A DNA stretch of 64,000 bases from positions 310,001 through 374,000 of the forward strand of contig NZ_CP098518.1 of NCBI RefSeq assembly GCF_023703795.1. The letters run 5' to 3'. Within the stretch, counting starts at the first letter, position 1. Every line of letters starts with the position of its first letter. This stretch comes from Haloplanus sp. HW8-1 (GTDB lineage Archaea > Halobacteriota > Halobacteria > Halobacteriales > Haloferacaceae). The notes under the pieces were generated by a model, which was not told the origin of the DNA, made no database searches, and worked only from the letters and a program-made list of their open reading frames with translations. The translations under genes and the position numbers were made by a program. Of the stretch, positions 1 to 64,000 are shown one piece after another.

Positions 1-228
1 GACGTCGTGTTCGATGCAGTGTGGGATCACTCGCTCGATCCGCTCTTCGAGGAGTTCGTTGTAGCCGACGCCACCCCCGCGCTGCCGGTACTCGGCGAGC
101 GCGATGGTCCGTTCGGCGAGACACTCGAAGACGAGATAGTCGAGGTCGGCATCCCGGGCCAGTTCGACCGCGGGTTCGATCCGGTCACCCGCGTACGCCG
201 CTCCCGCTCCGATTCGGACGCTCTCCAT
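1..228 (-). CDS. AtuA-family (acyclic terpene utilisation) protein, N-terminal part only
   Basis: The gene begins at an ATG at 228 and runs off the left edge, so only the first 76 residues are visible. The start MESVRIGAGAAYAGDRIEPA followed by LDYLVFECLAERTIALAEY matches the N-terminus of the AtuA/DUF1446 family, named for acyclic terpene catabolism in Pseudomonas; its biochemical role in archaea is unclear. It is codirectional with, and 95 bp downstream of, an acyl-CoA dehydrogenase gene, which suggests a shared isoprenoid or branched acyl-CoA catabolic function. That functional link is inference; the family call rests on the N-terminal motif alone. Confidence 0.75.
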   Translation of the reverse strand, partial: MESVRIGAGAAYAGDRIEPAVELARDADLDYLVFECLAERTIALAEYRQRGGGVGYNELLEERIERVIPHCIEHDV

Positions 229-323
229 GGCTCGTCACGTCGCCATCCACTCCTATAGCTGTTCCCACGGACACCGGCACGGGGACCCCTACGGGCGCCG
301 GCGGGACGGCGCCCGCCTCGCGC

Positions 324-1460
324 TCAGAAGAGCGCCGACGTCCCCTCGTCGGCGAGGACGTCGGCGATGTTGTTTCGCTGGATCTCGTCGGTTCCGCCGG
401 CGAGACGCCAGCGCCGGGCCACCCGATAGAGATACTCGATCGGATTCCCGCGCTGGTAGCCCTGGGCGCCGTGAACCTGGAGCGCTTCGCTGGCGACAGT
501 TTCGACCATGTTCGCGGAGAACAGCGCGAGCATGGCGGCGTGCATCCGCTCGGGTGAGCCGCCCCGTTCCACGGCGTTGCGCGTGACGGTGTACGTGAGC
601 GCTCGCGAGGCCTCGAGTTGGGTCACGGCATCGGCGAACTTCCACTCGATCCCCTGGAACTCGCCGATCTTCTGCCCGAACTGCTCCCGTTCCTGTGCGT
701 AGTCGAGGGCCAGGTCGATCGCACAGGCTGCCTGTGCGTTCGCGATCGCCGCACACCCGACGCGGTCCCAGTTGATCGCGTCGATCTGTTCGAGGAATCC
801 ATCTCTCCCCCGTGCGAGAACGTCTTCCTCCGGAACGAACGCGTCGTGGATCTCGAACCGAGTCTGCTCCTGACCGGCCATGTTCTCGTATCGGTTGACG
901 ATCTCGATGTCCGCGGTCTCGAAGTCGACGACGACCGAGCCGAGACCGTCGTCGAACTTCGTCCACACGACGGCCGCTGCCGCCTTGGATGCGTTGCCGA
1001 CCCACGTCTTCTCGCCGTCGACGACGACCCCGCCGTCGACGTCCTCGGCGGTGGTCTCTATGGCGGATACGTCCGATCCCGCACCCGGTTCGGAGATGGC
1101 AAACGCAATGAACTCGTTGTCCTCCGTCACCAGTGGCAGATACTTCTCCTTGGCTGCGTCCGTCCCCAGATGGTTGATCGATCGCGGCGCAGTGAAGTGT
1201 TGATTGTGCGTGAGGTAGCCGGTGTCTGGACACACGCGGCCGACCGTCTCCACCAACAACATCGCCTCGAAGTCGGAGAGTCCCCGTCCGCCGTACTCCT
1301 CCGGGAGGTTCACGCCGTAGAGCCCGGCCTCCCGCAAGGTTTCGATGTTATTCCACGGGACATCACCCTCCCACGTGTACGCCTCGTCCGCGAACTCCCG
1401 TTCGGCCAGAGTCCGAACCTCGTCTACGAACTCCCGCTGGTCGGTGGTGAGCAGTTGCAT
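324..1460 (-). CDS. acyl-CoA dehydrogenase family protein
   Basis: A 378-residue flavoprotein that would oxidise an acyl-CoA at alpha-beta and pass electrons to ETF in the cytoplasm. The N-terminal helical domain, a beta-domain with AFAISEPGAGSDVSAIETTA and a C-terminal domain with REQFGQKIGEFQGIEWKFAD and QVHGAQGYQR are all present at normal length. The usual C-terminal catalytic Glu (the E of EGT) is Gly355 here (motif LAGGTDEIQR). At the alternative position used by isovaleryl-CoA dehydrogenase (the E of LDLER) there is Asp232 (NWDRVG). Substrate is therefore uncertain; a branched-chain or isoprenoid acyl-CoA is my guess from the AtuA neighbour. A TATA box about 30 nt ahead of the ATG suggests a nearly leaderless transcript. 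Confidence 0.88.
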   Translation of the reverse strand: MQLLTTDQREFVDEVRTLAEREFADEAYTWEGDVPWNNIETLREAGLYGVNLPEEYGGRGLSDFEAMLLVETVGRVCPDTGYLTHNQHFTAPRSINHLGTDAAKEKYLPLVTEDNEFIAFAISEPGAGSDVSAIETTAEDVDGGVVVDGEKTWVGNASKAAAAVVWTKFDDGLGSVVVDFETADIEIVNRYENMAGQEQTRFEIHDAFVPEEDVLARGRDGFLEQIDAINWDRVGCAAIANAQAACAIDLALDYAQEREQFGQKIGEFQGIEWKFADAVTQLEASRALTYTVTRNAVERGGSPERMHAAMLALFSANMVETVASEALQVHGAQGYQRGNPIEYLYRVARRWRLAGGTDEIQRNNIADVLADEGTSALF

Positions 1461-1486
1461 TCGCCTCTCCGGTTCGGGCTCCTCGG

Positions 1487-1494
1487 TATAAAAT
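1487..1494 (-). promoter_or_regulatory. TATA box of the acyl-CoA dehydrogenase gene
   Basis: On the minus strand this reads ATTTTATA, centred about 30 nt upstream of the ATG at 1460, the spacing expected for a leaderless or very short-leader haloarchaeal transcript. Confidence 0.5.
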
Positions 1495-1879
1495 CACGCG
1501 GCGCTCGGGGTGACGACGGCTCCCGCTCCCCTCGCGTGCGTTCCCGGACAACGGTGGCGACCAGCGACGTCGACACGGTTTCCACCGCCCGGCTCGCCGG
1601 CTCTCGTCGACCCGCTTGCTCGGCTCCTCGAAGGCCGAACTGTATCGAAAAATTATATGTAGAATATAATTTATATTTGAGACTGAGCGAGAGATAGACG
1701 AAGAGACGATTCAGACCGATATAACGTCGCATGTTTCATCTTTTTCCGGACACGAGTCGACAAAATATGAACGTAATTGGGAAGAGCTATTCGATGTATG
1801 TATCGAATTTCCTGTGCATAGCGTGATCGCCCGAATTCGTCGAGTGTATCGAAACAGCCGTTATCGGACGACTAAACCG

Positions 1880-1901
1880 CTGTAACTCGAGATCGTTACA
1901 G
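1880..1901. repeat. 7-bp perfect inverted repeat, possible operator
   Basis: CTGTAAC at 1880-1886 and GTTACAG at 1895-1901 form a perfect inverted repeat around 8 nt. It lies in the long gap between divergent genes, so it could be a dimeric regulator site or a weak hairpin. Function is not established by the sequence. Confidence 0.35.
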
Positions 1902-1942
1902 GGCGGTAGATCCTGGCGTCTCCGATGTCTTATTACAATATA

Positions 1943-1965
1943 TATTATTTTTCTCGAAAATAATA
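1943..1965. repeat. AT-only hairpin, 9-bp stem
   Basis: TATTATTTT (1943-1951) pairs perfectly with AAAATAATA (1957-1965) around a TCTCG loop. It sits in the AT-rich part of the gap ahead of the SMC-related gene. An oligo-A/T stem of this kind could be a DNA-unwinding or protein-binding site; no function is shown. Confidence 0.35.
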
Positions 1966-2190
1966 ATGATTCTGTCACACATGTATTCTCAGCTAGCGGT
2001 CGTGGTGGTCGCCGAACCTTGAGGCGGCACCCCCACAGGGAACGCGTACGACCGGAGCGGAACATGGGGGTGATTGCTCCCGTCGTGGGGCCGTCTTCGG
2101 CCGCGAACCCCCTTGGCCCGGCGGGACTTCTGTAACAAATGTAATGGTGTTATTTCGTGTCTGTCTCTGACACACGAACGGCCGTACTTT

Positions 2191-2198
2191 TTTATATG
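2191..2198 (+). promoter_or_regulatory. TATA box of the SMC-related gene
   Basis: TTTATATG lies about 24 nt ahead of the ATG at 2219. This supports that ATG as the start and predicts a leaderless mRNA. Confidence 0.55.
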
Positions 2199-2218
2199 CC
2201 TGGACCCTGATCACCTGC

Positions 2219-4156
2219 ATGACGAAGTCAAAAGGACTCGAGCAGACCGCCAAATTTCGAGTGGCGAAGGTCGGGGGTATCGACGAGACGACGGTCGACG
2301 TCGGCCCGGGTGTGACGGTGTTGACGGGTCGCAACGCGACGAACCGCACGTCGTTTCTCCGATCGATAATGGGCGTCATGGGGAGCGACGACGTCTCCTT
2401 GAAAGGCGACGCCACGGAAGGGCAGGTAGAACTCACACTCGACGGCGACCGATACACGCGGACCCTGTCACGGACGAACGGAACCGTGACGACCGGCGGC
2501 GATCCGTATCTCGACGACCCCGAACTCGCCGACCTCTTTGCGTTCCTTCTCGAATCGAACGAGGCACGCCGGGCGGTCGCGAGGGGCGCCGATCTGCGAG
2601 AACTCATCATGCGGCCGGTCGATACGGAGGCGATCCAAGCGGAGATCCGCGAATGTGAGCGGGAGAAAGAGCGGATCGACGAGGAACTCGCGGACCTGGA
2701 GGATCTGAAAGGGGAACTTCCCGAACTGGAGAAACGACGGAGCCAACTCGACGCGAAAATCGAGGACAAACGCGAGGAACTGGCGGCCAAGGAGGCCGAC
2801 ATCGAGTCGCTCGACGCCGACGTCGACGAGACGCGGGAGGAAAAGCGGGAACTGGAGACGCGACTCGACGACCTCCGGGACAAACGCGCCGAACTCGAAC
2901 GCGTCCGGTCGGATATCGACCTACAGCAGGAGAGCATCGAGTCGCTGACGAGCGAGCGTCGCGAACTCGAGGACGAACTGGCGGACCTCCCCGAGACGCC
3001 GATGGGTGACCACGACGAACTCGAAGACGAGATCGCGCGCCTCCGGGATCGAAAGGACCGACTGGAGAGCGAGGTGAGCGACCTTCAGGACGTGATCCAG
3101 TTCAACGAGGACTTGCTCGACGGCGGCGATCGTTCGATCGCCGACGTGCTCGAAGACGGAAAGGGATCGGTGACGGACGACCTCGTCGACGACACGGTCG
3201 TCTGTTGGACCTGTGGCTCCGAGGTGTCGACGGAACGGGTTTCGGACACGCTCGACCAGTTACGCGAGGTCCGTCAGGAGAAACTGGACACGATCCGGAC
3301 GCTGGAGTCGGAGTTAGAGGAGCTGAAAGAAAAACAGCGCCACCACCGGAAGCGGCAGCAACGCCGCGAGACGGCGGAGCGAAAGCTCGACGACCTCGAG
3401 AACGAACTGGATCGGCGCGAGGAGACGCTCGCCGACCTGCGCGAGGAGCGAACCCGCCTCAGCGACGACATCGACGATCTCGAATCCGAGGTCGAGGCGC
3501 TAGAGGCCGAAGAGTTCGGCGAGGTGCTCGACCTGCACAAGGAGGCGAACCAACTTGAGTTCGAACTGGGACGTCTCGAGTCCGACCTCGACGACGTGGC
3601 CGATCGGATCGGGACGATCGAGGACCGACTCGCCGAGGAGGACGCGTTACGGGTCGAACGCGAGGAACTCAGCGAGGAGTTGACGAACCTCCGGACGCGG
3701 ATCGATCGGATCGAAGAGCAGTCCGTCGAGCAGTTCAACGAACACATGGACGCGGTGCTCGATCGTCTCGGGTACGCGAACCTCGAACGGATCTGGATCG
3801 AACGGGTCGAACGCGAGGTTCGGGAGGGGCGACGGAAGGTCGAACGGACGGCGTTCGAACTCCACGTGGTCCGCAGTACCGACTCCGGTGCGACCTACGA
3901 GGACACCGTCGACCACCTCAGCGAGAGCGAACGCGAAGTGACCGGCCTCGTGTTCGGCCTCGCGGGGTATCTCGTCCACGAGGTGTACGAGACCGTCCCG
4001 TTCATGCTGCTCGACTCGCTGGAGGCCATCGATCCGCCGCGACTCGCCGATCTGGTCGACTACATCGCCGACTATCCCCGGTTCCTCGTCGTGGCCCTTC
4101 TCCCCGAGGACGCACAAGCGCTCGACGACGACTACACACGGATCACCGATATCTGA
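2219..4156 (+). CDS. archaea-specific SMC-related protein (ASRP/Sph-type)
   Basis: A 645-residue SMC/Rad50-like protein. The N-terminal ATPase half contains the P-loop-like GRNATNRTSFLRS (residues 37-49), in which the usual Walker A lysine is Arg. Two long, highly charged coiled-coil arms (roughly 130-300 and 335-515) flank a CWTCG motif near residue 329 that resembles a zinc hook. The C-terminal half has an ABC signature LSESE (about 566) and a Walker B-like VPFMLLDSLEAID (about 595). SMC/Rad50 relatives dimerise and act on DNA, but the role of this haloarchaeal family is not well defined. It lies tail-to-tail, 35 bp apart, with an RdfA-like gene, a neighbourhood like the RdfA-Sph3-DdfA cell-shape locus of Haloferax volcanii. 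I infer a shape or chromosome-linked regulatory role. Confidence 0.88.
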   Translation: MTKSKGLEQTAKFRVAKVGGIDETTVDVGPGVTVLTGRNATNRTSFLRSIMGVMGSDDVSLKGDATEGQVELTLDGDRYTRTLSRTNGTVTTGGDPYLDDPELADLFAFLLESNEARRAVARGADLRELIMRPVDTEAIQAEIRECEREKERIDEELADLEDLKGELPELEKRRSQLDAKIEDKREELAAKEADIESLDADVDETREEKRELETRLDDLRDKRAELERVRSDIDLQQESIESLTSERRELEDELADLPETPMGDHDELEDEIARLRDRKDRLESEVSDLQDVIQFNEDLLDGGDRSIADVLEDGKGSVTDDLVDDTVVCWTCGSEVSTERVSDTLDQLREVRQEKLDTIRTLESELEELKEKQRHHRKRQQRRETAERKLDDLENELDRREETLADLREERTRLSDDIDDLESEVEALEAEEFGEVLDLHKEANQLEFELGRLESDLDDVADRIGTIEDRLAEEDALRVEREELSEELTNLRTRIDRIEEQSVEQFNEHMDAVLDRLGYANLERIWIERVEREVREGRRKVERTAFELHVVRSTDSGATYEDTVDHLSESEREVTGLVFGLAGYLVHEVYETVPFMLLDSLEAIDPPRLADLVDYIADYPRFLVVALLPEDAQALDDDYTRITDI

Positions 4157-4191
4157 GCCCCGCCGGTCGCCGCCACGCACGACGGCGTTTC

Positions 4192-4821
4192 TTACTTCGT
4201 CGGCCCCTCGCCGCAGTCACAGCCGCCCCGCTCCAATAGTTCGACGACGCCGTACTGTGCGCCACACTCCTCACAGAGGACGTCCACGTCGATGAACAGT
4301 CGAAACTCCCCCAGCGTCAACTGATCCGTCGATCGGAGTCGGTCGAGACTTCCATCGACGACGGAGCCGAGCCGTGACCGGAGGCGCTGAATCGTATCGA
4401 GTACGCTCTCGACGCGATTCCCGTCGCTCGGCCGCTCGTACTCGGCGTCTCGGTACGACGTGAGGTAGGACCTGATCGCCTGATAGGTGACGAAGTCGGA
4501 TTCTAGCTCGTCGACGTCGATGCCGTTGCGTTCCAGGCGCGTCCGGGCTTCCATACGCATACCACTGCTCACGTCGTCGCCCGTCAGCAGACGATAGAGA
4601 TTGGCGACCTCCCCGTCGACCGTAGACATCCCCGCATCGTCCAGCGCCGCCTCGAGGAGTTGCCGGTTGAACATGTCTGCCAGGTCCCTGAGGCTCTTGC
4701 GCCGCGATCCCTCGGCCGTCCAGAGCGCCTCCAACTCGTCGCCGAACGTCTCGTCGAAGCCGTAAGTGTCGATGAGCCTCGCGACCTTGCTCGACGGCCT
4801 CCCGTCTGCGTCGTTTACCAT
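4192..4821 (-). CDS. rdfA: RdfA-like rod-determining factor
   Basis: A 209-residue protein starting MVNDADGRPSSKVARLIDTY, then LEALWTAEGSRRKSLRDLAD, which is the signature start of the haloarchaeal rod-determining factor family. In Haloferax volcanii RdfA is needed for rod-shaped cells. The C-terminus has a small cysteine-rich end (CEEC, then CDCG) that may bind zinc. I use the ATG at 4821; an upstream in-frame ATG at 4854 would overlap the TATA region. It converges with the SMC-related gene, as expected for this locus type. RdfA paralogues are numerous in haloarchaea, so this need not be the functional orthologue. Confidence 0.8.
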   Translation of the reverse strand: MVNDADGRPSSKVARLIDTYGFDETFGDELEALWTAEGSRRKSLRDLADMFNRQLLEAALDDAGMSTVDGEVANLYRLLTGDDVSSGMRMEARTRLERNGIDVDELESDFVTYQAIRSYLTSYRDAEYERPSDGNRVESVLDTIQRLRSRLGSVVDGSLDRLRSTDQLTLGEFRLFIDVDVLCEECGAQYGVVELLERGGCDCGEGPTK

Positions 4822-5275
4822 GGATTCCAACACCACTACGACGACCGGCCTCATATATTTGGTGACCCGTTCGGATCGGAGATAAAAGTATATCTAATAA
4901 GTAATATCCAAAGAAAGATACGAAATATTATGAATAAGAGATTTTTCTAACAAACGACGTCTTTATTATGATTTTTGAATTAAAATTTTATTTTGTGACG
5001 TTATTATTTAATTTTTTAATAAAAATGAGGATTTAGTGTATATAATGTAGTGAACTTTGTGTTCTATGATCAAGCGACGATACGAACGACGTTCGCGGAA
5101 AATTCGGTGTATTAGCGGTCGAGATCGATACTGACGAACCGAATGAACCCAAAACGACAAAATATTATCGAAAACAAATATATAACATATTTCTTATACT
5201 ACTGCCGATCGAGTGCGCCACGGGGTCGGCTCCCGCGTCGGTAGGGTTTTGATTCGGGCGGACGATCGGTCGGCG
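4822..5275. other. strongly AT-rich intergenic region
   Basis: About 450 bp without a credible gene. From roughly 4870 to 5190 it is dominated by A/T runs, in sharp contrast to the GC-rich genome. It includes a TATA box for the RdfA-like gene (minus-strand AAATATATG at 4852-4860). I found no iterated origin-type repeats and no ORC/Cdc6 gene beside it. Confidence 0.7.
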
Positions 5276-5617
5276 ATGGAACGGGCCGTCCGCGAAGTCG
5301 TCGCCAGTGGCGCGTTCGCGTTGCTATCGGGAACCGTGCTCTGGCCACCCGGAACAGTGTACTGGACGGCTATCGCAGCGGTCGTCGGGAAGAGCGTGAC
5401 GCTCGGTGTCGTTCTCCTCGTTGCGGTCGGCTTCGGTGTGGGGTTCGGCCGACTGACGCGTGTCCGCGCCCGACGCTTCCTCGTGGGTGGTGTCGCCGCC
5501 TACGTCGTCGGGATGGTCGCCATCGAGGTCGTTTCGTCACCCACCAGTCCCGTCCACCTCGTCTGGTATGCAGCGGTGCTGGCCTGCCTCGTCGGTGGGA
5601 CGGTCCTCGGCCGATGA
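5276..5617 (+). CDS. small hypothetical membrane protein
   Basis: A 113-residue protein starting MERAVREVVASGAFALLSGT. Three to four hydrophobic segments are visible, including VVLLVAVGFGVGFG, VGGVAAYVVGMVAIEVV and VWYAAVLACLVGGTVL, so it should be an integral membrane protein. I prefer this ATG to an upstream one at 5213 because the intervening stretch is arginine-rich and unlike coding sequence here. I do not recognise the family. It stands alone behind the AT-rich gap. Confidence 0.6.
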   Translation: MERAVREVVASGAFALLSGTVLWPPGTVYWTAIAAVVGKSVTLGVVLLVAVGFGVGFGRLTRVRARRFLVGGVAAYVVGMVAIEVVSSPTSPVHLVWYAAVLACLVGGTVLGR

Positions 5618-5703
5618 CCCGGGAGTGACGGGTCGCCGTCCCCCCGTCGGACGCGTGATCGGACGGCGCCCGCGGTGTCGTGCGTGGGTGTCCATGCCAC
5701 GAC

Positions 5704-6474
5704 TCACATCGTGCGCTCGACGTACCGGTTGACGGCGCGGACTCGTTCGGACCGAAACGTCCACACGGCGTCCCACTCGTTGTCGCCGACCTGTTCGGCG
5801 ACCAGTGCCGCGTCACGGTTCTCCGGGTCCTCGCTGTGGTGGATGACGAACCACGAAGTGCGAAACTCGCCGGTATAGCCGGCGTGGACCACCCCCGAGA
5901 ACTCCTTGGGCGGGAGCCAGTCCGGCACGCCGTAGACGTGAACGTCGACGTCAGTCGAGGCTATCTGCCGGTACGCGTCCCGTGTGCCGCGTTCGTCGTC
6001 GATCCTGGAGAGCCGCTGGAAGGACGACCGGAGCACTCCAGTGGCGTGGTTCCAGGCCAACTTCTCGATGTAGCGCGAGAGCATGATGAGCGGCAGTTTC
6101 TCCAAGTGAGAGGCCGGATACCCGCGGAGTCGGAACGGTGTCTCCGACAGCCCTTCGAGGACCGCCGGCAGCGTCACGTCTTCGAGGGATTTCGTTCCCG
6201 TTACGTAGAGATCGGAGTTGACCAGCAGGATCTCGTCTTCGAGCACCCGGAGCGGCGACGACGCGATCACGTCGCCGTCGTCGAGGACTACCACCACGTC
6301 CTCCTCGGTGTCCGGGATCTCGAGTTCCTCGACGTCGATGGACTGCTCGGCGAACAGTTCCTCCAGCATGTCCTGAACCGGCCGGGGACGCGTCCGGTTC
6401 ACGATGGCCAGCGAGAGCTCAGCCACCTCCTCGCGCTCGATGAACGCCGCGAGCGAGTCCGGGGGGTCGATCAT
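5704..6474 (-). CDS. DICT sensory domain protein
   Basis: A 256-residue soluble protein. The conserved core (VVVVLDDGDVIASSPL, then ILLVNSDLYVTGTKSL, FRLRGYP, RLSRIDDERGTRDAYRQ, DVHVYGVPDW) matches the haloarchaeal DICT family, a domain named from its occurrence in diguanylate cyclases and two-component systems and thought to sense small molecules or redox/light signals. No output domain is attached, so it probably works by protein contact. The ATG at 6474 has a TATA box about 29 nt upstream. It is divergent from the broken DoxX gene. Confidence 0.8.
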   Translation of the reverse strand: MIDPPDSLAAFIEREEVAELSLAIVNRTRPRPVQDMLEELFAEQSIDVEELEIPDTEEDVVVVLDDGDVIASSPLRVLEDEILLVNSDLYVTGTKSLEDVTLPAVLEGLSETPFRLRGYPASHLEKLPLIMLSRYIEKLAWNHATGVLRSSFQRLSRIDDERGTRDAYRQIASTDVDVHVYGVPDWLPPKEFSGVVHAGYTGEFRTSWFVIHHSEDPENRDAALVAEQVGDNEWDAVWTFRSERVRAVNRYVERTM

Positions 6475-6497
6475 CCACTACCCGCTACGGTCAACGG

Positions 6498-6509
6498 ATA
6501 AATAAAAAG
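6498..6509 (-). promoter_or_regulatory. TATA box of the DICT gene
   Basis: The minus strand reads CTTTTTATTTAT about 29 nt ahead of the ATG at 6474, consistent with a leaderless transcript. Confidence 0.5.
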
Positions 6510-6640
6510 CACCCTCGCGACGCGCCGTCGCGTCGCGGGTTGTGAATCGCCGCCGATCCGCCGGCGTAGTGGAGAACACCTGCTCCGGTGTACGCTGGCT
6601 GAACCATATCCTTCGTGACTCGCTACGACGTCGTGCAACG

Positions 6641-6724
6641 ATGTCAGCGAACGACGTTCGACGCTCGATCGCCGTGACGGATCGCCCGACGACCCACTCC
6701 GACGCCGCCGGAGGTGACTGGTGA
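6641..6724 (+). CDS. possible 27-residue ORF coupled to the DoxX reading frame
   Basis: An ATG at 6641 opens a 27-codon frame (MSANDVRRSIAVTDRP at its start) whose TGA shares its A with the ATG of the DoxX frame at 6724 (TGATG). A weak TATA-like CATATC lies about 35 nt upstream. The overlap and position suggest a coupled leader or micro-protein, but nothing else supports translation. Confidence 0.3.
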   Translation: MSANDVRRSIAVTDRPTTHSDAAGGDW

Positions 6725-7183
6725 TGGTGTTTTCCACCGGTCCGTCGGGAGCGGCGTTTCTGTTGGGACGGATGCTCTTCGCGCTCGTCGTGGGGTATCT
6801 CGCGTTCGGGAACCTGCTCGACCTCGAATCGTCGGTGGGATACGCCCGGAGCAAGGGGACGCCTTTCGCGTCGGTTACGGTGCCTCTGGGGAGCCTCGGG
6901 TTGATCGCGGGGGCGCTCGGCCCTCCTCGGTGTCTTCCCCACGCTCGGTGCGCTCGCCGTCGCCGGCTTTCTGGCGCCTATCACCGTCCTCATGCACGAC
7001 TTCTGGACGATTGAGGGCCAGGACCGACGGAACGAGGGGATCCACTTCCTGAAGAACGCGGGACTGCTCGGCGTCGCGTTCGTCTTCCTGGCGCTCTCGG
7101 GGACGGTGTGGCCGCTACGCTGGGCGGGGGGCTCTGAGCCACGGTCGCCGGTCACCGGTGCAGCCGCCGGTCGCCGCCAGTGA
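6724..7183 (+). pseudogene. DoxX-family membrane protein, broken by a frameshift
   Basis: Two reading frames together make one DoxX-like protein. The first encodes GRMLFALVVGYLAFGNLLDL and SVTVPLGSLGLIAGALG; the second resumes with LLGVFPTLGALAVAGFLAPI and MHDFWTIEGQDRRNEGIHF, ending at 7183. The switch is at about 6917-6925, around gctcggccctcctc, and needs one base removed (or two added). The rejoined product is about 150 residues with four membrane segments, normal for DoxX proteins, which are linked to membrane redox or thiol metabolism. The codon bias is intact on both sides, so this is either a recent mutation or a base-calling error. Confidence 0.8.
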
Positions 7184-7416
7184 CCCCGCCGGCGCGGCCG
7201 CGCCGTGATGTCGCGGCCGCCCCCGTGTCTCGCCCGGACACACTGGCGCTTCTCAAACGAGTTTCACCTCGTCCCGGTGGCTCGCCGACCGCGGCCGCCA
7301 GCGACCCCTGAACACTGCCGTTTCACTCCGTCGCACACAGGTACCATCGTCGCTGGGTGAAGTTCGTTTCACAGAGCGGCTAAGAGGCTCGCTCGCGTCC
7401 ATACGAGTGATTCGAG

Positions 7417-8001
7417 ATGACCCGAAATACCCGACCCACTCAGGTCGTAGCGGTCTGTGGTAGCCTGGCGACCGACAGCGTGACTCGCGTCGCGTTGCAG
7501 GAGGCTCTGTCCGCCGCGGAGGCCGCAGACGCACGGACCAGCCTCGTCGACCTCCGGGAGTACCACCTCCCCACGTTCGACCCCGACGAACAGGACGCGG
7601 GCGACGCGCCCGAACTTCGCCGCCGACTGCGCGAGGCGGACGCCGTCCTGCTCGGGACGCCGATGTACCACGGCTCGTTCAGTTCGCCGTTGAAGACGGC
7701 GCTGGATTACAGCGGCTTCGACGAGTTCGAAGACACGACCGTCGGGCTGCTGGCCGTCTCCGGCGGTGGCTTCCCGCGCCCGGCCCTCGAACAGCTTCGA
7801 TCGGTGTCGCGGGCGCTCGACGCGTGGACGCTCCCTCTCGACGTTGCTGTTCCGAACTCCTACGAACAGGTCGACGACGACGAACTCGCCGACGACGCGA
7901 TCCGTGACCGCGTCCGTGACCTCGGCGCCGAACTCGTTCGGCACGCGGGCATCGCACGGTACCCGAACATCGCGGAGACGACGCCCCAACACGCCGATTG
8001 A
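7417..8001 (+). CDS. NADPH-dependent FMN reductase family protein
   Basis: A 194-residue flavodoxin-like protein. VVAVCGSLATDSVTRVAL fits the phosphate-binding loop of the FMN, and LLGTPMYHGSFSSPLKTALD is the hallmark second motif of the NADPH-dependent FMN reductase family. AVSGGGFPR fits the isoalloxazine-facing loop. It would reduce flavin or quinone-like substrates with NAD(P)H in the cytosol. The natural substrate is unknown. It overlaps the shortened HxlR gene by 4 nt. Confidence 0.88.
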   Translation: MTRNTRPTQVVAVCGSLATDSVTRVALQEALSAAEAADARTSLVDLREYHLPTFDPDEQDAGDAPELRRRLREADAVLLGTPMYHGSFSSPLKTALDYSGFDEFEDTTVGLLAVSGGGFPRPALEQLRSVSRALDAWTLPLDVAVPNSYEQVDDDELADDAIRDRVRDLGAELVRHAGIARYPNIAETTPQHAD

Positions 8002-8285
8002 TCCATGTCAAGTCCGATGCCCTCCGCGGGACGGAGCTTCGATTCAACGAACTCAAGCGCGCCACGGCCGGTCGCTCGAAGACGCTCTCGGACGTGCTGG
8101 AGGTGCTTGGGGAGAAAGACCTCATCACCCGCCGCACCGAAGAAGCGGCGCCGATCGCCGCCTACTGCCGACTCTCCGAGAAAGGAGAGACGCTTCTCGA
8201 CCACCTCGAGGAGGTGAGTGCGTGGGCCGTGGAGTGGATGGACGGAGTCGACGATCCGGACGACCGCTTCCCACGATTCGAGTAA
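7998..8285 (+). CDS. HxlR-type winged-helix regulator, N-terminally truncated
   Basis: About 95 residues from a TTG at 7998. RFNELKRATAGRSKTLSDVL, KDLITRRTEE and YCRLSEKGETLLDHLEE are typical of the HxlR DNA-binding domain. The usual first 20-25 residues (Cys near the start, then the helix with a W before the first turn) are absent: the homology begins abruptly at DALRGTELRF, right where the upstream reductase ends. The reading frame upstream shows no HxlR-like sequence, so this looks like a deletion joining the two genes rather than a misplaced start. It may be inactive. HxlR regulators often control neighbouring oxidoreductases. Confidence 0.65.
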   Translation: MIHVKSDALRGTELRFNELKRATAGRSKTLSDVLEVLGEKDLITRRTEEAAPIAAYCRLSEKGETLLDHLEEVSAWAVEWMDGVDDPDDRFPRFE

Positions 8286-8348
8286 TCCGCCCGGACGACA
8301 CCCTCCGAGGAGCGAACGTTATGGGCCCCAGCGTCGAAACGTCCCGGT

Positions 8349-9266
8349 ATGACGGGGACGGCCGACGAGGTTCCGGCAGACATCGATCCGCAGGACGCCT
8401 TTCAGCTGTTTAGCCACGAGTTGCGACTCGAGATACTGTTTGCCCTCTGGGACGCGCCGGACTACTCCTTGCCGTTCTCGGAGATGCAGACGGCGGTCGG
8501 CGAACGCGACTCGGGGAAGTTCACCTACCACCTGGAGAAGCTCACCGGTCACTTCGTCGCGGAGATCGACGGCCAGTACGTCCTCCAGTATGCGGGCCAC
8601 CGCGTCGTCGACGCCATCCAGAGTGGGGTCTTTCACACCTCCCCGACCGTCGAGGCGGTCGCGGCCCCCGGTGTCTGTCCCACGTGTGGAGCCTCCCCGA
8701 CTTTCGACTACGACGATCACCTCGCGACGGTCACCTGCTCCTCGTGTGGGACGAAACTGATCGAGTATCCCTTCGATCCGGGCGGGTTCCAGGGCCGGTC
8801 TCTGGACGCGGCCATCGACGCCTTCGACGACCGGACGAAGTACAAGTGGCGCCTGGCCTCCGGCGGCGTCTGTTTCGTCTGTGCCGGTCGTGTCGCCGTA
8901 TCGTACGCCGAGTCACCTCACGAACTGGCGCGACACGACCGATACAACTCGTTTTTCGCCGAGGACCATCCCGCAGTCCTCCACTTGACCTGTCGGAACT
9001 GCAGTTTCTTCAGTTACGTCCCGGTCGGCGTCAGGCTGCTCGACAGTCCGCGCGTCGTCGGCGAACTCGCCATGCGCGGCGTCGACACCACGGACCGATT
9101 CCTGTGGGAACTCCCGTTCGTCACGGATCCCGACCGCCTGACGGTTCGGAGCCGCGATCCGTGGGAGGTCCTCGTCGAGGCCACGACGCCAAGCGGGACG
9201 CTCGCCGTTACGCTCGACGACGACGCCGCAGTCCGAGCCATCACCACTCGCCCGTCGGAGGGGTAG
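8349..9266 (+). CDS. ArsR-like winged-helix regulator with zinc ribbons
   Basis: A 305-residue protein. The N-terminus (AFQLFSHELRLEILFALWDA, then GKFTYHLEKL) is an ArsR-type winged helix. It is followed by a large C-terminal region with zinc-ribbon pairs: CPTCG and CSSCG near residues 114-140, CFVC near 178, and CRNC near 215. This layout is common in haloarchaeal transcription regulators of unknown target. The cysteine pairs suggest structural zinc or metal/redox sensing. It is codirectional with the PLP enzyme 100 bp downstream, a possible but unproved target. Confidence 0.8.
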   Translation: MTGTADEVPADIDPQDAFQLFSHELRLEILFALWDAPDYSLPFSEMQTAVGERDSGKFTYHLEKLTGHFVAEIDGQYVLQYAGHRVVDAIQSGVFHTSPTVEAVAAPGVCPTCGASPTFDYDDHLATVTCSSCGTKLIEYPFDPGGFQGRSLDAAIDAFDDRTKYKWRLASGGVCFVCAGRVAVSYAESPHELARHDRYNSFFAEDHPAVLHLTCRNCSFFSYVPVGVRLLDSPRVVGELAMRGVDTTDRFLWELPFVTDPDRLTVRSRDPWEVLVEATTPSGTLAVTLDDDAAVRAITTRPSEG

Positions 9267-9367
9267 AGAGGAGCGTCCGCTCCTGGGTCGGCGACGCGGT
9301 GGCGTGGGGCTTCCATCGACCATCGCCACCCGAGCGGTTAACTGGCCTCCCGGGACAGGGATACGAC

Positions 9368-10390
9368 ATGAGCGAGTACGACCGAGTCGACTCTCCCGAC
9401 GCGACCACCGTGTTCTCGTATCACGACCTCACGCCGCCACGGACGGCCGACGTGTACCGGGCGCGGTCGGTCGTCGACCGACATCTCCTGCGAACGCCGC
9501 TGGTTCGAAGCGAACCCCTGTCCGCCGAGTTCGACGCCGACGTCTACCTGAAACGGGAGGACACGCTCCCGACGGGGGCGTTCAAGGTTCGCGGTGGCCT
9601 CACCCTGGTTTCACGGCTCGACGCCGAGTTTCACGACCCCGGGCTGATCGCCGCCAGCACCGGGAACCACGGCCAGTCGGTCGCCTACGCCGGCCGCACC
9701 TTCGACGTGCCGGTGACCGTCGTCGTCCCGGAGGACGCCAACCCCTCGAAGGTGGCGGCCATGGAGCGACTCGGCGCCACGGTCCGCTTTCACGGCGACA
9801 CCTTCGACGAGGCTCGTGAACACGCCGAGACGCTGGCCGCAGAGGAGGGGTACCGGTACGTCCACTCGGCGAACGAACCGTCGCTCGTCGCCGGCGTCGG
9901 AACTGCCGGCCTCGAAGTCGTGGAGGACCTCCCCGACGTCGACTACCTGTTCTGTCCGGTCGGGGGCGGATCGAGCGCCGCCGGCTACTGTCTCACGGTC
10001 GGCGCCCTCACGGAGGCGACGGTGATCGGCGCCCAGTCGGAGGCCGCTCCGGCGATGCACCGGGCGTGGGCGGAGGGGATCCTCGAACCGCACGATCGGA
10101 TGGAGACGTTCGCCGAGGGCGTGGCCACGCGGGTCCCGTTCGCGCTGACGACGAGGTTACTCCGCGAACGACTCGATGACTTTCGACTCGTGAGCGAGGC
10201 GAGCATCGAACGTGGCGTCCGGGACCTGTACGCGGACGAGCGGATCCCGATGGAAGGTGCCTGTGCGACGAGTCTGGCGGCGATGCGTCAACTGTCGGAC
10301 GATCTCCGTGGATCGACGGTCGTGTTCCCCATCTCCGGCCGGAACGTCGACCCGGACACACTCGAATCGATCCTCGACGGTGCGGCGTAG
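9368..10390 (+). CDS. PLP-dependent threonine/serine dehydratase-like enzyme
   Basis: A 340-residue fold-type II PLP enzyme starting at the ATG at 9368. VYLKREDTLPTGAFKVRGG carries the Schiff-base lysine; STGNHGQSVAYAG binds the substrate carboxylate; CPVGGGSSAAGY is the glycine loop holding PLP phosphate. There is no C-terminal ACT-like regulatory domain, so it resembles catabolic (non-allosteric) threonine ammonia-lyases. It would deaminate threonine or serine to the 2-oxo acid. A hydroxyaspartate dehydratase or diaminopropionate lyase activity is possible for this family. Confidence 0.85.
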   Translation: MSEYDRVDSPDATTVFSYHDLTPPRTADVYRARSVVDRHLLRTPLVRSEPLSAEFDADVYLKREDTLPTGAFKVRGGLTLVSRLDAEFHDPGLIAASTGNHGQSVAYAGRTFDVPVTVVVPEDANPSKVAAMERLGATVRFHGDTFDEAREHAETLAAEEGYRYVHSANEPSLVAGVGTAGLEVVEDLPDVDYLFCPVGGGSSAAGYCLTVGALTEATVIGAQSEAAPAMHRAWAEGILEPHDRMETFAEGVATRVPFALTTRLLRERLDDFRLVSEASIERGVRDLYADERIPMEGACATSLAAMRQLSDDLRGSTVVFPISGRNVDPDTLESILDGAA

Positions 10391-10412
10391 GCACGCGGCT
10401 CGTATGGCCGTG

Positions 10413-10514
10413 TCAGGACCGCCGCGGATCGTCCCGTGGGGCGTCCTGACACTCCTCTAGGTGTTCGGGGAGGGACTCGACTCGGTTTCCACAGAAGGGG
10501 CACTCGGAGCGCAT
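10413..10514 (-). CDS. 33-residue zinc-finger micro-protein
   Basis: From an ATG at 10514 the frame encodes MRSECPFCGNRV followed by LPEHLEEC and an acidic/basic tail. The CPFCG plus a HxxxC pair is a plausible C2HC zinc-binding site. Such CPxCG micro-proteins are common in haloarchaea and some affect motility or biofilm, though nothing here assigns a role. It lies between the dehydratase and the MFS transporter on the opposite strand. Confidence 0.5.
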   Translation of the reverse strand: MRSECPFCGNRVESLPEHLEECQDAPRDDPRRS

Positions 10515-10685
10515 GTGTTGAGTCGGTGATCGTTCACGCCCTCCTGATTTGTACCTTCCGCCCGAATTATCTATTTTGGTAACAGTATCGCCGCTCCCAC
10601 CGGGAACGTGCGACCCTCCCGGCCGTCGGCGCTCGGTCAACCGGCAAACGCACAGCCCTTCACGTCCCTCTTAACCCTCTATACA

Positions 10686-11930
10686 GTGCGGAACACTGTG
10701 TCCCGTCTTCGTCGAGCGTTCCTCGGGCCGGTCGAGACCCTTCGCGGTGACGGTCGCGGGTGGATCCTCCTGACCGTCGCCGTCGGCTGGTTGTTCACGC
10801 TCGGCCTGCGATTTCTCATTCCCACGCTGCTCCCACAGGTTAAGGCCACCTTCGACCTCGACAACGCGGCTGCCGGTCTGGCCGTGACGGTCATCTGGGG
10901 CGGTTACGGGCTGATGCAGTTCCCCGCGGGGCTACTCGCCGACCGTCTCGGTGAGCGGGCCGTTCTCGCGACGAGCCTCGCGCTCAGTGCGGGCAGCCTC
11001 GCTCTCCTCGCGGCCGCACCGCTGTTCGTCGTCTTCCTCGCGGGGACGGCGGCGTTCGGCGTCGGTTCCGGGCTCTACGGCCCGGCCCGGGGCACCTCGC
11101 TCTCGAAGGCGTTCCCCCGGAACGACGGCACCGTGTTCGGCATCACGCTCGCGGCCGGGAGTCTCGGCTCCGCGGTCATCCCCCTCGCCGCGGGCACGGC
11201 CGTCGCCGCCGTCGGGTGGCGATTCCTCGTCGGGGGCACGGCGCCCGCCTTCCTGGTCGTCGCCGCCCTCGCTTGGACGACCCTCCCCGAACCCATCGAG
11301 TCGGGGACTCGCCCCGACGGTGGCGAGTCGGTCGTGGACGCTCGCACCCTCCGGGACGTGGTTCGGGACCTCCTCCGGGCACTCCGGAACCGGAACGTCC
11401 TCCTCGCCGGCGTGGCCGTCACGTTCTACCTGTTCGCCTTCCAGGGACTGACCGCGTTCCTGCCCACCTACCTCGTGACACACGAAGGCATCGATCAGGG
11501 CGTGGCCGGCGTGATCTTCGCACTGCTGTTCGTCGGCGGGGCGGTCAGTCAACTCGGGGTCGGCTCGGCGGCCGACCGGTACGGCCCGCGGCCCACCCTC
11601 GTCGCCGTCACGGCCGCCGCCGTCGTCACGCTCCTCGCCGTCCCCTTCGTCGACGGCCGTCTCGCCTGGAGTGTGCTGGTCTTACTCCTCGGCACGCGCA
11701 TGGCCCTCGCCCCGGTGACGAACTCCTACATCGTCGCGCGGCTTCCGGCCGACGTGCAAGGGGCCGCGTGGGGCTTCCTTCGCACCTGTCTGTTCATCGT
11801 CGGCTCCACCGGCTCCCTGTTCGTCGGCGCGATGGGCGACGCCGGCCGCTTCGACGCCGCCTTCCTCGCGCTCGGCGGCGTCACGGCAGTGGCAGTCGTC
11901 TGCTACGCCGGGCTCTCGCCACGGGCGTGA
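10686..11930 (+). CDS. MFS transporter
   Basis: About 414 residues with twelve predicted membrane segments. LLADRLGERAVLATSLALSA fits the loop 2-3 signature (DRxGxR) of the major facilitator superfamily, and AADRYGPRPTLVAVTAAAV is its repeat in the second half. The central loop (residues about 190-225) is cytoplasmic and charged. I chose the GTG at 10686 because it gives a short cytoplasmic N-terminus; an earlier ATG at 10608 would add a Pro/Ser-rich stretch with no membrane role. Substrate is unknown. Confidence 0.85.
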   Translation: MRNTVSRLRRAFLGPVETLRGDGRGWILLTVAVGWLFTLGLRFLIPTLLPQVKATFDLDNAAAGLAVTVIWGGYGLMQFPAGLLADRLGERAVLATSLALSAGSLALLAAAPLFVVFLAGTAAFGVGSGLYGPARGTSLSKAFPRNDGTVFGITLAAGSLGSAVIPLAAGTAVAAVGWRFLVGGTAPAFLVVAALAWTTLPEPIESGTRPDGGESVVDARTLRDVVRDLLRALRNRNVLLAGVAVTFYLFAFQGLTAFLPTYLVTHEGIDQGVAGVIFALLFVGGAVSQLGVGSAADRYGPRPTLVAVTAAAVVTLLAVPFVDGRLAWSVLVLLLGTRMALAPVTNSYIVARLPADVQGAAWGFLRTCLFIVGSTGSLFVGAMGDAGRFDAAFLALGGVTAVAVVCYAGLSPRA

Positions 11931-12002
11931 CTGGGCGACGTCGTGCTGTGGCCACCCGAAGAATCGGTGCGGGTCGTGGACGGGGCGTCGGGCCGACGGC
12001 TG

Positions 12003-12146
12003 CTACTCGTCGCCGCCGTCGGTCAACAGGTCGACCTCGACATCGCCTTCCGCCTCGAACTCGTCCGGCGTCCAGTCGTCGTCCTCGGCCTCGATATCTT
12101 CGGCACGCTCGTCCCACCGGATCGTACGCTCGGAGTGATGGCACAT
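12003..12146 (-). CDS. 47-residue acidic micro-protein
   Basis: An ATG at 12146 opens a frame encoding MCHHSERTIRWDERAEDIEA, then a run of Asp/Glu ending VDLLTDGGDE. The extreme acidity, strong codon bias and intact frame argue for a real haloarchaeal small protein. The MCHH start could bind a metal. Function unknown. It lies between convergently and divergently placed larger genes and is too short for many gene finders. Confidence 0.55.
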   Translation of the reverse strand: MCHHSERTIRWDERAEDIEAEDDDWTPDEFEAEGDVEVDLLTDGGDE

Positions 12147-12257
12147 GGAAACATCACCTATGGTGCCGTGAGGGCTCGACGCTCATAACCGTTCCGTGGG
12201 GGTCTCGCTTGCTGTCCAACCCCCGACCTTATTCGGCTCGCGCCCCCACCGTTGCCC

Positions 12258-12695
12258 ATGAGCGACGATCTAACGGCCGCGTTCGACGCGACGATCGACG
12301 AACTGCCGGCGTCGGTCGACCGGGCCGCAGTCCGACGGATGCACCTCGTGGCCCGCGTCCTCGACGACAGCCTTCGGATCCCGGGCACGGAGTTCCGGAT
12401 CGGACTCGACCCGGTCCTCGGCGTCGTCCCGGGTGCGGGCGACGCGGTGAGCGGCTGTCTCTCCCTGTATCTCGTTCTCGAATCGGCCCGTCTCGGCGTC
12501 TCCTACGGCACGCTGATCCGGATGCTCGCGAACATCGGGGTGGACGTCGCCGGCGGGTCGCTCCCCGTCGTCGGCGACCTCTTCGACGCCGTGTGGAAGG
12601 CCAACAGACGCAACTTCGATCTCGCCCTGGCCGATCTCGCGGCCGAGGGCCGTCGCGACCCCGCGAGCGATGCCGTCGAGATCGAGATCGAGTGA
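12258..12695 (+). CDS. DUF4112 family protein
   Basis: A 145-residue protein starting MSDDLTAAFDATIDELPASV. The conserved core RIPGTEFRIGLDPVLGVVPG followed by GDAVSGCLSLYLVLE and PVVGDLFDAVWKANRRN matches DUF4112, a small membrane-associated family found in bacteria and haloarchaea. Two hydrophobic segments are visible. No function has been assigned. Confidence 0.8.
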   Translation: MSDDLTAAFDATIDELPASVDRAAVRRMHLVARVLDDSLRIPGTEFRIGLDPVLGVVPGAGDAVSGCLSLYLVLESARLGVSYGTLIRMLANIGVDVAGGSLPVVGDLFDAVWKANRRNFDLALADLAAEGRRDPASDAVEIEIE

Positions 12696-12719
12696 CACTC
12701 GGTCGTTCGTCCGGCCGGG

Positions 12720-13787
12720 TCAAGTGGTCGCCCGCTCCTCCGTCGTCTCGAACGACGACCGGTCCAGCGGCGGTTCGTACACGCCCGTCTCGGTGACGAG
12801 GTAGTCGACGAGTTCCATCGGTGTCGGATCGAACGCCGGGTTGTACACCGGTGTCCCCGACGGCGCGTTGGGGGTGCCGTAGATCTCGCGCAGTTCCACC
12901 GGATCGCGCTCCTCGATCTCCACCTCGTCGGCGCTTCGCTCCGTGTCGACCGTCGAGTGAGGCGCCGCGACGACGAACGGGACGTCGTGACGGTCGGCGA
13001 CGACCGCCTGCTTGTACGTTCCGATCTTGTTGAAGACGACCCCCTGATCGCCGAACTGCTCGCCGCCGTCGAGCACGACCCGATCCGCGCCGACGACGAC
13101 GGCGTCGACCATCCCCTCCTGCATACACAGGCCGCTCGCGTTGTCGGGGATGAGCGTCACGTCGACGTCCCGCTCCCGGAGTTCGACGGTCGTGATGCGC
13201 GATCCCTGGTTGAGTGGGCGCGTCTCGTTGGCGATCACGGAGACCGTCTTTCCCGCCTCGTGTGCGGAGTAGACCACGCCGAGAGCGGTCCCCCAGTCGA
13301 CGGTCGCGAGGGCGCCAGCGTTGCAGTGGGTCATCACTGTCTCGCCGTCCGAAAGCAGCGTCGCACCGTGTGCCCCGAGCCGTCTGTTCCGCTCGACGTC
13401 GGCGTCGGCGATCCCCTTCGCGGCCGTCAGGGCCCGCTCCCGTGCCTCGGTGACCGACGAACACGCCCGGAGTTCGGCGAGGACGGTCTCGACTTCGCGG
13501 GCCAGATTTACCGCCGTCGGCCGTGCGGTCGCGACGGCCTCGGCGTCCGCGGCGACGGCGTCGAGGTAGGCCGCGAATCCGTCCTCGTCGGCCCGCCGTG
13601 CGGCGAGTGCCACCCCGAAGGCCCCCGCCGCACCGAGTGCGGGCGCGCCCCGGACCCGCAACCGCTCGATGCTCTCGACCAACTGTGGAACCGTCTCCGC
13701 GTGGTACGCCGTGTACTCCTCGGGGAGTTTCGTCTGATCGACCATCACGATGCAGTCGCGGTCGTCGTCCCACGCGATCGTTCGCAT
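12720..13787 (-). CDS. mtnA: MtnA-family sugar-phosphate isomerase
   Basis: A 355-residue protein of the eIF2B-like isomerase family. RVRGAPALGAAGAFGVALAA near residue 45, THCNAGALATVDWGTALG near 150 (catalytic Cys) and VGADRV near 230 (catalytic Asp), with FNKIGTY, are characteristic. Members isomerise 5-methylthioribose-1-phosphate in methionine salvage; archaeal relatives also act on ribose-1,5-bisphosphate or deoxy analogues. The sequence favours the MtnA type. I use the ATG at 13787, giving MRTIAWDDDRDCIVMVDQT. No other salvage genes are adjacent. Confidence 0.85.
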   Translation of the reverse strand: MRTIAWDDDRDCIVMVDQTKLPEEYTAYHAETVPQLVESIERLRVRGAPALGAAGAFGVALAARRADEDGFAAYLDAVAADAEAVATARPTAVNLAREVETVLAELRACSSVTEARERALTAAKGIADADVERNRRLGAHGATLLSDGETVMTHCNAGALATVDWGTALGVVYSAHEAGKTVSVIANETRPLNQGSRITTVELRERDVDVTLIPDNASGLCMQEGMVDAVVVGADRVVLDGGEQFGDQGVVFNKIGTYKQAVVADRHDVPFVVAAPHSTVDTERSADEVEIEERDPVELREIYGTPNAPSGTPVYNPAFDPTPMELVDYLVTETGVYEPPLDRSSFETTEERATT

Positions 13788-13851
13788 GGGCGACGATAGC
13801 ACGCCACCGGGCTTAACGTCTCCCTTCGTCCCCTGGCCCGCCGCTCGCGGC

Positions 13852-16167
13852 TCAGTCCGGCGGTCGCGTCGCCCCGTTCTCGACGTCGATGACCTCGATG
13901 CGTGTCCCACCGTCGGCGCCCTCGTCGACGGAGACCTCCCAGCCATGGGCGCCCGCGATGCGCTCGACGATTCGGAGGCCCAGCCCCGTCCCGTCCGATG
14001 CGGTCGAGTACCCCGTATCGAACACCGCCTCCCGGTCCGCCAGCGGGATTCCGGAGCCGTCGTCGGCCACGTAGAACCCCTCCGCCATGTCGCCGACGGT
14101 GATCGTCAGGCCGTCCGACGGTCGGCCCCCGGGGCTCCCGTGTTCCACGGCGTTCCGGAGCAGGTTCTCGATCACCTGTCGGAGCCGACTCCGGTCGGCC
14201 ACGAGCGTCCGCTCGGTCCGCACGTCGAGGGTCGCTCCCCCCGTCTCGACGGTTCGCCAGCAGGTTCGAACCAGGGCCGCCAGATCGACCGACTCCACCT
14301 CCCCAAGGGTGTCGCCCTCGCGGGCGAGCGTCAGGAGGTCCTCGATCAGCGTCTCCATCCGCTCGAGCGACCGCTGGACGGTGGGAAGATGTTCGTTGTC
14401 GCACTCCGCCATCGTCAGTTCGAGCTGCCCCATGGCCACGTTCAACGGCCCACGGAGGTCGTGCGAGAGGATGTTCGCGAAAGACTCCAAGTGTTCGTTC
14501 CGCCGGGCTAGTTCCCGTTCCCGGGCACGGAGTCGCTGGGTCCGCGAGACCTGTTCGAGCGCCGTGGCGAGGTTGCCGGCCAGGATCTTTCCCAGGACGA
14601 GATCCTGCTCGTCGAAGGCCGACGGCCTCGTCGATCCCGCGATCAGGAGGCCGTCCTGTCCGAGGGGTAAGTAGAGTTCGCTCCGCATCGCCGAGTCCGG
14701 GTCGTAGACGTCGGGGTCGTCACGGACGTCGTCGACGGCGAACGCCTCGCCGCGCTCGAAGCTCCGCCACGCGATGCTCCCCTCGCCGGTGAACGTCGGT
14801 GGTTCGCCGATGAGGTCGGCGAGGTCCTCGGTGTACGCCACGGGGACGAGCCCCGAGTCATCCTCGTCGCGGAGGTGGACGGAGTTCATCTCGAGACCCA
14901 GGATCTCGCGTGCCGCTTCGACGCCGATCTCGGCGACCCGCTCGCACCGATCGGCGGCCATCAACTCTTGTGTCGTCTCGTGCAACGCTTCGAGACGGCG
15001 CTCGCGCCGCACCCGCTCGGTGACGTCCCGCGAGATGCCCACCGCCCGTCGGCCCGGCGCCCCGTCCACGTCGACCGTGGCGCTGATCCAGCGGTACTCG
15101 CCCGTCTCGGGGTCCGGCACGGTGCGGTACTCGATCTCCCCCCGATCCCGGTCGCCCTCGATCAGTTCCCGGTGGAACCGTCGGAACGCCGCCCTGTCGT
15201 CCGGATGGACCGCCTTCTCGCAGTGTTCCTGCCACGTCGGTATCTCCTCGGGTCGGTGGTCGAAGAACCGCCCGTAGGTGCCGTGACGGACGACCGCTCC
15301 GGTGTCGAAGTCGATCTCGAAGACGATCGACTGCGTCTGGTCGAGTGCGAGTTGCATCCGCTCGCGCGCCCGGTCGAGTTTCCGCTCCCGTTCGTTGCGC
15401 TCGGTGACGTCGATGGCGATGCCGAGCACCGCATTCCCGTCTCCCTCGGTGACGTCGTACGGCAACAGCCGGGGTTCGAAGACGCGCGTCTCGCCCGTCG
15501 CGCCGGTCAGTTCGATCTCGGAGATGCGCTTTGATTCCCCCGTTTCGCGGATCTCCTCGGCGTCCCGCCGGAACCGTTCCGCCGACGCCTCGTCGAGGAC
15601 GTCCGTAACGGAGGCGCCTTCGAGGGCCTCGACGGTCGTGCCGTGAAACGCCGCCAGGGGCTCGTTCGCGAGCAGATACGTGCCGTCGTCGACGACGAAC
15701 AGGAAGTGTGACAGTGAGTCGACGATCTTCCGCAGGCGACGCTCGCTGCGTTCGACCAGCCGTCGCGAGCGGTCGTGTTCGACCGCGTTGAGGATCCGGT
15801 TTGCCAGCACGGCGTACTGGTCGGTGCCGGCCTCCTTCTGGAGGTAGTCGGTCACGCCCGCCGAGATGGCGTCGCTGGCGACCTCTTCGCTCCCCTTCCC
15901 GGTGAAGAGGATGAAAGGAAGTGAGGGATCCGTCTCGCGGACCGCCTCCAGGAACTCGATCCCGCTCCTCCCGGGCATGTCGTAATCCGAGACGACACAG
16001 TCGTACGCGTCCGTCGCGAGTCGATCCAGGGCCTCGGTTGCGTCGGTCGCCGTGTCGACGGCCAGTCGGACGTCTTCGCGTTCGAGGAAGGTGGCGGCCA
16101 GTTCGGCGAAGTCCGGGTCGTCGTCGACGTGCAGGACGCGAACGGGTTCCGAGGGGTCCCTGCTCAT
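13852..16167 (-). CDS. receiver-PAS-PAS-GAF histidine kinase
   Basis: A 771-residue soluble signal-transduction protein. In order: a CheY-like receiver (VRVLHVDDDP, phospho-acceptor in DCVVSDYDMPG near residue 57, FTGKGSEEVA); a PAS domain (about 150-270); a second PAS with PAC segment (about 280-400); a GAF domain (about 405-545); HisKA with ILSHDLRGPLN (His near 568); and an HATPase with ENLLRNAVEHG, DDGSGIP and GTGLGL. No membrane segment. A receiver at the N-terminus of a kinase is typical of haloarchaeal phosphorelay proteins; the signal is unknown. An upstream ATG at 16206 is less likely than the one at 16167. Confidence 0.9.
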   Translation of the reverse strand: MSRDPSEPVRVLHVDDDPDFAELAATFLEREDVRLAVDTATDATEALDRLATDAYDCVVSDYDMPGRSGIEFLEAVRETDPSLPFILFTGKGSEEVASDAISAGVTDYLQKEAGTDQYAVLANRILNAVEHDRSRRLVERSERRLRKIVDSLSHFLFVVDDGTYLLANEPLAAFHGTTVEALEGASVTDVLDEASAERFRRDAEEIRETGESKRISEIELTGATGETRVFEPRLLPYDVTEGDGNAVLGIAIDVTERNERERKLDRARERMQLALDQTQSIVFEIDFDTGAVVRHGTYGRFFDHRPEEIPTWQEHCEKAVHPDDRAAFRRFHRELIEGDRDRGEIEYRTVPDPETGEYRWISATVDVDGAPGRRAVGISRDVTERVRRERRLEALHETTQELMAADRCERVAEIGVEAAREILGLEMNSVHLRDEDDSGLVPVAYTEDLADLIGEPPTFTGEGSIAWRSFERGEAFAVDDVRDDPDVYDPDSAMRSELYLPLGQDGLLIAGSTRPSAFDEQDLVLGKILAGNLATALEQVSRTQRLRARERELARRNEHLESFANILSHDLRGPLNVAMGQLELTMAECDNEHLPTVQRSLERMETLIEDLLTLAREGDTLGEVESVDLAALVRTCWRTVETGGATLDVRTERTLVADRSRLRQVIENLLRNAVEHGSPGGRPSDGLTITVGDMAEGFYVADDGSGIPLADREAVFDTGYSTASDGTGLGLRIVERIAGAHGWEVSVDEGADGGTRIEVIDVENGATRPPD

Positions 16168-16298
16168 CGGTTCGGCTACTGGTGACGGTGGAATAACGGT
16201 TCGCATGCGAGTATCAGCGCTGAAAACCAGGTGCCGGCCGACGGATGTTCTGCCGTCCCACCAATCTATTTCCCGGTGCCCCGCACACGACTCGATAG

Positions 16299-16850
16299 AT
16301 GGCTCCCTACGAGGCCTTCGACGACGGCGTGGAAGTCCACGGCCGGACGATCCTCAGCGTCGTCGACGACGCGCTCGCCCGGTTTGCCGACTCCTATCGG
16401 GAGACGGCGTACGACACCCTCGCGGCCAACGGCATCGACGATCCGTCACCCGACGAGTGGTATCCCCAGCAGGCGTGGCTGGACACGTTCGCGGTCATCG
16501 CGGCGGAACTCGAACCCCACATTCTGGATCGTCTCGGCGAACAGATCCCCGACGTGGCCGACTGGCCGGACGAGCCCTCGTCCGTGGGCGACGGCCTGCG
16601 CGCCATCGACGAGGCCTACCGACGGAACCACCGCGGCGGCGACATCGGCCACTACCGCTACGAGTCGACCGGCGAGCGGACGGGCGAGGTGACCTGTAAG
16701 AACCCCTATCCCTGCGAGTTCGACCGGGGACTGATCCGCGCGACTGCGCGGGAGTACGCCCCCGTCGAGTCGTTCGTCTTCGTCGAGGAGCGGGGCGATC
16801 GGTGTCGGCGCGACGGCGACGACGCCTGTGTCTTCACCGTGTCGTGGTAG
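16299..16850 (+). CDS. conserved hypothetical protein, possibly ligand-binding
   Basis: A 183-residue soluble protein starting MAPYEAFDDGVEVHGRTILS. The C-terminal third has CKNPYPCEFDRGLIRATARE and then RCRRDGDDACVF, a Cys-containing layout reminiscent of V4R- or heme-NO-type sensor domains. I cannot place it with certainty. It converges with the GbsR/MarR regulator, with a large palindrome between their stop codons. Confidence 0.6.
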   Translation: MAPYEAFDDGVEVHGRTILSVVDDALARFADSYRETAYDTLAANGIDDPSPDEWYPQQAWLDTFAVIAAELEPHILDRLGEQIPDVADWPDEPSSVGDGLRAIDEAYRRNHRGGDIGHYRYESTGERTGEVTCKNPYPCEFDRGLIRATAREYAPVESFVFVEERGDRCRRDGDDACVFTVSW

Positions 16851-16863
16851 CGTCATACGGGTC

Positions 16864-16927
16864 ACTGTAAGTCATCACCGGTGGTTCGCCGAGACAGTCC
16901 GGCGAACCATCGGTAAACAGTTACAGT
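16864..16927. repeat. 64-bp nested palindrome between convergent genes
   Basis: Outer arms ACTGTAA (16864-16870) and TTACAGT (16921-16927) enclose an inner stem: ACCGGTGGTTCGCCG (16877-16891) pairs with 16900-16914 at 14 of 15 positions around an 8-nt loop. The position, just past one stop codon and 9 bp short of the convergent one, suits a bidirectional terminator or a dispersed palindromic element. I found no second copy in the window. Confidence 0.6.
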
Positions 16928-16935
16928 AATCCGTC

Positions 16936-17451
16936 TCAGTCGGCGTCGTAGGCCTCGATCGCTTCGATCAGTTCCTCGACCGAGTGGTCCATCGCGAGTT
17001 CGAGGAGCGTCTCGAACTCCTCGTAGGTGGTCGCCAACGTCTCGATCCGGTCGCTGGCCCCCGACTCCGCGTCACCCTCGTCGAGTCGAGTCAGCGCCCG
17101 ATCGAGCGTCCGCCGGGTCGTCCCCATCTCCCGGGCAACGTACTGTTGAAACACGTCCTGCAGGACGAACCAGAGATCCGTTTCGGGGTCGAACCGGACG
17201 CGGCGTCCGCCACCACCCGAGGATCGACGGCGGATCAGGCCGATTCTGGTGAGCTTCCGGGTTACGTTGCTGATCGTCGACTTCGCGTATCCCGTCTCCT
17301 CCACCAGTTCGGGGATCGAGAGCGGTTCCGTCGCGAAATAGAGGACCCCGTACACCCGCCCGGCACTCCGGCTCAGTCCGTACACCTCCGCGGAGCGTTC
17401 CATCGACTCGATTACCTCCTCCCGGACGACGTCCGGTTCGTCCCCGCTCAT
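16936..17451 (-). CDS. GbsR/MarR-type transcription regulator
   Basis: A 171-residue winged-helix protein. YGLSRSAGRVYGVLYFATEP followed by LSIPELVEETGYAKSTISNV and LTRIGLIRRR is the GbsR/MarR signature; a helical C-terminus likely dimerises. In haloarchaea and bacteria the family includes osmolyte-uptake repressors. It lacks an obvious transporter partner here. The basic RRRSSGGGGRRVR wing is unusually Gly/Arg rich. Confidence 0.8.
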   Translation of the reverse strand: MSGDEPDVVREEVIESMERSAEVYGLSRSAGRVYGVLYFATEPLSIPELVEETGYAKSTISNVTRKLTRIGLIRRRSSGGGGRRVRFDPETDLWFVLQDVFQQYVAREMGTTRRTLDRALTRLDEGDAESGASDRIETLATTYEEFETLLELAMDHSVEELIEAIEAYDAD

Positions 17452-18011
17452 CGTCGTCTCCCCGCGTCGCCCGGGCAGTCGGTCCGCCGTTGGTTCACGT
17501 CCGGACGTGACGAATCGTAAGTATTAAACTGTTTGGTCTGGATGTTCGGAACGAGCCGAACGAACAAAACAAGCGGCTCATCCCCCACCGACGCCGGATA
17601 GCTCCCCCCGCCACGATTCGGACGACCCCCCGTCCGCTTCGGCCCTCACACGCTCCGGCGCGGAGGTTCCCCACCCATGCATTCCCGTCAGACCCCCCGT
17701 ACCCGTCCCCGATGTGCCCGACTCGCCCAGTGTACGGCGAGCAGTCCCCTCCCGGTCGCCCTCTCGGCCGTGTTGCTGCTCGCACTCGTCCATCCCGCGG
17801 CCCCTGTTCTGGGGCTGTTCCTCCTCTGTGGGTGGCGACTCGGTCGTCGTCCCGCCGATCGACCCCCCCACCGCCGCGGCCGTGACGGCGATCCCTCGGC
17901 CGCGACCCGGCGGGCCTGATCGCCGCGCCGGGCAATCCCCTCCGTCTCCCTGCCGTCCCCGCGACCGACGGGGAACTATTTATTGACCGCGGGATACTTT
18001 GCTCAGGTAAC
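17452..18011. other. intergenic region with one doubtful small frame
   Basis: About 560 bp between divergent genes. It contains a low-confidence small ORF (17677-17919), a run of AT-rich bases at about 17520-17575 next to the regulator, and a TATA box TATTTATT (17977-17984) about 30 nt ahead of the gene at 18012. I see no other feature. Confidence 0.5.
17677..17919 (+). CDS. doubtful 80-residue protein with one or two membrane segments
   Basis: The frame starting at the ATG at 17677 encodes a hydrophobic stretch (PVALSAVLLLALVHPAAPVL then GLFLLCGW) with G/C-rich third positions, but both ends are Arg/Pro/Ser rich and look like non-coding shadow translation. No family recognised. Confidence 0.3.
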   Translation: MHSRQTPRTRPRCARLAQCTASSPLPVALSAVLLLALVHPAAPVLGLFLLCGWRLGRRPADRPPHRRGRDGDPSAATRRA

Positions 18012-18836
18012 ATGTCTCTCGGTGACCGCGTGGACCGCCTCCGTCAGCCCGAATACACCGGAACAAACCGGTGTCTTCCGTGTACGGTCGTCAACCTCGC
18101 CCTCGCCGTCGTCGTCGCCGGCGCCGTCGCGGCCGTCTCACCGGTGGCGGCGGCGGCGGTTCTCGCGGTGTCGGTCGCCGCCGTCTATCTCCGTGGGTAC
18201 TTGGTACCCGGGACGCCGACGTTGACCAAGCGCTACCTCCCAGACGCCGTGTTGCGACTGTTCGACAAGCACGGGGCGGCCCCGCTGACCGTCGACGACG
18301 ACGCGGCTCTCGAATCCTTCTTGCTCTCGGTCGACGCCGTTGAGCAGTGCCGGGAGGGGACCGATCTCTGTCTGACTGGGGGGTTCCGGGCGGCGTGGAA
18401 CGACCGCATCGCCCGGTTCCGCGACCGTGGCGTCGAGACGGGCGACGTCGCCGCCCTGTTCGACGGCCTCGACGTCGATCCCGCACGGGTTCGGACCGAG
18501 TCACGTGGGGATGCCTACGAGGCCTACGACGACGACGCTCGGGTGGGTCAGTGGGAGTCACGGGCGGCCTATCTGGCCGACCTCGCGGCCGAGGCGGAAC
18601 TCCGCGAACGCCACTCGGGGTGGCACCGGCTGGACGTCGAGGCCCGGATGGAGGTTCTGGGATCCCTGCGTTTGTGGCTGGAGCGTTGTCCGTCCTGTGA
18701 CGGACCGGTGACACTCGGCGAGGACACCGTCGAATCGTGCTGTCGCTCCATCGACGTGATCGCGGCCACCTGCGAGTCCTGTGGTGCCCGCCTGTTCGAG
18801 GCGGAGTTCTCGCCGGAGGCGATGGCGACCGGCTGA
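18012..18836 (+). CDS. membrane-anchored zinc-ribbon protein of unknown function
   Basis: A 274-residue protein. The N-terminus reads PEYTGTNRCLPCTVVNLALA, a CLPC motif leading directly into two membrane segments (about 25-65). A soluble helical region follows, and a C-terminal zinc ribbon has CPSC near 220 and CESC near 255. YTGxNRCLPCT-type N-termini are widespread in haloarchaeal conserved hypotheticals. A TATA box sits about 32 nt upstream. Function unknown. Confidence 0.7.
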   Translation: MSLGDRVDRLRQPEYTGTNRCLPCTVVNLALAVVVAGAVAAVSPVAAAAVLAVSVAAVYLRGYLVPGTPTLTKRYLPDAVLRLFDKHGAAPLTVDDDAALESFLLSVDAVEQCREGTDLCLTGGFRAAWNDRIARFRDRGVETGDVAALFDGLDVDPARVRTESRGDAYEAYDDDARVGQWESRAAYLADLAAEAELRERHSGWHRLDVEARMEVLGSLRLWLERCPSCDGPVTLGEDTVESCCRSIDVIAATCESCGARLFEAEFSPEAMATG

Positions 18837-18962
18837 CCCGAGTCTTTCGGTCACCGTCGCGTGGCCGCGACGGCCTCGGCTCGCTCGATCCGACTGACGC
18901 TGTCGTAACGCCTAATAGTCGAACACTCTTTTTTTCGACAATGAGAGATACACGAACGCAAC

Positions 18963-18970
18963 GGAGGTGG
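18963..18970 (+). promoter_or_regulatory. strong Shine-Dalgarno site for a GTG start
   Basis: GGAGGTGG ends 4 nt before the GTG at 18975. Strong SD sites are uncommon in this window, where many genes look leaderless, and it decides the start of the HD-domain gene. Confidence 0.6.
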
Positions 18971-18974
18971 AATC

Positions 18975-19667
18975 GTGGGGGTTGAAATCAAGGAGTCCGA
19001 CGTCTCGGACGAGGAGTTCGAGGAGATGAAGCGGTTCGTCTCCGACTACCTCTCGGCGAGCGTCGAGAGCGAGAGCGACGGCGGACGCATGCGGTGGTAC
19101 CCCTGGCACAGCGCCGAGTACCGCTTCAATCACACGCTGAACGTGGTGGAACTGGCGACCGAGATCGCCAGCCGCGAGGGCGCCGATCCCGACGTCGTCC
19201 GCGTGGCCGCGCTCTTTCACGACATCGCGAAACTCGAAGCGGAACAGGATCGCCACGCCGACGAGGGCGCCCGCGTCGCCCGCGAGTATCTCACCGCACA
19301 CGGCGAGTATCCACAGTCTTTCGTCGATCAGGTGACACAGTCGGTCCGCGAACACTCCTATCAGGGTCCGCTGTCGGACGTCTCGCTCGAGACGCAGTGT
19401 CTCATCGAGGCCGATATCCTCGACAAGATCGGCGCCAACGGTGCGGTGTTGATGCTTCTCCGGATGGGGTACGAGTCGCGGACGCACATGGACGCCGGCG
19501 AGATGATCGACCGCGTCCTCGACCGCGGTCACGACGCGTCGAGACGCGTCGAGAGCGACGCCGCCGAGGGGATCGCCCACCAGCGACTCAAACGCGTGAA
19601 GTGGTTCCGTGAGTGGCTCGAAGGGGAAGTGCCGGGTCTCGAGTCGCGGGACGACGATCCGGTCTGA
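18975..19667 (+). CDS. HD-domain phosphohydrolase
   Basis: A 230-residue metal-dependent hydrolase. The HD motif appears as FNHTLNVVELA, then ALFHDIAKLE and SVREHSYQGP, with the final Asp in EADILDKIGANG. This order (H...HD...H...D) is the classical HD superfamily active site, acting on nucleotides or other phosphoesters. Start is the GTG at 18975, with a good SD. It converges with gltB, stop codons about 10 bp apart. Substrate unknown. Confidence 0.82.
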   Translation: MGVEIKESDVSDEEFEEMKRFVSDYLSASVESESDGGRMRWYPWHSAEYRFNHTLNVVELATEIASREGADPDVVRVAALFHDIAKLEAEQDRHADEGARVAREYLTAHGEYPQSFVDQVTQSVREHSYQGPLSDVSLETQCLIEADILDKIGANGAVLMLLRMGYESRTHMDAGEMIDRVLDRGHDASRRVESDAAEGIAHQRLKRVKWFREWLEGEVPGLESRDDDPV

Positions 19668-19676
19668 CGGCGCCGT

Positions 19677-24209
<4,533 letters not shown>

Positions 24210-24230
24210 ACGCCACATACCACGTTCCGA

Positions 24231-24238
24231 CTTATTAG
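24231..24238 (-). promoter_or_regulatory. TATA box of gltB
   Basis: The minus strand reads CTAATAAG, centred about 25 nt from the ATG at 24209 and only 16 nt from the ATG at 24218, supporting the downstream start and a leaderless mRNA. Confidence 0.5.
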
Positions 24239-24445
24239 CCTGTTCCTGTTAGTGTAAGGCTTCATTAGTCACATACAAGGTAATATATATTATATTAATT
24301 CCACCGTATACCTTGGCGGATAAAAATAACGAACGATCGTGGTCGATGCTCCCTGGCCGAGACTCACCGTGGACGTCACACTCTCGGGCGGACGTCGATC
24401 AGAATGGTCGCCGCCCCGGCCTCGAAACGGTTACGACCAGCGGTA

Positions 24446-25921
24446 TCAGTACGATCGGGCGAAGTAGGCGGTTTCGACGGCGTCGTCGTCACAGAGCGCA
24501 CAGGTCTCGCCGTCGTGGATGGGCTCGGTGTCGCTCTCGCTGCCCTCGAAGGGCACGAGGACGATCTCGGCGGCCACCTGCTCTTTGATCTTCGCCTCGC
24601 AATCTTCGTCGCCACACCACGGCGCCTTGACGTAACCGCTGTGCTGGCCGATCGTGCCGAGGATCTCGGCCCGGTCGGACGCCTCGCGGACGTTCTCGGT
24701 CAGGTTCTCCTCGGCGGCGGCGTAGAGCTTGGCGTGGACGGTGTCGAGGTGGTCCCGAATGGTCGCCACGATGCCCTCCCGGTCGGCCTCCGCGGACTCG
24801 CCGTCCGGTCGGTGGACGAGCGTCGTGGTCCCCTCCTCGACCTCGTTGGGACCGACCTCGATCCGGACCGGGACTCCCTTCAGCTCCCACTCGTTGAACT
24901 TGAACCCGGGGTTGTGCTCGTCGCGGTCGTCGAGTTCGACGCGGACGCCCGCCGCCCGGAGGTCGTCGGCGATGCCCTCGGCGTACGCCAGCACGTCATC
25001 TTTCGTCTCCTCCTGCCAGATGGGGACGATCACGACCTGTTCCGGCGCCATCGCCGGCGGCAGGACGAGCCCTTGGTCGTCGCTGTGGGTCATGACGAGC
25101 GCCCCGAGCGCCCGCCAGGACAGCCCCCACGAGGTGGTGTGGGCCACGCGTTCGTCCTCGTTCTCGTCGGTGAACGTGATGTCGAACGCCTCCGCGAAGC
25201 TCTGGCCGAGGTAGTGGCTGGTCGCGCCCTGGACCGACTTGCCGTCGGGCATCAAGGCCTCGACGGTCGTCGTCGTGTCCGCGCCGGGGAACTTGTCGTG
25301 TTCGGGCTTTTTCCCGCGGAGGACCGGCATCGCGAGGACGTCCTCATACACCTCCTCGTACTGGTCGAGGCGGGTGATCGTCTCGGACCAGGCGCTCTCC
25401 TCGCTCGCGTGTGCGGTGTGGCCCTCCTGCCAGAGGAACTCCTTGGTCCGGAAGAAGGGCTTGGTTTCGGTGGCCTCCCACCGGATCACGCTACACCACT
25501 GGTTGACACGCATCGGGAGGTCGCGGTAGCTCCGGATCCACTGGCTCAGGTACGGTGCGATGATGCTCTCGCTGGTCGGACGGACTGCGAGGCGCTCTTC
25601 CAGTTCGTCGTAGCCGCCCTGCGTGACCCACGCCACCTCGGGGTCGAACCCCTCGACGACATCCTTCTCGCGTTCCAGATACGACTCGGGGATCAACATC
25701 GGGAAGTAGGCGTTCTGCACGCCGGTCGCCTTGAACCGCGCGTCGAGTTCGTTCCGAATCGTCTCCCAGAGCGCGTAGCCGCGAGGGCGCGTGACGATGA
25801 ACCCACTCATGCCCTCGGGACCGTAGTTCGCCAGCCCGGCCTTGCGGACGACTTCGGCGTACCACTCGCCGGTGCTGTATTCTTTCGACTCGGTGATGCC
25901 GAGTTCCTGATCGTCGCTCAT
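24446..25921 (-). CDS. proS: prolyl-tRNA synthetase
   Basis: A 491-residue class II aminoacyl-tRNA synthetase of the archaeal/eukaryotic type, lacking the bacterial insertion domain. Motif 2 region MRVNQWCSVIRWE and motif 3 region are in the first 280 residues; an anticodon-binding domain with LPPAMAPEQVVIVPI follows; the C-terminal zinc domain has WCGDEDCEA and a final CALC. The last residue is Tyr (ARSY), conserved in this class. It charges tRNA-Pro in the cytosol. Confidence 0.95.
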   Translation of the reverse strand: MSDDQELGITESKEYSTGEWYAEVVRKAGLANYGPEGMSGFIVTRPRGYALWETIRNELDARFKATGVQNAYFPMLIPESYLEREKDVVEGFDPEVAWVTQGGYDELEERLAVRPTSESIIAPYLSQWIRSYRDLPMRVNQWCSVIRWEATETKPFFRTKEFLWQEGHTAHASEESAWSETITRLDQYEEVYEDVLAMPVLRGKKPEHDKFPGADTTTTVEALMPDGKSVQGATSHYLGQSFAEAFDITFTDENEDERVAHTTSWGLSWRALGALVMTHSDDQGLVLPPAMAPEQVVIVPIWQEETKDDVLAYAEGIADDLRAAGVRVELDDRDEHNPGFKFNEWELKGVPVRIEVGPNEVEEGTTTLVHRPDGESAEADREGIVATIRDHLDTVHAKLYAAAEENLTENVREASDRAEILGTIGQHSGYVKAPWCGDEDCEAKIKEQVAAEIVLVPFEGSESDTEPIHDGETCALCDDDAVETAYFARSY

Positions 25922-25970
25922 TAGCGGGAAGTGACGGAGATACGGCTTAAAACGTGCGGAGCGCCGCTGG

Positions 25971-26735
25971 CTACCCGAGCCCAGCCTTGCAATCGTCGGC
26001 GTACGCGTCGGCCAGTCGTGTTGGCTCCGGAAGCTTGTAGCCCCCGCCGAGTCGTTCGACGACCTCGACGGCCGTCTCGGCGCTCACCCGGTGGCCCGGA
26101 CTCACGTACAGCGGGTTGATCACGGGGTTCGAGTCGTACTGGCGCGACTGGTAGGTGTAGCCGAGGACGGTCCCCTCGGGGGCGTCGACGCCGTCGTCCG
26201 CGAGCACTGGCGCGCGCCAGCCCGCCGGCCGGCCGTCGACGTCCGCCTCGATCCGACCACAGAGCAGACTCTTCGCCACCCCGACGCTCGGCACGTCGAG
26301 GACGACGCCGAGGTGGGTGGCGAGGCCGGCCTGCCGGAAGTGGATGCGCCCGCTCCCGTCGAAGACGACGAGGTCCGGGTCCGCGTCGAGCGCCTCGAAC
26401 GCCGCGAGGATCGGCCCGCCCTCACGGAAGGAGAGCAGCCCCGGGACGTACGGCACCGCCAGATCCGTCACCGCGTGTGCGCGTTCGATCACCTCGCCAC
26501 CCCGGAGACAGACGACGGCGCTCACCGCACGGCCGTCGAGGAAGGCCTGATCCACGCCGGCGACGAGGGGGCGGTCCCCCCCGAGAGTGGCGTCCTCGGC
26601 CAGCGAGATCGATGCCGGATCGACGCCGAGGTCGTCCGCGAACCGCGCCGCGTCCGCGACCCGTCGCTGGAGCGACTCCATCTCCGCGCGGGACTGCGAG
26701 GGATCGGGGACGAACTCGGGGCGGGCGGGCGTCAC
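25971..26735 (-). CDS. nfi: endonuclease V
   Basis: A 254-residue deoxyinosine-specific endonuclease that nicks DNA near hypoxanthine from adenine deamination. Metal-binding residues fall in VAGVDQAFLDG, VPYVPGLLSFREGGPIL (the PYxPGLLxFRE signature) and VVFDGSGRIHFRQAGLATH. The GTG at 26735 lies 5 nt beyond the stop of the rhomboid gene, so the two are probably cotranscribed. An ORF extension upstream would overlap the rhomboid Gly-rich tail and is unlikely. Confidence 0.92.
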   Translation of the reverse strand: MTPARPEFVPDPSQSRAEMESLQRRVADAARFADDLGVDPASISLAEDATLGGDRPLVAGVDQAFLDGRAVSAVVCLRGGEVIERAHAVTDLAVPYVPGLLSFREGGPILAAFEALDADPDLVVFDGSGRIHFRQAGLATHLGVVLDVPSVGVAKSLLCGRIEADVDGRPAGWRAPVLADDGVDAPEGTVLGYTYQSRQYDSNPVINPLYVSPGHRVSAETAVEVVERLGGGYKLPEPTRLADAYADDCKAGLG

Positions 26736-26739
26736 GCTC

Positions 26740-27699
26740 TCACCGCCGACCGGGGCCGCCCGGCCCACCGGGGCCGCCCGGTCCGCCCGGACCCCGCCCG
26801 CCGCCGAAGGTCAACTGGTCGGGGACGCGACTGGGACGTTTGATCCGCTTGCCGTACGCCAGGCCGATCACGAGGCCGATCAGGTGGGCGAGGTGGGCGA
26901 CGTTGCCCTGGCCCACCGAGGAGGCGGACTGCGGGGAGAGGAAAAAGAGCACGGAGATGACCGCGAAGCCGGCGGTGAACAGCCACAGCGGGATGGGAAT
27001 GATGAAATAGAGGTAGATCCGGAGGCCGGGGTTGAGGACGGTGAGGACGCCGAGGATGGCGAAGATGGCGCCGCTGGCGCCGACGACGCTCACGACCCCC
27101 GTCGGACCGAGCGAACCGAGGACGATGCTGACTCCGACGAATCCCAGGCCGGCCAGGGCACCCGTGGCGAGAAAGAGGGCGGCGAAGCGCTTCGACCCGG
27201 TGTAGCGCTCGACCAGCGGGCCGAAGAAGTACAGCACGATGCTGTTGCCGGCGATGTGGTAGAGACCGCCGTGGGCGAAGACGGAGGTGATCCAGGTCCA
27301 GACGTACAGAAGGTGGTCGGACCGGAGGACGAACAGCGTCGCCATCGCCTCCCGTCCCGCCAGGCCGCGGACGAGCAACTGCAGGGCGAACGTGATCCAC
27401 ATGAGCGCGAGAAAGAGGTACGCGACGTTGCCCCTGAAGTACGCGAGGACGCCGCCGGTGCCGGTCAGCGATCCGTCGAGGCTGGGCAGACGCCCGAGGA
27501 GGCCACCGTCGCTTCCCCCCTCGTCACGAACGCCGTCGTCGAAGCCGCTATCGAACACGCCGGACGGGTCGTCCCACTCGTTCAACCCCGGACAGTCGTG
27601 GTTCTCCGGAAGCCGGTGTTCCGCACAGAACGTCCCACCGCAGCGCCGACACTGGTACGGCAGGTTCTCGTGGCTGCCGCACTCGTCGCACTGAGCCAT
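26740..27699 (-). CDS. rhomboid protease with N-terminal AN1 zinc finger
   Basis: About 319 residues. The N-terminus (CDECGSHENLPYQCRRCGG then FCAEHRLPENHDC) is an AN1-type zinc finger. A linker of about 55 residues leads to a rhomboid domain: HGGLYHIAGNSIVLYFFGPL, catalytic Ser in GASGAIFAILG, and His in NVAHLAHLIGLVIGLAYGKR. The C-terminus ends in tandem Gly-Gly-Pro repeats. Rhomboids cleave membrane proteins inside the bilayer; AN1 fusion is a haloarchaeal arrangement. In-frame ATGs exist at 27699 and 27705; the former starts MAQCDECGS. Confidence 0.9.
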   Translation of the reverse strand: MAQCDECGSHENLPYQCRRCGGTFCAEHRLPENHDCPGLNEWDDPSGVFDSGFDDGVRDEGGSDGGLLGRLPSLDGSLTGTGGVLAYFRGNVAYLFLALMWITFALQLLVRGLAGREAMATLFVLRSDHLLYVWTWITSVFAHGGLYHIAGNSIVLYFFGPLVERYTGSKRFAALFLATGALAGLGFVGVSIVLGSLGPTGVVSVVGASGAIFAILGVLTVLNPGLRIYLYFIIPIPLWLFTAGFAVISVLFFLSPQSASSVGQGNVAHLAHLIGLVIGLAYGKRIKRPSRVPDQLTFGGGRGPGGPGGPGGPGGPGRR

Positions 27700-27813
27700 T
27701 GCCATTGCGTAGTGGCGGGGTCGATAAAAAGGGGGGCGGTCGATCATCCGTCTCCGTGTCGGCGCGCGTGGCCGCCGTAACTCGGTGACGCCCGACCGCC
27801 GGATCCCGTGCGA

Positions 27814-27948
27814 TCAGGTGTGAGAACGGCTCCAACCGGGACCGGACCGATCAGCGGCCTCCGACTGGGCCGAGCCGTCGTCCCCGTCGTAGTTCGACGG
27901 CACGACGGTCACGTGGTCGAGGCCCGGGTGGGTGCTGGTGTCGTCCAT
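27814..27948 (-). CDS. 44-residue acidic micro-protein
   Basis: An ATG at 27948 opens MDDTSTHPGLDHVTVVPSNY, then an Asp/Ser-rich tail to a TGA at 27814. The composition, codon use and the conserved-looking DHVTVVPSNYDG core suggest a real haloarchaeal small protein. It sits between the rhomboid and pyrophosphatase genes, same strand. Function unknown. Confidence 0.5.
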   Translation of the reverse strand: MDDTSTHPGLDHVTVVPSNYDGDDGSAQSEAADRSGPGWSRSHT

Positions 27949-28085
27949 ACGGGTCGCTACGGGGCTCGCCGCCAAAAGATTACCCATGCGCATAATTCAT
28001 GCACCGGGTAGGTCACATAACTGGGGGGAATGATACCCAGTCGTAGGGACCGGTGGAACCCCGAACGTATCGACGACGATCCGTA

Positions 28086-28619
28086 TCAGGCGAACGTCTC
28101 GTCGTAGAGGTCGATGGCGTGTTCGATGGCCTCCTTCGCGGCGGCCTTGTCCTCCCAGCCAAGCGTCTCGACTTCCTTGCCCTCCTCGAGGTTCTTGTAC
28201 GTCGCGAAGAACTCGTCGATCTCGTCGAGGGTCTGCTGGGGGATGTCGTCGAGGTCCCGGTAGTGGTCGAACCGCGGGTCCTCGGTCGGGACGGCGATGA
28301 CCTTGTCGTCCTGTTCGCCGTCGTCGTCCATCTTCATCAGGGCGATCGGCCGGGCCTCGACGATACAGCCGGGGAACGTGGCATCCTCGACGAGGACGAG
28401 CACGTCGAAGGGGTCCTCGTCGTCGTAGTACGACTGGGGGATGAACCCGTAGTCGCTCGGGTAGTGGACGTTGCTGTGGAGTACCCGGTCTAGGACGACG
28501 CCGGGAACGTCCTTGTCGTACTCGTACTTGTTGCGCTCGCCTTTGAGACACTCGACGACGGCGGTGATCGTCTCGGGCGGGTTCGGGCCGGGTTCGAGGT
28601 CTTCCCAGAGGTTTACCAT
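28086..28619 (-). CDS. ppa: inorganic pyrophosphatase
   Basis: A 177-residue family I soluble pyrophosphatase, hydrolysing PPi to two phosphates and pulling biosynthesis forward. Starts MVNLWEDLEPGPNPPETITA. Active-site residues occur in CLKGERNKYEYDK, HYPSDYGFIPQSYYDDEDPF with LVLVEDATFPG (the DxDPxD-type site reads DDEDPFDVLV), and DKVIAVPTEDPRF. Length is typical. Another ATG lies 6 nt upstream at 28625. Confidence 0.95.
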   Translation of the reverse strand: MVNLWEDLEPGPNPPETITAVVECLKGERNKYEYDKDVPGVVLDRVLHSNVHYPSDYGFIPQSYYDDEDPFDVLVLVEDATFPGCIVEARPIALMKMDDDGEQDDKVIAVPTEDPRFDHYRDLDDIPQQTLDEIDEFFATYKNLEEGKEVETLGWEDKAAAKEAIEHAIDLYDETFA

Positions 28620-28919
28620 ACCCATACGACGGCCGAACCGCCAAATAGGCCTTTCGGGACCGCTCACGGGAACACGAATGAAAAAGTACATGAATGCCCG
28701 TCCCCGAGTTGACCTGACACGAACTGGTGGCAGGTGGTACCGGGCCGCCGACCGCCTGTGTCTTTCCGGGCCAGAGCGCACGGCCGACGACGACCGGGCA
28801 GTCGTCGTCACGGACGGCGTGTACCAACCGGTCCAACCACCGATATGTCCACAATAGTTAACGACGGATTCCGCCGTGCCGTGCTCTAATTCTCACGCTT
28901 AAGAACGAGTTGAGAAAGG

Positions 28920-28927
28920 TTAAATAT
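28920..28927 (+). promoter_or_regulatory. TATA box of the PadR gene
   Basis: TTAAATAT is centred about 26 nt before the ATG at 28949, favouring that start over ATGs a few codons upstream and a leaderless mRNA. Confidence 0.55.
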
Positions 28928-28948
28928 CCCCGTGACATGTTTTTCAGT

Positions 28949-29308
28949 ATGTCAGAGGCACAAGCAGTAAGCAGCAGTCCCGGCATCGTTCGCGATCTGA
29001 CCGCGTTCCAGCACAACATCCTCGTCATCCTCTCGGAGGAACCGATGTACGGGCTGGCGATCAAACGCCAGCTCGAGGAGTACTACGGAACCGAAGTGAA
29101 CCACGGTCGCCTGTACCCCAACCTCGACAACCTCGTCGAGATGGACCTCGTCGAGAAGAGCGAACTCGACAAGCGGACGAACCAGTACGAACTGACCGAG
29201 GAAGGTCACGAGGCCGTCCTCAACCGACTCGACTGGGAGCTCTCGAAGTTCGTCACGGACGACGACCGCGCCGACTCGGTTCGGGACCTCATCGACGCGC
29301 AGAACTGA
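28949..29308 (+). CDS. PadR-family transcription regulator
   Basis: A 119-residue winged-helix protein. Core motifs LVILSEEPMYGLAIKRQLEE, EVNHGRLYPNLDNLVEMDLV and TNQYELTEEGHEAV are those of PadR-like regulators; the first is the recognition region before the wing. Related haloarchaeal PadR proteins include the oxidative-stress regulator RosR, but I cannot assign orthology from sequence alone. Its last 20 bp overlap the 3' end of the convergent DUF7108-type gene. Confidence 0.85.
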   Translation: MSEAQAVSSSPGIVRDLTAFQHNILVILSEEPMYGLAIKRQLEEYYGTEVNHGRLYPNLDNLVEMDLVEKSELDKRTNQYELTEEGHEAVLNRLDWELSKFVTDDDRADSVRDLIDAQN

Positions 29309-29852
29309 ACTCGGGCATCTCCGTTTCCGTCGCCGCGTACACGTGTTCGAGCGACCGCTCGACTGCGTCGCGTTGCTCGTCGCTCGGCCACGCGTTCCGC
29401 GGGAAATACTCCGTCAGGAACTCCCGTAGCTCCGCCGCCGTCGCCGTCTCGACGCGGCGGGCGTAGTGGTTCCCCATGAAGTCCGCGAAGGCGCGTGCGT
29501 TGGCGGCGTGGGGCTCCCCCGCCCGCTCGCGCACGCGCTCGACGACGTCCGCGTTGTGCGCCTCGACCGCGTCCCACTCCTCCGCGTCGCCACCTCCGGA
29601 GAGCGGAATCTCGACCGCGCGATCGGTGTCCTCGATGCGCTCGATCCGTGCCGTGTCGCCCTCTAGCCACTCGGCCGGGTGGAGGACGAGCGTCTCGTCG
29701 GCCTCGCGGACGCGCGCGGTGTAGCCGTGCGCGGCGAGACGCTCGTCGCGGTCGCGCTCGTAGGCCGCCGCCTCCTCGTCGTCGACCGCCCGTCGGGCCA
29801 GTCGGGTCAGCCGTTCGGCCTCCTGCTGGAGGTCCCGTGGCAGATCAGTCAT
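29289..29852 (-). CDS. RNase H operon partner protein (DUF7108-like)
   Basis: A 187-residue acidic protein with helical character, starting MTDLPRDLQQEAERLTRLAR. It includes YTARVREADETLVLHPAEWL and ANARAFADFMGNHYARRVET. Haloarchaeal genomes place this family immediately after rnhA, and here its start overlaps the rnhA stop by 8 nt (29845-29852). A link to RNase HI or RNA/DNA hybrid processing is inferred from that coupling only. Confidence 0.75.
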   Translation of the reverse strand: MTDLPRDLQQEAERLTRLARRAVDDEEAAAYERDRDERLAAHGYTARVREADETLVLHPAEWLEGDTARIERIEDTDRAVEIPLSGGGDAEEWDAVEAHNADVVERVRERAGEPHAANARAFADFMGNHYARRVETATAAELREFLTEYFPRNAWPSDEQRDAVERSLEHVYAATETEMPEFSSARR

Positions 29853-30438
29853 CGTCGAGTGCCTCGTTCGCCAGTCGGTCGGCCCGGTCGTTTATCTCCC
29901 GCGGAACGTGCTCCAGCGACCAGCGGTCGAACCCGGCGAGCAACTCTCGAACCGTCACCCGCCGTTCCCGCAACCCCGGGTCGTTCGCGTTCCACTCCCC
30001 GCGGACCTGCTTGACGATCAGCTCCGAGTCACCGCGGACGTCCACCTCGTCGAAGCCGTGATCCCGGGCGACCTCCAGTGCGCGGATCAGCGCCTCGTAC
30101 TCCGCCCGGTTGTTCGTCGTCTCGCCGATGGTCCCGCTTCCCTCGTCGACGATCCCGTCGCCGGAGACGATGACCCACCCTACCGCGGCCGGTCCAGGAT
30201 TGCCGCGACTCGCTCCGTCGAAGTAGACGTGCGCCCGCCCGCCAGCCTCCGAGAGGAGGGCGGTCAGATCCGTCGGCCGGGCGCCTTGGACGACCACGCT
30301 GTCGTCGTAGGCGACGGCTACCGCGTCGCCGCGTTCCGCCCGCCAGCGTTCGTGGTCCGTGTTCCCCGTCACCACCTCGACGTCGGCCGCCTCCAGCCGT
30401 CGCCGTGCGTCGTCGGGGTCACAGTCGATGGTCGGCAT
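29845..30438 (-). CDS. rnhA: ribonuclease HI
   Basis: A 197-residue enzyme that cuts RNA in RNA-DNA hybrids. The catalytic domain is at residues about 70-197: HVYFDGASRGNPGPAAVGW (first Asp), NNRAEYEALIRALE (Glu), VDVRGDSELIVKQVRGEW (Asp) and NDRADRLANEAL (last Asp). The first 65 residues form an added acidic N-terminal region not found in bacterial RnhA, usual for haloarchaeal RNase HI. Start is the ATG at 30438 (MPTIDCDP). Confidence 0.93.
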   Translation of the reverse strand: MPTIDCDPDDARRRLEAADVEVVTGNTDHERWRAERGDAVAVAYDDSVVVQGARPTDLTALLSEAGGRAHVYFDGASRGNPGPAAVGWVIVSGDGIVDEGSGTIGETTNNRAEYEALIRALEVARDHGFDEVDVRGDSELIVKQVRGEWNANDPGLRERRVTVRELLAGFDRWSLEHVPREINDRADRLANEALDDD

Positions 30439-30549
30439 CGACCCCACTTCGGGCGACCCACTCAAAGGCGGTTCGTTCCGTCACGGTCACCCCCTTTCCC
30501 GGCTCGCCGTTTCGTCACCTACTTTCGAGTCCCGTGCCGACCACCAGCC

Positions 30550-31431
30550 ATGGTTCCCGACGCCGACGGCGCCCTCCGAACCGTCTCGACGGCCGCCGAC
30601 CGACGCGTCTCCTACGCCGAGTACGGCGACCCGGACGGCACTCCGGTCCTGTTCCTCCACGGGACGCCGGGATCACACGTCCTCGGTGGACTCTTCGACC
30701 CCGAGGCTACCCGTGCAGGGGTTCGTCTGCTCGCCCCCGACCGTCCGGGCTACGGCCGTTCGACACCGTGGCCGACACGGACTCTCGCCGACACCGCCGC
30801 GTTCGTCACCCCCGTCCTCGACGACGCCGGCGTCGACGTGGCGGGGGTCGTCGGCTTCTCCGGCGGCGGCCCCCACGCCCTCGCGCTCGCGGCGACGCGT
30901 CCGGCCCGGATCGAACGCGTCGACGTCGTCGCCGGTGCCCCGCCGCCGTCGCTCGACCACCGCCCCCCGACCGCCCAGCGGCTCCTCGCGACCCTCGCCA
31001 CCGTCGCACCGCCGCTCCTCCGCGGGCTCTTCGGCGTGCAGGCGTGGGTCGCCGATCGGCTCCCGCCCCGGACCGTCGTCGCCCAGTACACCACGACGAC
31101 GGACCCGGCCGACCTCCCCGACGACGTCGTCGAACGCGTCCGCCGGGACTTCGTCGCCGCGTTCGCCCACCACCGACACGGCGCGGTCACGGAGTTCGAC
31201 CTCCTCGATCGGGCGTGGGACGTCTCGCCGTCGCGGATCGACGTCCCGGTTCACCTCTGGCACGGCGACCGGGACGCGAACGCACCCCTCGCCGGCGCAC
31301 GGCATCTGCGCGAGCGGGTGCCGACCGCCGACCTCACCGTCCTCGACGGGGCGGATCACCTGTCGACGCTCCTGCGGAGTCGGACGCCCGTCCTCGACGG
31401 GCAGCGTGCCGCCCCGACGGGCGGCGAGTGA
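30550..31431 (+). CDS. alpha/beta hydrolase
   Basis: A 293-residue serine hydrolase. PVLFLHGTPGSHVLGGLFD holds the oxyanion HG motif, DRPGYGRSTPWPTRT follows, and the nucleophile elbow is VGFSGGGPHALALA. Late acid and base lie in HLWHGDRDANAP and LDGADHLST. It is divergent from rnhA (112 bp between starts). The natural ester, amide or epoxide substrate is unknown. Confidence 0.85.
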   Translation: MVPDADGALRTVSTAADRRVSYAEYGDPDGTPVLFLHGTPGSHVLGGLFDPEATRAGVRLLAPDRPGYGRSTPWPTRTLADTAAFVTPVLDDAGVDVAGVVGFSGGGPHALALAATRPARIERVDVVAGAPPPSLDHRPPTAQRLLATLATVAPPLLRGLFGVQAWVADRLPPRTVVAQYTTTTDPADLPDDVVERVRRDFVAAFAHHRHGAVTEFDLLDRAWDVSPSRIDVPVHLWHGDRDANAPLAGARHLRERVPTADLTVLDGADHLSTLLRSRTPVLDGQRAAPTGGE

Positions 31432-31514
31432 TCGCCGTCGCCCCGGCGACCCGCCGAGACGCCGTGAATGCGCCCAGTGAGCGTCCCACGGATTCGCCCG
31501 TCTCCGGCCAAGGA

Positions 31515-31522
31515 TTTAAGTA
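31515..31522 (+). promoter_or_regulatory. TATA box of the TFB gene
   Basis: TTTAAGTA is centred about 31 nt before the ATG at 31550. A second AT-rich stretch, TATAAAAA, lies at about 31538-31545, immediately ahead of the ATG, and is too close to serve as its TATA box. Confidence 0.5.
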
Positions 31523-31549
31523 ACCGCCAACTACGACTATAAAAACGCG

Positions 31550-32518
31550 ATGACACGGCCCACCCGCCAGCGGGAAGACCGAACGCGATGGCAGGGCGAG
31601 GAGGAGGGGGAAACCGAGGACGCCGACGTCGACCTCGACGATCTCGATCCGGAGGACCTCGTCAGGACGGCCGACGGCGAACTGATCCACGAGGAGACCG
31701 GCCTCATCATCGAGGAGGAGCAGATCGACCCCGGTCCGGAGTGGCGGGCGTTCAACCACCAGGAACGACAGGAGAAATCGCGGGTGGGCGCACCGACCAC
31801 CCAGACGATGCACGACAAGGGGTTGACGACGACGATCGACTGGAAGGACAAGGACGCCTACGGTCGCTCGATCTCCTCACGGAAGCGCTCGCAGATGCAC
31901 CGGTTGCGGAAGTGGCAAGAGCGGATCCGAACGAAAGACGCGGGCGAGCGCAACCTCCAGTTCGCGCTGAGCGAGATCGACCGGATGGCCTCGGCGCTCG
32001 GCGTCCCTCGCTCTGTCAGGGAGGTGGCGTCGGTGATCTATCGGCGCGCTCTCAACGAGGACCTCATCCGCGGGCGCTCGATCGAGGGGGTCGCCACCGC
32101 CGCCCTCTACGCCGCCTGTCGTAAGGAGGGTATCCCCCGGTCGCTGGAGGAGATCTCCGAGGTCTCGCGGGTCGAACGCAAGGAGATCGGGCGCACCTAC
32201 CGCTACATCTCGCAGGAACTCGGTCTGGAGATGAAACCCGTCGATCCCAAGAAGTACGTGCCGCGTTTCTGTTCGGAACTCGAACTCAGCGAGGAGGTAC
32301 AGTCGAAGGCCAACGAGATCATCGAGACGACCGCCGAGAAGGGGCTGCTGTCCGGCAAGTCGCCGACCGGCTACGCCGCCGCGGCCATCTACGCCGCTTC
32401 GCTGCTCTGCAACGAGAAAAAGACCCAGCGCGAGGTTGCCGACGTGGCCCAGGTGACCGAGGTCACCATCCGCAACCGGTATCAGGAACAGATCGAGGCG
32501 ATGGGCATCCACAGCTAG
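31550..32518 (+). CDS. tfb: transcription initiation factor TFB without zinc-ribbon cysteines
   Basis: A 322-residue TFIIB homologue that bridges TBP, promoter BRE and RNA polymerase. Residues about 54-95 carry the B-reader/linker ([19 protein letters not shown], then [20 protein letters not shown]). Two cyclin-like repeats follow, about 110-215 and 218-322, ending [16 protein letters not shown]. The N-terminal zinc ribbon is degenerate: where other TFBs have CPEC and CxxCG, this has DPED (33-36) and HEETG (47-51), so no metal site is left. The rest is fully conserved, so it is likely functional in DNA binding; polymerase recruitment may differ. Haloarchaea carry several TFBs. Confidence 0.93.
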
Positions 32519-32556
32519 CGCGATAGGTTCAAACCCTCTCCACCGCTATCGCCGCT

Positions 32557-33807
32557 ATGCGCCTCGACGACTTCGTCGACATCGAGGCCAACGAACGCGC
32601 CGAGCGACGGCGCCTCGCGAAGGAGAAGTCCTACGAGATCCTCGATCACGTCGAGTCGGTCGCCGACCGGGTGGAGCGGACCGTCTCGGGCGACGCGGTC
32701 GTGGGCAGCGTCTCGCCCTCCATCTTCGTCGGCCGGTCGAACTACCCGGAGGTGTCGACCGGCATCCTCTCGCCGGTCGGCAACGAGAGCGAGGCCGACA
32801 GCTACGTCACCAGCGGCGTGTGGTACGACGAGGGCGTCGACCTGACGGAGGTGTTTCGCCGACGGACCAGCCTGCTCAACTCCCGGCGGTCCGCGTCGGT
32901 CGACGTCTCGGAGACGTGGGACGGCTTCGTCGGCGTCGGCCGCGAGGTGGCCATCGCCGACCGTCCGGTCGACGTGGAGATCGGTCTCGACGGCGACCCC
33001 CGGATCGACTTCGACGCCGACGGCGCCGCGCCGCCGACCGGGCCGAGCGCCCCCGCCCGCTCCGCGACCCTCGGCGAGAACCCGCACGTTCCCAGAGCGG
33101 TCGAAAAGACTCTGGAGGACGACGACTGGCGCGCCGAAGGCGCCATCAACTACCTCTACCGCCGCGGGTTCGACGTCTACGAGGTGAACACCATCCTCTC
33201 GGCGGGGGCGCTGGGGCGGGGGGACCACCGGCGACTCGTCCCGACGCGGTGGTCGATCACTGCCGTCGACGACACCGTCGGACAGTTCCTCCGTGGCTCG
33301 CTCCGGGATGCACCGAGCGTGAACGGGGTGGAGATCCACCGCAACGAGTTCCTCGGCAACGCCTACTGGGTGGTGTTGGCCCCGGGCCAGTGGGAGTACG
33401 AACTCGTCGAACTGAAGGCGCCGGGGAGCGTCTGGAACCCCGATCCGGAGGCGGGGATGTGGCTGGCAGCGGACCGCGAGGGCTACGAGGGGCGGACGGG
33501 ATACGTCGAGGAGACGGCCGGCGCATACCACGCCGCCCGACTGGCGGTCCTCGAACACCTCGACGACCGGGGGCGGCAAGCGAAATGTCTCGTCCTCCGG
33601 CACGTCTCCGACGATTACTGGGGGCCGGCGGGCGTCTGGCAGGTCCGCGAAGGCGTCCGACACGCCTTCGAGGGTGAACACGCGACCGCCGAGACGCTCG
33701 CCGACGCGGTACGGGGCGTCGTCGACTACCTACCTGCCTCGCTCGCAGCCCTCAGGCGCAAGTCGACGATGGTCGCCGGCCTCCAAACGACGCTCGATCG
33801 ATTCTGA
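32557..33807 (+). CDS. nreA: NreA-type DNA repair protein
   Basis: A 416-residue member of the archaeal Nre family, which acts in DNA damage tolerance with PCNA. Conserved stretches: SVSPSIFVGRSNYPEVSTGI, TSLLNSRR, RRGFDVYEVNTILSAGALG, VPTRWSITAVDDT and NEFLGNAYWVVL. The extreme C-terminus QTTLDRF fits a PCNA-interacting PIP box (QxxLxxF). The usual N-terminal zinc-binding region of some Nre proteins is not evident. It follows the TFB gene in the same direction, 38 bp apart. Confidence 0.92.
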   Translation: MRLDDFVDIEANERAERRRLAKEKSYEILDHVESVADRVERTVSGDAVVGSVSPSIFVGRSNYPEVSTGILSPVGNESEADSYVTSGVWYDEGVDLTEVFRRRTSLLNSRRSASVDVSETWDGFVGVGREVAIADRPVDVEIGLDGDPRIDFDADGAAPPTGPSAPARSATLGENPHVPRAVEKTLEDDDWRAEGAINYLYRRGFDVYEVNTILSAGALGRGDHRRLVPTRWSITAVDDTVGQFLRGSLRDAPSVNGVEIHRNEFLGNAYWVVLAPGQWEYELVELKAPGSVWNPDPEAGMWLAADREGYEGRTGYVEETAGAYHAARLAVLEHLDDRGRQAKCLVLRHVSDDYWGPAGVWQVREGVRHAFEGEHATAETLADAVRGVVDYLPASLAALRRKSTMVAGLQTTLDRF

Positions 33808-33816
33808 GCCGCCGAC

Positions 33817-35364
33817 TCACCACCGATAGAACGACGGCGTGAAGATGACGAGCACCGAGAGCACTTCCAGGCGCCCGATCCACATCAGAAAGACCATGTA
33901 GAGCTTGGCGGCGTTCGAGAACGGCAGGAAGCTGTCCATCGGCCCGACGACGCCGAACCCCGGGCCGACGTTCCCGAGGGTTGCGATGGCGACGCTCATC
34001 GCGTCGAGCCCCGACAGCGACACTGTGGGCGTCCGGAAACTGTCGAGATAGAGTGCGACGGTCGAGAGGGCAAACAGCAACAGGAAGAGCAACACGAACA
34101 CGAAAACGTCCCGGATCGCCCCCTCGTCGACGGGCTCTCCCTCTAGCCTGAGTGGCCTGACGGCTTCGGGGTGGACGGACGTAAACAGCGCCCGGCCGAT
34201 CGACCGCTTGACGAGCACCCACCGAACGATCTTGATCGATCCAGCGGCCGATCCCGCCGACCCGCCGAGGAAGTACGCGAACAGCAGGATCGTCCGTGCG
34301 GACGCGTCCCAACTGTTGACGTCCATGCTCGCGTACCCGGTGGTCGTCACGATGGCGATCACCTGAAAGAGCCCCTGGCGGAGCGCCTTCTCGACGTTGC
34401 CGGGGATCACGCCGACGGCCGGCGTCGTTCCGGTGAGCCCGACACCGACATAGAGGAGCGCCGAGAGGACGGCCCCGAAGCCGGCCATGGCGAGCAGGTA
34501 CGACCGGAACTCCGTGTTGTCGAACAGCCGCCGGGGTTTTCCGTCGAGGACGTACCAGAACAGGGCGAAGTTGGTCCCCGCGACGATCATGAACGGCATC
34601 ATCATCCACTGGACGGCGGGGGCGAACGCCTCGGCGCTCCGAGCCTCGGGCGAGAAGCCGCCGGTCGGCAGCGTCGTCAGCGCGTGGGCGACCGCGTTGT
34701 AGAGGTGCATGTTCGGCGCGACGCCGAGCAGATGCAGGCCGTAGTAGGCCACCGCCGCGAGGACGGTGACTCCGGCGTAGATGCTCCACAGTGCGCGTGC
34801 AGTCTCCCGAATCCGCGGTGTCAGTTTCTCCAGTGCGAGCCCCGGCGCCTCCCGGTCGATGACCTGGGCCCCCCCGACCGACAGCTCGGGCAGGATGGCG
34901 ATCATCAACACGAGGAGGCCCATCCCGCCGAGCCACTGGGTGAGCTGGCGCCACAGCAACATCGCGTGCCCGTGGCGCTCGACCGAGAGTGTACCGAGGA
35001 CCGTCGCACCGGTCGTGGTGAACCCGCTCATACTCTCGAACATCGCGTTGACGGGGGTCGCGATCGTCCCCGTCCCGGCGACGAGGTAGGGGATGGTCCC
35101 CAGCAGGGGGACGACCAGCCACGCCAGGCTCACGAGCAGGAACGCCTCCCGGTTGCCCAACTCGCCGTCGCCCCGCAGCCGTTCGAGAAACACACCACAG
35201 CTGACCATGGCGGCGCTCGTCGCGACGAACGGGAGCGGGTCCTCGCCGTAGTATATCGCCAGGACGAACGGAGCCACCGGGGTGACACCGATGTACTTGA
35301 GCACCGTTCCGACGTAGGCCACCGTCACCCGGTAGTCGATGTACGCGCGGTGCCTGCGGGCCAT
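33817..35364 (-). CDS. TrkH-type potassium uptake protein
   Basis: A 515-residue membrane protein, the ion-conducting subunit of Trk potassium uptake. The four selectivity-filter repeats are visible: SGFTTTGATVL, LTTLPTGGFSP, VTTTGYASMD and ATLGNVGPGFG, each ahead of a membrane helix. It works with cytosolic TrkA (RCK) subunits, none of which is adjacent. High potassium accumulation is the salt-in strategy of haloarchaea. Stop codon is 9 bp from that of nreA (convergent). Confidence 0.93.
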   Translation of the reverse strand: MARRHRAYIDYRVTVAYVGTVLKYIGVTPVAPFVLAIYYGEDPLPFVATSAAMVSCGVFLERLRGDGELGNREAFLLVSLAWLVVPLLGTIPYLVAGTGTIATPVNAMFESMSGFTTTGATVLGTLSVERHGHAMLLWRQLTQWLGGMGLLVLMIAILPELSVGGAQVIDREAPGLALEKLTPRIRETARALWSIYAGVTVLAAVAYYGLHLLGVAPNMHLYNAVAHALTTLPTGGFSPEARSAEAFAPAVQWMMMPFMIVAGTNFALFWYVLDGKPRRLFDNTEFRSYLLAMAGFGAVLSALLYVGVGLTGTTPAVGVIPGNVEKALRQGLFQVIAIVTTTGYASMDVNSWDASARTILLFAYFLGGSAGSAAGSIKIVRWVLVKRSIGRALFTSVHPEAVRPLRLEGEPVDEGAIRDVFVFVLLFLLLFALSTVALYLDSFRTPTVSLSGLDAMSVAIATLGNVGPGFGVVGPMDSFLPFSNAAKLYMVFLMWIGRLEVLSVLVIFTPSFYRW

Positions 35365-35451
35365 TCGTCCCTACCTCTCACGAGAAACGGATGATCGTTT
35401 CGCCGTGTGCGGTTGGGCGTAGCACGCCTCGGCGACCGCAACTGATCACGG

Positions 35452-35892
35452 CTACAGCGCGGCGAAGGCCGCGTCGACCATCTCGCCCGTGTCCGCGACG
35501 ATGGCCGCCATCTCATCGTCGTCGGGCGAGAGGCCGACAAGCCGGCCGATGCGCATGATACTGACGTGATAGACGGTCTGCACGCCCGGCGACTCCTCCC
35601 AGACGACCACGTTACACGGGAAGAGTGCGCCCATTCGGCCGTCGCTGACGTCGAGGACGCGGTCGGCCATCGTGGGGTTGCACGCCCCGAGTACGTAGTA
35701 GGGGTCGCGATCCGCGTCGACCTTCTCGTTGAGGAGGTCCGAAGGCGAGAACTCCACCGGGACGCCGAAGCCCGCCGCCTCGAACGTCTCCCGGACGTGT
35801 TCGATCGCCGCCTCGTGGTCCATCTCAAGGGTTGCGCGCTGTTCGCCGACGTCCGCCGGGTCCACGGCGGTCGGGTCGATCGGGAGCGTCAT
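35452..35892 (-). CDS. DUF302 domain protein
   Basis: A 146-residue protein from the ATG at 35892 (MTLPIDPTAVDPADVGEQRA). The DUF302 core occurs as HEAAIEHVRETFEAAGFGVP, then YYVLGACNPTMADRVL and GALFPCNVVVWEE. The Cys in GACNP and in FPCNV are conserved in the family. DUF302 proteins are small, cytosolic, of unknown function, sometimes tied to sulfur or redox metabolism. Codirectional with trkH. Confidence 0.85.
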   Translation of the reverse strand: MTLPIDPTAVDPADVGEQRATLEMDHEAAIEHVRETFEAAGFGVPVEFSPSDLLNEKVDADRDPYYVLGACNPTMADRVLDVSDGRMGALFPCNVVVWEESPGVQTVYHVSIMRIGRLVGLSPDDDEMAAIVADTGEMVDAAFAAL

Positions 35893-35940
35893 GTGTACCT
35901 TCGACAACGACGCCACGACACAAAAGTTGGTCGTCAGGGC

Positions 35941-36024
35941 TATCGTAGCGATTGAAACTGGTTGCTCAGCCGATCGGACGCAGTACTGCGATCGGCTGCG
36001 TAATGACTTTCAATCGCTACTATA
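35941..36024. mobile_element. 84-bp palindromic element, copy 1
   Basis: The ends TATCGTAGCGATTGAAA (35941-35957) and TTTCAATCGCTACTATA (36008-36024) are inverted repeats with one mismatch. Inside, CAGCCGATCG and CGATCGGCTG pair perfectly around 12 nt. An equal-length relative, roughly four-fifths identical by eye, lies at 52722-52805. It is non-coding, so it resembles a MITE or other dispersed palindrome. It sits 13 bp past the stop codon of a CPBP-type gene. Confidence 0.75.
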
Positions 36025-36037
36025 CATCGGCCGTCCC

Positions 36038-36700
36038 CTACAGCGGCACGGGGAGCCACGACAGCGCCCGCACGGCCGTCGTCGTCGGGACGAGCGGCGG
36101 ATGAAGCACCAGCCAGTCGAGGAGCGCCAGCCCGAAGCCGTGGGCGACGACCGAGGGGACGATCGACTCGCTCCGGTAGTCGACGGCGCCGAAGAGCACG
36201 TCGGTCGGTGCCGACAGCGCGAGTTCGATCGGCGGCTTGTGGACGTGGTGAAAGGCGTAGACCACGGGACTGATGAAGATGCTCTTGGCGCCGAGTTCGC
36301 GCACCCCGACACAGAGCAACCCGCGGTAGTACGTCTCGGCGGCCGCGGCGACGACGAACTGGGCGGCGGCGTGTGGCAGGAACTGGACGAGTGCGGTGTC
36401 GGTCGCCCACATCGGGTAGTAGGTCCGGATCGTCGGCAGCGACGCTCCGACGACGTAGAAGGGCGTGACGAACAGGGCGAGGGCGACGGTGTTGCGGAGC
36501 GCGCGCCGGTCGAGGCGCCAGCCGAGGTCGCGCCCCCGAGCGAGCGCCAGCGCGCCCGGCAGGCAGACGAACAGCGTCACGTCGCGAACCACGCGCGCCG
36601 GGAGGCTGGTGGACGGCACGCTCCAGAGCGACCAGAGAACGGAGAGACCGAGACCGGCGAGCAGCGAGAGCCGCACCCAGGAGAACCGGGAGTCGGTCAC
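36038..36700 (-). CDS. CPBP-family intramembrane protease-like protein
   Basis: A 220-residue membrane protein with about six hydrophobic segments. The CPBP motifs are present in altered form: AAAETYYRGLL (normally EExxxRG), AFHHVHKPP and SVVAHGFGLALLDW. The first acidic of the pair is Ala, so catalysis is uncertain; the family also has non-protease members. It overlaps nothing but abuts the DUF5789-like gene by 1 bp, so the two are cotranscribed. Confidence 0.75.
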   Translation of the reverse strand: MTDSRFSWVRLSLLAGLGLSVLWSLWSVPSTSLPARVVRDVTLFVCLPGALALARGRDLGWRLDRRALRNTVALALFVTPFYVVGASLPTIRTYYPMWATDTALVQFLPHAAAQFVVAAAAETYYRGLLCVGVRELGAKSIFISPVVYAFHHVHKPPIELALSAPTDVLFGAVDYRSESIVPSVVAHGFGLALLDWLVLHPPLVPTTTAVRALSWLPVPL

Positions 36701-36701
36701 C

Positions 36702-36992
36702 TCACTCCTCGGCCGTGGCGACCGGGCCGGTTCCGATCACCGTACGGACCGCCGATAGGAACGTCTGCCGCGTATCGAAGTAGGTCTCGTCGACATCGTC
36801 GAGGACTGCGTCGATCGTGCGTGGCCCGTCGGGGGTTCGGATCGTCGCGTCGCCCTCCTTTCGCCGCACGTTGCTCGCTTCCTGTGGCCAGGTGAGCCGC
36901 GAGGCGACCCGTGCGAGCGGTGCGCCATCGACCGGTTCGCCCTCGCCGAGTTCGACGTCGGGTTCCGCGTCCTCGTCCGCTTTGTCACTCAT
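36702..36992 (-). CDS. DUF5789-like small protein
   Basis: A 96-residue acidic protein from the ATG at 36992 (MSDKADEDAEPDVELGEG). The segment LARVASRLTWPQEASNVRRK and TIRTPDGPRTIDAVLDDVDE matches the haloarchaeal DUF5789 family. No function known. The CPBP-type gene starts 1 bp after its stop. Confidence 0.75.
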   Translation of the reverse strand: MSDKADEDAEPDVELGEGEPVDGAPLARVASRLTWPQEASNVRRKEGDATIRTPDGPRTIDAVLDDVDETYFDTRQTFLSAVRTVIGTGPVATAEE

Positions 36993-37172
36993 GGCCGGAT
37001 TTACTGCAGCGCGTGAGTTAATGGCTTCGAACTGCGAGACGCCAGTCACGACTCGGTGTCGGCCGCCGGGTCCGCGGTGGATCCGGACTCCGCGACGGCC
37101 CGCACGACGCGGAAATCATGTCACACGCCCGTCTGACGTAGCGTTTTGTGGGTGGGCAGTAAAACCACGTGT

Positions 37173-38084
37173 ATGACCAGTCTCGGGGAGGTCTACCACG
37201 GGGACGACCGGAACGGTCCGAGTCTCCGGCAGATCTACGCGGGGGCGAGCCTGTTCGTCGTCGGCATCGTCCTCGTGGTCGCGGGGATCGTCGTCGCCAC
37301 GACCGACGTGTTACTGGGCGGTGGAACGACCCTCCTCGACGTGCGCGAGTACGGCGGCATCCTCGCCGGCCTCGGCGTGCCGGCCGTCTTCCTCGGTATC
37401 TCGGCGGTCCTGCCGGCCGAGCGCTCGACGCGTGCCGCCGCGGGGATCGGCGCCAGCGTCGCCGTCCTCGGCGTCGCCCTGTTTGCACACGCCTACCCCT
37501 GCCGGTGGTCCGGCGCCAACTGTGCGCCCGGCATGGTCGATCTGACGCTGCCGACGGCGAGCGTTTACTTCCTCGGTGCGCTCACCACGTTCTGGTGTCT
37601 GTTCGTCGGTATCGCCAACTTCAAAACACGAAACGATCCCGGCGGCACCGTCACCATGGAGGTGACCCGGCAGGGCGAAACGAAGGTAATCGAGGTGGAT
37701 CGCTCGACTGCCGGCAGCGGCGTCGGCCTCGGCGGCAGCGCCGACGGTCCCACCTCCACCGTCGGGGCGGGTGTGAGCGACGGGGGCGACGACGACACCG
37801 ACATCCGCGAGGTCGCCACCGTCGCCTCGGAGACGGGGGGCGGTGGCGCCACCACGTCGACGGCGGGTCCGCAGACGTCCCCCGCGCCGTCGGCCGGCGA
37901 CGCCGCCGAGACCTGGAAATCGACGGCGGCGACCGACGCGACCACCGACGCCGCCGACCGCTACTGTGGCAACTGCGAGCACTTCGAGTACGTCCGAACC
38001 GAACGCGGCATCCAGCCCTACTGTGGCTTCCACGACGGCGTCATGGCCGACATGGACGCCTGTGAGGACTGGAGCGGCCGGTAA
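37173..38084 (+). CDS. haloarchaeal membrane protein with C-terminal cysteine motif
   Basis: A 303-residue protein. Four membrane segments occupy residues about 20-155 (VVGIVLVVAGIVVATTDVLL, GVPAVFLGISAVL, AAAGIGASVAVLGVALFAHA, VYFLGALTTFWCLFVGIANF). A Gly/Ser/Thr-rich disordered linker follows, then a C-terminal motif YCGNCEHFEYV...PYCGFHDGVM...DACEDW that should bind zinc. I know this architecture as a conserved haloarchaeal hypothetical (DUF7139-like). Function unknown. Confidence 0.75.
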   Translation: MTSLGEVYHGDDRNGPSLRQIYAGASLFVVGIVLVVAGIVVATTDVLLGGGTTLLDVREYGGILAGLGVPAVFLGISAVLPAERSTRAAAGIGASVAVLGVALFAHAYPCRWSGANCAPGMVDLTLPTASVYFLGALTTFWCLFVGIANFKTRNDPGGTVTMEVTRQGETKVIEVDRSTAGSGVGLGGSADGPTSTVGAGVSDGGDDDTDIREVATVASETGGGGATTSTAGPQTSPAPSAGDAAETWKSTAATDATTDAADRYCGNCEHFEYVRTERGIQPYCGFHDGVMADMDACEDWSGR

Positions 38085-38085
38085 C

Positions 38086-38526
38086 CTACGGCAACCGTTC
38101 TCTCACGTCGTCCCAGTGGCTCCCCTTCCAGAAGTGGCCACCACACCGCTCGCACCGCCAAACGTCCGTCGTCGCGGGATCTGGGGTGTCCTCGGGTGTC
38201 TCCGCGTCCGCCGAAACGGGGCCGAGCGGTCCGTTACACCGCCCGCAGCGCCGCGGCGTCGCAGGGAGTGTCAGCCTCACCCCAGCCGCCCGGAGTTCGC
38301 GCAACTGCCCGTCGACGTCCCGTGCCGCGAGTCGGATCGCCCCCTCGGTGCGGGCCGCGAGATCGGCGTCGCGGGTGACGAGCCGTCGCCCCTCGCGTTC
38401 GGCCAGGTCTTGGACGGCGTCGTCGGCCTCGACGCCTCGGTCGAGAGCGTACGCGGTGTCGTAGCCACACATCCGGAGGTACGTCGCCAGTTTCCCGAGC
38501 ATCGCGTCACAGAGGAACCGATCCAT
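38086..38526 (-). CDS. Mut7-C RNase-domain protein with zinc ribbon
   Basis: A 146-residue protein. The N-terminus MDRFLCDAMLGKLATYLRMC followed by GRRLVTRDADLA is the Mut7-C fold, a PIN-related nuclease with conserved Asp residues. C-terminally, RRCGRCNGPL and WRCERCGGHFWKG form a zinc ribbon. Likely an RNase acting on structured or damaged RNA, by family analogy. Its ATG shares one base with the polX stop (TGATG), implying coupled translation. Confidence 0.85.
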   Translation of the reverse strand: MDRFLCDAMLGKLATYLRMCGYDTAYALDRGVEADDAVQDLAEREGRRLVTRDADLAARTEGAIRLAARDVDGQLRELRAAGVRLTLPATPRRCGRCNGPLGPVSADAETPEDTPDPATTDVWRCERCGGHFWKGSHWDDVRERLP

Positions 38527-40274
38527 CAGGAGAGAACCGCACGCAGGTCGTCTACCGGCCGGGCGTTGAGCACGTCCGCCCGCTCGGCCCACCCGCGCCG
38601 CGCCGTGTGGACGCCGTACCGCCGGAAGTCGAGTTCGCCGACTCCGTGGGCGTCGGTGTCGATCGCGACCGTCGCTCCCGCCTCGACGGCGACCCTGATC
38701 GCTTCGTCGTTCAGGTCGAGGCGGTGGGGATTGGCGTTCACTTCGAGGGCCACCTCTGCGTCGGCGGCCGCCGCGGCCACCCGGTCGAGGTCCGGATCGA
38801 GGCCGGGGCGGTCGTTGATGAGGCGGCCGGTCGGGTGTCCGAGCACGTCCGTCTCGGGGTGTTCGATCGCGGTTACGAGCCGGTCGGTCGCCGTCTCGCG
38901 ACCCGCCCCGAGGCCGCTGTGGGGCGAGGCGATCACGAGATCCAGGTCCGCGAGGAGATCCTCCCCGACCGAGAGCCCGCCGTCGGCGTCGACGTTGGCC
39001 TCGACGCCGTGGAGCACCTCGACGTCCGCGTCGGTGGCCGCTGCCTCGACGGCGCTCATCTGTTCCCGGAGTTCGTCGTCGTCGAGGCCGACGCCGCCAA
39101 CCATTCCCGGACCGGTGGCGTGATCCGTGACCGCGAGGTAGTCGTCGCCGCGTTCGGCCGCCGCCGCGACCATCGTCTCGACCGACGCCGTGCCGTCGGA
39201 CCAGTCGGTGTGGGTGTGGAGGTCGCCACGGACGTCGTCGGTCGTCGGGAGGTCCGGGAGGGTCCCCTCCCGGGCGGCTTCGATTTCGCCCCGGTCCTCC
39301 CGGAGTTCCGGAGGGATCGGCGGCAGGTCGAGGGCCTCGTACATCTCCGCCTCCGTCTCGCCGCCGATCCGGCGGCCGGCGCGCTGATCGGCGGCCGCGT
39401 CCGTGATGTCGCTGACGTCGAACAGCCCGTACTCGTTCATCTTCAGATCCCGCTCGATGGCGAGGTTGCGCAGGTGGACGTTGTGATCCTTGCTCCCGGT
39501 GAAATACTGGAGCGCCGCCCCGAACTCGTCGGGGACGACGACCCGGCAGTCGATCCGAAGCCCGCGGGCGCGGACGCTCGCCTTCGTTTCCCCCGCCTCG
39601 ATCACGTCGCCGACGGCGTCCCAGTCGAGGAACGCGTCGACGGCCGCCGTGCCGTCCTCGCTCGCCACCAGTACGTCGACGTCGCCGATGGTTTCCCGCC
39701 ACCGACGGAGCGAGCCCGCGACCGTCGCGCGGTCGACGGGGGCGGCCCCCAGAAGGTGGTCGCGGATCGCCTCCGCGACGGGGCGGGCATCCCCCAGCAG
39801 TTCCCGGTTCTGGGCCTGCCGGGCGAAGGGAATGTTTTCCAGGATGTTCGCCTCCGTCTTGGCGCCGAACCCCGACACCTCTCGGATCTCTCCCGCCTCG
39901 GCGGCCGCCTCCAGTTCGTCGAGGGTGGTGATCCCGAGTGCTTCGTACAGCGTGCCGACCGTCTTCGGACCGACGCCCTCGACGCTCGTCAGCGCCGCCA
40001 TGTCGACTGGAAGCTCCTCGCGGAGGGCTTCGAGTTCCGCGATCCCACCGGTTTCGACGTATTCGACGATCTTTCCGGCCAGTGCCTCGCCGACGCCGTC
40101 GATCCTCTCGACTGCGTTCCGTCCCTCCACGACGAGTTCCTCGATCGCTCCCGGATGCTCGCGGAGGTTCTCCGCGGCGCGGCGGTAGCTCCGTGGCTTG
40201 TACTCGACGCCCTCGGCTTCGAGCAGGTCGGCCATCTCCTCGAACCGATCCGCCACCTCGGCGTTTCGGCTCAC
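38526..40274 (-). CDS. polX: DNA polymerase X family protein with PHP domain
   Basis: A 582-residue repair polymerase. Helix-hairpin-helix regions (RIDGVGEALAGKIVEYV, SVEGVGPKTVGTLYEALG) precede the nucleotidyltransferase with GSLRRWRETIGDVDVLV (GS and DxD metal site). The C-terminal PHP domain begins DLHTHTDWSDGTAS and includes VLHGVEANV and DTDAHGVGEL; in bacteria it gives 3'-5' exonuclease activity. The GTG at 40274 overlaps the stop of the DUF5788 gene (GTGA), and its own stop overlaps the Mut7-C start. Role: base-excision or gap repair. Confidence 0.93.
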   Translation of the reverse strand: MSRNAEVADRFEEMADLLEAEGVEYKPRSYRRAAENLREHPGAIEELVVEGRNAVERIDGVGEALAGKIVEYVETGGIAELEALREELPVDMAALTSVEGVGPKTVGTLYEALGITTLDELEAAAEAGEIREVSGFGAKTEANILENIPFARQAQNRELLGDARPVAEAIRDHLLGAAPVDRATVAGSLRRWRETIGDVDVLVASEDGTAAVDAFLDWDAVGDVIEAGETKASVRARGLRIDCRVVVPDEFGAALQYFTGSKDHNVHLRNLAIERDLKMNEYGLFDVSDITDAAADQRAGRRIGGETEAEMYEALDLPPIPPELREDRGEIEAAREGTLPDLPTTDDVRGDLHTHTDWSDGTASVETMVAAAAERGDDYLAVTDHATGPGMVGGVGLDDDELREQMSAVEAAATDADVEVLHGVEANVDADGGLSVGEDLLADLDLVIASPHSGLGAGRETATDRLVTAIEHPETDVLGHPTGRLINDRPGLDPDLDRVAAAAADAEVALEVNANPHRLDLNDEAIRVAVEAGATVAIDTDAHGVGELDFRRYGVHTARRGWAERADVLNARPVDDLRAVLS

Positions 40275-40714
40275 GGACGCCCCCGGGTGTTGTGGCTGGT
40301 GTCCTCGTGGCCCAGCGCCTTCCGCAGGAACTTCATCCAACGCTTGCGGTCGGCGGCCTCCTGGGCTTCGGCCTCGCGTTCGAGGTCGGCCGAGCCGAGG
40401 GCTTCGAGGGCGTCGAGCGCCCGGTCGATGCCGATGATGTTCTCGACCAGTCGCTCGCCCTCGGCGTAGCTCACCTCGCCGTCCTCGATCCGCTGGAGCC
40501 GCTGGAGTCGCTCGCGACGGAGGTTCTTTTTCGCCCGCTCGACCCGCTCTCGCTCGCCTTTGGGTACCGTCTCCCGGCGCTTGATCTCGAAGACGAACGA
40601 CTGGAGGTCCACCTCCTCGCCCTGCACGTCGATGGTCTCGGGGATGGTCGCACCAACCGTCGCTCCCTCGCGGTTGACGCGTTCGAGGAGCTGCTTGCGC
40701 TCGAACTCTTTCAC
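40271..40714 (-). CDS. DUF5788 family protein
   Basis: A 147-residue, very charged, largely helical protein starting MKEFERKQLLERVNREGATV. VQGEEVDLQSFVFEIKRRET and the RRERLQRLQRIEDGEVSYAE helix match the haloarchaeal DUF5788 family. No function known; tight GTGA overlap with polX suggests a repair-linked partner. Charged helices could bind nucleic acid or protein. Confidence 0.8.
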   Translation of the reverse strand: MKEFERKQLLERVNREGATVGATIPETIDVQGEEVDLQSFVFEIKRRETVPKGERERVERAKKNLRRERLQRLQRIEDGEVSYAEGERLVENIIGIDRALDALEALGSADLEREAEAQEAADRKRWMKFLRKALGHEDTSHNTRGRP

Positions 40715-40735
40715 GTTCCTCCGTTGGCGGGCATC

Positions 40736-41278
40736 TCACTTCGCTCCTTCGCCGCCCGCCGCGGTGCCGGTGTACGGCTCCTCGATGTCGGGATCGCCAC
40801 CGAGGGCGGCCCCCGCCCGCCGCGTGACGATATCGAAGACGACGACGACCGGGAGCAGAACGCGCTCGACGATCCGGATCGGCCGGGCCATCCGGAGCGC
40901 CCACGTCTTCGCGTTGCCCAGTCCGTAGGACTTCGGCAGTATCTCACCGAACACGAGGACGACGCTGCTGGCGACGACCGTCGTCAGGACGACGGCGACG
41001 CCCTCCGGGAAGTGGCTCGCGAGCAACACCGCGAGGACGCTGGAGATGGCGACGTTGACGACGTTGTTGCCCACGAGCAGGGTCACCAGGAGTCGGTGGG
41101 GATCCTCGCGGAGGTCGGCCAGGATGGCCGCTCGGTCGTCGCCGGCGGTCACGCGGTCCGCGAGCCACTCTTCGGGGAGCGAGAAGACGGCGATTTCGGT
41201 ACTCGAAAAGAAGGCGCTCGCGGCGAGTAGCCCCAACAGGACGACCGAACTCGACAGCATTCCGTTCGGGACGTTCAT
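40736..41278 (-). CDS. DUF21 (CNNM-type) membrane protein lacking CBS domains
   Basis: A 180-residue protein with four membrane helices. AFFSSTEIAVFSLPEEWLAD, LLVTLLVGNNVVNVAIS and VFGEILPKSYGLGNA are the CNNM/HlyC-CorC DUF21 signatures, a family implicated in divalent-cation (Mg2+) transport. The usual cytosolic CBS pair and CorC domain are missing; the gene simply ends after the membrane domain with a short acidic tail. It is 21 bp ahead of the DUF5788 gene, same strand. Confidence 0.85.
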   Translation of the reverse strand: MNVPNGMLSSSVVLLGLLAASAFFSSTEIAVFSLPEEWLADRVTAGDDRAAILADLREDPHRLLVTLLVGNNVVNVAISSVLAVLLASHFPEGVAVVLTTVVASSVVLVFGEILPKSYGLGNAKTWALRMARPIRIVERVLLPVVVVFDIVTRRAGAALGGDPDIEEPYTGTAAGGEGAK

Positions 41279-41361
41279 GCGATTCGTCGCGTCTCCGGGC
41301 GCAAAAAACCGTGGCCGCCGAGACAGAAAGTTCTTGACTACGGCCCGACCATCCCCGGCAA

Positions 41362-43194
41362 ATGGATCGTTCCGGCGACCGCGCCGGCATCGAGGTCAGC
41401 GTCGTCCTCCCCGCCTACAACGAAGCACGGACCATCGAGGGGACCGTCGAGACGACGCTCTCGACGCTCGGTGACTTCCTCCCGCCGGGTACCTTCGAGG
41501 TCCTCGTCGCCGAGGACGGCTGTGACGACCGGACGCCGGAGATCGCCGGTCGACTCGCCGCCGAAGACCCCCGCGTGTGTCACGTCCACAGCGAGGAGCG
41601 ATTGGGTCGGGGCGGTGCGCTCGAACGCGCGTTCTCGGCCGCCCGCGGCGACACTCTCGTCTACTTCGATACCGACCTCGCAACGGACATGCGACACTTG
41701 GAGGAACTGGTCGAGCGCGTTCGCTCCGGCGACGCCGACGTGGCGACCGGTTCGCGGTGGATGCCCGGCCGCGTCGCCGACCGTCCGGCGAAACGGGGGA
41801 TCCCGTCCCGGGTTTACAACGGCCTCGTTCGGCTCGTCTTGCGGTCACCGCTTCGTGACCACCAGTGTGGGTTCAAGGCGCTGAGTCGCGACGCCTTCGA
41901 GCAGCTCCACCACCGGGTCGACGACGAGCACTGGTTCTGGGACACGGAGCTTCTCGTCCGTGCCCAGCGCGCCGGCCTGGAGGTGGCGGAGTTCCCCGTC
42001 GAGTGGGAACCCAAAGGCGACACGAAAGTCGATCTGGTGCGTGACGTGTTCGGAATGGGGAGTCAGATCCTCCGACTCTGGTGGCAGGTCTCGGTGAGTC
42101 CACGGATCACCCGTCGGGTGAGCGTCGGCGCCGGGGCGCTCCTGACGGTCCTCGCGCTCGCTCTGATGACGCTGTATCTCGACCCCCGGGCCGTGCTGGC
42201 GGAACTTGAGGGGGCGAACCGCCGACTGGTCGGTCTCGCGGCCGCCGTCTACCTCCTCTCGTGGCCGCTCCGTGGCGCCCGGTACCGGGACATCCTCGTC
42301 GAACTCGGCTACCGCGAACGACTCGGGTTCCTGACCGGCGCCGTCTTCGTCAGCCAGACCGGCAATCTCGTCTTCCCGGCTCGCGCGGGCGACGGGGTGC
42401 GCGCATACGTAATGAAAGCACGACGGGGGCTTCCGTATCCGACCGGGTTCGCCTCGCTGGCCGTCGAGCGGGTGTTCGACCTGCTGACCATCACGGTCCT
42501 CGGCGGAACGGTCCTCGTCGGGTACGTCCTCACGGGATCGGCGGACGCGATCATCGCGACCCTCTCCGGCAGCGTCCCCGGCGTCGACCCCCGGAGCGCA
42601 CGCGTCGCGCTGACGGTGGCCGCCGCCGTCGCCGCCGCGGCCATCCTCGCCGTCGCGGCCATCGTCGTCTCCGCCCGGCGGGAGGCGAACCTGATCCGCC
42701 GACTCGTTACCCGCGTCAGCTCCGACTCCTACGCCGACTACGTGGCGGGCGTCCTCGAGTCGTTCGTCGGCGACGTCCAGACCGTCGCCGCCGATCCCGC
42801 TGCCTTCGCCCGGATCGGGGCGAGCAGCCTCGCCATCTGGGCGCTCGACGTGGTGACGGCGATCATCGTCCTTGCGGCCTTCGACGTCGGGCTAGCGACG
42901 CCGACGCTCGTCGCCGTCGGCTTCTTCGCGGTCAGCGTCGGCAACCTCGCGAAGGTACTCCCGCTCTCCCCGGGCGGCATCGGTCTCTACGAGGCGGCGT
43001 TTACCCTCCTCGTCGCGGGACTCACGCCCGTCACCGGTGCCACTGCCTTCGGCGCCGCCGTCCTCGATCACGCCGTGAAGAACCTCGTCACCGTCGCCGG
43101 GGGCGTCGTCTCGATGCTCGCGCTCAACGTCTCCCTGACGAGGGCGGTCGACGAGACGGGTGGCGCCGATGCCGACCCCGAGACGATCGAGTAG
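41362..43194 (+). CDS. AglD-like glycosyltransferase fused to flippase-like membrane domain
   Basis: A 610-residue protein. Residues about 10-235 are a GT-A family 2 transferase (VSVVLPAYNEARTIEGTVET, LVAEDGCDDRT, VYFDTDLATD as DxD, DHQCGFKALSRDAFEQL). From about 250 there are 8-9 membrane helices of the lysylphosphatidylglycerol-synthase/UPF0104 type (VFPARAGDGVRAYVMKARRG, GLYEAAFTLLV). This is the architecture of AglD, which adds the last sugar to the Haloferax S-layer N-glycan from dolichol phosphate. Orthology is likely but not provable here. The active site would face the cytosol. Confidence 0.88.
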   Translation: MDRSGDRAGIEVSVVLPAYNEARTIEGTVETTLSTLGDFLPPGTFEVLVAEDGCDDRTPEIAGRLAAEDPRVCHVHSEERLGRGGALERAFSAARGDTLVYFDTDLATDMRHLEELVERVRSGDADVATGSRWMPGRVADRPAKRGIPSRVYNGLVRLVLRSPLRDHQCGFKALSRDAFEQLHHRVDDEHWFWDTELLVRAQRAGLEVAEFPVEWEPKGDTKVDLVRDVFGMGSQILRLWWQVSVSPRITRRVSVGAGALLTVLALALMTLYLDPRAVLAELEGANRRLVGLAAAVYLLSWPLRGARYRDILVELGYRERLGFLTGAVFVSQTGNLVFPARAGDGVRAYVMKARRGLPYPTGFASLAVERVFDLLTITVLGGTVLVGYVLTGSADAIIATLSGSVPGVDPRSARVALTVAAAVAAAAILAVAAIVVSARREANLIRRLVTRVSSDSYADYVAGVLESFVGDVQTVAADPAAFARIGASSLAIWALDVVTAIIVLAAFDVGLATPTLVAVGFFAVSVGNLAKVLPLSPGGIGLYEAAFTLLVAGLTPVTGATAFGAAVLDHAVKNLVTVAGGVVSMLALNVSLTRAVDETGGADADPETIE

Positions 43195-43200
43195 GTGGAC

Positions 43201-43947
43201 TCAGCGATCCCCGTGGAACAGGTCGGCCAGCCGTTCGGCGCCGTCCAGCAGGTTCGGACTCGGCTGGTTCAACAGGGAATCGTCGACGACGTGGATCGCC
43301 GGATCGATCGCCCACCCTCGGTCGGTCACCGTCGCGGGGTCGACGTCGTCCCCGTGCCCGCAGAGGTGGAGGACGACGTGGTCCGGATCGGCCGCCTCGA
43401 CGTCCTCGCGGGTGACCCGTCTGGAGCGGTCGCCGGGGTCGACGAAGGGGTAGTGACCGCCGGCGGCGGCGACCACCTCGGGGACCCAGTTGCCGGCGGC
43501 CATCGGCGGGTCGGCCCACTCCTCGCAGTAGACGGTCGGTCGCTCCGGGGGCCGTCGGTCACGGAGGCGGTCCAGCCGCTCGCGGCTGCGGGCGGCCAGT
43601 TCCCTGCCCGCAGCCGGACGGCCGACGGCCCGTCCCAGGGCGGCGAAGCCCTCGATGGCGTCGTCGAGCGTCGTGGCGTCGGTGTGATGGACGTCGAGGC
43701 CACGGTCACGGATGGCGTCCCGCACCTCGGCCTGGAGGGCGTCGCCGGTACAGACGAGGTCGGGATCGAGCGATTCCAGGCGGTCGAGGTCCGGCGTCAG
43801 CCACTCGCCGAGGACCACCGGGGTGGCCGACTCGTCCAGTTCCGCCCGGCAGTGGCTCGTGACGCCGACGAGTCGGTCGGTGGCGTCGAGTTCGCGGAGC
43901 GTGGCGGTGGCGGCCGGGGCCAGCGAGACGATGCGACGTGGGGGCAC
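43201..43947 (-). CDS. BtuF-type cobalamin-binding protein without signal peptide
   Basis: A 248-residue periplasmic-binding-protein fold. RIVSLAPAATATLRELDATD, LGEWLTPDLDRLESLDPDLV, VYCEEWADPPMAAGNWVPEV and HVVLHLCGHGDDV match the vitamin B12-binding BtuF family. No signal peptide or lipobox is seen; the frame begins at the GTG at 43947 directly in the fold. It may be a cytosolic or membrane-tethered corrinoid binder. No BtuCD genes are adjacent. Convergent with the AglD-like gene. Confidence 0.85.
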   Translation of the reverse strand: MPPRRIVSLAPAATATLRELDATDRLVGVTSHCRAELDESATPVVLGEWLTPDLDRLESLDPDLVCTGDALQAEVRDAIRDRGLDVHHTDATTLDDAIEGFAALGRAVGRPAAGRELAARSRERLDRLRDRRPPERPTVYCEEWADPPMAAGNWVPEVVAAAGGHYPFVDPGDRSRRVTREDVEAADPDHVVLHLCGHGDDVDPATVTDRGWAIDPAIHVVDDSLLNQPSPNLLDGAERLADLFHGDR

Positions 43948-44031
43948 GGTCGTAGCCAAGCCGTCGGGGCGTATGAACGTCTCGCCCGGCAACCGACACC
44001 GATACCTGCGGCGGGCCGGGACGTGGTAGCG

Positions 44032-45096
44032 ATGCGGACCACACACGCGCTTCACGTCGGCGACGCGGCCTCGATGGACGGCCTCGCCGACGGCTCGGTC
44101 CCCCTCGTCGTCACGTCGCCCCCGTATCCGATGATCGAACTCTGGGACGACCTCTTCGCGGCGCGGGACCCCGACGTGCGTGCGGCGCTTTCGGCGGGTG
44201 ACGGCGACGCCGCGTTCGAACTGATGCACGCCCAGCTCGATGCGGTCTGGGACGAAATCGAGCGCGTGCTGGCACCCGGGGGGATCGCCTGTGTCAACGT
44301 CGGCGACGCCACCCGCTCCGTCGGCGACGAGTTCCAGCAGTTCCCCAACCACGCCCGGGTCGTCGACGCCTTCCGCGACCGCGGGCTGACCCCGCTTCCC
44401 GACGTGCTCTGGCGCAAACCCACGAACAGCCTCGCGAAGTTCATGGGCTCCGGGACGCTCCCGCCGAACGCTTACGTCACCCTCGAACACGAGTATATCC
44501 TCCTCTTCCGGAAGGGTGGGACGCGCTCGTTCCCGCCGGGCGACGACCGCCGGTACGAGAGTGCCTTCTTCTGGGAGGAACGCAACGAGTGGTTCTCGGA
44601 CCTGTGGGAGGTACGGGGGGAGGGACAGGAACTGAGCGGCGGCGAGGAGCGTCGCGACCGCTCCGCGGCCTTTCCGGTCGAGATTCCGTTGCGCCTGATC
44701 CGGATGTTCTCGGTCCGCGGTGATCGGGTGCTCGATCCCTTCGCCGGGACGGGGACGACGATGCTCGCGGCCATGCTCGCCGCCCGCGACTCGGTCGGGT
44801 ACGACCTCGACGGCGACCTCTTCACCGCGCTCGACGACCGAGTCGCGGACCTGCCGGCGGCGTCTCGCCGTCGCATCGCCGAGCGGCTGGCGAGCCACCG
44901 GTCCGCCATGGCCGACCGGGACGGCGGCTACGAGGCCGACCGGTACGACTTTCGCGTCGTGACGAAGGCCGAGCGCCGGATCCGGCTGTACGTCGTCGCC
45001 GACGTGAGGGAGCGGTCGACCGACGAGGGCCGGGGGTACGTCGTCGACCACGAGCCGGTGGACGGGAACGACTTTACCGCGGCCCCCGAAGGGTGA
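44032..45096 (+). CDS. DNA methyltransferase, N4-cytosine/N6-adenine type (CTAG-type candidate)
   Basis: A 354-residue beta-class methylase: the catalytic motif VTSPPYPMIELW comes first and the SAM-binding motif VLDPFAGTGTTMLAA later. TSPPY is typical of N4-cytosine enzymes. No restriction gene is nearby, so it is an orphan. In Haloferax the CTAG methylase gene (Zim) lies close to aglD, from memory, and an AglD-like gene is one gene away here. The C-terminal region has RRIRLYVVADVRER, perhaps for DNA contact. CTAG specificity is inference. Confidence 0.85.
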   Translation: MRTTHALHVGDAASMDGLADGSVPLVVTSPPYPMIELWDDLFAARDPDVRAALSAGDGDAAFELMHAQLDAVWDEIERVLAPGGIACVNVGDATRSVGDEFQQFPNHARVVDAFRDRGLTPLPDVLWRKPTNSLAKFMGSGTLPPNAYVTLEHEYILLFRKGGTRSFPPGDDRRYESAFFWEERNEWFSDLWEVRGEGQELSGGEERRDRSAAFPVEIPLRLIRMFSVRGDRVLDPFAGTGTTMLAAMLAARDSVGYDLDGDLFTALDDRVADLPAASRRRIAERLASHRSAMADRDGGYEADRYDFRVVTKAERRIRLYVVADVRERSTDEGRGYVVDHEPVDGNDFTAAPEG

Positions 45097-45099
45097 GCC

Positions 45100-45780
45100 A
45101 TGGAGTTCGACTCGCTGATCCTCGCGGCGGCGACGGCCGACCTCTCGGACGAACCGGCGGCCCGTCCCCACGCCGACGCCGTGGAGTTTCGAATGGATCT
45201 CGCGGACGCGCCGCTGGCTGCCCTCGACGACTACGACGGCGACCTCCCGATTCTCGCGACGAACCGCGATCCGGCCGAGGGTGGGGAGGCCGACGGATCG
45301 GAGCGGGAGCGTCTCGACGTTCTGGAGACGGCGAGCGCACACGACGCGGTGGCGGCCGTCGACGTCGAACTGGCGAGTCTGCGGGAGTCGGCCGGGGCGG
45401 CGGTGGCGGCGACGGCGCGAGAACGCGGCGTCGGCGTCGTGGCCTCGGTCCACGACTTCGAGGGGACGCCCCCGGCCTCGCGGCTGAACGACCTGCTCGC
45501 GTCGGCGGCGGATCTCGGCGACGTCGGCAAGGCGGCGGTGACGGCACGCGATCCGGGCGACGCGCTGGCGGTGCTGTCGGCGACGCATACGGCGACGGTC
45601 CGCGGCGACCGGGTGGCGACGATGGCGATGGGCGAGGCCGGTCGGCACACGCGGGCGGTCGCACCCCTCTACGGGTCGAAGATCGGATACGCCCCGGTCG
45701 ATCCAGCCGAGGCGACGGCGCCGGGACAGTACGACCTGGCGTCCCTCGCAATGTTGATCGAACGACTCGGCGGGCGATGA
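45100..45780 (+). CDS. aroD: 3-dehydroquinate dehydratase, type I
   Basis: A 226-residue class I enzyme: dehydroquinate to dehydroshikimate through a Schiff base. AVEFRMDLADAPL holds conserved EFR; ASVHDFEGTPP has the catalytic His; DVGKAAVTARDP provides the Schiff-base Lys; MGEAGRHTRAVAP completes the site. It begins 3 bp after the DNA methylase stop, so shares its transcript. The upstream shikimate enzymes are at 56-58 kb in this window. Confidence 0.93.
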   Translation: MEFDSLILAAATADLSDEPAARPHADAVEFRMDLADAPLAALDDYDGDLPILATNRDPAEGGEADGSERERLDVLETASAHDAVAAVDVELASLRESAGAAVAATARERGVGVVASVHDFEGTPPASRLNDLLASAADLGDVGKAAVTARDPGDALAVLSATHTATVRGDRVATMAMGEAGRHTRAVAPLYGSKIGYAPVDPAEATAPGQYDLASLAMLIERLGGR

Positions 45781-45831
45781 ACGCACACGAACCGAGAGTA
45801 TAAGCGCGTGGCTGCCTCAGTTCGGGAGACG

Positions 45832-46242
45832 ATGGTCGACACGAACCGACGAGCGGTCGTCGCGGCGGCCGTCAGCGTCGCCGGCGCCGTGATCGGGATC
45901 GGAGGTGCGGGCCACGCCTACCTCCGGGAGTGGGGACGCGCGTTCGCGTGGTTCTCGCTCGTTCTCGGGGCGGGACTGGTTCTGATCGCCTCGTTCACCG
46001 ACCCCGAGACGGCGACGCTGTCGACGCTCCCGCTCCGCGTGACCGGGCCACTCCTCGGGTTGCTCGCGCTGAACACGGTCGACGCGTACGTCGTCGCCCG
46101 GCGTGGGACCGGCGGCGGAACCGTTCGGTCGGCAGGCGAGTCCGACGGATCGACCGTTCCGTGTCCGTCCTGTGGCCGGGATCTCGATCCGGAGCTAGCG
46201 TTCTGTCCGTGGTGTGCCGGCCCGCGAGACGGGGAGGAGTAG
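45832..46242 (+). CDS. zinc-ribbon membrane protein (DUF7575-like)
   Basis: A 136-residue protein from the ATG at 45832. Three hydrophobic helices (VSVAGAVIGIGGAGHAYL, AFAWFSLVLGAGLVLIA, VTGPLLGLLALNTVDAYVVA) are followed by a linker and a C-terminal zinc ribbon CPSCGRDLDPELAFCPWCAG. This membrane-plus-ribbon layout is common in haloarchaea. Function unknown. It converges, end to end, with the small winged-helix gene. Confidence 0.75.
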   Translation: MVDTNRRAVVAAAVSVAGAVIGIGGAGHAYLREWGRAFAWFSLVLGAGLVLIASFTDPETATLSTLPLRVTGPLLGLLALNTVDAYVVARRGTGGGTVRSAGESDGSTVPCPSCGRDLDPELAFCPWCAGPRDGEE

Positions 46243-46515
46243 TTACGTCCGGAGGGAGTAGACCTGTTTGCGGGCGTCCTTGAAACTGTAGCGGGAGTCG
46301 ACGATCCCCGACTCCTCTAGGCGGTTCAGTGCGTATCGAACCGTCCGGTCGGGGAGGAGCGACTCCTCGGCGAGTTGCCCCTGCGAGAGCGGCGATTTCC
46401 CCTCTAGCACCTTGGCGACCAACTTCGCACTCGGTGGGAGTTCGCGAAGTCGTTCGCGGTATTCGGCTGTCGTCAGTCGATCGTCGTCGACGGCGTCGGC
46501 CGCTCTGGTGCTCAT
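46243..46515 (-). CDS. small winged-helix (MarR/TrmB-like) regulator
   Basis: A 90-residue protein starting MSTRAADAVDDDRLTTAEYR. PPSAKLVAKVLEGKSPLSQG then QLAEESLLPDRTVRYALNRL and GIVDSRYSFKDARKQVYSL is one winged helix-turn-helix with no effector domain. Very similar short regulators are found through haloarchaea. An upstream ATG at 46566 is less likely: no TATA box precedes it at the right distance. It starts back to back with the methyltransferase gene. Confidence 0.8.
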   Translation of the reverse strand: MSTRAADAVDDDRLTTAEYRERLRELPPSAKLVAKVLEGKSPLSQGQLAEESLLPDRTVRYALNRLEESGIVDSRYSFKDARKQVYSLRT

Positions 46516-46640
46516 ACCCGTCACTCCGGGCCGGTGGTGGTAAAGGTTGTCTCCATATGCGTGCATACACCGGGGATACCTTATATGTCCTTTATTACGA
46601 GAGGTGGACGAGTCGCAGCCACGGCCGGCATCCAGTACGG

Positions 46641-46648
46641 TTTTAATC
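46641..46648 (+). promoter_or_regulatory. TATA box of the methyltransferase gene
   Basis: TTTTAATC is centred about 26 nt ahead of the GTG at 46670, supporting that GTG start and a leaderless mRNA. Confidence 0.5.
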
Positions 46649-46669
46649 TTCGGCCGAGAGACGCGAGAC

Positions 46670-47374
46670 GTGAAAGGAGAGGAGTGGTATCAGACGGACG
46701 AAGTCGCCCAAGAGTACGACGCCAAGCGGTTTTCACGTGGCGGGCGACTGATCGACCGCCGCGAAAAACGGGCCGTCCTGGAGGCACTGAACCCCATCGA
46801 GGATCGGACGGTCCTCGAAATCGCCTGCGGGACGGGCCGTTTCACCGTCATGTTGGCCGAACGCGGGGCGGACATCGTCGGTCTGGACATCTCCTCTGCG
46901 ATGATGTCACAGGGCCGGGAGAAAGCACGGGCCGCCGGCGTCGCCGACCGGATCGAGTTCCTCCGCGGTGACGCCGCGCGGCTCCCCTTTCCCGACGATC
47001 ACTTCGACACCGTCTTCGCGATGCGGTTTTTCCACCTCGCGGACACCCCGGCGAAGTTCCTCGCGGAGATGTGCCGCGTCTCGAAAGAACAGGTGTTCTT
47101 CGATACGTTCAACGACCGCAGCACGCGGGTACTCTACAACTGGTTGCTACCCATGGGCTCGCGGCTTTACGGCCGCGAGGAGGTCGAACGACTCATCGAG
47201 GGCGCCGGCCTGCGCCTCGTCGACGCCAGTCACGATTTCGTCCTCCCGTACGGCTTCTACCGAAAGATCCCCAATCGACTCGCCGGCGCGTTCAGAAGCG
47301 TCGATACCGGCATCGGCGACACGTCCCTCGGCACTCGTCTCGCGTCAGTTTCGTACTGGAACGCACACGTCTGA
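46670..47374 (+). CDS. class I SAM-dependent methyltransferase
   Basis: A 234-residue cytosolic methyltransferase. VLEIACGTGRFTVMLAERGA is the SAM-binding motif I, IVGLDISSAMMSQGREKAR motif II, LRGDAARLPFPDDHFDTVF motif III/IV, in a UbiE/Methyltransf_11 type fold. The C-terminal part, LLPMGSRLYGREEVERLIEG, fits the substrate lid. The substrate may be a quinone, lipid or sugar. A glycosyltransferase gene follows 46 bp downstream, hinting at glycan methylation, by inference. Confidence 0.87.
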   Translation: MKGEEWYQTDEVAQEYDAKRFSRGGRLIDRREKRAVLEALNPIEDRTVLEIACGTGRFTVMLAERGADIVGLDISSAMMSQGREKARAAGVADRIEFLRGDAARLPFPDDHFDTVFAMRFFHLADTPAKFLAEMCRVSKEQVFFDTFNDRSTRVLYNWLLPMGSRLYGREEVERLIEGAGLRLVDASHDFVLPYGFYRKIPNRLAGAFRSVDTGIGDTSLGTRLASVSYWNAHV

Positions 47375-47420
47375 GCGGGGAGTGGGAACCGTTATAACGA
47401 CGGAGGCGGTGTGCTCGGAT

Positions 47421-48323
47421 ATGGAGCTCTCGGTAGTGATACCTACCCTCAACGGCCGGGACCACCTCGTGGCGGGCTTGGACACCCTCGCCACCCACGT
47501 TCCGGACGCCGAGGTCGTCGTCGTCAACGGCCCGTCGACGGACGGCACTACCGGGATGATTCGCGACCGGGACGATGTGGACGTGTTGGTCGAGGTATCG
47601 ACCCGCACCGAGGCCATCGCCCGCAACGCGGGGCTGGCGGCCGCCAGCGGCAACGTGGTGGCGTACCTCCGCCATGACCTCGTGGTCGAACCGTCGTGGC
47701 TCGACGGGGTGATCGACGGACTGGCCGACGCGTCGGTCGTCACGGGACCGACCCACCGCACGCTCGGCGGCGGCATGACCACCGAGGAGTCGGAGCACGG
47801 CACGGTCGGCTCCCGTGAAGTGGCCTACTTCGACGGTGGCAACGTGGCGTTTCGGCGGGCGGTCCTCGACGACCTCGACGGCTTCGACGAATACCTCGAA
47901 TCCGGCGGGGATCGCGACGCCGCCCACCGACTGGCCGCCCTCGGCTACGAAGTCGCCTGGCGGCCGGAGATGGGAGTCCGTCGGGAGTACTCCGCCGACG
48001 GCGGCGTCGCCACCGGGGATCCGGGCGCGGAGTATCGGGCGCTCGCCTACCGCCTCGTGAAAAACTACGGACTCCGCCCGGCCACGGCAGCCGACACGAC
48101 CCGCCCCGCCCTCCGCGATGCCCTCGTTGCCGGGCGTGACGTCCTCCGGGGCGACCTCGATCCGACCGAGTGGTTCGCCACCGGCCGGGCGGTCGTCAGC
48201 GGGGTCGTCCGTGGCGCCGCCGACGGCCTGATCGCCCGCGTCAAGGATCGCTCGTCCGCACGCAATCCTCACGGCATCTCGGACCGATCGGATCGCGCCG
48301 TCGCCCGCTACGACTGGCGCTAA
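47421..48323 (+). CDS. glycosyltransferase family 2 protein
   Basis: A 300-residue GT-A enzyme. MELSVVIPTLNGRDHLVAGL, VVVNGPSTDGT and ARNAGLAAASGNVVAYLRHD form the nucleotide-sugar site; the metal motif is changed from DxD to RHD. FDGGNVAFRRAVLDDLDGFD and SGGDRDAAHRLAALGYEVAW are typical acceptor-side motifs. The C-terminal helical tail contains no clear membrane helix. Product unknown; it follows a methyltransferase in the same direction. Confidence 0.87.
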   Translation: MELSVVIPTLNGRDHLVAGLDTLATHVPDAEVVVVNGPSTDGTTGMIRDRDDVDVLVEVSTRTEAIARNAGLAAASGNVVAYLRHDLVVEPSWLDGVIDGLADASVVTGPTHRTLGGGMTTEESEHGTVGSREVAYFDGGNVAFRRAVLDDLDGFDEYLESGGDRDAAHRLAALGYEVAWRPEMGVRREYSADGGVATGDPGAEYRALAYRLVKNYGLRPATAADTTRPALRDALVAGRDVLRGDLDPTEWFATGRAVVSGVVRGAADGLIARVKDRSSARNPHGISDRSDRAVARYDWR

Positions 48324-48386
48324 TCACCCCGAACGGCCGTGGCGTTACACCGCCTCGTCGAGCGACGGGTGGAAGCCGCCGCCCCG

Positions 48387-49157
48387 TCAGGTCCAGGCGA
48401 TCCGAACCGCGTCGCCGACCGAGAGTCCGAACCACACCGCTCCGCTGCCGCGGTTCACGTCACACTCGACGTAGCCGTGGCTCCCGACGGTGGCCAGCGG
48501 ATCGCCTGCATCGACCGACGCGAACGTTTCGGCCACGGGCACCCGGTCGCCGTTCACCGTCACCGCCTCCCGACCGTCCAGGAACTTTCCGGCCACGTTC
48601 GTGACGACGTTCCCGAAATCGTCGATCGCGAGCACCTCGCCGGACGCGGCGTCGGCCTCGACGGTCGCCTCGGGGAGACGGAGTCCCGACGGGTCGGTCG
48701 GCGACAGGCGTCCCAAGTCGCCGAGCGCGTCGATCCCCCGGGATCGGACGGTTTCGTGAACCGTCGCCGCGAGGGGGGCGAACACGTCCCGTCCGTGGAA
48801 CGTACTGGAGGCTGGATCGCCGGGATCGGCCGCGAACCAGTCGACGGCCTCGTCGCCGGCGATCCGCCGTGCCGCGGGGACGAGAAGGCCGTTGTCCGGG
48901 CCGACGAACGTATGACCCTTCGCGCGACCAACCAGGACGCCGCGGTCGGTGCCGACGCCCGGATCGACCACCGCGAGGTGGGTCGCCGGTGGGAACGTCG
49001 GGAGCGTCTCGCGGAGCCAGAACGCAGACTCGCGGATCGCGCCGCGCGGGAGGTCGTGGGTCACGTCGACCAAGCGGGCGTCGCTCTCTCGGAGGAGTAC
49101 GCCCTTCATCGCGGCCGGATACGGGGTGCCGAAGTCGGAGGCGAGGGTGATCGTCAC
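48387..49157 (-). CDS. SAM hydroxide adenosyltransferase (DUF62 family)
   Basis: A 256-residue protein starting with GTG: VTITLASDFGTPYPAAMKGV. HLAVVDPGVGTDRGVLVGRA, TFVGPDNGLLVP and STFHGRDVFAPLAA are hallmarks of the family that cleaves S-adenosylmethionine into adenosine and methionine with water/hydroxide, related to chlorinase and fluorinase. The loop specific to halogenases is not evident. The GTG overlaps the nadM stop (GTGA), tying SAM breakdown to NAD synthesis in one operon. Confidence 0.88.
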   Translation of the reverse strand: MTITLASDFGTPYPAAMKGVLLRESDARLVDVTHDLPRGAIRESAFWLRETLPTFPPATHLAVVDPGVGTDRGVLVGRAKGHTFVGPDNGLLVPAARRIAGDEAVDWFAADPGDPASSTFHGRDVFAPLAATVHETVRSRGIDALGDLGRLSPTDPSGLRLPEATVEADAASGEVLAIDDFGNVVTNVAGKFLDGREAVTVNGDRVPVAETFASVDAGDPLATVGSHGYVECDVNRGSGAVWFGLSVGDAVRIAWT

Positions 49158-49660
49158 GTGTCTGTCTCGCTCACGCGCTGGATGCGTTCGATACCGCCGA
49201 TCTCCCGGATCACGTCGACCACTGGGTCGGGGACGAGGTGGCGCCACTCGCCGCCCTCGACCATGCGCTCACGGAGCTCCGTCCCTTCGAGGACGTCCCG
49301 GTTGAACATGGGCGATTGCCGCACCTCGACGCCGGCCTCCTCGAACAGTTGGATGACGAGTGGGTTGTTGGAGTAAGCGACGTCGAAGGAGGGCGCCATG
49401 CTCTGGACGTGACTCACCCAGACGGAGTTTCGATCGAGGTCCTCGATGGGGACGACGTAGCTCGTGCGGTCGAACTCGGCGACTGACTTCGTGACCATCA
49501 TCACACGTTCGCCGGCCGTGAAGGGATCGCGGCGCGTGTGGGAGTGTCCGGCGGAGCCGATCCCGAGGACGAGTTCGTCCACCTCCGAGACGATCTCCTC
49601 GACCATTCGATGGTGGCCGTCGTGATACGGCTGGAACCGGCCGATGTAGAACCCCCGCAT
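49154..49660 (-). CDS. nadM: nicotinamide-nucleotide adenylyltransferase
   Basis: A 168-residue archaeal NMN adenylyltransferase, joining NMN and ATP to give NAD. MRGFYIGRFQPYHDGHHRMV has the HxGH nucleotidyltransferase motif; GIGSAGHSHTRRDPFTAGER holds the phosphate-binding segment; YSNNPLVIQLFEEAG follows. Length is typical. Its palindromic TATA box lies about 28 nt upstream. It is divergent from lonB. Confidence 0.93.
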   Translation of the reverse strand: MRGFYIGRFQPYHDGHHRMVEEIVSEVDELVLGIGSAGHSHTRRDPFTAGERVMMVTKSVAEFDRTSYVVPIEDLDRNSVWVSHVQSMAPSFDVAYSNNPLVIQLFEEAGVEVRQSPMFNRDVLEGTELRERMVEGGEWRHLVPDPVVDVIREIGGIERIQRVSETDT

Positions 49661-49683
49661 GGTTGACGACCTATGTGCGCGTG

Positions 49684-49691
49684 TTTATAAA
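49684..49691 (-). promoter_or_regulatory. TATA box of nadM
   Basis: The palindromic TTTATAAA is centred about 28 nt from the nadM ATG at 49660, predicting a leaderless mRNA. Confidence 0.55.
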
Positions 49692-49827
49692 TTCGGCGAG
49701 TTGCCGTACGGCGTCTATTCAGACGGTAGAGTGGCTCAAACGCGAGTTCTTCGCGCTTCGGAGCTGATCTTGGGGGGAGAAAGTATATCAGTTGCAAACC
49801 CTTCAGTTCGACCAACGACACCGTTCT

Positions 49828-51975
49828 ATGAACGACGACACGAACACGGACGAGCGCCCCGCCGATGGCGAGGACGGACGGTCCTCGAACGGCCGGACCG
49901 AGTCCGGCGACGCCACGGAGCGGGTCGACGACCCGCCCCGCGACGACGGTGGGGCCGACGAATGGGAAGATGACGTCCCTGTCCCGTCCGGAAACGGGGA
50001 GGCCGTCGATGACTCGGACGACCGGTCCATCGACGATCTCGGGAGCGACGTCCGTATCGACGCCGAAATCGACGAGGACGCGGAGGACGGCCTCCTCGGC
50101 GGGCTCAAGATCGACTCGACCGCCGAGATCCGGGTCCCGGACCGACTCGTCGATCAGGTGATCGGACAGGAACACGCCCGCGACGTCGTGATGAAGGCGG
50201 CCAAACAGCGCCGGCACGTCATGATGATCGGCTCGCCCGGCACGGGCAAGTCGATGCTCGCGAAGGCGATGAGTGAACTCCTCCCCCAGGAGGAGCTACA
50301 GGACGTTCTCGTCTACCACAACCCCGACGACGGCAACGAGCCGAAGGTGCGAACCGTCCCGTCGGGAAAGGGCGACCAGATCGTCGAGGCCCACAAGGAG
50401 GAGGCCCGCAAGCGCAACCAGATGCGCTCGTTCCTGATGTGGATTATCATCGCCATCGTCCTCGGCTACTCGCTGATCATCGCCGGCAACATCCTGCTCG
50501 GTATCCTCGCGGCCGGGATCATCTACCTCGCGTTCCGCTACGGCTCCCGTGGCTCGGACGCGATGATCCCGAACCTGATCGTGAACACGGCCGATCAGCA
50601 GACCGCGCCGTTCGAGGACGCCACGGGTGCTCACGCCGGTGCGCTGCTGGGCGACGTCCGCCACGACCCCTTCCAGTCCGGTGGGATGGAGACGCCGTCT
50701 CACGACCGGGTCGAACCCGGCGCCATCCACAAGGCCAACAAGGGCGTGTTGTTCGTCGACGAGATCAACACGCTCGACGTCCGCTCCCAGCAGCATCTCA
50801 TGACCGCGATCCAGGAGGGCGAGTTCGGGATCACGGGCCAGTCCGAGCGCTCCTCGGGTGCGATGGTCCAGACCGAACCCGTCCCCTGTGACTTCGTCAT
50901 GATCGCCGCGGGGAACCTCGACGCGATGGAGAACATGCACCCCGCGCTCCGCTCGCGCATCAAGGGGTACGGCTACGAGGTGTACATGGACGACACCATC
51001 GAGGACACTCCGGAGATGCGCCGGAAGTACGCCCGGTTCATCGCCCAGGAGGTCGAAAAGGACGGCCGCCTTCCCCACTTCACCGACGACGCCATCGGTG
51101 AGGTTATCCTCGAGGCGCGCCGCCGCGCCGGCCGGAAGGGCCACCTGACGCTCAAGCTACGGAACCTCGGCGGCCTGGTCCGCGTCGCTGGCGACATCGC
51201 CCGAGCGGACGACGCCGACTACACCACCCGGGACCACATCCTGCAGGCGAAAGGGCGGTCCCGGAGCATCGAACAGCAGCTCGCGGACGACTACATCCAG
51301 CGGCGCAAGGATTACGAACTCCAGGTCAGCGAGGGGTTCGTCGTCGGCCGCGTCAACGGACTGGCCGTCATGGGCGAGGACTCCGGTATCGTCCTTCCGG
51401 TCATGGCGGAGGTGACGCCCTCGCAGGGGCCGGGTGAGGTCATCGCCACCGGCCAACTGAAGGAGATGGCCCAGGAGGCGGTCTCCAACGTCTCGGCCAT
51501 CATCAAGAAGTTCTCCGACGAGGACATCACCCAGAAGGACATCCACATCCAGTTCGTCCAGGCGGGTGAGGGCGGCGTCGACGGCGACTCCGCTTCCATC
51601 ACCGTCGCGACGGCGGTCATCAGCGCCCTCGAAGGCGTCGGCGTCGACCAGTCGCTGGCGATGACCGGGTCGCTCTCGGTTCGTGGTGACGTCCTACCGG
51701 TCGGGGGCGTCACGCACAAGATCGAGGCCGCCGCCAAGACCGGCATGGATCGGGTCATCATCCCCGAGGCTAACCTGCAGGACGTGATGATCGAAGACGA
51801 GTACGAGGAGATGGTCGAGATCATCCCCGTCAGCCACATCAGCGAGGTCCTCGACGTGGCGCTCGAAGGCGAACCCGAGAAGGACTCGCTGGTCGATCGA
51901 CTCAAGGACATCACCGGATCGGCGCTCGACCAGCAGAGCGTCAGTCAGGGCCCGAGCAGCCCCAGTCCCCAGTAG
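49828..51975 (+). CDS. lonB: membrane-bound archaeal Lon protease, LonB type
   Basis: A 715-residue membrane AAA+ protease. A long acidic N-terminus (about 1-90) precedes the ATPase: GSPGTGKSM Walker A near 136, a membrane insertion of two helices (IIIAIVLGYSLIIAGNILLG, about 210-245), VLFVDEINTLD Walker B. The protease domain carries GDSAS with catalytic Ser near 588 and the Lys in THKIEAAAKTG near 631. It degrades misfolded membrane and soluble proteins and in haloarchaea is essential and controls lipid/carotenoid synthesis. A TATA-like AGTATATC lies about 46 nt upstream. Confidence 0.95.
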   Translation: MNDDTNTDERPADGEDGRSSNGRTESGDATERVDDPPRDDGGADEWEDDVPVPSGNGEAVDDSDDRSIDDLGSDVRIDAEIDEDAEDGLLGGLKIDSTAEIRVPDRLVDQVIGQEHARDVVMKAAKQRRHVMMIGSPGTGKSMLAKAMSELLPQEELQDVLVYHNPDDGNEPKVRTVPSGKGDQIVEAHKEEARKRNQMRSFLMWIIIAIVLGYSLIIAGNILLGILAAGIIYLAFRYGSRGSDAMIPNLIVNTADQQTAPFEDATGAHAGALLGDVRHDPFQSGGMETPSHDRVEPGAIHKANKGVLFVDEINTLDVRSQQHLMTAIQEGEFGITGQSERSSGAMVQTEPVPCDFVMIAAGNLDAMENMHPALRSRIKGYGYEVYMDDTIEDTPEMRRKYARFIAQEVEKDGRLPHFTDDAIGEVILEARRRAGRKGHLTLKLRNLGGLVRVAGDIARADDADYTTRDHILQAKGRSRSIEQQLADDYIQRRKDYELQVSEGFVVGRVNGLAVMGEDSGIVLPVMAEVTPSQGPGEVIATGQLKEMAQEAVSNVSAIIKKFSDEDITQKDIHIQFVQAGEGGVDGDSASITVATAVISALEGVGVDQSLAMTGSLSVRGDVLPVGGVTHKIEAAAKTGMDRVIIPEANLQDVMIEDEYEEMVEIIPVSHISEVLDVALEGEPEKDSLVDRLKDITGSALDQQSVSQGPSSPSPQ

Positions 51976-51977
51976 TC

Positions 51978-52736
51978 GTGCCGCAGTGGGGGGCGTTCGC
52001 CGGCTTCGTCGGCGTCGTCCTCGGCGGTCTACTTCTCCTCGCGCGCGCATCGACCGGCGTCGTCGCTTCGTCGAACGACGACGACTTTCCGGCGACCCTC
52101 TCGGACCGCGTCGTCGACGCGCCCGCCGACGCCCAGACGCGGTCTCACACGACCCTCCCGACGCCGGCGCTGCTCGCGAACGTGGTCGTCTCCCAGAGTG
52201 TTTTCGCCTCTCTCCTGCTGGTCGGGGCGTGGCTGGCCGGGATCCCGGCGGTAGCGTTCGGACTCTCGGGAGCGGCGTTCGGGCTCCCGAATCTCGGCTC
52301 CGGCGTCGTCCTCGGTGTCACCCTCCACGGCGTCAACGCCGTCGGCTCGCGGCTCGGCGACCGCTTCGGACTCGGCGATTCGACGGCCCTCCGGCGAGCG
52401 ATGGCCCCGGACTCGGCCGCCGGCTGGGCGGTGCTCCTCCTGATCGTCCTCCCGCTCGTCGCCGGCTTCGAGGAACTCCTCTTCCGGGGCGTCCTCGTCG
52501 GCGCGTTCGCGGCGGGCTTTGGCCTCTCACCGTGGCTCTTGGCCGCCTGCTCGTCGGTCGCTTTCGCCTTCGGCCACGGCGCGCAGGGACGTGCGGGCAT
52601 CGTCGTCACCGGGGCTCTCGGATTCGTCCTCGCCGCCGCCTTCGTCGTCACGGGGAGCCTGGTCACCGTCGTGGTCGCTCACTATCTGGTGAACGCACTG
52701 GAGTTCGTCGTCAACGAGGGTTATAGTAGCGATTGA
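51978..52736 (+). CDS. CPBP-family intramembrane metalloprotease
   Basis: A 252-residue protein with about eight hydrophobic segments. The catalytic motif EELLFRGVLVGAF (EExxxRG) and the FxxxH-type SVAFAFGHGAQGR are intact, followed by LVTVVVAHYLVNALEFVV (third motif). Such proteases act within the membrane, in archaea often of unknown substrate. A GTG start at 51978 lies 2 bp beyond the lonB stop, so the two are cotranscribed. The final SSD and stop codon are contributed by an 84-bp palindrome. Confidence 0.87.
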   Translation: MPQWGAFAGFVGVVLGGLLLLARASTGVVASSNDDDFPATLSDRVVDAPADAQTRSHTTLPTPALLANVVVSQSVFASLLLVGAWLAGIPAVAFGLSGAAFGLPNLGSGVVLGVTLHGVNAVGSRLGDRFGLGDSTALRRAMAPDSAAGWAVLLLIVLPLVAGFEELLFRGVLVGAFAAGFGLSPWLLAACSSVAFAFGHGAQGRAGIVVTGALGFVLAAAFVVTGSLVTVVVAHYLVNALEFVVNEGYSSD

Positions 52737-52805
52737 AACTGGTTGCCCAGCCGGTCGTATACGGTACTGCGATCAGCGGTGCAACGACCTTCAATCGCTA
52801 CTATC
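52722..52805. mobile_element. 84-bp palindromic element, copy 2, overlapping two gene ends
   Basis: Left end TATAGTAGCGATTGAA (52722-52737), right end TTCAATCGCTACTAT (52790-52804) are perfect inverted repeats. It is collinear with the element at 35941-36024 over its whole length. The left end encodes ...SSD* of the CPBP protease and the right end, read on the minus strand, encodes ...DSSD* of the alkyltransferase-like gene; both stops (TGA) fall inside the terminal repeats. Likely also forms a hairpin terminator. Confidence 0.8.
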
Positions 52806-53273
52806 GGCCTCTAGGTCGCGGAGTCGGTCGGCCACGTCGGCGGGCGTCGCTCCAGGGCCGGCGATCCGGTGGTCGGGGATGAACAACGGCACCGGGTTCT
52901 CCCGGAGGGCCGTCCGTACAGTGTCGAGGTCGTCCTCGTCGTCGTCGTCGAGACCGGCCAGACGCGCCAGGCGCGCCACGTCCACCGTCTCGCCGTACGG
53001 GACGTTCCGCGCCGCTTCGAGGACCGCCCGCTGTTCGGTCGGGACGGTGAGCGCCACCGCGACGTCGTCGAAGTGATCCGTGGCCCCATCGAGGTAGTCG
53101 AACACCCGATCGAGCAGGGGGTGCTCGGGGTCGGCGTCTGCGGGTACCGTCTCGGGAAAGGAGACGCCCATGACCCGGTCGCCAGCGATACCCACCTGGA
53201 CCGCTCGCCCCAGCGTCGGGGCCTCGCGCGCGCAAAGTCCTTCCATGATCGCGTGGACGGCCGGGACACCCAT
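52791..53273 (-). CDS. DNA alkyltransferase-like protein with Cys replaced by Asp
   Basis: A 160-residue relative of O6-alkylguanine-DNA alkyltransferase. ARNVPYGETVDVARLARLAG is the DNA-binding helix region and RTALRENPVPLFIPDHRIAG the active-site strand. The acceptor motif PCHR reads PDHR (Asp134), so it cannot accept alkyl groups on Cys. Alkyltransferase-like proteins (with Trp there) flag damage for excision repair; an Asp version may do likewise, by inference. An acidic insertion (LDDDDEDDLDTV) is typical haloarchaeal. Alternative start at 53246. Confidence 0.82.
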   Translation of the reverse strand: MGVPAVHAIMEGLCAREAPTLGRAVQVGIAGDRVMGVSFPETVPADADPEHPLLDRVFDYLDGATDHFDDVAVALTVPTEQRAVLEAARNVPYGETVDVARLARLAGLDDDDEDDLDTVRTALRENPVPLFIPDHRIAGPGATPADVADRLRDLEADSSD

Positions 53274-53313
53274 ATGGGTTGCCGTCGGTCGTCCACGCCA
53301 TCTGGGACGCAAG

Positions 53314-53321
53314 GCTTATGT
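53314..53321 (+). promoter_or_regulatory. TATA-like box of the trp cluster
   Basis: GCTTATGT is centred about 27 nt ahead of the trpC ATG at 53345, in a divergent promoter region of only about 70 bp. No attenuator-like leader is present. Confidence 0.4.
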
Positions 53322-53344
53322 GCAAATCAGTCCGTTAGTGTACA

Positions 53345-54103
53345 ATGATGGACGCTAATGGTGGAGAACTGGCGCCTGCGGTGCGCTCGATTCTGGACGC
53401 CGCCCGGGAGCGGTCGGGCGGCGGGGAGCGCGTGTCGGTCGACGCCCGTCCCTTCGGGGAAGCTCTTCGTACCGCGGAGGCCGACGGCCGGGTGCCGGTG
53501 ATCGCGGAGGTGAAACCGACCAGTCCGACGACCGGGGTGCGGCGGGACGACGACCCCGTGGCCCTCGCCGAGGCGATGGTCGACGGCGGGGCGGCGGCGC
53601 TGTCGGTACTGACCGAACCCGAGCATTTCGGCGGGTCGCCAGCGTCGCTGGAACGCGTTCGGGCGGCGGTCGACGTGCCAGTGCTTCGCAAGGACTTTAT
53701 CCTCACCGAGACCCAACTCGACCTCGTGGCGTCGGACCTGGTCCTGTTGATCGCTCGATTCGTGGACGACCTGTCCGGTCTCCTGACGGCCGCCGAGGAC
53801 CGGGGGTTCCAGCCGCTGGTCGAGGTACACACGCGGGCGGAACTCGACAGGGCCGTCGCGGCGGGTGCGGGGCTGATCGGCGTCAACAACCGCGATTTGG
53901 GCCAACTTGAGGTCGATCTCGACACCTTCGAGTCGCTCGCGCCCGCGGTGCCCGACGACGTGACGCTGATCGCGGAGAGTGGGATCGGCTCGGTCGCGGA
54001 CGTGCGGCGGATGCGCGCGGCGGGTGCCGACGCCCTGCTGATCGGGAGTGCGATCATGGACGGCGACGTGACGGCGAACGTGCGGCGATTCACCACAGCA
54101 TGA
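53345..54103 (+). CDS. trpC: indole-3-glycerol-phosphate synthase
   Basis: A 252-residue TIM-barrel enzyme that closes the indole ring from Cd[20 protein letters not shown] is the first strand with the catalytic Lys; [38 protein letters not shown] (second Lys), [16 protein letters not shown] and [20 protein letters not shown] follow in order. It opens the operon trpC-trpB-trpA. Two adjacent ATGs exist (53345, 53348). Confidence 0.95.
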
Positions 54104-55350
54104 GTTCTCACACAGGCAAGTTCGGCGAGTACGGCGGACAGTACGTTCCCGAGGCATTGATGCCCGCCATCGAGGAACTGGAAGACGCATACGAGCGGTA
54201 CGTCCTCGACAACGAGGACGGGTTCATGGACGAGTTCAGGGAGCGACTGGCCGACTTCGGTGGTCGGCCGACGCCCCTTCAGCGTGCGGATCGACTCTCG
54301 GAACGGTACGACGTGGAGGTGTATCTCAAACGCGAGGACCTGCTCCACGGCGGCGCGCACAAACTCAACAACGCGCTCGGTCAGGTACTCTTGGCGAAGT
54401 ACATGGGCAAAGAGCGGATCATCGCCGAGACGGGGGCCGGGCAACACGGCACGGCGACGGCGATGGCGTGTGCCCACCTCGGGATGCCCTGTGAGGTGTA
54501 TATGGGCCGGCGGGACATCAACCGTCAGCGCCCCAACGTCTTCCGGATGCGTCTCAACGGGGCCGAGGTCACCCCCGTGACGGTCGGGCGCGGAACCCTG
54601 AAGGAGGCGATCAGCGAGACGATGCGGGACTGGGCGACGAACGTCGAGGACACCCACTACGTCATCGGCTCGGTCGTCGGCCCCCACCCGTTCCCGGCGA
54701 TGGTGCGTGACTTCCAGCGGGTCATCTCCGAGGAGGCACGCGAGCAGATTCGCGAGAGGGCCGGCCGACTCCCCGATTCGGTGCTCACCTGTGCGGGCGG
54801 CGGGTCGAACACGATGGGTCTGTTCGCGGAGTTCGTCGACGACGAGGATGTGGACCTGTACGCCGTCGAGGCCGGCGGCAGTAGCCTCGACGTGGACGAG
54901 GAGGCGGGCGTCGCCCCCAACTCGGCGACGCTCTCGACGGGGACGGAGGGTATCCTCCACGGCTCGCGCACCCGGATCCTGCAGGATCGCGACGGACAGA
55001 TCATGGAGTCCCACAGTGTCTCCGCCGGCCTCGACTACGCCGGCGTCGGTCCGGAACTCGCTGACCTGGTCGACCGGGGCCGGGTCCACGCGGTCAACGT
55101 CGCCGACGACCCCGCGCTCGAGGGCTTCCACCGCCTCTCGCAACTGGAGGGGATCATCCCCGCGCTCGAATCCGCCCACGCCGTCGGCTACGTCGAGGAG
55201 CACCACGACGAACTGGGCGAGGTGATCCTGCTCAACGTCTCCGGCCGAGGCGACAAGGACCTCGAAACCGTCCTCGAAGAGACCCACGGTCGCGACATCG
55301 AGGGGGCGCCCGACATCAACACGTTCGAGACGACGGGGGGGTTCCAGTGA
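54100..55350 (+). CDS. trpB: tryptophan synthase beta chain
   Basis: A 416-residue PLP enzyme joining indole and serine. [20 protein letters not shown] is the signature N-terminus; [20 protein letters not shown] has the PLP lysine; [20 protein letters not shown] and [15 protein letters not shown] (phosphate loop) are intact. It is the canonical TrpB1 type, expected to pair with TrpA. Its ATG overlaps the trpC stop (ATGA). Confidence 0.97.
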
Positions 55351-56186
55351 GCCGCATCGCCGACGCGTTCGCGGACGGCCCGGGGTTCGTCCCCTACCTC
55401 GCGGCCGGTGATCCCGACTACGAGTCCTCGCTCGCCTACGTCGAAGCGCTGGAACGGGGTGGCGCCGACGTGATCGAACTCGGATTGCCCTTCTCCGAAC
55501 CCATCGCCGAGGGACCGACCATCCAGAGCGCCATCGTCCGCGCGCTCGAGGCGGGAATGACGCCCACACGCTACTTCGAGTTCGTCGAGGACCTCGACGT
55601 GGACGTCCCGCTGGTCTGTATGACCTACTACAACCTGATCTACCAGTTCGGCGAGGGCGGCGGCCCCGCCGACTTCGTCCGCCGGGCCGCCGAGGCGGGA
55701 ATCGAGGGGTTCGTCGTCCCCGACCTGCCCGCCGAGGAGGCCGGACCGCTCCGCGAGGCGTGTGACGCCCACGACTGCGAACTGATATTCATCGTCGCGC
55801 CGACGACCCGCGGCGAGCGCCTGGAGCGGATCATGTCGCAGGTGTCCGGCTACGTCTACGTCCAGGCACGTCTCGGGACGACCGGGGCGCGTACTGACGT
55901 CTCCGACCGGACCGCGGAGAGCCTCGAACGGATCGCGGACTGGGACGTTCCGAAAGCCGTCGGTTTCGGTATCTCGACGGGCGAGCACGCCCAGCGAGTG
56001 ATCGAGGCGGGCGCCGACGGCGTCATCGTCGGCTCCGCGCTCGTCGACATCGTCGCCACGGGCGCCGAGCGCGGCGACCCGGCCGTGACGGTGGCGAGCA
56101 AACTGGAGGGCAAGGCCCGCGAACTGAAGGAGGGTGCGCTCCGGGGGGCGACGGGGAACGAACGTCCGCATCCGGAACGTACATAA
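55347..56186 (+). CDS. trpA: tryptophan synthase alpha chain
   Basis: A 279-residue TIM barrel that releases indole from indole-3-glycerol phosphate. The catalytic Glu lies in [20 protein letters not shown] and the Asp in [12 protein letters not shown]; phosphate binding is at [20 protein letters not shown]. The GTG start overlaps the trpB stop (GTGA), so the three genes are translationally coupled. The C-terminus is slightly longer than usual and Arg/Gly rich. Confidence 0.95.
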
Positions 56187-56213
56187 GCACCACTGGTACA
56201 GGGTAACATACTG

Positions 56214-57005
56214 ATGAACACGGGAACACGCGCGCGCCTCCGACGCATCTCGACGGACGACCGGTACCTGATCGTCCCGATGGATCACGGCCTCACGATG
56301 GGGCCGGTCAAGGGGCTGGCCGACATCGAGTCGACCATCGACGCCGTCACCGACGGGGGGGCCGACGCCGTCCTCACGCAGAAGGGCATCGCCCCCCGCG
56401 TCCACGACTCCAAGAACGGGGCGGGCTACGTCGTCCACCTCAACGGGTCGACGAACATCGGCCCAGACGAGGACGACAAGCGCCGGACGGGGACCGTCGA
56501 GGCGGCGCTCCGGGCCGGTGCCGACGCCGTCTCCTTCCACATCAACGTCGGCTCCCAGTACGAACCGGAGCAGTTGACGGATCTCGCACAGCTGACCCAA
56601 CGCGCCGAGGAACTTGGGGTGCCGACGCTCGCGATGGCCTACGCCCGCGGGCCGGATATCGACGAGGACGACCCCGAGGCGCTCGCCCACGCCGTCCGCC
56701 TCGCCGAGGAACTCGGCGCGGACGTGGTGAAGACGGGGTACAGCGGCGACGGCGACAGTTTCGCCCCCGTCTGTGCGGGGACGCGCCTGCCGGTCGTCAT
56801 CGCCGGCGGGAGTCGCGGCACGGACCGCCAGACCGTCGAGATGGTCCGCGGGGCGATGGACGGCGGCGCCGCCGGCGTCTCCATGGGCCGGTCCATCTTC
56901 CAGCACGACGACCCCGGCGCCATCACCCGCGCCATCTCCGCGGTCGTCCACGAGAACGCGGGCGTCGACGAGGCGATGCGACGCGGCGGGCTGCTCGAAG
57001 CGTAG
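56214..57005 (+). CDS. 2-amino-3,7-dideoxy-D-threo-hept-6-ulosonate synthase
   Basis: A 263-residue class I aldolase, first enzyme of the archaeal (DKFP) route to dehydroquinate. IVPMDHGLTMGPVKGLADIE and GADAVLTQKGIAP mark the family; the Schiff-base Lys is in ADVVKTGYSGDG; IAGGSRGTDRQTVEMVRGAM binds phosphate. It condenses 6-deoxy-5-ketofructose-1-phosphate and aspartate semialdehyde. It follows trpA by 27 bp and precedes the next pathway enzyme. Confidence 0.93.
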   Translation: MNTGTRARLRRISTDDRYLIVPMDHGLTMGPVKGLADIESTIDAVTDGGADAVLTQKGIAPRVHDSKNGAGYVVHLNGSTNIGPDEDDKRRTGTVEAALRAGADAVSFHINVGSQYEPEQLTDLAQLTQRAEELGVPTLAMAYARGPDIDEDDPEALAHAVRLAEELGADVVKTGYSGDGDSFAPVCAGTRLPVVIAGGSRGTDRQTVEMVRGAMDGGAAGVSMGRSIFQHDDPGAITRAISAVVHENAGVDEAMRRGGLLEA

Positions 57006-57046
57006 CATCCGCCACGTTGAAGCCCGGGCCGGTTGTGGTGGGGGTA

Positions 57047-58222
57047 ATGACACGGAGCGTGTGGCTGAAAGCCGACGGCGACGTCGGCGACTGGGAGGAA
57101 CGAACGGAGCGCATCACCGCCGGCCTCGAAGCCGGCGTCGACTGGGTGCTCGTCGACGAGACGGACGTGGCCCGGGTGCGCGAACTCGGCGACGTGAACG
57201 TCGCGGCCTTCCGCTCCGACGCCGATCTCGTCGAGGACGCCGAGAGCGAGAGCGCCGTCGCCGACGCCTACATCGTCGGCAAGAACGGCGAGGGCGACGG
57301 CACGGTCGACCTCCCGCCCGACTTCTCCGGGTCGGCCGACCTCACGACGCTCCGGCGGGACGACGACCGGGCGCAGGGCGCCTACGTCCGCATCCTCGAC
57401 GAGGAGTACGAGGCCTTCGCCGAGGCCGCAGCCGAGGACGCCGACTACACCATCGTCGTCGGCGAGGACTGGACGATCATCCCCCTGGAGAACCTGATCG
57501 CCCGCATCGGCTCGGAGACTGACCTCATCGCGGGCGTCACCACCGCCGAGGAGGCCCGGACGGCCTTCGAGACGCTGGAACTCGGCGCCGACGGCGTCCT
57601 GCTGGACTCGAGCGATCCCGACGAGATCCGCTCGACCTGCGAGGTGCGCGACGCCGCCGACCGCGAACACCTCGACCTGCAGTACGCCGAGGTGACGGCC
57701 GTCGAGCGAACCGGAATGGCCGACCGGGTCTGTGTCGATACGGGGTCGCTCATGGAGGGCTCGGAGGGGATGCTCGTGGGGTCGATGTCCCGTGGCCTCT
57801 TTTTCGTCCACGCGGAGACTGCCGACTCCCCCTACGTCGCCTCCCGACCCTTCCGGGTGAACGCGGGCGCCGTCCACGCCTACGTCCGCTCGCCCGGCGG
57901 CGGCACGCAGTACCTCTCGGAACTGGCGAGCGGCGACGAGGTGCAGGTCGTCGACACCGACGGCGACACCCGCAAGGCGGTCGTCGGGCGCGTCAAGATC
58001 GAGAAGCGTCCGATGTTCCGCGTCCAGGCCGAAGTCGAGGCGGGGGACGGCGTCGACCGCATCGAGACGCTCCTCCAGAACGCCGAGACGATCAAGGTCC
58101 ACACCCGCGAGGGTCGGACGGCCGTCACGGATCTGGAGGCCGGCGACGAAATCCTCGTCTACTACGAAGACGTGGCCCGGCACTTCGGCGAGGCGGTCGA
58201 GGAGAGCATCATCGAGAAGTGA
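57047..58222 (+). CDS. 3-dehydroquinate synthase II, archaeal type
   Basis: A 391-residue NAD-dependent enzyme converting the previous product to 3-dehydroquinate. Starts MTRSVWLKADGDVGDWEERT. Conserved blocks: IVVGEDWTIIPLENLIARIG, LGADGVLLDSSDPDEIRST, DRVCVDTGSLMEGSEGMLVG, RGLFFVHAETADSPYVASRP and RVNAGAVHAYVRSPGGGTQY. The family is unrelated to bacterial AroB. Its stop overlaps the next gene (GTGA). Confidence 0.94.
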   Translation: MTRSVWLKADGDVGDWEERTERITAGLEAGVDWVLVDETDVARVRELGDVNVAAFRSDADLVEDAESESAVADAYIVGKNGEGDGTVDLPPDFSGSADLTTLRRDDDRAQGAYVRILDEEYEAFAEAAAEDADYTIVVGEDWTIIPLENLIARIGSETDLIAGVTTAEEARTAFETLELGADGVLLDSSDPDEIRSTCEVRDAADREHLDLQYAEVTAVERTGMADRVCVDTGSLMEGSEGMLVGSMSRGLFFVHAETADSPYVASRPFRVNAGAVHAYVRSPGGGTQYLSELASGDEVQVVDTDGDTRKAVVGRVKIEKRPMFRVQAEVEAGDGVDRIETLLQNAETIKVHTREGRTAVTDLEAGDEILVYYEDVARHFGEAVEESIIEK

Positions 58223-58983
58223 CGGCGACGATCAGGCGCGTCCCGGTCCCGACCGAGACGACGGCCGGCGGCGAGACGAACGCCTACCTCGCGGGATCGG
58301 TACTCGTCGACCCCGCCGCCCGTACCCACGCCCTCGACGCCGCCGTCGCGGAGCGTCGCGTCGACCACGTCGCGATCACCCACGCCCACCCCGACCACGT
58401 CGGTGCCGTCGCGGGCTACGCCGCCGAGACGGGAGCGACGGTGTGGGCGCGCCGCGGCCGCGAGGCACGGTTCGAAGCCGCGACCGGCCGTCCCCCCGAC
58501 CGGACGTTCGCCGAGGGGGACCGCGTGGGCGATCTGACCGTCCTCGATACGCCCGGACACGCGCCCGACCACGTCGCCTTCGAGACCGACGCCGGCGTCC
58601 TCTCGGGCGACCTCGCGGTCGCGACGGGCAGCGTCGCCGTCGCCGCCCCCGAGGGCGACGTCCGGGCGTATCTCGTCGCCCTCCGCCGACTCATCGCTCG
58701 CGATCCGCCTCGCCTGTATCCGGGACACGGCCCCGTGATCGACGAGCCACGGGCAGTCATCCACCGCCTCTATGCCCACCGGCTGGATCGCGAGCGACTG
58801 GTCGAACGGGCTGTCGACGACGGCGCGGCGTCGGTCGACGCCGTCGTCGACGCGGCCTACGACCGCGACCTGGGCGACCTCCGGGATCTGGCGGCCGCGA
58901 CGGTTCGCGCCCACCTCAACAAACTCGCCGTCGAGGGGCGGGTGCGGTTCGACCCCGAGACGGGGCGGATCGGGCTGGCGTAG
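58219..58983 (+). CDS. metallo-beta-lactamase fold hydrolase with C-terminal winged helix
   Basis: A 254-residue protein. VDHVAITHAHPDHVGAVAGY holds the HxHxDH zinc motif; DTPGHAPDHVAFETDAGVLS and RLYPGHGPVIDEP complete the site. A C-terminal helical/winged domain (about 185-254) resembles that of LACTB2-type enzymes, which cleave RNA or thioesters. The GTG overlaps the DHQ synthase stop, so it is made with the aromatic pathway, but its substrate is unknown. Confidence 0.87.
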   Translation: MTATIRRVPVPTETTAGGETNAYLAGSVLVDPAARTHALDAAVAERRVDHVAITHAHPDHVGAVAGYAAETGATVWARRGREARFEAATGRPPDRTFAEGDRVGDLTVLDTPGHAPDHVAFETDAGVLSGDLAVATGSVAVAAPEGDVRAYLVALRRLIARDPPRLYPGHGPVIDEPRAVIHRLYAHRLDRERLVERAVDDGAASVDAVVDAAYDRDLGDLRDLAAATVRAHLNKLAVEGRVRFDPETGRIGLA

Positions 58984-59020
58984 CCGACGACGTTTTTCCC
59001 CTCGATCACCCACCGGACGT

Positions 59021-59671
59021 ATGGACCCGCTCGAAACCGAACTCGACGGGGCGCGGGCCCTCGACGTCGACGCACTGGCCGACGCCATCGAGTCGATCGG
59101 CTTCGAGTGTACGCGCTGTGGGGCCTGCTGTAAGGCGGAGGCGGACGACCCCCACACCGCCACCGTCTTTCCCGACGAGGTGCGGGACCTGCAGGCGGCC
59201 ACCGACTACGACTGGCGGGACGTGGCGCGGCCGATGCCGTACGGGCTGACAGAGGGAGAGGACGGTTCCGAGGGCGAGACGTTCGAGTGGGCGCTGCAGA
59301 CGGGCGCCTGCGGCGACTGCACGTTCTACGAGGAGAGCGAGGGCGAGGGACGGTGTACCGTCCACGAGGATCGCCCGCTGATCTGTGAGACGTATCCGTT
59401 CAGCGTCGCCCTCGGCGGGACGAGCCAGCCCATGGGCGAGGCCGTCGACGAGGCGGGGATGGTCCGCGCCCACGAGTGTGAGGGCCTCGGCCGCGACATT
59501 TCCCGTGCCGACGCCGAGGAACTGGCGGCGGCGCTCAAAGCGCGGGCGATCCGGGAACTGGAGGAGGCCATCGGCGTCCGTGAGGCGTACGCGCCGGTCG
59601 ACGCCGGGCCGGGCGAGGTGGTCGTCCACGACTCGGAGGGGCCGAAAACGCCGGACGGACGGCCACGATGA
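59021..59671 (+). CDS. YkgJ-type cysteine-cluster protein
   Basis: A 216-residue protein. FECTRCGACCK, then ACGDCTFYEES, GRCTVHEDRPLICETYPFSV and HECEGLGR match the YkgJ/zinc or iron-sulfur cysteine-cluster family. At least eight cysteines are available for metal. The molecular function is not established. It follows the MBL gene by 37 bp, same strand. Confidence 0.85.
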   Translation: MDPLETELDGARALDVDALADAIESIGFECTRCGACCKAEADDPHTATVFPDEVRDLQAATDYDWRDVARPMPYGLTEGEDGSEGETFEWALQTGACGDCTFYEESEGEGRCTVHEDRPLICETYPFSVALGGTSQPMGEAVDEAGMVRAHECEGLGRDISRADAEELAAALKARAIRELEEAIGVREAYAPVDAGPGEVVVHDSEGPKTPDGRPR

Positions 59672-59683
59672 CGGCGATACACC

Positions 59684-59689
59684 TTTAAC
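59684..59689 (+). promoter_or_regulatory. TATA-like element of the TRAM gene
   Basis: TTTAAC is centred about 23 nt ahead of the ATG at 59709, predicting a leaderless mRNA with that start. Confidence 0.4.
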
Positions 59690-59708
59690 GATCCCGACAC
59701 AGGTTGGC

Positions 59709-60128
59709 ATGGAGGTTTACACTGTGGAGATCTCAGATGAACTGCTGTGTCTGTTCAGCGAGCGTGTTCGGGAGGAAGATGGAACGTACGTGATCGAGGT
59801 ACCGCAACGCGAGATCGAAACGGGATCGGTCGACCCCGACGAGATCTACCGCGTCGCACTCATCTCTCGGGATCGGTCGGAGTCGACGGAGTCGACGGAG
59901 TCGGGGACGGACGCTCCGTCGTCGGAGCCCCAGCCACCCGTCGAGGCCGGCGAGATCCGGTACGTCGAGATCGAAGATATCGGCAAACAGGGCGACGGCA
60001 TCGCGCGGGTCGAGCGCGGCTACGTCATCATCGTCCCCGGGGCGGAGATCGGCGAACGCGTCAAAATCGAGATCACCGAAGTCAAGTCCAACTTCGCGGT
60101 CGGTGAGATCATCGACGAAGACTTCTGA
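59709..60128 (+). CDS. TRAM-domain protein
   Basis: A 139-residue protein. The C-terminal half (about 78-139) is a TRAM RNA-binding beta-barrel: VEIEDIGKQGDGIARVERGY, IVPGAEIGERVKIEITEVK. The N-terminal half carries a short conserved segment MEVYTVEISDELLCLFSERV and an acidic linker with tandem Ser-Glu-Ser-Thr. TRAM proteins of haloarchaea/methanogens act in cold or RNA chaperone roles. No methyltransferase domain is attached. Confidence 0.88.
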   Translation: MEVYTVEISDELLCLFSERVREEDGTYVIEVPQREIETGSVDPDEIYRVALISRDRSESTESTESGTDAPSSEPQPPVEAGEIRYVEIEDIGKQGDGIARVERGYVIIVPGAEIGERVKIEITEVKSNFAVGEIIDEDF

Positions 60129-60170
60129 CACCCACAAGAGTCATCGGAGCGGGCGTGTGACACCGGTTGC

Positions 60171-61094
60171 ATGGACCGCCGTGCTCTCCTCTCTGCCTGT
60201 GCGACCGGACTGACTCTGACCACCGGCTGTCTCGGTTTCAGCGTCGGAAGCGACTGTCCTCGCGGTACTGATCTCCGTCTGGACCCCGTCACCGACGCGG
60301 ACGCCGCCGATCGCTCCAGCGATCCGCTCGCGACGCTCTCGCCGCCGGAACGCGACGTGGTCGCCGCCGCCCGGAACGGAGAGGAGGCGACGCTGTGGGC
60401 GATCTCCAGCCCCTTCTCCGGCGTCGACTACGTCGCCGCCGACGGGGCTTACTTCGCCGTCACGACGGCCGTCGTCTCGTCGGTCGACCGCCCCGGCTAC
60501 GCCCTCTCGCTCGACACCGAGGATGTCCCGACCGACCGCCGGGTCGCGTTCGAAGACCTGCCCGCTGTCGACCGGACGGCGCTGTACGCGGCGCTCGGCT
60601 TCCCGAGCGATAGGGAGATCGAGCGGTTCGACCGCGCCCGTTCGATCAGCATCGGCGGGACGCTCGTCTACCCGGACGATGACGCCGAGTCCCGATCCGA
60701 ACTCGTCCCCGATCCGTCCTACGACGTCCTCCGGATCGGCGGGCGCGACTTCCGCCTCGACCTCGGCGAGTCCCGAACCAAGACGGTCGAGACCCACCGG
60801 ATCGAGGTGGAATCCGTCGCCGAGTCGACCGCCGAGTTCGCGGCCGTCGTCCGCGAGCGATACGGGGTCGACCTCGACGACCGCGACCTCTCGGCCGAGC
60901 AACGCGACATCGTCGAGGCGGCCGTCGACGGCGGGTACGACGAGTGTGCGCCCTACTCCGACGCCTACGCCGACCTGCAGGCGACGCTCGGGAACGACAG
61001 CGATGGATCGGGCTCCGGCCGGACCGAACGGGTCGACTACGCGAGATACGACGGCGAGTGGTACGCCGTCTCGATGTCTGAGTACGTCGTCTAG
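60171..61094 (+). CDS. predicted lipoprotein of unknown function
   Basis: A 307-residue exported protein. MDRRALLSACATGLTLTTGC has a twin-Arg-like start, hydrophobic core and a lipobox ending TGC|L, so it should be lipid-anchored on the outer face of the membrane. The mature part is acidic and has no motif I can name. It converges with the radical SAM gene; the last 4 bp overlap. Confidence 0.75.
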   Translation: MDRRALLSACATGLTLTTGCLGFSVGSDCPRGTDLRLDPVTDADAADRSSDPLATLSPPERDVVAAARNGEEATLWAISSPFSGVDYVAADGAYFAVTTAVVSSVDRPGYALSLDTEDVPTDRRVAFEDLPAVDRTALYAALGFPSDREIERFDRARSISIGGTLVYPDDDAESRSELVPDPSYDVLRIGGRDFRLDLGESRTKTVETHRIEVESVAESTAEFAAVVRERYGVDLDDRDLSAEQRDIVEAAVDGGYDECAPYSDAYADLQATLGNDSDGSGSGRTERVDYARYDGEWYAVSMSEYVV

Positions 61095-62812
61095 TCGGCC
61101 GTACCGACGGAGCCGAGCGTCGCGAACTTCGAGAGGTCGGCGTCGAGATCGACCTCGCCGAGCGACCCGTACGGCCGGTCGACGACGATGTCGCCCGCGG
61201 TCGACCGCCCGACGCCCGGCAGCATGGTCAGTTCGTCCATCGACGCCGCGTTCAGGTCCAGTGGGTAGGGGACGCCCGTCACCGACCGGTAGCCGTGATC
61301 CACCACCGCCACGTCGATCGTCGTGCCCAGTTCCCGTTCGTCGGGGACGGCGACGAGGAGGGGATAGGTGCCCAACTGCCGGCCAAACGTCTTGTCGCCC
61401 TCGTGGTACTCCAGATGGACGTCCGGCAACACGGTCCCCGGCGGGACGACCCGGCGGAGCATCGGCCGGTCGATCTCCTCGCGCACCTCGCGTTTGTACT
61501 CCTTGAACAGTTCTTTGTGATCGCGGGCGATGTCGGCCCCGGTGTCGCTCATCTCGGTCCCCGCGAACGCCATCACCTGCCGGATGTTGATACGCCGGAG
61601 CATCAACCCCTCGTCGTAGACGTCCTGCAGGAAGCGTTTGTTGTGTTTGAACGTCTCCCGGCGCTCCCCCTGGAGGCCGTGGACGAGATTGATGCCGGGC
61701 AAGAGTTTCGGCAGGCGGTCAGCCGCCGACTCGCCGACCGTGGGCGCCGCGTCGCGGTCGTCGCCCGGTCGCCAGCCGGCTTCCTCGTTGACGACGCGGA
61801 CGGCCTCCAGGCACTCGTCGGCCGTGACGAGCAGGTTGTTCTCCTCCTGTACGACCGGGTCGGCGGATTCGAGGCCGAACGCCGCCGTGTCGCCCGCGGT
61901 GTTGTGTTCGGCGATGATCCGGATGGCCTCCCTCGATCTCTCGGGGTAGTCGACGATCGTGACCGGGTTCATGTTGTCGAGGTGGAACGTCTCCAGTTCC
62001 GGCGCCACCTCGCGGATGCCCGCGTACAGTCGTCGGAGCGCGTCGGGGTTCGGCGCCTCGCCGTCGCCGCCGAAGGCGAGGATGTCGGCCTGTCGACCCA
62101 GTCGGAAGTGACGGACGCCGCGGTCGTACAGCGCCTCGACCTCGCGGACGACCGACTCGGCGGACCGAAAGCCCGGGTCGCCGTACAGCGGTTCGGTGCA
62201 AAACGAACACCGGTACGCACAGCCACGGGAGGTTTCCAGTTCCGCGATCAGGTAGTCGGGGTGGTTGGGGTGGTCCGCGACGACGAACGCGCCCTTCGCG
62301 GCCCAGCGGTCGAGTTCGTCGTTGTCGCGCATCCGGTTGCCGAACCCTTCCAACCCGCTCGCCACGAGGTCGTGGGCCGCCGCCTCCACGTCGCCTTTGG
62401 CGACGAAGTCGTAGTCGAGGTCCTTGCGCTCCATCTCCTGGGCACCGGCGTTCTCCTCGCCCACCCCGAAGCGGACTGGGCCCCCCATCAGCGTCGTCCC
62501 GTCGGCGGTCCAGGCGAGTTCCCGCACTTCGTCGGGTTCGGCGGGCGTCCCACCCACGTACTTTCCGGGAACGGTCATGCCGCCCAGATAGATCACGAGG
62601 TCGGCGTCGGCCACGTCGCCCCACTTCATGCGGTCATCGCGGAGTTCGTCGATGGTGTGATACGTGATGGCGTCGGCGGGTACGCCGGCGTCGACCAGCG
62701 CCCCCGCGGTGAAACGGGGGTACGTCGAGATGTAGGGTGGGACCCCGAAGTGTGCCGGTTCGTCGACGTAGCCGTCGACGATGGTCACCGAGAGGTCGGC
62801 GGGGTCGGTCAT
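61091..62812 (-). CDS. radical SAM protein with C-terminal helix-hairpin-helix
   Basis: A 573-residue enzyme. The N-terminus (VTIVDGYVDEPAHFGVPPYI) begins a B12-like or Rossmann domain; the radical SAM CxxxCxxC site is TSRGCAYRCSFCTEPL near residue 210. The SAM barrel runs to about 440, followed by a TRAM-like and an HhH tail (LDLNAASMDELTMLPGVGRS). It belongs to an archaeal family of unknown substrate; methylthiolation or tRNA/protein modification is possible. The ATG at 62812 is preferred to one 84 nt upstream. Confidence 0.9.
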   Translation of the reverse strand: MTDPADLSVTIVDGYVDEPAHFGVPPYISTYPRFTAGALVDAGVPADAITYHTIDELRDDRMKWGDVADADLVIYLGGMTVPGKYVGGTPAEPDEVRELAWTADGTTLMGGPVRFGVGEENAGAQEMERKDLDYDFVAKGDVEAAAHDLVASGLEGFGNRMRDNDELDRWAAKGAFVVADHPNHPDYLIAELETSRGCAYRCSFCTEPLYGDPGFRSAESVVREVEALYDRGVRHFRLGRQADILAFGGDGEAPNPDALRRLYAGIREVAPELETFHLDNMNPVTIVDYPERSREAIRIIAEHNTAGDTAAFGLESADPVVQEENNLLVTADECLEAVRVVNEEAGWRPGDDRDAAPTVGESAADRLPKLLPGINLVHGLQGERRETFKHNKRFLQDVYDEGLMLRRINIRQVMAFAGTEMSDTGADIARDHKELFKEYKREVREEIDRPMLRRVVPPGTVLPDVHLEYHEGDKTFGRQLGTYPLLVAVPDERELGTTIDVAVVDHGYRSVTGVPYPLDLNAASMDELTMLPGVGRSTAGDIVVDRPYGSLGEVDLDADLSKFATLGSVGTAD

Positions 62813-62895
62813 GGGGGTCGGTTGGCGGCCGACGCGTAAAACCGTGTTCGTGTCGGGCGCCGGATTTAAGCCGTCACTCGCGGGAGCTATCCGCA

Positions 62896-64000
62896 ATGCG
62901 ACTCGTGTCGGATCGGGTGCAGTTCGTCGTCGTGTCGCTCGTGGCGGTGGGTGCGTGGGTGGCGGTGACGTTCACGACACACACCCCGTCTTTGAATAGT
63001 GATCCCGACCTGTTGGCCGAACTTCGCGGGCCACTGCTGGCGATGATCGCCGCCTGTGTCTCCTATCCCTTGTCGTGGCTGATCTTCGACTGGAGTCGAC
63101 CCCCGCGTCGCGGCGTCACGCTCTCCTGTGGCGTGCTCGGCCTCCTCGTGGCGTTGTCGCCGTTTCTGAACTCGTACTCGCGATACGGACTGCTGGTCGG
63201 TAGTGTCGTCGCCTTCCTCGCCGTGGCGACGACGGCGGCCTCCGTCCTCGTCGTCTCCGCCACCGCGTCCGGTGACCACGCCGCGACGCCCCGTCCATAT
63301 CTGCAGCCGGCCGCCGTCTTCGGCTTCGGTCTCTTTCTGACCGCCGTGCTGGTGTTCCTGCACGACGCGCCCGACGAGTTCGCGCTGATCGTCATGTCAC
63401 GGGCCTACGGCTCGGTGGGGTTCTTCCTCTTTCTCCTCGGTCCCCTCTCGGCGCTCGCGCTCTTTCCCCTCTCGTGGCGACACTTCCCGTGGACCGGAAC
63501 CGGAACCCGGACCGTCGTCGGCATCTCGGTCGCGCTCGGCGCGCCCATTGCCGTCCTCTGGTCTCTCCTCGTGTCGAAACGGAGTCCCATCCTGCTCACC
63601 TGGATCCCGCTCGGCTTCCTCGCGTTTACGGGGGCGGCCGTCGCCGTCGGCTATCCGGAGTGGATTCGCCGCCCGGACGTCGTTACGGAACCGGCGGAGA
63701 TGTCCGAGGGCAGTCCCGAACCGGCCCCGGACCCCGACGACACGACGGCCCGGTCGCCGGATCGGTCCGACGATCCGGCGCCGGCGACCGGCGGACCGTC
63801 CGGAGCCTCGGACGACCCGTTCGCCGCCGCGGCGTCGGCAGCCGACGGGAGCGCCGTGCGAGAGCCCTCACCCGACACAGCGGAGCGATCGACCGCCCCC
63901 GCCAATACTCGCTCGCTCGGTCCGCCCGACCGGGTCCCTCGAACGTCCGACCTCACGATCGACTACGACGCCCTGACCGACAAGGAACCGATCGGTCGCG
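62896..64000 (+). CDS. membrane protein, likely N-terminal part of a Ser/Thr protein kinase, partial
   Basis: From the ATG at 62896 the frame is open to the window end (368 codons). Seven or eight membrane helices fill residues about 1-260. A long disordered Asp/Pro/Ser-rich linker follows (about 265-350). The last residues visible read DLTIDYDALTDKEPIGR, which matches the start of haloarchaeal membrane-linked protein kinase domains just before the Gly-rich loop. The kinase identity is inferred from that end; the catalytic domain lies outside the window. Divergent from the radical SAM gene. Confidence 0.6.
   Translation, partial: MRLVSDRVQFVVVSLVAVGAWVAVTFTTHTPSLNSDPDLLAELRGPLLAMIAACVSYPLSWLIFDWSRPPRRGVTLSCGVLGLLVALSPFLNSYSRYGLLVGSVVAFLAVATTAASVLVVSATASGDHAATPRPYLQPAAVFGFGLFLTAVLVFLHDAPDEFALIVMSRAYGSVGFFLFLLGPLSALALFPLSWRHFPWTGTGTRTVVGISVALGAPIAVLWSLLVSKRSPILLTWIPLGFLAFTGAAVAVGYPEWIRRPDVVTEPAEMSEGSPEPAPDPDDTTARSPDRSDDPAPATGGPSGASDDPFAAAASAADGSAVREPSPDTAERSTAPANTRSLGPPDRVPRTSDLTIDYDALTDKEPIGR

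Follow-up and report, generated by a model that had tools for sequence, protein, structure and literature searches.

The systems closest to the element described here are miniature inverted-repeat transposons (MITEs) of bacteria and archaea. One of them is RUP of Streptococcus pneumoniae, a 107-bp MITE whose mobility is attributed to IS630-Spn1, which is a short non-coding palindrome with IS630-like ends, a TA target and a hairpin transcript, and which is described as intergenic and as inserting into IS elements (PMC2229807). IS630-family elements insert into TA with duplication of the TA (PMC2170065), and a preference of IS630 for CTAG is the subject of the title of Tenzen and Ohtsubo (1991), as cited in PMC2170065. 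The YPAL/RU-2 and ERIC elements of Yersinia are hairpin MITEs as well, capable of cotranscription with the upstream gene and of fusion to reading frames, with YPAL having no terminal TA and variable duplications of 3-26 bp (PMC2229807). Among haloarchaea, the MITEs and small mobile repeats (SMRs) of Haloquadratum walsbyi, with HqIRS41 (80 bp) as an example, are transposase-free and carry terminal inverted repeats, and the SMRs are described as making no target duplication and as using other mobile elements as their target (PMC3119063).

The element studied here lies at 52722-52805 of the window (the whole stretch analysed, 64,000 nucleotides of Haloplanus sp. HW8-1, genome G000), and we read it as a non-autonomous IS630/Tc1-mariner-type MITE that inserted at a CTAG shared by the stop codons of two convergent genes (a "double stop") and thereby re-stopped both, a reading to which we assign a probability of roughly 0.88. 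The palindrome was recovered by repeat search, and its ends follow from 48 aligned copies of the genus with common ends and from empty sites. The 84 bp include the flanking TA duplications, the left one at 52722-52723 (placed by the element ends and by CTAG/TTAG empty sites) and the right one at 52804-52805, which the alignment of copies shows to have decayed to TC in this copy; they enclose a core of 80 bp (52724-52803). Repeat search and the alignment of copies place a left terminal inverted repeat (TIR), TAGTAGCGATTGAAA, at 52724-52738 on the plus strand and a right one, TAGTAGCGATTGAAG on the minus strand, at 52789-52803, and between the two lie internal inverted arms and a hairpin loop (52739-52788), delimited by the RNA fold and by compensatory changes among copies. 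The copy consensus ends as C-TA-TAGTAGCGATTGAAA...TTTCAATCGCTACTA-TA-G, and the base outside the TA is C on the left in 36 and G on the right in 38 of the 46 copies.

The left neighbour, on the plus strand, encodes a CPBP/Rce1-like intramembrane protease (51978-52736; Pfam PF02517, E 2.2e-14), and the convergent right neighbour, on the minus strand, an alkyltransferase-like protein with an MGMT DNA-binding domain (52791-53312; Pfam PF01035, DNA_binding_1, E 1e-8). A first-pass annotation of this DNA had claimed that one palindrome gives both genes their stop codons, and the sequence and open reading frames confirm it: the CPBP gene closes with the TIR-encoded TAT AGT AGC GAT TGA (52722-52736, plus strand; protein end ...GYSSD, the added tail being YSSD and a stop), and the alkyltransferase-like gene with GAT AGT AGC GAT TGA (52791-52805, minus strand; ...ADSSD, with DSSD and a stop). 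The Pfam domains end ahead of these tails, at residue 241 of 252 and residue 152 of 173, respectively. The same annotation had the 84-bp element filling the gap between the genes, which is correct as to its position, but it also overlaps the last 12 coding bases and the stop of each gene (the two stop codons being 54 bp apart), and the length it quoted takes in the TA duplications. That is, as judged from the DNA itself, the element is a two-way stop codon for both convergent genes.

The same junction in congeners indicates what the locus probably looked like before the insertion. No element separates the two genes in nine of 11 congeners, and there the protein ends differ, as the first-pass annotation had anticipated: the CPBP proteins end in VVNER, VNEWA or similar and the alkyltransferase-like proteins in RDLEA, RELER or similar, never in SSD. 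A search of the 11 congeners for an orthologue with an SSD-type ending at an element-free locus returned none, the sole other such endings (YRSD and SSSSD, each followed by the stop) being those of G007, which has its own copy at this junction. In four element-free congeners a CTAG or TTAG holds both stops, with TAG read on one strand and TAG or TAA on the other, and in the remaining ones the genes are separated by short gaps of 0-15 bp; the ancestral junction was likely a 4-bp CTAG/TTAG overlap of both stop codons. The junction copies of G007 and of our genome are only 68% identical whereas their flanks are 81-84% identical, and another copy in our genome is 90% identical to the junction copy, which makes two independent insertions more likely than shared descent; the latter is not favoured by these identities, although fast decay could mimic the pattern. 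In G009, the same junction carries an unrelated hairpin element, a member of a second short hairpin family of about 78 bp (TAGGGGTTATCGTAACTGTC...CCGATAATCCCTA) that is abundant in G001, G002 and G009 (L272 = G009:C1:1180593-1180673; L273-L291), often with TCA/TGA repeats at its flanks and with several copies abutting a gene's stop codon.

The annotation had also called the palindrome mobile, and its distribution bears this out, since it is a short, non-coding, dispersed repeat with 14 copies in its own 3.84-Mb genome. A second copy lies within the window at 35941-36024 (plus strand), in an intergenic position that is not a double stop; the motif AGTAGCGATTGA, allowing at most one mismatch, has four matches in the window against 0.09 expected, two of them in this second copy. 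Copies are present in five of 11 congeners, and among 60 relatives no other genus matches this query. The two-way stop recurs across the genome: in eight of the 14 copies both neighbours are convergent and stopped by the TGA of the TIR, and in the genus this holds for 20 of 46 usable copies, or about 22 of 50 with L354 (G008) and L359 (G006) added (genes at copy flanks were called with a home-made codon-usage caller, which leaves an uncertainty of a few in these counts). Across the genus, the stop-replacing frame accounts for 56 gene ends that continue into a repeat, and the other stopping frame for seven; random insertion into reading frames would give near-equal counts, and the insertions are therefore into stop codons.

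The joined flanks of the seven other double-stop loci of the genome were searched in eight congeners, and at most of these loci the junction reads CTAG or TTAG in at least one congener, usually gapless and with a single TA between the flanks (the flanks of L013 aligned poorly). In most of the congeners in which genes were called at these empty sites, both genes end on that CTAG and overlap by 4 bp. Such single-TA empty sites, found at the present locus and at most of the others while consensus copies have TA on both sides, together with stops of both genes on CTAG, are direct evidence of the TA duplication and of the double stop that preceded the insertion; the C and G flanks of the copies and the CTAG/TTAG empty sites likewise reveal a CTAG preference like that of IS630.

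As these observations show, insertion at the TA of the TAG stop within CTAG destroys both ancestral stops at once, turning TAG into TAT and letting the frame read on through AGT AGC GAT TGA, so that YSSD is added to each protein and both are stopped again. The palindromic CTAG holds the stops of both genes, and for this reason the two receive the identical tail. We further propose that an IS630-family element would have provided the transposase in trans, that copies at double stops would be tolerated because either protein is barely changed, and that such copies might then be hard to lose because their deletion would send both frames into the antisense strand of the neighbour; the hairpin may also help to end or protect both transcripts. 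The first-pass annotation was thus right about a mobile element, element-derived protein ends and a two-way stop, and it missed the mechanism, the probable IS630-type affinity and the multi-locus pattern. Its further idea of domestication is, in the strict sense, conjectural.

The search for the source of the transposase turned up relatives. Genome G003 has a 1,059-bp IS630-family element, with relatives in G002 and G400, whose ends read C-TA-TAGTAG or TAGTAA..TTAGAA, mostly with CTAG flanks, and the best IS630 TIRs match that of our element at about 10 of 15 bases. DDE_3 transposases are also present in our own genome, with TIRs unlike those of the element. DDE_3 searches of 22 genomes found IS630 relatives only and no parent IS with the exact TIR, and G006, which bears near-identical young copies, had no DDE_3 match; unpaired TIR matches, considered as ends of a full parent IS, were degraded or nested copies. 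In the stop-replacing frame, the fifth codon of most IS630 ends seen is TAG, and the fifth-codon stop may hence be older than the MITE, although the ends are few and the agreement could be chance. In diverged relatives of the element, the fourth codon, before the terminal TGA, is GAT, GAC, CAT or AAT. It is tempting to hypothesize that the transposon ends are fitted to the target, each bringing a new stop in frame as its fifth codon, a feature conserved in diverged relatives. Double stops, at which an insertion could be expected to damage two genes together, would thus become safe havens in which the element is then locked by the dependence of both genes on its stops, but we regard this extension as tentative and rather doubtful.

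Other haloarchaeal families widely carry a related 84-bp sister element (TATAGTAGCCATTGAAA...), plasmids of Halomicrobium, Haloarcula and Natrinema among them. In other genera the sister element usually lies away from gene 3' ends and, despite C/G flanks, 0 of 42 copies are at double stops. In the plasmid collection, 52 haloarchaeal records match the sister element and one (Halostella) weakly matches our own; the phage records searched with the sister element had no match, the strict TIR-pair pattern had only two chance-like bacterial matches in genome contigs, and the Rfam covariance models had none for our element at E up to 1. A further 84-bp element, with ends TATAGTAGCCTTTGTAAG and TATAGTAGCGTTTGTAAC, was seen in G003 (L101:2253-2337), which suggests that several MITE families share this length. 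Other hairpins are nested in 84-bp copies: an element of the form TACGG/TACTG...CCGTA occurs inside copies in two species (L085, G006:C1:1583846-1584012; L354 1998-2165, G008), each time with the TGA/TCA of a terminal repeat duplicated. In L053 and L093 the loop at the centre seems to run opposite to the arms, as a flip of the hairpin would leave it, and a diverged double-stop copy (L359 1998-2081; G006:C1:165952-166034) has the identical A-to-G change in both arms (TAGTAGCGGTTGA each side), hinting at homogenisation between arms.

How the element came to be so frequent at double stops can be explained in more than one way. That the palindrome is not mobile, having evolved locally or through convergent evolution of both C-termini, has in its favour only the symmetry of the arms at this site, and we give it virtually no credence since it is refuted by some 14 copies scattered through the genome, by their sharply defined ends and by the empty sites. 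A more serious alternative is pure target-site bias, that is, a transposase preferring CTAG within compact convergent overlaps, with no later selection. The CTAG target is established, CTAG is about ten-fold depleted in the chromosome (250 seen against an expectation of 2,535 in 800 kb sampled at even spacing, L212-L251) so that few sites exist, and the insertions at the same junction in G007 and in our genome are apparently independent. However, double stops make up only nine of the 250 sampled CTAGs (3.6%) as opposed to 57% of the copies in the genome (P 7e-9 by a binomial test, and 8e-7 if only the 136 non-CDS CTAGs are counted), only two of the eight young copies of G006 are at double stops, and the sister elements have the same CTAG preference and none there; in the one such genome sampled, Halomicrobium, double stops are 1.5% of CTAGs (two of 134). 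The corresponding count for G010, which has no copies, is seven of 190, and among the 126 convergent gene pairs of our 800-kb sample, 15 have an overlap of exactly 4 bp. The excess means that either the transposase prefers such junctions beyond CTAG or survival is longer for copies at such sites. The copies that serve as the end of no gene seem to be younger (identity to the nearest copy in the genome 0.95 vs. 0.875, P = 0.02), but the difference is not significant against all other copies (P = 0.17), and neither is a Fisher test of young vs. old copies (P = 0.44). We consider target bias by itself somewhat unlikely, and we lean, tentatively, to the view that double-stop copies survive longer and lock in, possibly being retained through the dependence of both genes on their stops.

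It is also conceivable that the element was recruited or kept as a bidirectional transcription terminator or a stabiliser of mRNA 3' ends, its stop codons being a by-product. The RNA fold is very stable on both strands (-52.3 kcal/mol, z = -7.6, on the plus and -48.2, z = -7.7, on the minus strand), the internal arms covary (nine double substitutions vs. a shuffle mean of 1.7 and maximum of 6), G009 has a hairpin element of another kind at this very junction, and in Haloferax volcanii hairpins lie upstream of 503 termination sites, one tested hairpin having ended 59% of transcripts (PMC7237163). Yet the efficient terminator signal in H. volcanii is a T stretch (PMC7237163), and an intrinsic terminator scan found no U-tract or terminator-like site at the element; palindromy is, moreover, expected of any MITE and could also be maintained by transposition or arm homogenisation, and the 3' ends of genes are not where the related elements of other genera usually lie. 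A role as hairpin terminator, which the first-pass annotation had proposed, is plausible as an addition, whereas recruitment for it, with the stops as a by-product, seems to us improbable.

Insertion into double stops is a concrete and repeatedly used route, visible in the sequence, by which a selfish element is built into the genes of its host with next to no harm, since a single event re-terminates two genes and gives unrelated proteins an identical short tail. This may explain the persistence of these elements in archaeal genomes that are dense in genes and poor in CTAG. The many filled and empty site pairs amount to a natural experiment on the termination of convergent genes, and annotators should be aware that the YSSD/SSD C-termini shared here are transposon-derived.

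Compared with the systems described previously, the element resembles the Haloquadratum SMRs in length, in lacking a transposase and in having terminal inverted repeats, but it differs from their description in its TA duplication and in a TIR that partly resembles IS630 ends, rather than one unrelated to transposons. It shares the hairpin and the fusion to reading frames with YPAL and ERIC, for which no double-stop replacement is described (PMC2229807), and an earlier report of such replacement was not found in the open-access papers searched. The haloarchaeal IS630-family elements (1,055-bp core plus TA at each end; L096, L097, L152) are like it in their TA-flanked TAGTAG/TAGTAA ends and mostly CTAG flanks, and unlike it in carrying a DDE_3 transposase and in their partial TIR match. 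RUP is likewise a short non-coding palindrome with TA at its target and is set apart, by description, in being bacterial and in the absence of any described re-supply of stops to gene pairs, which is what the present element does at this locus and at others across its genome.
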